This document shows, in pieces, positions 1-33,693 of a stretch of DNA of 33,693 bases. Source of the DNA: Candidatus Hydrogenedentota bacterium (GTDB lineage Bacteria > Hydrogenedentota > Hydrogenedentia > Hydrogenedentales > JAJRTN01); the NCBI GenBank assembly GCA_024278275.1, contig JAJRTN010000095.1, positions 1-33,693 on the forward strand. Direction: 5' to 3'. The notes beneath the pieces are model-generated. The model made no database searches and had not been told where the DNA came from. It worked only from the letters and a program-made list of their open reading frames with translations. Position 1 is the first letter of the stretch; the number at the start of each line of letters is the position of its first letter. Position numbers and translations under genes: made by a program.

Positions 1-890
1 GATAGACACCCGGCACGTGGGTGTCCACCACCCCCGTTACAATGACGCTTTCGCTGAGGTCGCCGTCCACGTTATCCGTGGCCGCGCCTCCCGGATCGGA
101 GAACACATCGCCGCATTCCACCGTGGGCGCGATGTCACCCAAAAGCGTGATGACCGGGGGGACGTTGTCCACCACGGTAACACTCCGGGTGGCCGTGCCC
201 TGGTTCTCCGAAGCGTCAAAAACAGAGAAGAACACCGTGTAATCCCCAGGAACCGACGTATCCACAGCGCTGTCATCCACGTTCACGCCGGGCAAGGCGG
301 TGTCGCATGTGTCGGTGGCCGTCGCGCCCGGGTCCACGTAGACATCGCCCACGTTTACCGTGATATGGGTGGCATCACTGATCTTCAGGTCCGCAATTCC
401 ATTCACCGTGACATTTGGAGCAACGTTGAGGGTAATCACCGGTGGCGTTGTATCCTGCACGGTGACCGTTCGTGTCTCGGTCGACGCGGCATTGCCCGCG
501 GCATCACTCACATCGTAATCGAGCCGATAGACACCCGGCACATGGGTGTCCACCACCCCCGTTACAATGACGCTTTCGCTGAGGTCACCGTCCACGTTAT
601 CCGTGGCCGCGCCTCCCGGATCGGAGAACACATCGCCGCATTCCACCGTGGGCGCCGTGTCACCCAAAAGCGTGATGACCGGGGGAACATTGTCCACCAC
701 GGTAACACTCCGGGTGGCCGTGCCCTGGTTCCCTGAAGCGTCAAAAACAGAGAAGAACACCGTGTAGCCCCCCGGAACCGACGTATCCACGGCGCTGTCA
801 TCCACGTTCACGCCGGGCAAGGCGGTGTCGCACGTGTCGGTGGCCGCCGCGCCTTGGTCCACGTAGGCATCCCCCACATTGACCGTGACC
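1..890. repeat. Duplicated DUF5011 domain pair, 525-bp period
   Basis: Nucleotides 1 to about 365 recur at 526 to about 890 with only scattered differences (for example the run starting gatagacacccggca at both 1 and 526). The 525-bp shift equals 175 codons, so the frame is kept and a pair of Ig-like domains has been duplicated inside the giant gene. The left copy continues past the window edge, so more copies may follow. Confidence 0.85.
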
Positions 891-3800
891 GCCGCCGGGC
901 CGTTAAGGGCGATAACCGGCGGAATCGTGTCTTCCACGGTGACGGTACGCTCGACCTGCACCGCGGAGTTGCCCGCATTGTCGGAGACATTGTAGGCAAG
1001 AACATACACGCCGGGCGAGGCCGTATCCACCGCGCCGCTCACGAGGACGAACTCCGTCAGGTCGCCATCGATATTATCGGAGGCCACCGCCCCTTCATCG
1101 GTGAAGGTGCCGCCGCATTCGACGGAGAGCACGTCCGCGCCAAGCAGGTTTATCACGGGGGGCGTGATATCGACAAGAAAGGGTGCGCTGAACTCGGAGG
1201 TATTTCCCTGGCTATCGGTCACGGTGGCGGTGATATTCAACCCTTCATGGGGCGCCACGTCGATACCGGAAAAGAAATCGCCCGTTGCGGCGTCGGCCGT
1301 GACGGAATCGAGAAAAAACTTGCCCTCATCCTCCGTATCGGCGAAGATTTCCACGGTTCCCCCGTTCAGCGCGGTACCCTCCACCGAACCGATGGCCGTG
1401 ATAATCGGCGCGGCAATGCCGTTATTGGCGCCATTGAACAACACGATTCCCGTGTCACCATTGTCGTGAATGGCGTTGCGCGAAATGGAATTGCCCACGC
1501 TGGCGGCCCCTTCCACTTTCACGCCCCAACCGGCGTTGAAGGCGATGGTGTTGCCCGCGCCCGCGGCCGTCCCGCCCACGGTGGTCGTACTCGCCCCATC
1601 ATGGATGAACACGCCGTAGGTTTCATTCCCAAGCGCGTCCCCATTGGCGGTAGTGCCGATATAGTTTCCCTGAATAACCGTATCGGTCACGGCGCCGCTG
1701 CTGCCGTCCAATTCAACGCCGTTGCCCAGGTTGCCCGCGATCACGTTGGCCCCATTTCCCGTCACGCCGCCGATGATGTTGGCGCCGGCCCCGTTGTCCA
1801 CGTAAACCCCGTTGCAGCCATTGGGCAAAGCCACGGCGCCCGCCGCGTTCAAGCCGATGGTGTTACCGGAAACCACGTTGCCGTCGGTACCCGCGCCGTC
1901 CACGATAATCCCGTTGCAACTATTGCCGGAAATGACGTTGCCCTCGCCGAGGTTCTCCCCGCCTACGTGGTTTGACGAGGCTCCCTGCCAAAGCACGACA
2001 CCGGTGGGGTTGGGAAGGGACAAGTCGCCGGTGGCATCCGTGCCGATATAGTTGCCATGGAGGAAGTTTCCCGTGGTGGAGCCCGTGGCGCTTTCAAGCA
2101 GGACGCCCGCGATGCCGTTTCCGCTGATAACGTTGCGTTCCAGCGCGTCTATCCCGCCGATTACGTTGCCCGAGGGACCATCACCAAGCACGACACCATA
2201 GTCCGTGTTACCCAGCGGGTCCGCGCCGGAAGCGGTGGTGCCGATCCAATTCTGCTGCACCAGGTTAAGGTCGGTGCCCGATCCGCTAATCGCCACGCCC
2301 ACCGTATTTCCCGAAATAAGATTGCCCTCCCCCGTCGAGGGGCCGCCCACCCAGTTGTCCGTGGCCCCGGAAAAAATACCCACGCCGGTGTTATTGCCCC
2401 AACCGATCCCGCCGGACGGGTCCGTGCCGATGTGGTTTCCCGCGACCTTGTTATTGGATGTTCCGGTTCCGTCGATGAGCACGCCAAAAGCGGTGTTTCC
2501 CGAGATGACGTTTCCGTTGGAGGGATCGCCGATGACATTGAAGGTCGCCCCGCCCGACACCAGGATGCCGCCGGCCTGGTTGCCGTTTACGGTGGTGCCG
2601 TCGTTACCGATATAGCACCCGCTGATCTGGTTCTCCATGGCGTCGCCCCCGCTGATCACGATGCCATACCCGGGGAATCCCACAATGGCAAACCCGGCGA
2701 CCCAGTTGGCACCGGAAGCCAGGACCAGGCCGTTCTCCGCGGAAGAGAGGTTATCACCACTCAGTACGACACCACCGCCACCATCCACGGAAAGTCCGCC
2801 GGTCAGATCGCTCACGGCGGGCAGTTCGCGAGTGAGAAAAATGGTGCCATCCAGCGAGAAGGTGATGCTGTCCCCCCCCGCCGTGTTGTTGGCCGCGGTA
2901 ATCGCTTCGCGCAGCGAGATGAAACCGTCGTTGCCCGGATCGACCAGCAGGTGCGCCAGGGAAGCCGTGTTTCCGTCCGCCACGTCATCCAGCGTATCCA
3001 CCACCACCGCGTTGGTGTTCGCGGGAATCACGGACACCGACAGCGTGTCCGTGTCGATGACGCCCACGGCGTTGGAAACCGTGCAGCGGTAAAAACCGTC
3101 CTCCGACAGGGCTATGTTGGTGAACCGCAGCGTGTTCGTATTTGTCCCCGTGGTCGTTGACGTATCGGACATGGGGGAAAAGGTATTACCGTCGGGGGAG
3201 AAGTACCACGCGTAGGCCAACGGCGCGGAGCCGCTCGCCGTGAAGGACATGGTGAATGGATCACCCTCCACGACCCGGCCGCCACCCGGCTGGATCGTGA
3301 TGGCGGGCGCTACAAGCTGGACACTGGTGCTGAATGGGGAAGTATCCCCGTTGCTGGTCTGCGTCGCGGTAAGGTAGAGACCATTCGTGTCCGCGAGACT
3401 CGCGGTACTGCTGAACGTGCCATCCGCCGCGCTGGCCGTAACGGTATCCAGGTGGATGCGCCCCTCGTCCAGATCGTCCAGAAATAATTCCACCACGGCG
3501 CTTTTCACCGCCGTACCCTCGATGGGCGGCCCCAACGTCGTGATCGTTGGGGAGTTCACGCTGTTGTTGGCACTGTTTTGAAGGAGAATGCCTTTACCCG
3601 AATGGGAATGGATCGCATTTCCGCGGACGGTGATGGTGAACGTATCCACGCCGTCAATGCGCACGCCATCACTCGTGTTGAAGGCGATGGTGTTTCCCTC
3701 GGCAGCCGTGGAACCGCCGATATTGTTTGCCTCGGCCCCGGAAAGCACATCGACGCCCACGGTGTCGTTGGGCAGGGCCGATGCCCCCCCCACGTCCGTG

Positions 3801-5629
3801 CCCACGCGGTTGCCACGCACCAGGTTGCCCGTGGTGCCCAAGTGCGCGATACGAATCCCCGCGCCGTCTATCGTCCCGTCGCCGTTCCCGGAAATCAGGT
3901 TGCCCTCGCCCGCGTTCGGGCCGCCGATGAAGTTCCCCGACGCGCCACTGTCCACCGACACCCCGATGACGGCGTTGCCCAGGGCCCCCGTTCCCGTGAC
4001 GTCGGTGCCCACGTAGTTGCCGAAAACATTGTTGCCCGTCGTGCCCGATCCGGTAATCTGCACGCCAAAGGCCTGGTTGGCGGAAATGAGATTCCCCTCC
4101 CCCGCCCCGGACCCGCCGATGGTATTGTTCGCCGCGCCCTGGTCGATGCCCACGCCCCCATAGAGGAGGCCCGTTATGGGCGTTCCGTTTCCCAGGGGTA
4201 ACGTGCCCGACACGTCGGTACCAATGTAATTTCCAATGACAACATTGTTATCCGTATTCGTACCGGAGACGAGGACACCGAAAAGACCATTGCCCGAGAT
4301 GATATTTCGCCTGCCTTCACTGCTGCCGCCGATGGTGTTTTGCGTGGCTCCACCGTCGATCAGGACACCATTGTTCAAGTTGGCAGCGGCGGTTTTACCA
4401 TTAATGTCCGTACCGATGAAATTAGCGCGGACTTCGTTCAGGGCGGTGTCGACCCCGCTGATCCAGACCCCCGATCCGTTGTTACCGGAAATAATGTTAC
4501 GTTCGAGCGAGGAAGCACCGCCAATAACATTGGACGTGGCTCCGTTCGTGATGGAGACGCCGTTCGTCTGAAAACCCGCCGAGGCCAGGCCGTCGGCCTT
4601 CAGGCCAATGATATTTATCCCCACCGCGTTGTTCACCGTGCCCGCCCCCGAGATGGCCACGCCCACCCCGCCGTTAGCGCTGAGGACATTGCCCCCCGCA
4701 CCATCCGTTCCGCCCACGAGATTGCCCGAAGCCTGGTTCGTGATCAAAACGCCATCGCCGGAATTGGGGATAGCCGTGCCCCCATCGGGCCCCACGCCCA
4801 CGTAGTTGCCCTGGATCCGGTTTCCCGTGGTGAATGCGCCAGTCAGCGTGACGCCGGTGTTCGTGTTCCCGGAGAGGATATTCCGCGCCTCGGCCACCGT
4901 GCCGCCAATGATGTTGGCGTCGGCCTGGTTCGCGACATACACCCCGTCACTATTGGCCAGGGCGGTGTTTCCGGCCGGCGAAATGCCAATGTAATTCCCC
5001 AGGATCTCGTTGCCGCTGGTGCCTGTTCCGGTGATGTAAACACCATAGTTGGTATTACCGGAGATGATGTTTCGCTCCGCCACCGTCAAACCGCCGACCA
5101 CGTTGTTCGTGGCGCCATTCTCAATGACCACGCCATGCCAGTTGCCCAGCGTCGTGCTTCCGGTGGCGTCCGTACCAATGTAACAGCCAATGACTTTGTT
5201 GCCCGTCGCCGTGGCCCCCGTCATCTGCACCGCGCCGCCCTCGCGAGCCTGCAAAAGCGTCATATCCTTAATCGTGTTTCCCCCCGACGTGATCCGCCAG
5301 ATGGAATCGCCGGAATTCGCCCCTCCCCCGGTAATGGTAATCTGACCGCCGCCATCCACCGTGGTACCGTCTTCCGTGATCGGCAGCGGGGATGTGAGAT
5401 TGATGGTTGCCGTACCCAGGGAGAAGGTAATAGTATCGGCCTGTCCATTGCTGTTGGCCGTAGCCAACGCGGCGCGCAGGGTGCCCGCCGTGTTGTCCTC
5501 TCCCCCCACGGTCACCACCAGGTTGGCGCCCTGCGCAATACCGCAAGCCAACATCAGCAGCGCTGTCAACGCCCCCCGAAGCAATCCGGAAACCACGCCC
5601 CTGCCATCCGACCCCGTTTTCTTGCCCAT
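2..5629 (-). CDS. Giant secreted beta-helix / Ig-like / DUF5011 repeat protein, partial (C-terminus beyond left edge)
   Basis: One uninterrupted frame of 1876 codons runs from ATG at 5629 off the left edge; I checked the frame at several points (GAT at 2998 and 1078, CTC at 58). An SD-like GGAAGGGA lies just upstream. Residues 1-35 form a signal peptide. About 36-690 is a right-handed parallel beta-helix of NosD/CASH-like repeats (recurring GNYIGTD, NIISGN and GVxIxG, near 47 residues per unit). About 690-770 is a linker beta-domain; 773-867 is an Ig-like domain (YAWYFS, EDGFYRCTVSN). About 868-1395 is a second beta-helix opening with a CSLREA-like SLREAITAANN; 1395-1485 is a second linker. 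From about 1485 on there are at least five DUF5011-type Ig-like domains (PPVI.L.G, DGDL, GVY..Y.VSD.AGN). The role is probably a cell-surface or adhesive protein; no enzymatic site is seen. The anchor must lie outside the window. Long plus-strand frames here are shadows. Confidence 0.93.
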   Translation of the reverse strand, partial: MGKKTGSDGRGVVSGLLRGALTALLMLACGIAQGANLVVTVGGEDNTAGTLRAALATANSNGQADTITFSLGTATINLTSPLPITEDGTTVDGGGQITITGGGANSGDSIWRITSGGNTIKDMTLLQAREGGAVQMTGATATGNKVIGCYIGTDATGSTTLGNWHGVVIENGATNNVVGGLTVAERNIISGNTNYGVYITGTGTSGNEILGNYIGISPAGNTALANSDGVYVANQADANIIGGTVAEARNILSGNTNTGVTLTGAFTTGNRIQGNYVGVGPDGGTAIPNSGDGVLITNQASGNLVGGTDGAGGNVLSANGGVGVAISGAGTVNNAVGINIIGLKADGLASAGFQTNGVSITNGATSNVIGGASSLERNIISGNNGSGVWISGVDTALNEVRANFIGTDINGKTAAANLNNGVLIDGGATQNTIGGSSEGRRNIISGNGLFGVLVSGTNTDNNVVIGNYIGTDVSGTLPLGNGTPITGLLYGGVGIDQGAANNTIGGSGAGEGNLISANQAFGVQITGSGTTGNNVFGNYVGTDVTGTGALGNAVIGVSVDSGASGNFIGGPNAGEGNLISGNGDGTIDGAGIRIAHLGTTGNLVRGNRVGTDVGGASALPNDTVGVDVLSGAEANNIGGSTAAEGNTIAFNTSDGVRIDGVDTFTITVRGNAIHSHSGKGILLQNSANNSVNSPTITTLGPPIEGTAVKSAVVELFLDDLDEGRIHLDTVTASAADGTFSSTASLADTNGLYLTATQTSNGDTSPFSTSVQLVAPAITIQPGGGRVVEGDPFTMSFTASGSAPLAYAWYFSPDGNTFSPMSDTSTTTGTNTNTLRFTNIALSEDGFYRCTVSNAVGVIDTDTLSVSVIPANTNAVVVDTLDDVADGNTASLAHLLVDPGNDGFISLREAITAANNTAGGDSITFSLDGTIFLTRELPAVSDLTGGLSVDGGGGVVLSGDNLSSAENGLVLASGANWVAGFAIVGFPGYGIVISGGDAMENQISGCYIGNDGTTVNGNQAGGILVSGGATFNVIGDPSNGNVISGNTAFGVLIDGTGTSNNKVAGNHIGTDPSGGIGWGNNTGVGIFSGATDNWVGGPSTGEGNLISGNTVGVAISGSGTDLNLVQQNWIGTTASGADPLGNTDYGVVLGDGPSGNVIGGIDALERNVISGNGIAGVLLESATGSTTGNFLHGNYIGTDATGDLSLPNPTGVVLWQGASSNHVGGENLGEGNVISGNSCNGIIVDGAGTDGNVVSGNTIGLNAAGAVALPNGCNGVYVDNGAGANIIGGVTGNGANVIAGNLGNGVELDGSSGAVTDTVIQGNYIGTTANGDALGNETYGVFIHDGASTTTVGGTAAGAGNTIAFNAGWGVKVEGAASVGNSISRNAIHDNGDTGIVLFNGANNGIAAPIITAIGSVEGTALNGGTVEIFADTEDEGKFFLDSVTADAATGDFFSGIDVAPHEGLNITATVTDSQGNTSEFSAPFLVDITPPVINLLGADVLSVECGGTFTDEGAVASDNIDGDLTEFVLVSGAVDTASPGVYVLAYNVSDNAGNSAVQVERTVTVEDTIPPVIALNGPAAVTVNVGDAYVDQGAAATDTCDTALPGVNVDDSAVDTSVPGGYTVFFSVFDASGNQGTATRSVTVVDNVPPVITLLGDTAPTVECGDVFSDPGGAATDNVDGDLSESVIVTGVVDTHVPGVYRLDYDVSDAAGNAASTETRTVTVQDTTPPVITLNVAPNVTVNGIADLKISDATHITVNVGDVYVDPGATATDTCDTALPGVNVDDSAVDTSVPGDYTVFFSVFDASENQGTATRSVTVVDNVPPVITLLGDIAPTVECGDVFSDPGGAATDNVDGDLSESVIVTGVVDTHVPGVY

Positions 5630-6208
5630 GTCGTCCCTTCCACCAGGTTGACCGCCGCTGGGGCAGCAAGCGCACGCGCCATGTGCCTTCCTTTTGATTA
5701 TAACCCAAGTCACGCTTTCCTTGACACGGCGAAAGTATTTGGCCAAAACACCAACAGATACTTCATCGTCGAAGTACTGCCCACTTGGTCACAAACAGGT
5801 GTTTCCCAAAATCGTGGGGCCCCGCGCGAAAAAGGCTCACCCCCATCGATGGCGACATCCGGGTCCACCACAACATCGTCGTCTCCCGCCGTATCACGGA
5901 GAACCTGGTAACACTGCATGACCTGCCCGAAAAACGGCGCTGCGGGATCAGCATCCAAGCATACCTTGGCTATACGTCTCGAAACAGATTTCCGCTTCAA
6001 ACAGCAAATGCGGTAACATCACGTGGTCCTAACCCGGCGCGGCCTGAACCGGGCATCGCCACCACCGTTCATGCCACGACCAACCGCAGCGATTCCCGGT
6101 TCCGGTTATGCCGGGCCAGGGCAACGTAAGTACGGCATCCTGCGCCGTTCAAAGCGGCTGGAAGCCGCTTCCGCTTCGGACCGTGAGCAAACTTTTGGAG
6201 TCATTCCC
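5630..6208. other. Intergenic region between divergent genes
   Basis: 579 nt without a convincing gene. It holds the -10 of the leftward giant gene. Near its right end is a perfect 8-bp hairpin (AAGCGGCT-GGA-AGCCGCTT, 6152-6170) about 40 nt before the start at 6209, possibly a leader structure of the rightward gene. Short frames on both strands here lack ribosome-binding sites and recognisable domains. Confidence 0.5.
5697..5702 (-). promoter_or_regulatory. Perfect -10 hexamer for the giant surface-protein gene
   Basis: On the minus strand TATAAT occurs at 5702-5697, placing a start site near 5690 and a leader of about 60 nt before the ATG at 5629. No good -35 is present (TGTCAA at 18-bp spacing matches poorly), so an activator or an alternative sigma factor may be needed. 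Confidence 0.45.
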
Positions 6209-7342
6209 ATGTCCGTTGTACTATTTGCCGCGGTAACACTGCTTTCCGCCGCAAAGGGTTCCATCATCCCGTCGACCGCCGTCACGCGGCTTCAAGTCGA
6301 GCCGCCGGGCAGTCCCTATGACTGGGGACCATGCGTCATGTTGGACGGTGGAATCTATCGCATGTGGTGGGTCCGCCTCGCGGGCGATGGAACACGGAAG
6401 TACACCTACAACGGCACCCTTCTTGACGGAACGCCCTTTGCCATGCCCTACCCGGATCGGGGCGACCGCATCTTCTACCTTGAAAGCGAGGACGGCCGGA
6501 CATGGGATTTCTCTAAAGCCCGCATGGTGCTGGCGCCGGCGGAGGCCGAAGGCGAGATAAACCATGTGGCGCGTCCGGCCGTGGTGAAGGTGGACGGAAC
6601 CTTCTATCTCTATTACGAAGCGTGTGGCGAATACCGCTTCTTCCAGGATGCGGAAGGCCGGGTGACCGGGTCAACGGAGTATCACAACCAGGTCTTCCTC
6701 GCCACCTCGAAGGATGGCGTTCATTGGACCAGGCACGGCGGCAATGAACACCCGAAGCCCGTGGTGGCCGCGCCCACGTGGAACAAGAAATCGGGCAAAC
6801 AGCGCTACGGTTTCGGGCAGCCGTCGGTTTATTACCGTGACGGTCGGTTCATCCTGCACTATGTCGATTCCTGCACCGGTCCGGGCGATTTCATGGTGCG
6901 CGTGGAGGCGGACAACCCCCGATTTGAAAACGCCCGGGTTTTCCCGAAGAAACTCAACGGTGCCAACGTGCCGGAGGGGGCCGTGGCCCGCTTCGCCCAA
7001 ACGCAGATCCGACCGCTGGGCGATTCGGAGTACCTGGTCCGTCCGGCCTACGAAACCGGCCGGCTGGGGCTGCTGCGCTCCACCACGGGCGTCTTTATGC
7101 AAGACGCCGGTGCCGTCCATCCCAAGGCGGTTTTCCCGCAGATCGCCTGCCCCGATCCCCGGGGCGCGGATTACCTGGAGCGCCTCTACCCCACGTTCCT
7201 CACCGATCCCCATGGGGAGATCCTGGTCCGGGACAAAAAGATGGTTATCTATTACAGCAGCGGCGCGGGCTTCAAGGAGGCGGCGGGTACGTGGGACCTC
7301 TTCCGCTGCGAAGTCGCTGTTTCAGCGTTGACCGTTGACTAA
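6209..7342 (+). CDS. Secreted five-bladed beta-propeller glycosidase-like protein (GH43/GH32/GH130-like fold)
   Basis: 377 aa. ATG 6209 was chosen over longer upstream frames because it has a GGAG 8 nt upstream and begins a signal peptide (MSVVLFAAVTLLSAAKGS). The body shows the blade signatures of furanosidase-type propellers: DWGPCVMLDGGIYRMWWVR, ARPAVVKVDGTFYLYYEA, GQPSVYYRDGRFILHYVDS and a late YPTFL...MVIYYSSG. By family analogy it acts on arabinose-, fructose- or mannose-type glycosides or binds them outside the cytoplasm; the substrate cannot be read from the sequence. A second propeller glycosidase (GH43, 8394-9365) lies 1 kb away. Family assignment inside the propeller clan is uncertain. 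Confidence 0.7.
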   Translation: MSVVLFAAVTLLSAAKGSIIPSTAVTRLQVEPPGSPYDWGPCVMLDGGIYRMWWVRLAGDGTRKYTYNGTLLDGTPFAMPYPDRGDRIFYLESEDGRTWDFSKARMVLAPAEAEGEINHVARPAVVKVDGTFYLYYEACGEYRFFQDAEGRVTGSTEYHNQVFLATSKDGVHWTRHGGNEHPKPVVAAPTWNKKSGKQRYGFGQPSVYYRDGRFILHYVDSCTGPGDFMVRVEADNPRFENARVFPKKLNGANVPEGAVARFAQTQIRPLGDSEYLVRPAYETGRLGLLRSTTGVFMQDAGAVHPKAVFPQIACPDPRGADYLERLYPTFLTDPHGEILVRDKKMVIYYSSGAGFKEAAGTWDLFRCEVAVSALTVD

Positions 7343-7479
7343 TCACGCGCAGGGCGCTTCGGGAAAAGGGTGACCGGCGGCGTGACCGGTTATCGTCGGG
7401 AATATCCATCCCCATTCCACGGGTTCACTTGGGCATGGATGCGCGTCCGGTCTGGCCGCGCCAGCAGGAGACTTTACCC

Positions 7480-7995
7480 ATGCCCCCACTCTATGATCCC
7501 GATCAGGTCCGTCCCATGTGGGAGGAACTGCAAAACGTGGGCATCCGCCCCTTGACCCGCCCCGAAGAAGTGGATGCCGTCCTCGGCCAGCCGTCCGGCA
7601 CGGTGCTCTTCGTGGTCAACTCCGTCTGCGGTTGCGCGGCCGGCGGCGCGCGGCCCGGCGTCACGCTGGCGCTCCAGAGCGACATCATCCCCGACGAACT
7701 GGTGACGGTCTTCGCGGGGATGGACCAGGAAGCCGTGGCACGAGCACGGGAGTATATGACCGGTATTTCGCCATCCTCGCCGTGTATCGTCCTGTTCAGG
7801 GACGGCGCGCCCGTATACGCGCTTGAACGGCGTCATATCGAACGCATGAGCGTGGTGGAAATCGCCAACGGTCTGGCCGGTGCCTTCCGCGAACATTGCG
7901 CACGCCCGGGGCCCTCGGTGCCCGCCGAGGCCTACGCCGCAAACGAGCACGTGGATACCTGCGGCTCGACCATCAGCCCCTACGAAGGCGACTGA
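7480..7995 (+). CDS. Bacilliredoxin, BrxA/BrxB (YphP/YqiW) family
   Basis: 171 aa. Start ATG 7480 has an AGGAG 8 nt upstream. The family hallmark Cys-Gly-Cys is at C50-G51-C52 within VNSVCGCAAGGARPG, followed by the conserved long helix and the PSSPCIVLFRDG strand. Members have a thioredoxin fold and reverse mixed disulfides of low-molecular-weight thiols on cytosolic proteins; in Firmicutes the thiol is bacillithiol. The next gene (DUF423) starts 7 nt after the stop, so the two are probably cotranscribed. The cognate thiol in this organism is not shown by the window. Confidence 0.9.
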   Translation: MPPLYDPDQVRPMWEELQNVGIRPLTRPEEVDAVLGQPSGTVLFVVNSVCGCAAGGARPGVTLALQSDIIPDELVTVFAGMDQEAVARAREYMTGISPSSPCIVLFRDGAPVYALERRHIERMSVVEIANGLAGAFREHCARPGPSVPAEAYAANEHVDTCGSTISPYEGD

Positions 7996-8002
7996 CCCCG
8001 CC

Positions 8003-8404
8003 ATGGCTGAACGCACGGGAAAAGCGTACCCCTGCCTCGGGACGGCCGCCGTGTTGGGCGGATTGGCCGTCGTCCTCGGTGCCTTTGGCGCCCACGGGCT
8101 TAAAGCCCGTGTCACGCCCGAGTACCTGGCCATTTTCGAGACCGGCGTACGCTACCAGTTTTACCACGCCCTTGCCCTGCTTGCACTCAGCCTGGCGGAC
8201 GGGCGTCTTTGGGCGTCGCGCTGGACCCGTGCCACGGCGTGGCTGTGGCTCGGCGGCACCGTCATTTTCTCCGGCAGCCTCTACCTGCTGGTCCTCACGG
8301 GACAGCGCTGGCTGGGGGCCATTACCCCCATCGGCGGCGTAGCCTTTATCGCGGGATGGACCGTCCTGATTTTCGCCGCCCGCACCGCCCGCCCTACGGC
8401 TTGA
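8003..8404 (+). CDS. DUF423 family inner-membrane protein
   Basis: 133 aa; ATG 8003 lies 7 nt after the bacilliredoxin stop. Four hydrophobic segments are visible (about 10-30, 45-65, 75-95 and 105-125). The family signature GAFGAHGLK near the N-terminus and the FYHALALLAL segment match the DUF423/YgdD family of small membrane proteins of unknown function. The stop codon overlaps the end of the convergent GH43 gene by 11 bp. Confidence 0.85.
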   Translation: MAERTGKAYPCLGTAAVLGGLAVVLGAFGAHGLKARVTPEYLAIFETGVRYQFYHALALLALSLADGRLWASRWTRATAWLWLGGTVIFSGSLYLLVLTGQRWLGAITPIGGVAFIAGWTVLIFAARTARPTA

Positions 8405-9365
8405 GTTCCAGCGTGTCTTCTTTCACCCTCACCTCGGCGAAAGCAGCCCGCTCCCGGGGCGATTGGTTGGGCCGATGGAAGGTGAACATAAGGCGGCCAT
8501 CGAAAGCCTTGAACAACATTCCGTGCCCGCCGTCACCCGAAAGCAACGGTTTATCCAACTGGACCCACGGCCCGAGAATGCTCCCGCTGTCCGACCGCGC
8601 CAGGGCCTCGACGTAGCCCTTTTCGTCGAAGCTCGCCCACAGCATGAGCAGCTTCCCATTCGCCAGGCGATACATGAACGGCCCGTCCGTGACAAAGGCA
8701 TTGTTGGACCGAACCGGTTTAACCCACTTGGCCGCTGAAGCATGGAACAGCGTCACCGGATCGCCCACGGCCTTCTTCAGATCGTCGCTCAGGCGCACCG
8801 CGCAAATGGCCCCGTCGTCAATCTGGACCCACTCATGGCAGAACACCATCCACGGCTTGTCCTCGGGGTCCACGTAGAGCGTCCCGTCCAGGCATTCCCA
8901 CGCCGCCGGGGTTACCGGTCCCTCGCTGTGTGGCCTGTAGGGACCCTGCACCCGGTACGCCACCAGGATTTGCGTGCCCCGGCGGCGTTCCGGCGATTTG
9001 AAAGTGGCGAACATATAGTACCTGCCCCGCCAGGCATGTACCTCCGGCGCCCAATACTCCTTACGTGACCAGAAGTCCGCCTCAGGTTGGAAGGCCACGA
9101 AAGGACCTTCCCAATGGGTGAGGTCGGCACTCCGGTAACAGTCGAAACGGGCACTCGTGTTATAGCCGGCCGACCGCAAGGTAGTCGTCCCAAACAAATA
9201 ATAGGTCTTCTCCGCCGGCACGGGCACGATATAGGGATCTCGAACTCGGATATCCCGCGTCATCAGCATGGTTTTTCCCTTCTCCGCGTTTTCCGCCCCG
9301 TCCGCGACACAGGCGATAAGCAACGCCACCGCGATGCCGAACCGGTGGCAGGTTGAAAGAGCCAT
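8394..9365 (-). CDS. Secreted glycoside hydrolase family 43 protein
   Basis: 323 aa. ATG 9365 has an upstream GGGAG. Residues 1-24 look like a signal peptide. The five-bladed propeller has the GH43 landmarks RDPY (general-base candidate D43), YWAPEV (105-109), DGTLYVD (pKa-modulator candidate D160) and a late GGHGMLF. The usual EGP motif reads TDGP (D227), so the acid may instead be E178 in CHEWVQ. Expected substrates are arabinan or xylan side chains. It is convergent with DUF423; its start faces the SUI1-like gene across about 90 bp. Confidence 0.85.
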   Translation of the reverse strand: MALSTCHRFGIAVALLIACVADGAENAEKGKTMLMTRDIRVRDPYIVPVPAEKTYYLFGTTTLRSAGYNTSARFDCYRSADLTHWEGPFVAFQPEADFWSRKEYWAPEVHAWRGRYYMFATFKSPERRRGTQILVAYRVQGPYRPHSEGPVTPAAWECLDGTLYVDPEDKPWMVFCHEWVQIDDGAICAVRLSDDLKKAVGDPVTLFHASAAKWVKPVRSNNAFVTDGPFMYRLANGKLLMLWASFDEKGYVEALARSDSGSILGPWVQLDKPLLSGDGGHGMLFKAFDGRLMFTFHRPNQSPRERAAFAEVRVKEDTLELKP

Positions 9366-9393
9366 GACGTTCGTTCTCCCTTCCCAGGCAGTG

Positions 9394-9400
9394 TATTATA
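9394..9400. promoter_or_regulatory. Overlapping divergent -10 elements
   Basis: TATTATA at 9394-9400 reads as TATAAT on the minus strand (9400-9395), toward the GH43 gene, and as TATTAT on the plus strand, toward the SUI1-like gene. No clear -35 on either side. A 7-bp hairpin (CCGTGCC/GGCACGG, 9413-9432) follows on the SUI1 side. Confidence 0.4.
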
Positions 9401-9457
9401 GCGCAAGGTCGCCCGTGCCCTGCGCGGCACGGCAGGAACCCGATTCAAGGCAGGAAG

Positions 9458-9853
9458 ATGAGCAAAAAGAAAGAACGCATCGACGTAAGCGGCACGGCCG
9501 GGGCGCTCACCGACACCCCCTTCGCCGCCTTGGCGGGTCAACTTCCCAAGGACCTGCCCCAGCAGCACAAAGTTTCAGGCGACGACCCGCCGCGCGCGGA
9601 GATCCTGCCGCCCAAGGGCCTCGATTACCGGGTCGAACACACGCGGAAAGGCGGGTACGACATCACCTTCGAACGCCGCGCGAAAGGCAAGGGGGTCACG
9701 GTCCTGCGCCGGGTGCATGGTAACGGTGAAGCGTTGCTGCAAGCGCTGAAGAAGGGGTGCGGCGCCGGTGGCGCCCTTCGGGAAGACCGTATCGAGCTGC
9801 AAGGCGATCACCGGAAAGCCATCGAAGCGTACCTGCGCTACAAGGGACTGTGA
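9458..9853 (+). CDS. SUI1/eIF1-like translation factor (YciH type)
   Basis: 131 aa with AGGA just before the ATG. The N-terminal 55 residues are a charged, low-complexity lead. About 60-131 is a SUI1/eIF1 domain: KGKGVTVLRRVHGN, then LLQALKKGCGAGGAL, then IELQGDHR and AIEAYLRYKGL. In eukaryotes and archaea eIF1 guards start-codon choice; bacterial YciH homologues are thought to influence initiation fidelity or act under stress. It appears to be a single-gene unit, convergent with the PagL-like gene. Confidence 0.88.
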   Translation: MSKKKERIDVSGTAGALTDTPFAALAGQLPKDLPQQHKVSGDDPPRAEILPPKGLDYRVEHTRKGGYDITFERRAKGKGVTVLRRVHGNGEALLQALKKGCGAGGALREDRIELQGDHRKAIEAYLRYKGL

Positions 9854-9858
9854 GATCG

Positions 9859-9876
9859 CGGCGGCAACCGCCGTTT
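9859..9876. terminator. Probable bidirectional hairpin terminator between convergent genes
   Basis: CGGCGG-CAA-CCGCCG at 9859-9873 followed by TTT, in the 42-nt gap between the SUI1-like stop and the PagL-like stop. The stem is strong but the T-run is short. Confidence 0.5.
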
Positions 9877-9895
9877 CCTGCCCGTGATCACACCA

Positions 9896-10447
9896 TCAGA
9901 AACGGAAAGAGAGTCCCAAGCCAACGGCATTCGCGCCCGCGTTCCGGTGCCCCAGGCTGCCGTTCGAGATGTGCTGATATCGCAAGATTACCCCCAGGTG
10001 ACCGTCGAACTGGTACCCCGCGCCAAAACCAAGGAGAAAATTCATGTTGGAACTGTTGGCGGGAATCCGTTCCCGGTGAAAAAGGGTATTGCACTCTGCC
10101 TCGGCAAAAAAGCCCCGGTAGCTTTCCCCCCGGGCATAGAGACGCGCCGAAAGCCCAAGTCCCGCGCCGAAAATCGGATCCCCTTCCTCCGTCGGGTCAT
10201 AGGCAAAGATGGGAAGCAGGCGCAGCCCCAGCGTGCCATGGCGTGTCGCCGGTACTTCATAGTCAATGCCCAACACCGTGACCGTGTCGCCGCTACGGTC
10301 ACGCGCCCCCTGGTGGATCCCCCCCATCGTACGCAATTCAAGACGCCACGCACCGTCTGAAAAATCCAAATCCGCCCGGGCCGTCCCACAAAAAACAAAC
10401 ACCATCATCCCGGTCAAAGCCACGACCGGAACGGCCATGCGAACCAT
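9896..10447 (-). CDS. PagL-like acyloxyacyl hydrolase / outer-membrane beta-barrel
   Basis: 183 aa from ATG 10447. The start five codons upstream would use the GGAGG that sits 8 nt before 10447, so the inner start is preferred. A signal peptide (about 1-25, ending FCGTARA) precedes alternating beta-strands typical of a small outer-membrane barrel ending in Phe. The C-terminal RYQHISNGSLGHRN box matches lipid A 3-O-deacylases of the PagL family: His159 and Ser161 are present. The third catalytic position (Glu in Pseudomonas PagL) reads Asn173, so activity is uncertain. It has its own well-formed sigma-70 promoter. Confidence 0.75.
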   Translation of the reverse strand: MVRMAVPVVALTGMMVFVFCGTARADLDFSDGAWRLELRTMGGIHQGARDRSGDTVTVLGIDYEVPATRHGTLGLRLLPIFAYDPTEEGDPIFGAGLGLSARLYARGESYRGFFAEAECNTLFHRERIPANSSNMNFLLGFGAGYQFDGHLGVILRYQHISNGSLGHRNAGANAVGLGLSFRF

Positions 10448-10492
10448 TCCGTGATCCTCCATGCGTACAATACAGACACAGCCTCTGAAACC

Positions 10493-10521
10493 ATATTAGT
10501 GGTTTGCGTTCGGCTTGTCAA
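10493..10521 (-). promoter_or_regulatory. Sigma-70 promoter of the PagL-like gene
   Basis: Minus strand TTGACA (10521-10516), 17-bp spacer, TAATAT (10498-10493). The predicted start is near 10486, giving a leader of about 39 nt before ATG 10447. Confidence 0.7.
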
Positions 10522-10579
10522 TAATTCACCGGGCCCAAAAACCAAGCCAAGCGATGTTTTCAGATCGCGGGGATTAGGA

Positions 10580-10612
10580 GAAAAAAGATTCGGCTTTGAA
10601 CGCTTCAGCCGA
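10580..10612 (-). terminator. Intrinsic terminator of the FlgM-like gene
   Basis: On the minus strand TCGGCT (10612-10607) pairs with AGCCGA (10595-10590) across an 11-nt loop and is followed by a run of six T (10586-10581). It lies 19 nt after the stop at 10631. Confidence 0.7.
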
Positions 10613-10630
10613 CTCAACGAGAAGGAAGCA

Positions 10631-10921
10631 CTAAAGGTAGGGGGTCAGGCGTGCCGCGACTTGTTCGACCACGCTGAGCACTTGGTGGGCGCCGTTGCGA
10701 ATGTTCTGCTTGGCCGCTTCAACGCGTTCCAGCCGAATGGTGGAGCTTTTGGCGGCTTCTTCCGCCATTCTCGCGGTCTGCGAAGCCTCCAGCGCCTTGG
10801 CGCTGAACGCAATACCGTCGGCGGCCTCGGTGGTCTTGGCCGGTTCCCGCCGGACACGATCACGCACCGGCCGCGCATCCCGCGGCTCCGGGGCGTTTCC
10901 AATTCCGGCAATGGGCACCAT
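10631..10921 (-). CDS. FlgM-like anti-sigma-28 factor candidate
   Basis: 96 aa. ATG 10921 is chosen because GGAGG lies 7 nt upstream; the longer frame to 11203 runs through a palindromic repeat and is not credible. The N-terminal half is polar and probably disordered. The C-terminal part (about 58-96, RLERVEAAKQNIRNG then VVEQVAARLTPYL) fits the FlgM C-terminal pattern R.E.V...K..I..G followed by an amphipathic helix, the part that binds FliA in known FlgM. Its promoter is an exact sigma-28 consensus, and flgK lies on the other side. Those facts support an anti-sigma or late flagellar role. The sequence match alone is modest; it could be another small flagellar protein. Confidence 0.55.
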   Translation of the reverse strand: MVPIAGIGNAPEPRDARPVRDRVRREPAKTTEAADGIAFSAKALEASQTARMAEEAAKSSTIRLERVEAAKQNIRNGAHQVLSVVEQVAARLTPYL

Positions 10922-10971
10922 GTCCAAACCTCCGTGTCCGGCACACCGGACCATTCCTTCGTTATGTAAGA

Positions 10972-10998
10972 TTATCGGCAGATCCGGCGGTTCCTTTA
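10972..10998 (-). promoter_or_regulatory. Exact sigma-28 (FliA) promoter of the FlgM-like gene
   Basis: Minus strand TAAA (10998-10995), exactly 15 bp, GCCGATAA (10979-10972): a full match to the FliA consensus TAAA-N15-GCCGATAA. The start would be near 10965, with about 44 nt of leader to ATG 10921. Confidence 0.85.
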
Positions 10999-11066
10999 GC
11001 CCCCGGGGGTGCATTTCTTGCCGCAACGCGGCAGAAACTTCGGTATTCCGTGGCCCGGAGGACGGG

Positions 11067-11078
11067 GTATCATGATAC
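11067..11078. repeat. 12-bp perfect palindrome
   Basis: GTATCATGATAC is its own reverse complement. GGTATC at 11066-11071 also pairs with GATACC at 11084-11089. It lies between the divergent flgM-like and flgK promoters and could be an operator. Confidence 0.35.
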
Positions 11079-11106
11079 GAGACGATACCTTGACCTTTCC
11101 CGTGGT

Positions 11107-11130
11107 TTCCCGCGTTCGCGGGAACGACGG
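11107..11130. repeat. REP-like palindromic repeat, copy 1
   Basis: TTCCCGCG-TT-CGCGGGAA (11107-11124) continues as CGCGGGAACGACGG (11117-11130). The 14-bp core recurs with one change at 27537-27550 (CGCGGGAATGACGG). Such sequences behave as short interspersed palindromic repeats in many GC-rich genomes. Confidence 0.6.
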
Positions 11131-11370
11131 ACAAGAGGGGCAAGCACGTTTTCGTGACCATTTGTACAGAACTGCACTGGTAAAGCGTGAAAAAAACGGC
11201 CAAAAACGGGCTTTCATGGAGGCCTCCCCCGCTTTAAACCCCGTGGCGGATACTCTTCGCCCATGATTCCCCATGCCGCCGGGGCGGCAGAACGCTGTTC
11301 CCGCCGCTCCTTCAACGTCCGTGTCCCTCCTCCGCACCGCACTTCTTTCTTGCCGGGGCCCCGCTCCATT

Positions 11371-11397
11371 CAAGCGCAAGCGCCTGAGCACCGATAA
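11371..11397 (+). promoter_or_regulatory. Sigma-28-like promoter of flgK
   Basis: CAAG (11371-11374), exactly 15 bp, ACCGATAA (11390-11397). The -10 matches seven of eight consensus bases and the spacing is exact; the -35 is weak. It is about 80 nt before the TTG start of flgK. The rest of the 558-nt gap (10922-11479) shows no gene. Confidence 0.5.
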
Positions 11398-11479
11398 TTG
11401 GAACGGTGCTTGCTCCTGTACGGGGCGGGAGGGTGTATCTCCCTCGAAAGTGGACAATCATTCCGAAGGATAGCGACCG

Positions 11480-13201
11480 TTGGGTACCTTATTCAGCGCA
11501 CTTTACCTCGGCCGGGCCGGCATGCAGGTTTCCCAAATCCAGTTGGATGTGGCGGGCCATAATATCGCCAGCGTAAACAAGGACGGCTTCTCTCGCCAGC
11601 GGGCCAACCTGACCACGCGCGTGCCCAATATCAAACCTTACGGTGCCCTGGGCCGCGGACCGGCCGTGGCGGGCATCGAACGAATTCGGGATCCCTTTCT
11701 GGATCTCGTCTACCGCACCCAAGTGGACAGTCTGGGTTCCGCACAGGTGATTTCGACCTATTACAACCAAATGGAAGACGTGTTTCTCGAACCAACGTAA
11801 GAGGGCTTTGCAAGCCGGCTCAGCCTGTTCTTCGACGCCCTCAGCGATTTCTCGAACAATGTGGAGGAGTTGCCGGTACGGGTATCCACGCTGGCGGAGT
11901 CGGAGGCTCTTGCCACCAGTCTCAACCAGGTAGCCCAACGGCTCACGGTGCTGCGCACCAATGCCAACAACGAGGTCTTCGGCCTGGTGGCGGAAATCAA
12001 CTCCATCACCGACCGTGTGGCTTCCCTCAATACGGCGATACGCGACGCGGAACTCACGGGGCGCACGGCCAATGACCTGCGAGACGACCGTGACGTGCTT
12101 CTTGATCAGCTTTCATCCATGCTCAAGGTCTCGGTGGCCGAGCAGGACGACGGGCAGGTCACGGTACTGGTGGGGGGCGATGAACTCGTAAGCCCCACGG
12201 GAGCGCGGGAGATTGAAGCGTTCCGTGATGCCACCATCGACCCGGACCGGACCGACCTGTACGGCGTGCGCTTCACGGCCTTGGGCCGCGCCTTGACCAT
12301 CGACGGCGGCGAATTGGACGGTGCCATCCAGATGCGTGACGTGGCCATTCCGGAGGTTCAGGACCGGCTCGACCAGATTGCCCTGGGCCTCATCGAGGCC
12401 GTCAACCAAATCCAAAGCCAGGGACGCGGCCTCAACGCGCTGGGAACCGCCCTTGATTCGACCAACGCGGTTTCCGGCACGGGAACCGCCCTCAACAGTG
12501 CCGGTTTACCCTTCACAGTGGACGATGGTTCGTTCGATATCGTGGTCTATGATGACGGCACGGGGCTCATTGCCGAGACCGTGACCGTCAACATCACGGC
12601 CACGGGACCGCCGGCCGGTCAGACGACCCTCACGGACGTGGAAACGGCCATCAACACAGGCACCAATATCAGCGCCACGGTAAACGCCGACGGAACCCTC
12701 ACCATCACGCCCGCCGCCGGCTACTCCTTCATGTTTTCCAACGATTCGGCCAACGCCCTGCCGGCCCTCGGACTCAACGGCCTTTTCACCGGCGACAGTG
12801 CCGCGACCATCGCGGTGAGCCGGCATTTACTCGATGATCCGTCCCTGCTGTCCTCAAGCTACAGCCAGGATCTGCTCAACACGGGCGACAACCAGGCCGC
12901 GCTCGCCATGGCCGCGCTCCGTAACGCCACCCTTCTGGCCGGCGGCACGCAGACGGTCGATGATTTCTACGAAGCCACCATCGTGCAAACCGGCATCGAC
13001 GCCCGCGCGAATAGTGAACAACTGGACGTGGCCACCGCTTTCGTACAGGACGCGACGCAACGGCGCCAGGAAATCTCCGGGGTGAATCTGGACGAAGAAG
13101 TGACGTCGCTCGTCCTGTTCCAGCGTGCCTTTGAGGCGTCGGCCCGTGTCGTAACCATTACCGACCGCATGCTCGACGCCCTGATGGGTCTTGTGCGTTA
13201 G
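11480..13201 (+). pseudogene. flgK: flgK, flagellar hook-associated protein 1, interrupted by an in-frame TAA at codon 107
   Basis: TTG start at 11480 with AAGGA 9 nt upstream; full length would be 573 aa. The N-terminal rod/hook motif (ALYLGRAGMQVSQIQLDVAGHN), the coiled helical part, a central variable domain (about 330-440) and the C-terminal axial motif (SLVLFQRAFEASARVVTITD) are all in one frame. The only defect is TAA at 11798-11800, where the frame continues directly (EPT-stop-EGFASRLSLFF). One base change (for example GAA to TAA) explains it. Known FlgK needs both termini in one chain for hook-filament assembly, so the gene is non-functional unless the stop is a sequence error, is read through, or a second copy exists. 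TAA is a true stop elsewhere (7342). The 3' end overlaps the convergent membrane gene by 4 bp. Confidence 0.9.
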
Positions 13202-13884
13202 TCTTCCCGCAGGACGGCTTCCGAGCGGACCTGGTAATCGAAGGCAAGGGCAAAGCACACCAGCAACCACGGGGTGGCCAGCAGGTAGCCCACGCAGGTG
13301 ATAAGAAACGCCAGGTGCACCAGCGACACGGGCACGAGAAACCCCGTCCAGGCACCACGCTGCCGCATAACCAAAGCGCGGCTCTTGCGCATGGCCTCCG
13401 CCCACCCCACCCGCTCATCGAGGATATAGAACCAAGAGGGTGTGAAATAAAACAGCACGTACACCATGGGAAGCAGGGTCAGCATCATGCCGAAGAAAAA
13501 AATGCTCATGAAGGCCAGGCGATTCTCCAGGAACAAGGCCCATATCAGCCCCACGAGCGTGGGCAGACCGAAGAGCACCAACGCCCCCATAATGATGCCC
13601 CACTGAACCAGCCCCAGCATCATGGTCGGCACGAAACGGTTGAAGAGGGCAAAGGTGTCTTCGAAGCGCACGGCCTCGCCGCGCACGGCCTTAAGGCTCA
13701 TGCACATCAGCCCGGCGGTCAGCGGCCCCGCCACGGGAAGTGCCAGGAAACCGCCAAGATTTAGAATGAGCGCCACCACCAGATGGCCGAGAAACAGGGG
13801 ACCGAAGCGGCCCGCGTAAATGGCGCAGGCATCACGGATGAATCGATAGGCGGGAAATCGGAATGGCGTGTTCCCTTCGTTCAC
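13198..13884 (-). CDS. Polytopic membrane protein of unknown function
   Basis: 228 aa. GTG 13884 has AAGGAG 8 nt upstream. The sequence has about five to six hydrophobic segments: near 28-58, 90-112, 118-142, 180-200 and 200-218. A short motif YILDERVGWAEAMRKSRALV follows the fourth segment and resembles the amphipathic helix of bacterial DUF975/DUF4013-type integral membrane proteins. No transport or enzymatic motif is visible. It ends inside the last codons of flgK and starts divergently from the DUF2752 gene. Confidence 0.7.
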   Translation of the reverse strand: MNEGNTPFRFPAYRFIRDACAIYAGRFGPLFLGHLVVALILNLGGFLALPVAGPLTAGLMCMSLKAVRGEAVRFEDTFALFNRFVPTMMLGLVQWGIIMGALVLFGLPTLVGLIWALFLENRLAFMSIFFFGMMLTLLPMVYVLFYFTPSWFYILDERVGWAEAMRKSRALVMRQRGAWTGFLVPVSLVHLAFLITCVGYLLATPWLLVCFALAFDYQVRSEAVLRED

Positions 13885-14004
13885 ATGGATATCTCCTTAA
13901 CGCCCGGAGAAGGCGGCATTCCAAGCCATTATCCTCGTGAACAAAGCCCGCCGCAACCAGGGCCGCTGTTGTACCCACCGCCGGACTTGTCGTATTCTCC
14001 ACGG

Positions 14005-14448
14005 GTGTCGGAAAGAAGCGACAACCCGTCATCGGCCCGCGTGCCGCCCAACGGCGTGGCCCGGCTTTTCCTCGCGACCCTCATTGGCGTGGTCATCCTG
14101 GCCTATGCCTGGTGGACCGACCCGGCCCATGGGGCCGGGTACTTTCCTTGCACTTTCCACAAGCTCACGGGGCTGTACTGCCCGGGTTGCGGCGGTCAGC
14201 GCGCCCTCCATGCTTTGCTTCATGGCCGAATCATGGAGGCCCTTCGGCTCAACGCGCCGGCGGTCTTGATCTTCGTACCGCTGGGGCTGACCGCTTACGC
14301 GGCCTACGCACGCCAATGCCTGGGCCACCCGTCGCGCCGCCCGCCGCAACGGACGGCGCGATGGGTGGCCCTGTTCCTGATCCTCGCACTGCTTTATGGC
14401 GTGGCGCGTAATCTGCCCGGGGCGTTCTTCGATGTGCTTCGGCCTTGA
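14005..14448 (+). CDS. DUF2752 domain membrane protein
   Basis: 147 aa from GTG 14005; the frame is open further upstream but there it overlaps the divergent gene's ribosome-binding region. The hallmark CTFHKLTGLYCPGCGGQRALHALL (residues about 49-72, written here in two parts: CTFHKLTGLYC and PGCGGQRALHALL) identifies DUF2752. Three hydrophobic segments surround it (about 17-36, 80-100 and 122-140). Function of the family is unknown; the three Cys suggest metal binding or a disulfide near the membrane face. No strong ribosome-binding site is seen for the chosen start, so the exact N-terminus is uncertain. Confidence 0.75.
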   Translation: MSERSDNPSSARVPPNGVARLFLATLIGVVILAYAWWTDPAHGAGYFPCTFHKLTGLYCPGCGGQRALHALLHGRIMEALRLNAPAVLIFVPLGLTAYAAYARQCLGHPSRRPPQRTARWVALFLILALLYGVARNLPGAFFDVLRP

Positions 14449-15291
14449 CGGATCCCCCGCGCCAACGGAAGGCCCTCGTGAAACACATCCACCTCCGGGT
14501 AAAGGACAAGCGGGCACTTGTCCCGCCCCACGCCATGGGTCAAGCGGTGCCGGTAGGATCGTGCTCACCGTGAATGGTTATTATTTTCGGAATCCCCCGT
14601 GCGATTTCCAAGTGTGGCGGTGCTGGAACATTCGGACGGACCGCAAATGCCGAGCCCGATGATTCCGAGAGTGTCGGTCCAGGGCGACCATGGCAAGATG
14701 AGGAGTGGCGGCATTGGCGCTGACGAGACGAATCCAGGCGCGTTCCAGTACGTTCACGGCGTGATCCTCCAGGTAATGGCCATCCGGTCAGGAAACAGCC
14801 TGCCGGATAGACCGTCCTATCTTTCCGCCGGTGGCATGACCATCGGCGGGCCTCGTGCTTCCTGTGTACAGTATACCCCAAATGAACGGTTCCTATTCCT
14901 TTTTTTTCACGGAACATGTGCGAAATGGGGACCCTTTTTTCGTGCCATCCGTGGACCGCGACCGGTCCCGGCAGGCCGGTATTGTGGTCCAGAGAACCTA
15001 AACCCGGATGCTTCACCAGCCTCCTGTTGCGCAGGCGTATCCCGGACCGCCTCAAGGACCTGTCTCCCTCGGCAGACGCAGCATGCACCTGCACACTGTC
15101 GTCCGCCGGCTTCGCCAAACCCCTGACCGGACCCAACTTACACATGATCACGACGCAGTGGGTGAAATGGCCGGGTAAACATACAGGGGCATGTGGAAAT
15201 GGCACTGACAAAGGAACCTCGATTTGGTAAATGACTCAATGTTACACTCGTGTGGCGCCCGTGCAGCGGCCACGACCCGAGGATAAAAACC
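14449..15291. other. 843-nt region without a recognisable gene
   Basis: Frames of 175 codons (+, from 14599) and 223 codons (-, from 15211) are open but use GTG/TTG starts without clear ribosome-binding sites, overlap each other and show no domain. A perfect 7-bp inverted repeat (GGACAAG-cgggca-CTTGTCC, 14504-14523) resembles an interspersed palindrome. A run of eight T lies near 14900. The region may hold decayed coding sequence. Confidence 0.4.
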
Positions 15292-16671
15292 GTGGAATCT
15301 CCGGGGAAACATCCTGAAGTACTGATGGTTGATCACGATATCGAGGCGGGCCGCGAAGTGATGGCGTTTCTGACGGCCCGTGGCTACGCGGTCTCCTGCG
15401 TTGAAGAAAGTGAAAAGGCCTTCAATCAACTGGATGCGCGGCCTTTCGACGTACTGGTGACTGAATTGCGGTCATCGCGCATCGACGGTCGCCGTATCAT
15501 GCAGGTGGCCTTGGAGCGGAATCCCCATATCTGTGTCGTTTTCACGACCGGCCGCCCGGACATCGAGGCGGCCACCGAGGCGATGCGCGCGGGCGCCTAT
15601 GATTTCCAGGTGAAACCGCTCAACCTGGGAAAACTCGAAGCGGTCGTGGAGCACGGGCTGGCCTTCCAGCAGTTGGCCATGGAGCGTGTCGCTCTCCAGC
15701 GCCGCCTCGATGAGCGCTTTGGGTTGCGGAGCCTCGTGGGGCAGTCCCGGCAGATGGTGCGCGTCTACACCGCCGTGCGCCAGTTCTGCCCGCGCAATGA
15801 TCCGGTGCTGATCCACGGGGAACCCGGCACGGGCAAAGACCTCATTGCCCAGGCCATTCACAACGGCAGTCCCCGGCGCGACGCGCCTTTCGTGAAGTTT
15901 TCCGCGGCCGGTATTTCCCCCCGCGTTTCGGCGGGTGAACTTTTCGGGGCAACCGCCCAGGGAGGCGAGCACCAGCCGGGGCGCTTTGAACTGGCCGACG
16001 GTGGGACCCTCTACATCGACGGCCTGGAGCATGTCCCGCCGCCGCTGCGAGAACGCATTCTGCGCTATCTCCGCGAAGGAATCATCGAGGACGCCGGCCA
16101 CGGCCACAAGCTTACCGTCGATGTGCGGATGATCGCCTCCACCGCGCACCGTTCCGAAACCCATGTCGAGCGGGGCGAACTTGATCTCCGCCTCGCGGAA
16201 ACCTTCGGGGCTGTCACCATCGAGGCGCCCCCTCTCCGAAACCGCGCCGAGGACCTGCCGCTGACGGTGGTCCACATTCTGGCGGAATACGCCGAAGAGC
16301 ATGGAACCAGCGAACGACGGCTCACGCGGGAAGCGCTGGACGCTTTGGGCCGGCACGACTGGCCCGGTAACGTGCGCGAATTGCGCAACGTGGTCGAGGG
16401 CATGGCCGCCAGCGCGGTACATGATGGTCCGCTGGGCCTGGAGGATTTGCCCGCCTACCTGCGGGATTCCGACGAAAACGACGCGCCCGATCTGAGGATC
16501 CCCCTGGGCTCCAGCATGGTGGAAGTTGAACGGCGGGTAATCCTGGAAACGTTGAAACACGTGGGCTACAACAAAGAAAAATGCGCGAAAACCTTGGGGA
16601 TTGGTCTCCGCACACTCTATCGGAAAGTGAAGGATTACGGCATACCCACCCGTCCCGCGAAGGACGGGTGA
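15292..16671 (+). CDS. NtrC-family response regulator with degenerate receiver and AAA+ domains
   Basis: 459 aa; GTG 15292 has GAGGA 8 nt upstream. Receiver, 9-125: acidic D14/D16 and K108 (VKP) are kept, but the phospho-acceptor is Glu58 (VLVTELRSS) rather than Asp. AAA+ domain, about 145-385: Walker A GEPGTGKD (G176-D183) is intact. Between ELFG (216-219) and PGRFE (229-233) there are only nine residues and no GAFTGA. Walker B reads LYIDGL (D243-G244) instead of DE. C-terminal Fis-type HTH: KCAKTLGIGLRTLYRKVK. GAFTGA contacts sigma-54, so by analogy with TyrR-type proteins this is likely a sigma-54-independent DNA-binding regulator with weak or no ATPase activity. Glu58 may mimic the phosphorylated state. 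No kinase gene is adjacent. Confidence 0.88.
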   Translation: MESPGKHPEVLMVDHDIEAGREVMAFLTARGYAVSCVEESEKAFNQLDARPFDVLVTELRSSRIDGRRIMQVALERNPHICVVFTTGRPDIEAATEAMRAGAYDFQVKPLNLGKLEAVVEHGLAFQQLAMERVALQRRLDERFGLRSLVGQSRQMVRVYTAVRQFCPRNDPVLIHGEPGTGKDLIAQAIHNGSPRRDAPFVKFSAAGISPRVSAGELFGATAQGGEHQPGRFELADGGTLYIDGLEHVPPPLRERILRYLREGIIEDAGHGHKLTVDVRMIASTAHRSETHVERGELDLRLAETFGAVTIEAPPLRNRAEDLPLTVVHILAEYAEEHGTSERRLTREALDALGRHDWPGNVRELRNVVEGMAASAVHDGPLGLEDLPAYLRDSDENDAPDLRIPLGSSMVEVERRVILETLKHVGYNKEKCAKTLGIGLRTLYRKVKDYGIPTRPAKDG

Positions 16672-16677
16672 AGCATT
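16648..16677. terminator. Hairpin between convergent regulator and tatA
   Basis: ACCCGTCC (16648-16655) pairs with GGACGGGT (16662-16669) over a 6-nt loop, overlapping the regulator's stop codon and followed by a TTTT about 6 nt later. It probably serves as a shared terminator. Confidence 0.45.
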
Positions 16678-16890
16678 TTACTTGGCCTCGTCGCCTTCGG
16701 TTGGCGCGCCGCTGTCACGTGGCGCGGCCTTCAGCGGCTCATCCTCGTTTTCGGGCTTCTTAACGGCTTCCTTGAACTCCGAGATGGCGGAACCCAGCGA
16801 ACGCCCCACACCCGCCAACTTGCCACCACCGAAAAGCACAAGCACGATCACCAGAATAATGACCAATTCAGACGGACCAGGCGTCCACAT
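16678..16890 (-). CDS. tatA: TatA/TatE twin-arginine translocase subunit
   Basis: 70 aa from ATG 16890 (GGAG 8 nt upstream). Short N-terminal periplasmic part, one transmembrane helix (about 7-22, SELVIILVIVLVLFGGGKL with the family FG just before the hinge), amphipathic helix (VGRSLGSAISEFKEAVKK), then an acidic and polar tail. It forms the export pore for folded, cofactor-bearing proteins. No tatB or tatC is in the window, so tatA stands alone. Promoter at 17014-17042. Confidence 0.92.
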   Translation of the reverse strand: MWTPGPSELVIILVIVLVLFGGGKLAGVGRSLGSAISEFKEAVKKPENEDEPLKAAPRDSGAPTEGDEAK

Positions 16891-17013
16891 GGCTACTTCT
16901 CCCGGCCCCACGGGCGGCGTGACCGGACCATGGGGGCACTTCATTCGGGTTGTGCCCCCCGGTGGCACCGGCCGCCGGAAGCTGCAACCCATCGCTCAAA
17001 CATTACGGTGGTC

Positions 17014-17042
17014 ATTATAGACCCCATGGCAGAGCAATACAA
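17014..17042 (-). promoter_or_regulatory. Promoter of tatA
   Basis: Minus strand TTGTAT (17042-17037), 17-bp spacer, TATAAT (17019-17014). It implies a leader of about 115 nt before ATG 16890. Confidence 0.6.
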
Positions 17043-17138
17043 GGAATCGAATTACTCCTGTCCGCTCCCACGGTCCTCCGTGGGTATGCATACCGCGGAC
17101 GGCGGGTTCCCGTTCCTCGGACTCCGCTCCCGGGCTAG

Positions 17139-17168
17139 TTCAAAAGCGAAAGGCCCTTGGTGTAGAAT
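17139..17168 (+). promoter_or_regulatory. Promoter of the hisI-like gene
   Basis: TTCAAA (17139-17144), 18 bp, TAGAAT (17163-17168); about 45 nt from the predicted start to the TTG at 17220. Confidence 0.45.
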
Positions 17169-17219
17169 CGGAGCCGTTCCCAAGAACTGAGTCACAAGCG
17201 CGTACGGGAGAGCATTGCC

Positions 17220-17633
17220 TTGAAGCAACTTGAAGAAGGGTCCGATCTGCAACTGGATTTTGGAAAACTGGCCCAGGCCGCCCGGTCCACGGAAAGCGGG
17301 GTAATCCCCGTGGCGGTGCAACACGCCGATACGCGCGAGGTCATCCTCGTGGCCTACGCCAGCGAAGCGGCCCTGAAACACGCCATCGAAACACGGACGG
17401 CCACCTTCTGGAGCACTTCGCGCAATGAACTGTGGATCAAGGGGGCCACCTCCGGCCAGACCTTCGACCTCCTTGAAGTGCGCGTGAACTGTGAGCAGAA
17501 CTCGCTGGTTTATATCGTGCGGCCCCGCGCGGGCGGCATCTGTCACACGAAGAACCGGGCGGGCGAACCGAGAAACTGCTATTACCGGCGTATTGATTTC
17601 GACTCCATGACCCTGGAAAACCTGGATCCCTGA
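17220..17633 (+). CDS. Phosphoribosyl-AMP cyclohydrolase (HisI)-like protein with altered metal-site residues
   Basis: 137 aa; TTG 17220 with GGAG 9 nt upstream. The fold signature is clear: ATFWSTSRNELWIKGATSGQ, then a CHT box and a late Cys. In characterised PRA-CH the motif DCDxD supplies the Mg2+-binding Asp residues around one Zn Cys. Here it reads N90-C91-E92-Q93-N94, so the three Asp are replaced. The Zn-type cysteines C91, C108 and C120 remain, and the usual CHTG is CHTKNRAGEPRNC. HisI opens the ring of PR-AMP in the third step of histidine synthesis; this copy may have weak, metal-shifted or different activity. No other his gene is nearby, which fits a paralogue. Confidence 0.75.
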   Translation: MKQLEEGSDLQLDFGKLAQAARSTESGVIPVAVQHADTREVILVAYASEAALKHAIETRTATFWSTSRNELWIKGATSGQTFDLLEVRVNCEQNSLVYIVRPRAGGICHTKNRAGEPRNCYYRRIDFDSMTLENLDP

Positions 17634-17684
17634 CGCGAACATGCGGCGCGCGGTGCAACCCCCGTGCTTCGACAGAGGTACATC

Positions 17685-18452
17685 ATGCCGGCACCAGCCA
17701 AAGACGAGATCTTTTCACGGAACGACCCCCGGGCCCTGATCCGCTGGACGCGGCGTTACGCGAAAAGCCGCACCATCTCCTTCCTCGTGCAGTGGTTTTT
17801 TATCGTGGTCATGATTACCGTCGTCGCGGCCGCGGGACATTACACGAACCAGGCCCACAGCCGGGGCGACCGGGATATCCTTTTCTACGGGTCGGTGGTC
17901 ACCATGTTCCTCGCCATCATCGCCCTGGCCTGGTTCAGTCTCTCCGGCCGGGGCGGCGACATGATCTGGTCCATCACCCGCCGCATCTATGGTCGCGAGG
18001 GCCACGTTGAATACAGCGAGGGGGACGCCACGGGCCGCATGCCCTTGTCGATCATGGCAGCCAGCGGCGGACTGATCATTTACCATCTCGTGGGCGCCCT
18101 GCTCGTCACCTTCAACTACCTCTACATGAAAAACATGATGCCCTTTTCCGCCGCCTACATGGTGCCCTTTCTCTTCGCCATCATCATCAACCAGCGGCTG
18201 GGATTCTGGGCCTATATCTGGCCCATTCTTTACGCCCTCCACGCCATTCTCCTCCTCGCCGGTCTGCCCATCCGCTTCGGCGGGCAATGGCAACTCATGA
18301 ACATGGTCGTGCCCGTCCTCGGCTACGGCTTCATCGCCATCCTGACGGGACATCTCTACAGCCGTTTCGCCCTCCGCCAGCTCAAGCGCCTGGCCCGGGA
18401 AGGACTGCCCGACGATGCGGCCGGCAAAGCCGATGAAGGGAAGGAGTCATGA
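17685..18452 (+). CDS. Six-helix membrane protein, coupled to a winged-helix regulator
   Basis: 255 aa from ATG 17685 (AGAGG 6 nt upstream). Hydrophobic segments near 32-55, 67-86, 122-145, 155-170, 172-195 and 204-225, with a basic/polar N-terminus and a charged tail (LKRLAREGLPDDAAGK). No transporter or enzyme motif recognised. Its stop overlaps the next start as ATGA, so translation is probably coupled. This membrane protein plus winged-helix pair suggests a small regulatory unit in which the regulator controls the operon or the membrane protein controls the regulator. Confidence 0.7.
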   Translation: MPAPAKDEIFSRNDPRALIRWTRRYAKSRTISFLVQWFFIVVMITVVAAAGHYTNQAHSRGDRDILFYGSVVTMFLAIIALAWFSLSGRGGDMIWSITRRIYGREGHVEYSEGDATGRMPLSIMAASGGLIIYHLVGALLVTFNYLYMKNMMPFSAAYMVPFLFAIIINQRLGFWAYIWPILYALHAILLLAGLPIRFGGQWQLMNMVVPVLGYGFIAILTGHLYSRFALRQLKRLAREGLPDDAAGKADEGKES

Positions 18453-18757
18453 GCGGCGAACTGGACCGCCTCATACACGAGCCCGCGCGGCTGCGAATCC
18501 TCACCATCCTTTCCGGGGTGGACGTGGGCGACTTCAACTTCCTGCTCAACACCCTCGGCCTGACCAAGGGCAACCTCTCCTCCCACATGGACAAGCTCGA
18601 CAAGGCGGGGTACGTGGCCGTAAACAAGACCTTTAACGGCCGTGTCCCCCACACCGATTTCCGCATCACCCCCGAAGGCCGCCAGGCCCTCGCCGATTAC
18701 TGGAGCGCCCTGGACGCAATCCGCCAGCTCCGCGACAACCTGCCGGAGGAAGAATAG
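18449..18757 (+). CDS. Winged-helix (MarR/HTH_34-like) transcriptional regulator
   Basis: 102 aa starting in the ATGA overlap with the membrane gene. N-terminal ARLRILTILS helix, then the HTH (LLNTLGLTKGNLSSHMDKLDKAGYV, as LLNTLGLTKGNLSSH and MDKLDKAGYV) and wing (VNKTFNGRVPHTDFRITPEG), and a last helix with ALADYWSAL. This is the layout of single-domain winged-helix DNA-binding proteins that usually bind as dimers. Likely target: its own operon. Confidence 0.85.
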   Translation: MSGELDRLIHEPARLRILTILSGVDVGDFNFLLNTLGLTKGNLSSHMDKLDKAGYVAVNKTFNGRVPHTDFRITPEGRQALADYWSALDAIRQLRDNLPEEE

Positions 18758-18762
18758 GCACT

Positions 18763-18796
18763 GGACCAACATGGACTTTCACGGACAAGCACGGAC
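18763..18796. repeat. One-armed GGAC array with 10-bp period
   Basis: GGAC begins at 18763, 18773, 18783 and 18793 (CTGGAC, ATGGAC, ACGGAC, ACGGAC). It abuts the truncated 5' side of the toxin remnant. It resembles one arm of the 9-bp-period dyads at 20052 and 29822, but the period is 10 and there is no facing arm. Confidence 0.5.
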
Positions 18797-18798
18797 AC

Positions 18799-18885
18799 GA
18801 GGTTGTCATTCTACTGGCCGGCGGCGATAAGCGTACGCAAGCCAAGGACATAAAGACCGCATTGCGTCTTGCGGAAAACCTGTAG
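18799..18885 (+). pseudogene. 3' remnant of a HigB/RelE-like toxin gene
   Basis: The 28 codons before TAG (18883-18885) read EVVILLAGGDKRTQ then AKDIKTALRLAENL. This is the typical end of the RelE-superfamily addiction-module killer proteins that precede this antitoxin type (GGDK.TQ..DI..A..LA..L). The 5' two-thirds of the gene, including the start, is missing; the sequence before it is the GGAC array. The remnant ends 9 nt before the antitoxin start, as in intact modules. Confidence 0.75.
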
Positions 18886-18894
18886 AAGAGCATC

Positions 18895-19209
18895 ATGGCA
18901 AAGACTGTTACCACCCCATTCGATGTGGCCGAGCATCTTCGCACGCCGGAGGAGATGGCGGCTTACCTGGAAGCTTGCCTGGAAGAGGCCCATGGCAATG
19001 CCGCCTCCATCGCAAGGGCTCTGGGGAACATTGCCCGGGAAAAAGGCATGTCGCAAGTAGCCTGTGACGCCGGCCTTTCCCGGGAAAGCCTCTACAAAGC
19101 GCTCTCCGGGGATCGAAGCCCGGAGTTTGACACGATCCTCAAGGTTATGGGAGCGTTGGGCTTGCGGTTGCGTGCCGAAGCGATACACACGACTGAAGAA
19201 GCAACCTGA
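18895..19209 (+). CDS. HigA-like antitoxin (addiction-module antidote, XRE fold), orphaned
   Basis: 104 aa; the ATG follows the toxin remnant by 9 nt. Conserved N-terminus FDVAEHLRTPEEMAAYLEAC, then AAYLEACLEEAHGNAASIARALGNIA. An XRE-type HTH follows at about 48-88: GMSQVACDAGLSRESLYKAL and DRSPEFDTILKVMGALGLRL. In intact modules this protein neutralises a RelE-like mRNA interferase and represses the operon. With the toxin truncated it may act as a free repressor or anti-addiction protein, or be in decay. Confidence 0.88.
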   Translation: MAKTVTTPFDVAEHLRTPEEMAAYLEACLEEAHGNAASIARALGNIAREKGMSQVACDAGLSRESLYKALSGDRSPEFDTILKVMGALGLRLRAEAIHTTEEAT

Positions 19210-19250
19210 GTCCCCGCCATACGGTCGGGGGACGCCCGCAGCAGGCGACC

Positions 19251-19697
19251 ATGGACGTAAAGACACATCGGAAGATTGAAGATGCATTCCTCACAAGCGG
19301 GTATGTCTGGCTGGGACTCGTAGCGCTTTGGTTGGCCGTTGACACTTGGCGCGGTGTGGTCGGTGGCGGGGTTGAAGGCGTGGTCAGCACCCGCGACTTT
19401 GTGATGGAGACTATGGACCTCTACGTACTACTGGCCGTCTCCGCCTTTGGCCTGTACTTCGCACGCAAACGTAAGCGTTGGGCAATACTCCCGCTCGGCT
19501 ATGCAATGTTCAGTGTCATTGCCTGTTTCTGTGGCCTACTCTTGGTTGCATTTTGGGAACAGAACGGGGAACTCCTGTTGCCGTTCGTATTCGTCATCTG
19601 GGGCATTGCCTTTCATGCTGTGGAGGCGTGGTACCTCCTGACAGACCGAAGTCAACGCCGTTCGACTCCGGAAAAGAATGAAGCATCCCCGGACTGA
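19251..19697 (+). CDS. Small four-helix membrane protein, unknown function
   Basis: 148 aa from ATG 19251 with a weak CAGG upstream. Hydrophobic segments near 17-35, 57-75, 82-104 and 108-130; a basic RKRKR loop lies between the second and third. No family recognised. It lies 41 nt after the antitoxin stop and is followed directly by the repeat-dense gap. Confidence 0.6.
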   Translation: MDVKTHRKIEDAFLTSGYVWLGLVALWLAVDTWRGVVGGGVEGVVSTRDFVMETMDLYVLLAVSAFGLYFARKRKRWAILPLGYAMFSVIACFCGLLLVAFWEQNGELLLPFVFVIWGIAFHAVEAWYLLTDRSQRRSTPEKNEASPD

Positions 19698-19700
19698 CAA

Positions 19701-19776
19701 GGCAATCTGGTGCAACGAAGGTCTCTGGGTGTGCCCAGATTGCCACGGTCGCCCAGGCTCCCTCGCAATGACGGTC
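19701..19776. repeat. Interspersed palindromic repeat with CTCGCAATGACGG tail
   Basis: GGCAATCTGG (19701-19710) pairs perfectly with CCAGATTGCC (19735-19744); a nested hairpin TCTGGG-TGTG-CCCAGA lies inside. The tail CTCGCAATGACGG follows. This type of unit (palindrome plus CGCAATGACGG) is a common short interspersed repeat in bacterial genomes. Confidence 0.6.
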
Positions 19777-19861
19777 TATGAAAATCGTGAACGCTTACCG
19801 TTTTCGGTACCCGTTCACAAAGTCTTTCTGGTCGGCTATGTTCCTGCGCGGGCTTACCGTT

Positions 19862-20005
19862 GGGTGCCACAGGCAGCTTGCTGCCCGTGTGTGGTCACGA
19901 CAGTGACCCATTGAATTCCTCGGCACCCCTCCCGGCCTGCGCCAGGTAGAGAGAGGATGGCCACTGTCGTGACCAGCACGGGCGGGCAAGCCGCCTGTGG
20001 CACCC
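19862..20005. repeat. Long imperfect inverted repeat (about 50-bp arms), MITE-like or hairpin RNA
   Basis: Left arm 19862-19911 and right arm 19957-20005 are reverse complements over about 50 positions with few mismatches and one indel. Shared blocks include GGGTGCCACAGGC, GGTCACGACAGTG and GCTTGC. The central spacer is 45 nt. There is no coding potential; target-site duplications were not resolved by eye. Confidence 0.75.
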
Positions 20006-20051
20006 GAAAAGGTCTGTGAACCTAGAAAACAGACGGTGTCGGTGCCAAGCT

Positions 20052-20144
20052 ATGGACGAGATGGACTTTATGGACACGATGGACACAAGACAGGATCACC
20101 CAGAGGGTTGAGTCCATTTTGTCCATTACGTCCATACTGTCCAT
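20052..20144. repeat. 9-bp-period dyad array A: (ATGGAC+3)x4 facing (GTCCAT+3)x4
   Basis: ATGGAC begins at 20052, 20061, 20070 and 20079. After a 27-nt centre GTCCAT begins at 20112, 20121, 20130 and 20139. All eight hexamers are exact; the 3-nt spacers vary (gag, ttt, acg on the left; ttt, tac, act on the right) and do not pair across the dyad. Confidence 0.85.
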
Positions 20145-20239
20145 GATTTAGCGAACCCACAAACGCTCTGACTGCCGCTTCCAGGATGAACGGTTAACGT
20201 TCCTGTGACATGGCGGTCCCGTTGCCAAGGTTCAGGTTT

Positions 20240-20257
20240 GGTGGGCCAAGGCCCACC
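20240..20257. repeat. GGTGGGCC-AA-GGCCCACC palindrome after the permease gene
   Basis: Perfect 8-bp arms with a 2-nt centre, 17 nt past the permease stop. It may serve as the transcription end of the sugar ABC operon although no T-run follows, or be another interspersed palindrome. Confidence 0.45.
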
Positions 20258-20273
20258 CTACCTCGTGGCAGCC

Positions 20274-21281
20274 TCACCCCGCCACCGTGGCGCGGTGCTT
20301 CAGGCGGTCCACGGCGACGGCGGAAATGATGATTACGCCGATGACGATGTCCTGCACGAAGTTGGGCACGCCGACCATGGTGCAACCGTTGCGCAGGACG
20401 GCCATGATGAGCGCGCCCACGACGGAACCGAGGGCGCTGCCTTCGCCGCCGCTGAGGGAGCCGCCGCCAATGACCACCGCGGCGATGATGTCGAGTTCCA
20501 TGCCCACGGCGGCGGTGGGATCGCCCACGGTGAGGTTGGCGAACTGCATCACGCCGGCCACGCCGGTGAGCAGGCCGCAGAGGGTGTAGATCCAGATACG
20601 CTGAAGGGTCACGTTGATGCCGCAGAGTCGGGCGGTGGCCTCGTTGGAGCCGATGGCGAAGACGTAGCGGCCGAAGACGGTGTAGCGCAGGGTGAGCACG
20701 ACCACCACGATGAGCCCGGCGGCCACCCAAATGCCGGGCGCCACGGAGGTGGCCACATCGGGCTGGGGTTCGACCACCATCACGTTGAAGAGCATGCTCT
20801 CGGGGGTGACGATGGTCTGTTCCTCGGCGATCCACTTGGCCACGCCCCGGGCAATCTGCATCGTGCCGAGGGTGATGATGAAGGGCACGATGCGGAAGAG
20901 GGCCGACATGACGCCGTTGAGCAAACCGCAAACGCCGCAGGCCAGGATGCCCAGGGCCGCCGCGCCCAGGGACAGGCCGATGCCCGCCGTGTCGCCGCCG
21001 TATTCGCGAAGGCACCAGGCGATCACCACCGTGGCCAGGGCGATCTGCGATCCCACGCTGAGGTCGATGCCGCCCGCGATGATGACGAGGGTAATGCCCA
21101 AGGCGCCGATGGTGACAATAACCGCCTGGGTGAGGATGGTCTTGGAATTGTAGAGCGAGAGGAAGGCGTCGCGGGAATCCCCGCCCTGCCAGGCGGTAAG
21201 CCCGGCGAAGAGGATATAGACAAAGACCAGCCCCACAAACGGTCCCGACGCGGCCAGGGCTTTGCGTAGCGATGGATTCAT
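20274..21281 (-). CDS. Ribose-type sugar ABC transporter permease (RbsC/YtfT family)
   Basis: 335 aa, ATG 21281. Eight or more membrane helices. The family signature GITLVIIAGGIDLSVGS lies near 60-77. TLGTMQIARG, the coupling-helix region GRYVFAIGSNEATARLCGI and the late GGGSLSGGEGSALGS are all present. It forms the membrane channel for a pentose/hexose importer with the adjacent ATPase and binding protein (order binding protein, ATPase, permease). Confidence 0.93.
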   Translation of the reverse strand: MNPSLRKALAASGPFVGLVFVYILFAGLTAWQGGDSRDAFLSLYNSKTILTQAVIVTIGALGITLVIIAGGIDLSVGSQIALATVVIAWCLREYGGDTAGIGLSLGAAALGILACGVCGLLNGVMSALFRIVPFIITLGTMQIARGVAKWIAEEQTIVTPESMLFNVMVVEPQPDVATSVAPGIWVAAGLIVVVVLTLRYTVFGRYVFAIGSNEATARLCGINVTLQRIWIYTLCGLLTGVAGVMQFANLTVGDPTAAVGMELDIIAAVVIGGGSLSGGEGSALGSVVGALIMAVLRNGCTMVGVPNFVQDIVIGVIIISAVAVDRLKHRATVAG

Positions 21282-21377
21282 GCCTGCCGATATTCCTTAT
21301 TGCGCTAGTGTTCTGCTCTCATTATGTTTACAGGACAGCATAGTGGTTTCCTGCCGGGTGGCTCCAGGCCCGTCCTG

Positions 21378-22892
21378 CTATTCACCCGACACGGCCACCC
21401 GCATGATTTCCTGTTCCGTCCATTCGCACGCCGGTCGGGGTTGGCTGAGCTTGCCCCGGTGCATGACGGCGATGGTGTCGCACACGCCCATCAGCTCGGG
21501 CAGGTAGGAACTGATGAAGACCACGGCCTTGCCTTCCCGGGCCAATCTTCCGATGAGCCGGTAGATGTCCACCTTGCTGCCCACGTCCACGCCGCGCGTC
21601 GGTTCGTCGAGCAGGATGACCGCGCCGTCATTCTCCAGCACGCGGGCGAGGGCCACTTTCTGCTGGTTGCCGCCGGAAAGACTGTCCACCGGCCGATCCA
21701 CCCCGGCGCACTTGATGTTCAACTCGTCCACCCAGCGCCACACCGCGCGGCGCTCCCGGGCCAGCCGGAGCGGTCCCCACCCCCGCGCCTGGGCAAAACG
21801 GGGCAGGACGGCCAAGGTCGTGTTCTCCGTGATGGTCATGGCCGTGGCGAGGCCCTCGTCCTTGCGGTCTTCGCTGAGGAGATCCAGGCCCTGCCGCAAC
21901 GCCTTGCGCGGCCGCTGCCGGCGGACGGGGCATGGCCGGCCATGGGCGACGCACAGGGAGCCGGCCCGGGCGCGGTCCAGCCCGAAGAGGGCGCGCACCG
22001 TTTCCGTGCGTCCCGCGCCGACAAGCCCGGCAATCCCCAGGATCTCCCCGGCGCGAAGCGTCAAATCCACGCCGTGGGGCAGATGAAGACCATGGACATT
22101 ACGTGCCTCGAACACGGGCCCGCCCATGTCGTGGGCCATGGCGGGGAACATTTCCGTGAGTTTGCGGCCCACCATGGCCTCGATGATCGCCGCCATGGTG
22201 GTGTCGCTGATCGTGCCGGAAGCGACGGTCTCGCCATCACGGAGCACCGTGTAGGTATCCGACACCCGCATAACCTCTTCCAGGAAATGGCTGATGTAAA
22301 TGATCGCGATACCCGCCTCTTTGAGCCGGGCCATCGTGGTGAAAAGGGCTTTCGTGTCCGCCGCCGACAGGGAACTGGTGGGTTCGTCCATGATGATGAT
22401 GGAAGCGTTGCTCATGAGGGCGCGACCGATTTCGATGAGCTGTTGCAGGCCCATGCCCAGCGTGCGCACCGGCGCGTCCAGGGGAAGGCCGGGGTGTTGG
22501 AGCAGGGCCAGCACGTCGCGGATTTTTCCCCGCTGGGACCGTACCACGCCCAGCCTCCTCCGCTCGATGCCGAGGGTCAGGTTTTCTTCCACCGTGAGGT
22601 GGGGCGCCAGGGTCAGTTCCTGGTAGATCATGGCGATGCCCAGGCGGCGCCCGGCCGCGGGCGAGGGAATGGCGCAGGGCCGTCCCCGCAACTCAATGCG
22701 TCCGCCGTCGGCGCGGATGGCACCGCTCAGCACCTTCATGAGCGTGCTCTTGCCCGCGCCGTTTTCGCCGATGAGCGCGTGAATCTCGCCCGGCCGCACT
22801 GCCAGCGACACCCCCTTGAGCGCCCGGGTGGCACCGAAGGATTTTTGGATATCCTGCAGCCGAAGCAAGGGCTCCATCATGGCTCCATCCAC
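21378..22892 (-). CDS. Sugar ABC transporter ATPase, duplicated nucleotide-binding domains (RbsA/MglA family)
   Basis: 504 aa; start at 22892, 5 nt after the binding-protein stop. An ATG five codons in (22877) also has a GGAG at good distance. Domain 1: Walker A GENGAGKST, signature region LGMGLQQ (a weak C-loop, usual in this family) and Walker B IIIMDEPTSS. Domain 2: a degenerate Walker A, strong signature DSLSGGNQQKVALAR and Walker B VILLDEPTRGVDVGSK. It powers the RbsC-type permease. Confidence 0.94.
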   Translation of the reverse strand: MDGAMMEPLLRLQDIQKSFGATRALKGVSLAVRPGEIHALIGENGAGKSTLMKVLSGAIRADGGRIELRGRPCAIPSPAAGRRLGIAMIYQELTLAPHLTVEENLTLGIERRRLGVVRSQRGKIRDVLALLQHPGLPLDAPVRTLGMGLQQLIEIGRALMSNASIIIMDEPTSSLSAADTKALFTTMARLKEAGIAIIYISHFLEEVMRVSDTYTVLRDGETVASGTISDTTMAAIIEAMVGRKLTEMFPAMAHDMGGPVFEARNVHGLHLPHGVDLTLRAGEILGIAGLVGAGRTETVRALFGLDRARAGSLCVAHGRPCPVRRQRPRKALRQGLDLLSEDRKDEGLATAMTITENTTLAVLPRFAQARGWGPLRLARERRAVWRWVDELNIKCAGVDRPVDSLSGGNQQKVALARVLENDGAVILLDEPTRGVDVGSKVDIYRLIGRLAREGKAVVFISSYLPELMGVCDTIAVMHRGKLSQPRPACEWTEQEIMRVAVSGE

Positions 22893-22896
22893 GCCA

Positions 22897-23868
22897 TCAT
22901 TGCTTCAGCCACTTGTCTAGGTCGGGCGTGAGAAGTTCGACCATCTCGGGGGTCGCCATGTTCTCCCGCGTGACCAGCACCACGCCCGTGTCGATACGGC
23001 GCTTCACTTTCTTGCCCTGGAGAACTTCGACGGCGGTCTTCACGCCAAGATAGCCCATGAGAAAGGGGTTCTGCACCACCAGCCCGTCCATCTCGCCGGC
23101 CTTCAGCCCGTTGAGCAGGGTTTCGCTGGAATCGAAGCCCACGTACTTCACCTTGCCCGCCTTGCCGGCGGTCTGCAGGGCGCGCAGCATGCCCGCCGCG
23201 CTCGATTCGTTGGGGCAAAAAACTCCGTCCAGGCTGCTGAACTTGGTGAGCAGGTTTTGCGCTTCCTTGAAGGCCGACTCGCGCGTGGCCCCCGCGTAAC
23301 GGTTCGTCGAAACCAGTTCGATGCCGGGATAGTTCTCCGCCATTTCGTCGAGAAAGCCCTGCTCCCGCTTCATGGTGCTGGCCGATCCTTCGCTGTAACG
23401 CAACAACAGGGCTTTACCCTGGCCGCCCATGACCTCGCCGAGGCGCTTCGCCCCCATGCGCCCCCCCTGGTAGTTGTCCGTGGCGACAAAACTGCTGAAG
23501 CCTTTCGCCTTGAGACCGCTGTCGATAACGACCACCTTGATACCCCGCCGCACGGCCTCCCGCACCGGACGCACCAGGGCGACCTCGTCGAGCGGGGCCA
23601 ACACGATGGCGTCCACCCGGCGGCTGACAAAACTCTGCACCACCTGGATCTGGAGTTCGCGGTCATCCTCCTTCTGCGGTCCCTGCCAAATGATCTCCAC
23701 GTCGAATTCCTTCGCCGCCTTGGCCGCGCCCGCATGAATGGATTTCCAGAATTCGTGGGTAGTGCCCTTGGGGATCACCGCGATACGGTACGGTTTTGCC
23801 GCGGCGTGGCCCATGGCGCCCACCAACAGGGCCACCACACAAACAAAAGCTATGCGTCCTCGAATCAT
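22897..23868 (-). CDS. Periplasmic sugar-binding protein (RbsB-like, PBP1 fold)
   Basis: 323 aa. ATG 23868 is preferred because GGGAG lies 8 nt upstream; a GTG five codons earlier overlaps that site. Signal peptide about 1-24 (ends MGHAAA). PBP1 features: YRIAVIPKGTTHEFWKSIHAGA, a DAIVLAPLD strand, VVVIDSGLKAKG, ATDNYQGGRMGA, and FCPNESSAAGM with YVGFDSS in lobe 2. First gene of the import operon. A TATCAT -10 lies about 65 nt upstream. The substrate is not determinable; ribose, galactose, xylose or related sugars fit the family. Confidence 0.92.
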   Translation of the reverse strand: MIRGRIAFVCVVALLVGAMGHAAAKPYRIAVIPKGTTHEFWKSIHAGAAKAAKEFDVEIIWQGPQKEDDRELQIQVVQSFVSRRVDAIVLAPLDEVALVRPVREAVRRGIKVVVIDSGLKAKGFSSFVATDNYQGGRMGAKRLGEVMGGQGKALLLRYSEGSASTMKREQGFLDEMAENYPGIELVSTNRYAGATRESAFKEAQNLLTKFSSLDGVFCPNESSAAGMLRALQTAGKAGKVKYVGFDSSETLLNGLKAGEMDGLVVQNPFLMGYLGVKTAVEVLQGKKVKRRIDTGVVLVTRENMATPEMVELLTPDLDKWLKQ

Positions 23869-23966
23869 TACCAAATCTCCCACGATAGTTCTTCAACCAT
23901 CCCGACAACCACCATCCTCGCGTCGCCCCCGCATGATAGCACGCCCCACACGGTAGCGCACGACCC

Positions 23967-24533
23967 CTATCCGCCATGGGTCAACACAATCTTCAAACCG
24001 ATGGCGATCAGCACGAGACCTCCCAACACCTCGACGCGCGGTCCAAAGCGGTTGCCGATGCGCGCCCCGAAAACCATGCCCAGAAAGGTCAGCCCGGCCG
24101 TCACCAGGCCGATGACCAGACAGGCGAAAGCCACGTCCAGTTGCAGGAAGGCGAAACTCAGGCCCACGGCCATGGCATCAATGCTGGTGGCCAGGGATAG
24201 GGCCACCAGGCTCCAGCCCCGCGTGGGGTCCGTCCCGCATGCCTCATCATCTTCCGGGTCACGCCCAAGCGCTTCACTCACCGCCCGCAGGCCAATCACC
24301 ACCAAGAGGGCAAAGGCTATCCAATGGGCCCAGGAACGCACGAAGCCCTCCACCAAACGTCCCGCCCACCAACCCGCCAGGGGCATAAAGGCCTGGAAAA
24401 GCCCAAAGTGAAAGGCAAAGCGGAAAACCTGCCGTCGAGATACGCCGCGGAGCCGTACACTCGTGGCCAGGGCCACGGAAAAAGCGTCCATGGCCAAACC
24501 CAGTGCAATAGGAAAAATAACCCCAAAGCCCAC
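23967..24533 (-). CDS. mntP: MntP-like manganese efflux pump
   Basis: 188 aa; GTG 24533 with GGAG 6 nt upstream. Six membrane helices in two repeats, with the paired acidic motifs of the family: GLAMDAFSVAL (D16) near the N-terminus and SLATSIDAMAVGLS in the second repeat. MntP exports Mn2+. I looked for the yybP-ykoY Mn2+ riboswitch upstream and did not see its core. Confidence 0.9.
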   Translation of the reverse strand: MGFGVIFPIALGLAMDAFSVALATSVRLRGVSRRQVFRFAFHFGLFQAFMPLAGWWAGRLVEGFVRSWAHWIAFALLVVIGLRAVSEALGRDPEDDEACGTDPTRGWSLVALSLATSIDAMAVGLSFAFLQLDVAFACLVIGLVTAGLTFLGMVFGARIGNRFGPRVEVLGGLVLIAIGLKIVLTHGG

Positions 24534-24568
24534 GGTACACTCCGGTTGGAACTGGCTTTCAGCGCGCT

Positions 24569-24598
24569 ATTCTATCACGCCCAACTTCGCGTAGTGAA
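24569..24598 (-). promoter_or_regulatory. Promoter of mntP
   Basis: Minus strand TTCACT (24598-24593), 18 bp, TAGAAT (24574-24569), about 30 nt before the GTG start. The remainder of the 442-nt gap 24534-24975 is AT-richer near 24640 and otherwise shows no gene. Confidence 0.5.
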
Positions 24599-24975
24599 TG
24601 AGAACGATCGGCGTCTTCCGGAACGCGAAGAATACGTATAATTCATATTAAACGTGTTGATCTGCCTTTACTGATACCCCATATTCCGCATCCAAAGCAC
24701 GGATTTGACATGCGCTTTCGCTCGGGGTAGTATTGCTATAGAAGGGGAGTGTTGTTCATCGGCCCCTGGGAGGGATCATGGGACCGGAGACAAGCCGCCG
24801 GTACACATGCCACTGGGGCCACGCCACAGGAGGGGTTGGGGGAGTCGGCGTGGACCGGGGTTATCGCGTGGAATGGGTTGGAAATGTGTGGAAATGAATC
24901 CTGGGCAACCGGGCCGCGGTTTCCGGGGTACGTCTTTATGGTAAAGAGGGTGTTTATTCCACAGGTGGAATCATT

Positions 24976-25920
24976 TTGGCAAACATACTTATAGTCGATG
25001 ACGACGCACAAACCGTACAGCAGGTGGGCCGTCAGCTTACGAAAGCCGGTCATCAATGCCGTGGCGCGGTGGATGGCAAAAACGCCCTGCGCATGTTGGA
25101 CAAGCACCCCATTGATCTTGCCATTCTGGATGTGATGCTTCCCCGCATATCGGGTTTCGAGGTATGTCGCCGGATCCGGTCAAACCCCGAAATCTACACG
25201 CTGCCCGTCATTTTCGTGTCGGCCATGAACTCCGAGGAGGAGATCAACCACGGTTTGGCCCAGGGGGCTGATGACTACCTCACCAAGCCCATCAACCTTG
25301 AAATGCTGGTCAATCGAACGGAGGGCCTGCTCGCCACCGCGACCGAAAGCGCGCTGCTGGACAGCCAGACCTCCCTGCCCGGCCCTAAAGGCACCAAGCT
25401 GGAAATCCAGAAAGCCGTCAATTCCCGCACCCCCTTTGCCCTGACCTATGTTGAGCTTCTGGGAATGAATCATCTGACGCGTTTGGGCTCCCCCGAGGCC
25501 CGCACACGGGTGTTGCGCCGTTTTGCGCGGAGATTGGTGGTCACGGGCAAGGAACTCGCCAGCGATGTCTTCCGCGCGGGACACATGGGGGGCGGTCATT
25601 TCGTCTGCATCACGGAAACGAGTCAGGCCGAACAGTTTTGCCAGCGCATTTGTCAGCGGTGGGCCGCTCACATCCCCGATCTCTTCGAGGCGTTGTCGCG
25701 GGACAAACAACTCAACGGCGCGGCCGGTCGGGAGGAGATCAATCAAGTGGCGCAGCTTCTGTCGCCCGCCTGTTTCGTCACCCTCTACGAAGGCGATGAA
25801 GGCGAAAACTTTCGAAGCCTTTTCGACACGTTGTCGCGTCTGCGACAAAGCGCGGTAGCACAGGGACAGGGAGGGGTGTTCTTCGACCGTCGGGGCACAT
25901 GGGCGCCCCCACCCCGCTGA
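24976..25920 (+). CDS. Response regulator with C-terminal degenerate GGDEF-like domain
   Basis: 314 aa; TTG 24976 with a purine-rich AGGTGGA upstream. Receiver domain, 1-120, is complete: IVDDD, the phospho-acceptor Asp in LAILDVMLP, VSAMN, and the Lys in YLTKPIN. Residues about 130-250 follow the GGDEF fold (DSQTSLPG at the D.LTGLP position, LTYVELLGMNHLT, then FRAGHMGGGHFVCI). The GGDEF catalytic loop reads GGGHF and the metal/substrate residues are lost. It is therefore probably a c-di-GMP-inactive, signalling or scaffold output. No kinase is adjacent. Confidence 0.85.
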   Translation: MANILIVDDDAQTVQQVGRQLTKAGHQCRGAVDGKNALRMLDKHPIDLAILDVMLPRISGFEVCRRIRSNPEIYTLPVIFVSAMNSEEEINHGLAQGADDYLTKPINLEMLVNRTEGLLATATESALLDSQTSLPGPKGTKLEIQKAVNSRTPFALTYVELLGMNHLTRLGSPEARTRVLRRFARRLVVTGKELASDVFRAGHMGGGHFVCITETSQAEQFCQRICQRWAAHIPDLFEALSRDKQLNGAAGREEINQVAQLLSPACFVTLYEGDEGENFRSLFDTLSRLRQSAVAQGQGGVFFDRRGTWAPPPR

Positions 25921-26179
25921 TACGTGTTTGAGCACTCCACCGGGTAATCAACCGTTGTACCCGCGCCCCCATCCGGAAAAGAGCCGATGCCGCCATTGCG
26001 TCGCTTCCGTTGAAAAGGGCTTTCTGAACGGCCTATGATAGCGGTCTGGAGGCACTTGCCCCACGGCCCAACCCGCGAACGCTCCCTCCCGGGCACGAGG
26101 AACCATGTGCATATTCACGGGGATGAAAGACCGTGCAAGTGGCCCGCCAGCTTAACCCCATCCCCACAGCGAGTATGAC

Positions 26180-27481
26180 ATGAGACGAAGCATCATTCAC
26201 GAAGGCGCGCAATCCCTTCGCTATGAAATCCGGGAGATCGTCGGTGTTGCCCGATCCATTCAAGGGCTTGGCCAAGCGATCATCTGGGAGAATATTGGCG
26301 ATCCCATTCAGAAGGGCGAGGAGCTAACGCCCTGGATCCGGGAAGTGCTTCACAGCCTGTTGGACGACCCCATCTCCTATGGTTATTGCGACAGCGCGGG
26401 GGTACCCGCCGTGCGGGCCTTTCTGGCCGACAACATAAACGCGCGCGAGGGCGGCATACCGGTTACGCCCGATGATATTTTGTTTTTCAACGGCATTGGC
26501 GATGCCGTGGCACGGGTTTACGGCGGTCTGAAGCGCGAGGCCCGCGTGCTTGGTCCCTCGCCGGCCTACAGCACCCATTCCTCCGCCGAGGCCTCCCATT
26601 CCGGCTTTGCCCACGTCACCTACGATCTGGACCCCTATCATGGCTGGATGCCCGACGTGGACGACATTCGGATGCGCGTGAAATACAACGATTCCATCGC
26701 GGGTATCCTTCTGTTAACGCCGGACAACCCCACGGGGGCCGTCTACCCCCGCGAGATCCTGGACGAGATCGTCTGCATCGCGCAGGAGTACGGACTTTTC
26801 ATTATCGCCGACGAGATCTACGCGCACATCGTCTACGAAGGGCAACCCAAGCTGCACATGAGCCAATGGATTCAGGATGTGCCGGCCCTTTCCATGCGGG
26901 GCATCAGCAAGGAATACCCGTGGCCCGGAGCCCGCTGCGGCTGGCTCGAAGTGCTCAACCGCGGAAAAGACGAAAACTTTGACCATTTCGTCGAGAGCCT
27001 CCTGGCCGCCAAACGCCTGGAAGTGTGCAGCACCACCTTGCCCCAGTTATCCATTCCACCGGTTTTCGGCGACCCGCGCTACCAGGCACACCTGAAACGC
27101 CGTGCAGGCATCTTCAGCGACCGGGCCGATGAAGCCGCCGCCGCCTTCGAGGGATGCGATGCCGTAGTGGCCAACAAGCCGGGCGGCGCCTTCTATTACA
27201 CGGTGAAGTTCAAAAAGGGCACGTTAAACGGCGGGCAGACGCTCCCGATTGAAAGCCCTTCCGTCCGCGAGCGCGTGGAAACCATGGTGAAGGATGTCAC
27301 GCCCGACCGGCGCTTCGTCTACTACCTCATGGGGGCCACCGGGATCGTCGTCGTGCCCCTGTCGGGCTTCCAATGCAGCCACGACGGCTTCCGCTTCACC
27401 CTGCTGGAGGAAGACCCCGAGAAACGCGCCTGGATCTTCAAGAGTCTTCGTGACGCCATCGATGCCTACGTGGGGTCGTAG
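26180..27481 (+). CDS. PLP-dependent aminotransferase, class I/II (fold type I)
   Basis: 433 aa, ATG 26180 (weak upstream GAG). Visible landmarks: the N-terminal IGDPI, YGYCDSAGVPAVR, TPDNPTGAVYP (substrate-carboxylate loop), IIADEIYAHIVYEG (Asp contacting the PLP pyridine N) and SMRGISKEYPWPGARCGW with Schiff-base lysine K244. A C-terminal RFTLLEED contains the usual substrate Arg. It resembles aspartate/alanine-type aminotransferases; the amino-donor specificity cannot be called. A single-gene unit. Confidence 0.88.
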   Translation: MRRSIIHEGAQSLRYEIREIVGVARSIQGLGQAIIWENIGDPIQKGEELTPWIREVLHSLLDDPISYGYCDSAGVPAVRAFLADNINAREGGIPVTPDDILFFNGIGDAVARVYGGLKREARVLGPSPAYSTHSSAEASHSGFAHVTYDLDPYHGWMPDVDDIRMRVKYNDSIAGILLLTPDNPTGAVYPREILDEIVCIAQEYGLFIIADEIYAHIVYEGQPKLHMSQWIQDVPALSMRGISKEYPWPGARCGWLEVLNRGKDENFDHFVESLLAAKRLEVCSTTLPQLSIPPVFGDPRYQAHLKRRAGIFSDRADEAAAAFEGCDAVVANKPGGAFYYTVKFKKGTLNGGQTLPIESPSVRERVETMVKDVTPDRRFVYYLMGATGIVVVPLSGFQCSHDGFRFTLLEEDPEKRAWIFKSLRDAIDAYVGS

Positions 27482-27490
27482 TCAGGACGT

Positions 27491-27550
27491 CCCCGCGAAA
27501 GCGGGGCTCCATGGCAGGGGCACCGCCCTGCCCATTCGCGGGAATGACGG
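27491..27550. repeat. REP-like palindromic repeat, copy 2
   Basis: Three hairpins in a row: CCCCGC-GAAA-GCGGGG (27491-27506), GGCAGGG/CCCTGCC (27513-27532) and CATTC-GCGG-GAATG (27533-27546). The last ends CGCGGGAATGACGG, matching 11117-11130 with one difference. It may also terminate the aminotransferase gene. Confidence 0.6.
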
Positions 27551-27622
27551 CAGGGAGGACGAACTCGCAATCGTGCCCCCCGGCTACAGCACTGCGCGAG
27601 CAAGGAAGTGATCATCGATTGG

Positions 27623-29755
27623 CTACTTGTCTTTCCTTTCGAGCAATGCCCGGATATTGGCGATGATGGCGTCGGGCATGATGAACATACCGCCGTAGTT
27701 GCCGGTGGTGCTGTTGTGGGTGTCGGGGAAGCACATGTCGTATTCGCCGCGCCGGTACCCTTCGAGGGTGTCGGGCAGGTTGTGGGGCCGCCAGTTGTCC
27801 TGCGTGTGATCGACCATCCAGCGCATGGCGGCCATGGTGATGCCCTCGTGGAACCGGCGCCAATCGATTTCAGGGTCGATCTCGTCCCACCGAAAACCGA
27901 GACGGGCGGATTCGGCGAACACGGCGAGGACTTCCCATTGCACGTGGTCACGGACCCAGTTGGCGAAGTACCAATCGCTTGAGCAGAGGCAGGGCTTGGT
28001 GTTGTAAAGCATGGGCATGCCCTTGGGTTCCCACAAGTGGGTAAAGGGCAGGATGGCGCGAATCCAGTAGATGGCCTTTTCCTTGTAGCGGGGGTCGCCG
28101 AAGGCCTGGTAGCCAGTGTAAAAAGCGATGGCGGCATGGCCGGCGGCGAAGAGGTTGGGCGCGTGAAGGGGCGTTTCCCAGAAGTCGCCCGCTTCGGGCC
28201 GGGTGAGAGGCATGCAGAACTCCAGCGCCTTGTGGGCGGCCTCGCGGAAGGTTGCGTCACCGGTCTTCTCGGCGATGTCAAGCAGATCCCGGATGGGGGT
28301 CACCGAAAGGTCCAGCGCCGCATCGCCCGCGAGGCCCATGGGCTCGATAAAGGCGCGGGCCACCGTGAAGTCGTCCTTGCGGTAGTGGAGCCCATCGGGG
28401 TCGAAGAAGAAGCCGCCGTCCTCGCGCTGGTTTTCAAGGATCTTCTTGCCCCGCGCGATGAGGGCGGCCCGTGTTTCCTCGGCACTGGGCGGGGCAGCGG
28501 ATTCCTCTCGGGGTTTCTCTTGTTGCGCTTCGCACCAGTCCACCTTGGCCTGCAATGCCTTCGTCACCTCGGCATCGGGATGTTCGGCCATGTACTGCCT
28601 GACGAAAGCGGGGACCCGGGGCCGGGGTCCGCCGTGCTGATAGGTGCCAAAACCCTTACCCTCGTGCCAGAAGTTCGTGTTGTAGGCTTGGGCGATACGG
28701 TCGAGAGTTTCCTCGAAGGGCCACCGGGGTGCGCCGGGGTCGGGCAGACCGTGACGCTTCACCCAGTCGGTCACCACGTCGAGGCTGCGGCCCCGGGTGA
28801 GCCAGATCTCCGAATCGAAATCGATCCGCTGATCGATGCGCAATTCAAGGGGTTGCTCGGCGTAGACCTCGTTCTCGTGGCCCTCGATGCTCGCATCCGG
28901 CACCATGAGACCGAAGAGGCTGTTGTTCATGCGGTCGATGAAGTTGGGCGTGGCGAAGACCGGCTGGGGGTGGTGTCCCCGGTAATTGAACCACCGTGTG
29001 ACGGTCTGGTTGGGGTTCCACGACAGGCCGATGCCCGTTCCTTCGTGACTGAGCGCCATGAGGGGGATGGCCACCTTGTTGGGGTGGGGCACGGCGCGAA
29101 GCGCCCAGGGATCCTTGAACCAGTCCGGGCCGCTGGACCACTCGTCGTCCACGGTCCACTCCACGCCGGGCAGGATGGAATCGTCCTTGGCGACGCCGAA
29201 GGAGGCCTCCCCGACACGAAGCCACGGTCCCCGGATATAGCGGGCGTAGTAGTTGCCCGTGGCCTTGAGGCGGTGGGCTATCTTGAGCAGGGGCTGGTCC
29301 GCCAGGAGCGTAATGGACACTTCCCCTACCAGGCACGGGGCCTTGAGCGGGTAGTGCATCCAATTGTCGAAGGAAGTGCCCTTGAGTTTCTCGCTTACCA
29401 CCGTGGCCCTGACCGCGAAGACGAGGCGTTCGCCTTCCGGCGTGGACTCCCGGCGGAAAGTGTCGGCTTCGAGGCGCATGGGGATATCCTGGTCGCGCAG
29501 CATCACCTCGCCCAAGTGATCCAGCACGGCCATGAGCTTGCCCTCGGGCGTGTAGATCTCGCCCCAGCCCCAGCCCCCCAGGCGCTTGAACATGACCAGG
29601 CGCAGGTGGCCGTTGTCCAATGCCACCGATTCCCCGGCATAACTCGTGCGTTGATAGCGAGGCATGTTTTTTTCCTTGTGGTTATCCTGCGCGGCGGCCG
29701 GCACCATCGCCAGCAGCGTCAAACAACAGACTGCATGTCCCAAACAGCTTGCCAT
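27623..29755 (-). CDS. Large secreted protein with beta-sandwich and alpha/alpha-toroid, probable carbohydrate-active enzyme
   Basis: 710 aa from ATG 29755 (AAAGGA 8 nt upstream); the frame is open further up only through the 9-bp array. Signal peptide about 1-22 (ends MVPAAAQ). Residues about 30-330 are beta-rich (LRLVMFKRLGGWGWGEIYTP, HRLKATGNYYARYIRG, GIGLSWNPNQTVTRWFNYRG). Residues about 430-700 form helical hairpins with DGGFFFDPDG, ARAFIEPMGLAG, FAAGHAAIAFYTGYQ and SSDWYFANWVRDHVQWEV, as in six-hairpin glycosidases and polysaccharide lyases. I could not place it in a CAZy family and no catalytic pair is certain. Divergent from the GT4 gene across array B. Confidence 0.7.
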   Translation of the reverse strand: MASCLGHAVCCLTLLAMVPAAAQDNHKEKNMPRYQRTSYAGESVALDNGHLRLVMFKRLGGWGWGEIYTPEGKLMAVLDHLGEVMLRDQDIPMRLEADTFRRESTPEGERLVFAVRATVVSEKLKGTSFDNWMHYPLKAPCLVGEVSITLLADQPLLKIAHRLKATGNYYARYIRGPWLRVGEASFGVAKDDSILPGVEWTVDDEWSSGPDWFKDPWALRAVPHPNKVAIPLMALSHEGTGIGLSWNPNQTVTRWFNYRGHHPQPVFATPNFIDRMNNSLFGLMVPDASIEGHENEVYAEQPLELRIDQRIDFDSEIWLTRGRSLDVVTDWVKRHGLPDPGAPRWPFEETLDRIAQAYNTNFWHEGKGFGTYQHGGPRPRVPAFVRQYMAEHPDAEVTKALQAKVDWCEAQQEKPREESAAPPSAEETRAALIARGKKILENQREDGGFFFDPDGLHYRKDDFTVARAFIEPMGLAGDAALDLSVTPIRDLLDIAEKTGDATFREAAHKALEFCMPLTRPEAGDFWETPLHAPNLFAAGHAAIAFYTGYQAFGDPRYKEKAIYWIRAILPFTHLWEPKGMPMLYNTKPCLCSSDWYFANWVRDHVQWEVLAVFAESARLGFRWDEIDPEIDWRRFHEGITMAAMRWMVDHTQDNWRPHNLPDTLEGYRRGEYDMCFPDTHNSTTGNYGGMFIMPDAIIANIRALLERKDK

Positions 29756-29785
29756 GATGTCCATCCTTTCCCTGGGCCGGGGTGG

Positions 29786-29791
29786 AGTATA
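29786..29791 (-). promoter_or_regulatory. -10 element of the toroid-protein gene
   Basis: Minus strand TATACT (29791-29786), about 30 nt upstream of ATG 29755. No clear -35; array B begins 31 bp further upstream. Confidence 0.35.
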
Positions 29792-29821
29792 ACCGAGCTT
29801 CGCGGGGTGGGCAAGGGGGGA

Positions 29822-29896
29822 GTGGACGCAGTGGACAAAGTGGACCCGGCCGGTCTCCACCACGTCCACCACGTCCACCATGTCCACTACGTCCAC
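29822..29896. repeat. 9-bp-period dyad array B: (GTGGAC+3)x3 facing GTCCAC x4
   Basis: GTGGAC begins at 29822, 29831 and 29840. On the other side CTCCAC at 29855 is followed by GTCCAC at 29864, 29873, 29882 and 29891. Same architecture as array A, but the outer base is G/C in every unit where array A has A/T in every unit. It lies between two divergent genes. Confidence 0.85.
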
Positions 29897-29959
29897 TGCC
29901 GACCACCTCGCCCCGTCGTACACTTGTACCGGCCGGCGTGAAGGGGCTAAGGTAATTCC

Positions 29960-31156
29960 ATGTTGCAGTCCACGGCCCACCCCATCGACATCAGCGTGTT
30001 CGCGCGAAACTCCGCCACGGCATACTCCGGGGGCCGCTACGCCTCGCTCATGCTGGCCATGGCGTTAGCCCATGGGGGGCATCGGGTACGCTATGTCACC
30101 AACAAGAAGCCGGTTTTTCATGAGGACCTGAAAAGCTTTCCGGCGTTGGCGAAGGTGCAGCTGTGTTTGACACATGACTTTGGCGCGGGCCTGCCGGACA
30201 CGCCCTGCGATGTGGCGATCATCGTGCCGGGCCTGGACAAGGAACCATCGTTTTACCACGGCATTCTTCGCCATGCGCAAGAGCGCGGGGCGCGGGTGGC
30301 CCTGCTCAATTTCGAGGACCCCCATTGGTTCAACGCCCTCTCACCATCGCCCCGCGATCCGGCCTTGTGGGAGGGATGGGCGCTCGCGGCGAAGCATGCC
30401 AACCTGGTGCTTTCCATCTCGGAGGAGGGGCGGAAACACGCACGCCGTTTTTATACCGACTGTCCGCCCCACACCCTTTTCGACTATGTCTACCCGCCCA
30501 TCAATCATCCCGCGGCGGACGCCGCCGGTGAAACGCGCCCCGAGAAACGCATCGTCATGCTCACCCGGTTCTGGCGGGGCGGGCACAAAGGCGGAGGGGA
30601 CGTGGCGGAGTTGATCTGCGACGCGATTCGCGGATATACGCTGGTGCTCGTGGCGGGCCGGGGCAAAATACCACGTCGTTTGTTGGCCGAACTTCGGCGC
30701 AGGGGACGCGACCATAGCGTCGGTATCGAAGTAAAGTATCGCCTCAGCGACGCGGAGAAGTTCCGGGAATTACGCCGCGCGGCTTTGCTGGTCTTTCCCT
30801 CGCGATTCGAGGGTTTCGGCTACCCGCCGGTGGAGGCCCAATACTGCGGCGTGCCCTGCATCGCCTTCGACCTGCCCGTGCTCCGCGAGCACAGCGGTGA
30901 CGGCATCCGCTACGTGCCGCCCGGCGACTGGGCCGCCTTGCGGCGGTCCCTGGGCGAAGTGCTGCGGAAGCGGCGTCATCCCCCCGCGCCGACGGAGCAC
31001 ATTCGCAAATTGGCCTCGGTAGATCACGCGGCCCACAGGCTTAATACCATTATGGCCGGGGTCATGCAAACCCCGCCATTGTCCGGCTACACGTATAAGG
31101 CCCCCCCCCGCGCGGGGTTTTTCCAAAAGGTGATTCATTCCCTTCGGAAATCCTGA
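29960..31156 (+). CDS. Glycosyltransferase, GT4-like (GT-B fold)
   Basis: 398 aa; ATG 29960 has TAAGG 7 nt upstream. The N-terminal Rossmann half (residues 1-180) carries the acceptor side with YSGGRYASLMLAMALAHGGHRV. The C-terminal half carries the donor site: VLVAGRGK, ALLVFPSRFEGFGYPPVEAQ (the E-x7-E pair), GVPCIAFDLPVLRE and YVPPGDW. It transfers a sugar from a nucleotide donor during glycan or glycoconjugate assembly; the sugar is unknown. Near the 3' end a run of nine C (31101-31109) inside CCCCGCGCGGGG followed by TTTTT looks like a terminator embedded in the coding sequence. Confidence 0.85.
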   Translation: MLQSTAHPIDISVFARNSATAYSGGRYASLMLAMALAHGGHRVRYVTNKKPVFHEDLKSFPALAKVQLCLTHDFGAGLPDTPCDVAIIVPGLDKEPSFYHGILRHAQERGARVALLNFEDPHWFNALSPSPRDPALWEGWALAAKHANLVLSISEEGRKHARRFYTDCPPHTLFDYVYPPINHPAADAAGETRPEKRIVMLTRFWRGGHKGGGDVAELICDAIRGYTLVLVAGRGKIPRRLLAELRRRGRDHSVGIEVKYRLSDAEKFRELRRAALLVFPSRFEGFGYPPVEAQYCGVPCIAFDLPVLREHSGDGIRYVPPGDWAALRRSLGEVLRKRRHPPAPTEHIRKLASVDHAAHRLNTIMAGVMQTPPLSGYTYKAPPRAGFFQKVIHSLRKS

Positions 31157-31870
31157 ACCCCGTCCCCTGCCCCCATGAAGATCCATGGTAAGACCATTCC
31201 GGGGCAAAAAAGGGGAAGAAAGCACAAGGGCGTCGGCCGCCCGCCTCCTTGCCATTTCAAACGTTGGCCGGACGTGTATGTCCGTGTCCCTGCCCCCGCA
31301 TACATGCAAACCCAGGTCCGCCGCGCCAACATTCGGGATGAAAAGAAGGTGATACGACCCTGCGTTTAATTCGGATGAACCTTTGAAGTTATTCCCCCGG
31401 TCATCGGCCACATATTGTCAATATTGAATAACCTTGAACGGAAATGACGCCAAATCACGTGCCCACCTCCCGAAACAGGAGCATGTTTGGTTGCCAGACA
31501 CTGTCTAATTCCTAAGGCCTATGGACGTCCCCGCCTGCGCTCACTATATACGTAACTCTCTGTAAATAAATGTTTTACGATGAACAACAAGAAAGCGTTA
31601 TCATGGATGCTACGCAAATACATTTTTCCTAAAAAAAGCCACTCCCAATAATGGCACATATATTGCTCGCATGTATCGTGTCCATTCGGGGCAGGTGGCG
31701 GTAGGAGGGTAAGACCAAGCCAGTGGGAACGTCGTGAGCCCGGGGTTTTCACGGCCGGGGACAAACACTCGACAGCCCCATGGTAACTGATGGCAAACCA
31801 TGGTATTCCCAGCGAGCTGCCGGCTGTATCCGGAAGCGGGGCTGGGGGGAAAACTGGGAGATTGAGTGAA
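31157..31870. other. 714-nt regulatory gap upstream of the PEP-CTERM gene
   Basis: No convincing gene. Dyads: GTTATTC (31388-31394) with GAATAAC (31426-31432), enclosing ATATTG-T-CAATAT (31412-31424); and AGACA-C-TGTCT (31497-31507). These lie 150-265 bp upstream of the sigma-54 promoter, a usual distance for enhancer sites. Downstream, a leader of about 190 nt contains CCATGGT (31778-31784) pairing with ACCATGG (31797-31803). Confidence 0.45.
31652..31667 (+). promoter_or_regulatory. Sigma-54 promoter of the PEP-CTERM gene
   Basis: TGGCAC (31652-31657), 5 bp, TTGCT (31663-31667), with GG and GC exactly 10 bp apart as required for -24/-12. Transcription would start near 31678, leaving a leader of about 190 nt. 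Confidence 0.75.
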
Positions 31871-32992
31871 ATGAAAAAAGTAGTGATGGCTGTGGCGGTA
31901 TTATGCTTGCTGGGGACGATGATGCCCGCCGCCTTTGCGGACATGACGGCCGGGGGTAACCGGCTCGTGTCACTTCAGAATGACGATGGGGGCTGGGATT
32001 GGCCGCTTGATGATGGAGATTCCACGAACGCAAGCCCGGTGAATACCATAGGCCCCATAGCAATCGGCCTGGCCCAGGCTTACCGGGCGGGGGGCATGGT
32101 TGATGCCGCCCAGGCAGCCGCGCTGCAAAGCGCCGGCAGCTTGCTCCTGGCGAAGACCAACAATTTCTCTCCCTCCGACGGATACCTTGCCGCCGAACTG
32201 GATAGTATTTTCGGCGGAACAACGTACACCGACCACGTGCGAACGTACTTCTACGATGCCCTTGCCGCCGGAACCTATGATAGGAATGGAGCAGGAACGC
32301 TTTACGACACGGCGGGGTACGTTGACCTGGTCCGCACCGCCCGTGCGAATCAGGGAATCGCAAACCTTGCGGCCTGGGATCTTGGCATGGGGCTGTATGC
32401 GGCACAACAAGCCGGAGCCGACACGAGCGCTTGGATTGCCGGCGTTGAAGCCGAAGTCAACGAACTCGATGGATCCGCATACTATGACGTTATTGGGTTG
32501 GCCGGGGCCGTGATCGGTCTCGCGAGCGTCGGAGATAACTTCGACCCGACCGCGGGTGAACATCAGGCGGCCATGGGTTTGGGTGATCTCGCGGACATCC
32601 TGGCCGGTTACCAAATCAGTGGTGGTGGTTTTACCTGGAATTCCGCTTACTTGACCGCGGGCAATGAAACCGTTCAGGAAACTGCCTACGCCCTCCTTGC
32701 ACTGAATGCGGTTGAGGGTGCAATCGCCGGGGCGAACTACGGAAGTGTAATCTCGGGCGCGGGAAATTATCTCCTGTCGGTGCAGCTCTTAACCGGTGGT
32801 TGGGAGAACTATACGGGAAACGGCGAGAATAACGAAATCACCGGGGAGGCTTTGTGGGCTCTCAGCGCCGTCGGCACACCAACGGGACCTGGCGTGCCAC
32901 AAGGGCAGCCCGTCCCCGAGCCGGCTTCAATGATGCTTCTCGGCCTCGGCCTCGCGGGGCTGGGCTTCCGCCGTTTCCGCCAGCACGTCTAG
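31871..32992 (+). CDS. PEP-CTERM sorted protein with prenyltransferase/terpene-cyclase-like toroid repeats
   Basis: 373 aa; ATG 31871 follows a purine-rich GGGAGATTGAGTGAA. Signal peptide 1-23 (MKKVVMAVAVLCLLGTMMPA then AFA). The body has QxxxGGW-type repeats of alpha/alpha-toroids: LVSLQNDDGGWDW near 33-45, AGYQISGGGFTW, and LLSVQLLTGGWENY near 300; helices such as ETAYALLALNAV lie between them. The C-terminus is a PEP-CTERM signal: PVPEPASMMLLGLG then LAGLGFRRF. This motif is cut by exosortase and usually marks proteins linked to exopolysaccharide. No exosortase gene is in the window. The sigma-54 promoter fits the PrsK/PrsR-type control known for PEP-CTERM genes. Whether the toroid is enzymatic or structural is unknown. 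Confidence 0.9.
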   Translation: MKKVVMAVAVLCLLGTMMPAAFADMTAGGNRLVSLQNDDGGWDWPLDDGDSTNASPVNTIGPIAIGLAQAYRAGGMVDAAQAAALQSAGSLLLAKTNNFSPSDGYLAAELDSIFGGTTYTDHVRTYFYDALAAGTYDRNGAGTLYDTAGYVDLVRTARANQGIANLAAWDLGMGLYAAQQAGADTSAWIAGVEAEVNELDGSAYYDVIGLAGAVIGLASVGDNFDPTAGEHQAAMGLGDLADILAGYQISGGGFTWNSAYLTAGNETVQETAYALLALNAVEGAIAGANYGSVISGAGNYLLSVQLLTGGWENYTGNGENNEITGEALWALSAVGTPTGPGVPQGQPVPEPASMMLLGLGLAGLGFRRFRQHV

Positions 32993-33020
32993 TCGCTACA
33001 TGGTAAGCAGGACTACCCGC

Positions 33021-33057
33021 AACCGGCGGTCTCACGGGAGGCCGCCGGTTTTGTTTC
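33021..33057 (+). terminator. Intrinsic terminator of the PEP-CTERM gene
   Basis: AACCGGCGG (33021-33029) pairs with CCGCCGGTT (33042-33050) over 12 nt and runs into TTTTGTTT. It lies about 30 nt after the stop. Confidence 0.85.
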
Positions 33058-33578
33058 CTCCTTTCCCGGTTCCCCGTGGGAATACCTGTCACGGGCCTCC
33101 CGTCCGCAGTGTTCCACGGGGCAAACACCTCCCCGCCCCTCTGCGGCGCTCGGGGCAAGCACCCTTTCGGTTCGTTATCTTTCTTTGTCACCGTGCCCGG
33201 CGTAATCTTTTCTGAATGTGGCTCAACCGCCCTCTGTGGACCGTACTCGGCCCGAACCGGGGGGATTGCCACCAAATGTCACGGCGAACACCATCATTTC
33301 AGCATAATACCGCGACCTCCTCCGCGACCGTCTTTCATTGGCGTCTTGCGGACGCCACAGCCGGGGGCGCTGTGCCACAAGAAAACAAAGCCTTCTTCGG
33401 CATACCCGATTTCACGTATTACGCGCTTTCCGATGGTCGGCGTACCATCTTCGCGCGCCCCCGGCAAAGCTGTAATCCGCGCAAACCATCCTTCCCAACA
33501 GCCAGATACCCTTCTTCGCCCCCGAGCCGGGCGGAAATTCTGAAGGAACTCCTGGGCCTGCGTCAATTTTGGGGGTTT
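33058..33578. other. Non-coding flank containing the 3' end of an insertion sequence
   Basis: No gene is supported. The right part, directly after the transposase stop, is expected to be the non-coding end of the insertion sequence; the terminal inverted repeat and the element boundary could not be fixed without the other end. Confidence 0.4.
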
Positions 33579-33693
33579 TCATGCGGCGCGCTGCTCCCAG
33601 TATTCCTCGAACCGTCCTGATTGAATGACGCAACGCAGTGCGGTGATTGCGTTTGCGCCGCGTACGGTCCACTCCATGCCGGATTGTTTGAGC
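33579..33693 (-). mobile_element. ISKra4-like transposase, C-terminal 37 codons (gene continues past right edge)
   Basis: The minus frame entering from the right edge reads LKQSGMEWTVRGANAIT then ALRCVIQSGRFEEYWEQRAA and stops at 33579-33581. The SGM.W...GANAI.ALRC...SGR...FWE/YWE ending is characteristic of ISKra4-family DDE transposases. The rest of the element, including the catalytic core, is outside the window. Confidence 0.8.

Follow-up and report, generated by a model that had tools for sequence, protein, structure and literature searches.

The repeat array at positions 20052-20144 of the window, by which we mean the whole stretch of 33,693 nucleotides analysed here from a Candidatus Hydrogenedentota genome (contig JAJRTN010000095.1), is probably an ORF-less, non-autonomous, REPIN/MITE-like copy of a dispersed IVS-like hairpin element. 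A complete element would consist of a TIGR02436 plus TIGR04258 suffix-protein gene that lies in, or itself carries, a dyad. Each arm of this dyad would be a tandem series of 9- or 10-nt units, every unit made of a conserved 6- to 8-mer built on GGAC/GTCC and a free spacer. The arms would anneal in RNA or in single-stranded DNA, forming short helices split by internal loops; the suffix protein would read the hexamer dialect of its own clade by binding it, and gene-less copies, reduced to a stem and a short loop, would spread through the genome as REPINs are spread by RAYTs. Direct support comes from the existence of a dyad family that extends over many phyla, from the fusion with or framing of a gene by arrays, and from the match between gene clade and repeat dialect. 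It also comes from one empty site, from hexamers that are conserved while spacers turn over, and from an S23-type fold. From these observations we infer that the protein binds the hexamers and drives copying, as well as the kind of nucleic acid on which it would act.

Array A, as we call the array at 20052-20144, has a left arm on the plus strand (20052-20084) in which ATGGAC starts at 20052, 20061, 20070 and 20079, and a right arm on the minus strand (20112-20144) in which GTCCAT starts at 20112, 20121, 20130 and 20139. Both arms keep an exact 9-bp step, and the 27-nt centre (20085-20111) forms the apical loop. These eight exact hexamers around a 27-nt centre are just what an earlier, sequence-only reading had described. 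Within each arm the spacers are all unlike (GAG, TTT and ACG on the left; TTT, TAC and ACT on the right), and no continuous stem is formed. That reading also saw no pairing between the spacers of the two arms, which agrees with our survey of 162 dyads from 70 genomes: spacer pairing was no more frequent than expected by chance, and a pairing role for the spacers was rejected. The window contains six ATGGAC-N3-ATGGAC pairs against a mean of 0.01 in dinucleotide shuffles, and six were reached in 0 of 100 shuffles. Taken as RNA, the region has a predicted fold of -46.8 kcal/mol (z = -5.96), equalled by none of the shuffles. An Rfam covariance-model search of the window gave no match at the gathering threshold, and array A is not translated, there being no ORF of at least 90 aa and no TIGR04258 match across 20052-20144. 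Just upstream, at 19862-20005, lies a 47-nt inverted repeat (79% complementary), parts of which are seen again on contig C179 (twice) and on contigs C193 and C3 and which therefore represents a second, different family of dispersed hairpins.

The window holds a second dyad, array B (29822-29896), with three GTGGAC units on the plus strand (29822-29845) and four GTCCAC units on the minus strand (29864-29896), both at a 9-bp step, and a degenerate fifth unit at 29855. Its right arm is also scored, at 29856-29896, as a simple tandem repeat TCCACCACG of period 9, a call that masks the dyad partner at 29822. A half-array of a second dialect, one CATGGAC followed by two CACGGAC units at a 10-bp step, occupies 18770-18796 on the plus strand. 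Over 18770-18884 this half-array touches a 28-codon remnant ending in ...LRLAENL, apparently the C-terminus of a toxin gene, which directly precedes an intact HI1420-like antitoxin gene (18895-19209, PF21716); the 5' end of the remnant is broken, its start missing at the CACGGAC repeat.

Three exact TGGAC units at step 9 occur at 22 places in the window's genome. When one mismatch was allowed, the three-unit pattern gave 31 + 57 overlapping matches, compared with 4 + 3 for a reversed-pattern control, and a search for the dyad form gave 18 matches at 11 loci where the control gave none. Most copies in this genome are of the GTGGAC variant, array A being of the ATGGAC variant. A homologue of array A on contig C154 is 79% identical over 105 bp, flanks included, and contains the CACCCAGAGGGT core of the apical loop in inverted orientation; as the flanks are shared, longer units have been duplicated. 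A shorter match lies on contig C166. Beyond this genome, the type 1 dyad was found in 26 of 100 relatives, and a scan of named genomes found dyads with three units in each arm in at least 10 phyla; phyla or groups among the matches listed are Hydrogenedentota, Chlamydiae, Lentisphaerae, Planctomycetota, Verrucomicrobia, Chlorobi, Kapaibacterium, Sumerlaeota, Cloacimonadota, Acidobacteria, Desulfobacterota and Gammaproteobacteria. Two of these genomes, L229 and L308 (both Hydrogenedentota), seem to come from the window's own order, since their TIGR04258 matches fall at the same positions as matches in genomes of that order; this agrees with the placement of the window in Hydrogenedentota. The thought that the array might exist only here thus did not survive array B, the 22 places and the phylum count. 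Several arrays per genome with long similar flanks were seen in Thiosymbion (L247, L269, L286, L296) and in Lentisphaerae AS22 (L231, L265, L267, L274, L278), so that in these genomes the repeated unit is larger than the array and contains it. By a crude check only, arrays lie mostly between genes. The gene caller, too weak to support a statistic on location, labelled 6 of 15 arrays as coding, at least one of them (array B) owing to an ORF extended past its likely start.

The link to a protein came from relatives, in which several loci have the array inside an open frame that ends with 'YPEIAANAAL...GGFTERLYR'. By NCBIfam, the array-bearing gene has TIGR02436 in front, followed by TIGR04258 (four helix bundle suffix), the latter scoring 64.8 and 70.9 bits over a curated cut-off of 40; a PF05635 match falls just below its own cut-off (31.9 versus 33.8 bits). 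The earlier statement that there is no gene around the array consequently holds for the window and fails in relatives, whose genes can include this array in their translated sequence. Translation in relatives had been expected to speak against the idea, yet it proved the key to it. The array sits between the two domains and between helix 3 and helix 4. In-gene arrays are free of stops in several phyla, and the reading frame NRT GGA CNN ... NNG TCC AYN makes stops nearly impossible. In a structure model the array-coded residues form a disordered loop (pLDDT under 50) that precedes a long suffix helix, and Foldseek ranks two structures of the S23 family, 2gsc and 2rld, as its best matches (probability 1.0); as modelled, the suffix protein has an S23/IVP-type fold. 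A PDB sequence search with the protein returned no match. Genes that lack an inner dyad can instead be framed by a plus arm upstream and a minus arm downstream (L479, L393). We know of no catalytic activity in S23/IVP proteins, and copying would therefore need a further partner. Conserved gene neighbours of the transposase or reverse transcriptase kind were sought beside TIGR04258 genes and none was found. The protein was absent from a phage collection, and a plasmid search yielded one distant match. In at least four genomes (L295, L214 and loci of G038 and G128), the suffix gene has type I restriction-modification genes next to it, judged by eye to resemble HsdM/HsdR.

The linkers of 147 such genes fall into five repeat dialects with a common GGAC/GTCC core: RTGGAC at step 9, CACGGAC at step 10, and TCGGAC, GATCGGAC and ATAGGAC, each at step 9. 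On a protein tree built without the linker, the dialect changes four times, the minimum for five states, whereas shuffled labels required at least 29 changes. We counted arrays within 400 bp upstream of, inside, or 300 bp downstream of the 147 genes. The 54 clade I genes had type 1 arrays upstream in 31 cases, inside in 39 and downstream in 13, with a single type 2 array; clade II genes had only type 2 and clade V genes only type 4. Clades I, II and V are the clean cases, since the dialect patterns of clades III and IV overlap, both mutually and, if a mismatch is tolerated, with ATAGGAC. A shared dialect could arise merely because a gene carries its own array, and vertical inheritance of gene and array could by itself produce the match, so that dispersed arrays matter more. 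When dispersed arrays of types 1, 2 and 4 were set against clades I, II and V in 100 relatives, clade I was associated with type 1 (p = 1e-7), II with type 2 (4e-9) and V with type 4 (2e-4), an association partly confounded by ancestry and genome size. Within the order, 42 genomes have the gene, and in these the correct pairing of clades and dialects came out best of six, with P between 0.0008 and 0.005 when permuted within families. Outside the window's order, in genomes of many phyla and with arrays that are not in the gene, TIGR04258 was present in 31 of 38 array-bearing genomes compared with 5 of 32 distant genomes (p = 2e-8); it was lacking in 7 of 48 array-bearing genomes.

Comparison of close relatives revealed both turnover and constraint. 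At a site where one genome (G026) carries a dyad, a second genome of the same genus (G034) shares the flanking genes but lacks an array, its aligned flanks being only 87 bp apart, and a third (G037) has an array of the ATAGGAC dialect (type 4); G034 is the single clear case of an empty site that we examined, and its exact ends are imprecise. In the L053 region (about 1930-2000; contig C189 of G000), a type 4 array GGACCTATA/GGTCCTATA directly adjoins a type 1 half-array, which puts two dialects side by side in a single intergenic region. Between the congeneric genomes G009 and G059, three orthologous arrays, a small sample, share 129 of 132 hexamer bases (98%) and, even at the most favourable alignment, 32 of 48 spacer bases (about 67%), with flanks about 91% identical and unit numbers that differ. 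This supports the proposal that the hexamer and the step are what selection maintains. The suggested covariation of the first hexamer base between arms was confirmed across the 162 dyads from 70 genomes (r = 0.82). It reflects a variant common to the whole array, with no rank-by-rank covariation (P 0.40).

What is kept (hexamer, step, inversion and clade match) and what is free (the spacer) fit recognition of short helices by the protein of the matching clade, and the patchy spread, duplication with flanks, empty site and gene framing fit an element with ORF-less copies. The sequence-only reading had offered both a repeat-spreading process and an array bound by a protein; both survive, and TIGR04258 can now be named as the candidate protein. 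Binding without mobility would amount to a regulatory network: the suffix protein would be a resident regulator that binds RNA or DNA, the dyads would be its targets, nothing would move, and it would control its own gene through the arrays inside and beside that gene. A binding-site code would explain the clade-dialect match and the hexamer conservation equally well, and would suit the mostly intergenic position suggested by the crude check. We nevertheless consider this unlikely: the patchy spread over many phyla, an orthologous site that within one genus has either no array (G034) or one of another dialect (G037), duplicated copies that share their flanks (C154, Lentisphaerae AS22, Thiosymbion) and the element-like framing of the gene all speak for turnover and against a stable regulon.

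Passive slippage or gene conversion, by which 9-bp units would expand where intergenic DNA is prone to form hairpins and be carried along with the gene, seems very unlikely to us. Slippage would copy whole units, spacers included, whereas in fact the spacers vary and the hexamers stay constant; and although unit numbers do vary between species and runs of identical units occur (cca cca cca, atc atc atc), it leaves the same variant on both arms, the dispersal and the clade-dialect match without explanation. Hardly any probability attaches to a role purely in RNA, with the dyads as mRNA 3' stabilisers or terminators and their likeness across genomes convergent. The strong predicted hairpin and several arrays directly after stop codons point that way, but there is no U-run, arrays also stand between divergent genes, and the same hexamers, steps and dialect-gene match across phyla would go unexplained; moreover, spacers pair at chance level, and thus stem stability is not what is kept. 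Collagen-like coding repeats, also considered, account for some viral matches to CTGGAC units and not for the RTGGAC dyads.

If array A is a gene-less copy of the proposed element, a clade I gene would be its expected partner, and none was found in the window's genome (a 96%-complete assembly of 200 contigs) despite many type 1 dyads. The only TIGR04258 genes found there are one of clade V, cut short where its contig ends, and, next to a CACGGAC dyad, what is left of a clade II suffix; both lie less than 1 kb from a contig end, so that an unassembled clade I gene is possible. It is also possible that the clade I gene has been lost and array A is a relic.

REPINs are short intergenic palindromes, each family tied to a cognate gene located among copies of the same repeat, and different REP/REPIN families belong to different RAYT clades. 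The present arrays are likewise dispersed, many-copy short palindromes, mostly extragenic by our crude location check, with a cognate gene amid its own repeat and a family that differs by protein clade. In contrast, the gene here is TIGR02436 plus TIGR04258, PF05635-like, and not a Y1 (HUH) tyrosine transposase; the arms are hexamers at a 9- or 10-bp step rather than a GTAG/GGAG-type tetranucleotide foot with an imperfect hairpin; and arrays are often inside a reading frame. Published accounts of REP/REPIN sequences and their RAYT (TnpA-REP) transposases include PMC3116915, PMC2817692 and PMC8266576. The IVSs of 23S rRNA, for example in Coxiella, have been proposed to be mobile or remnants of transposition, and the function and origin of S23/IVP proteins have been unclear for more than 25 years (PMC4990558). 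As in those IVSs, an S23/IVP-fold ORF occupies the loop of terminal inverted repeats, in the gene of relatives and not in array A. Unlike those insertions into 23S rRNA, which RNase III excises, our arrays lie between or inside protein genes, the window lacking any Rfam match; their stems consist of repeated dialect units with dispersed ORF-less copies, and the protein has an additional TIGR04258 helix, preceded by the loop that contains the array. Avd, an accessory protein of diversity-generating retroelements, is a four-helix bundle described as a relative of the S23 family that works with nucleic acid. It resembles the suffix protein in that bundle and relationship, but we saw neither a reverse transcriptase nor a template/variable repeat beside suffix genes, whose neighbours are not conserved, occasional type I restriction-modification genes excepted.

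The repeat and its matched protein look like an undescribed self-spreading element; in the papers searched we found no description of it. The chances seem about evenly balanced that this is a new class of selfish element, with at least five modular-stem dialects on a GGAC/GTCC core, each read and spread by its own S23-fold clade without a known transposase or reverse transcriptase, and with arrays that double as an in-frame protein loop. An unexplained, widespread class of repeats is now tied to one uncharacterised protein family, and TIGR04258 and its rRNA-dwelling S23/IVP cousins gain a testable role. The five matched dialects amount to a natural experiment on specificity, in which the clade predicts the hexamer that its protein should read. 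If the mobility is real, DNA would be dispersed here without a recognised transposase.

Phage dyads of the form GTGGACAAT...TTGTCCACA, at first taken as relatives, resemble tandem DnaA boxes and were kept out of the statistics. Many IMG/VR viral contigs (L084-L163) carry an intergenic dyad GTGGACAAT GTGGACAA...TTGTCCACATTGTCCACA at a 9-bp step; from their likeness to DnaA boxes (TTGTCCACA), these are possibly phage replication origins.
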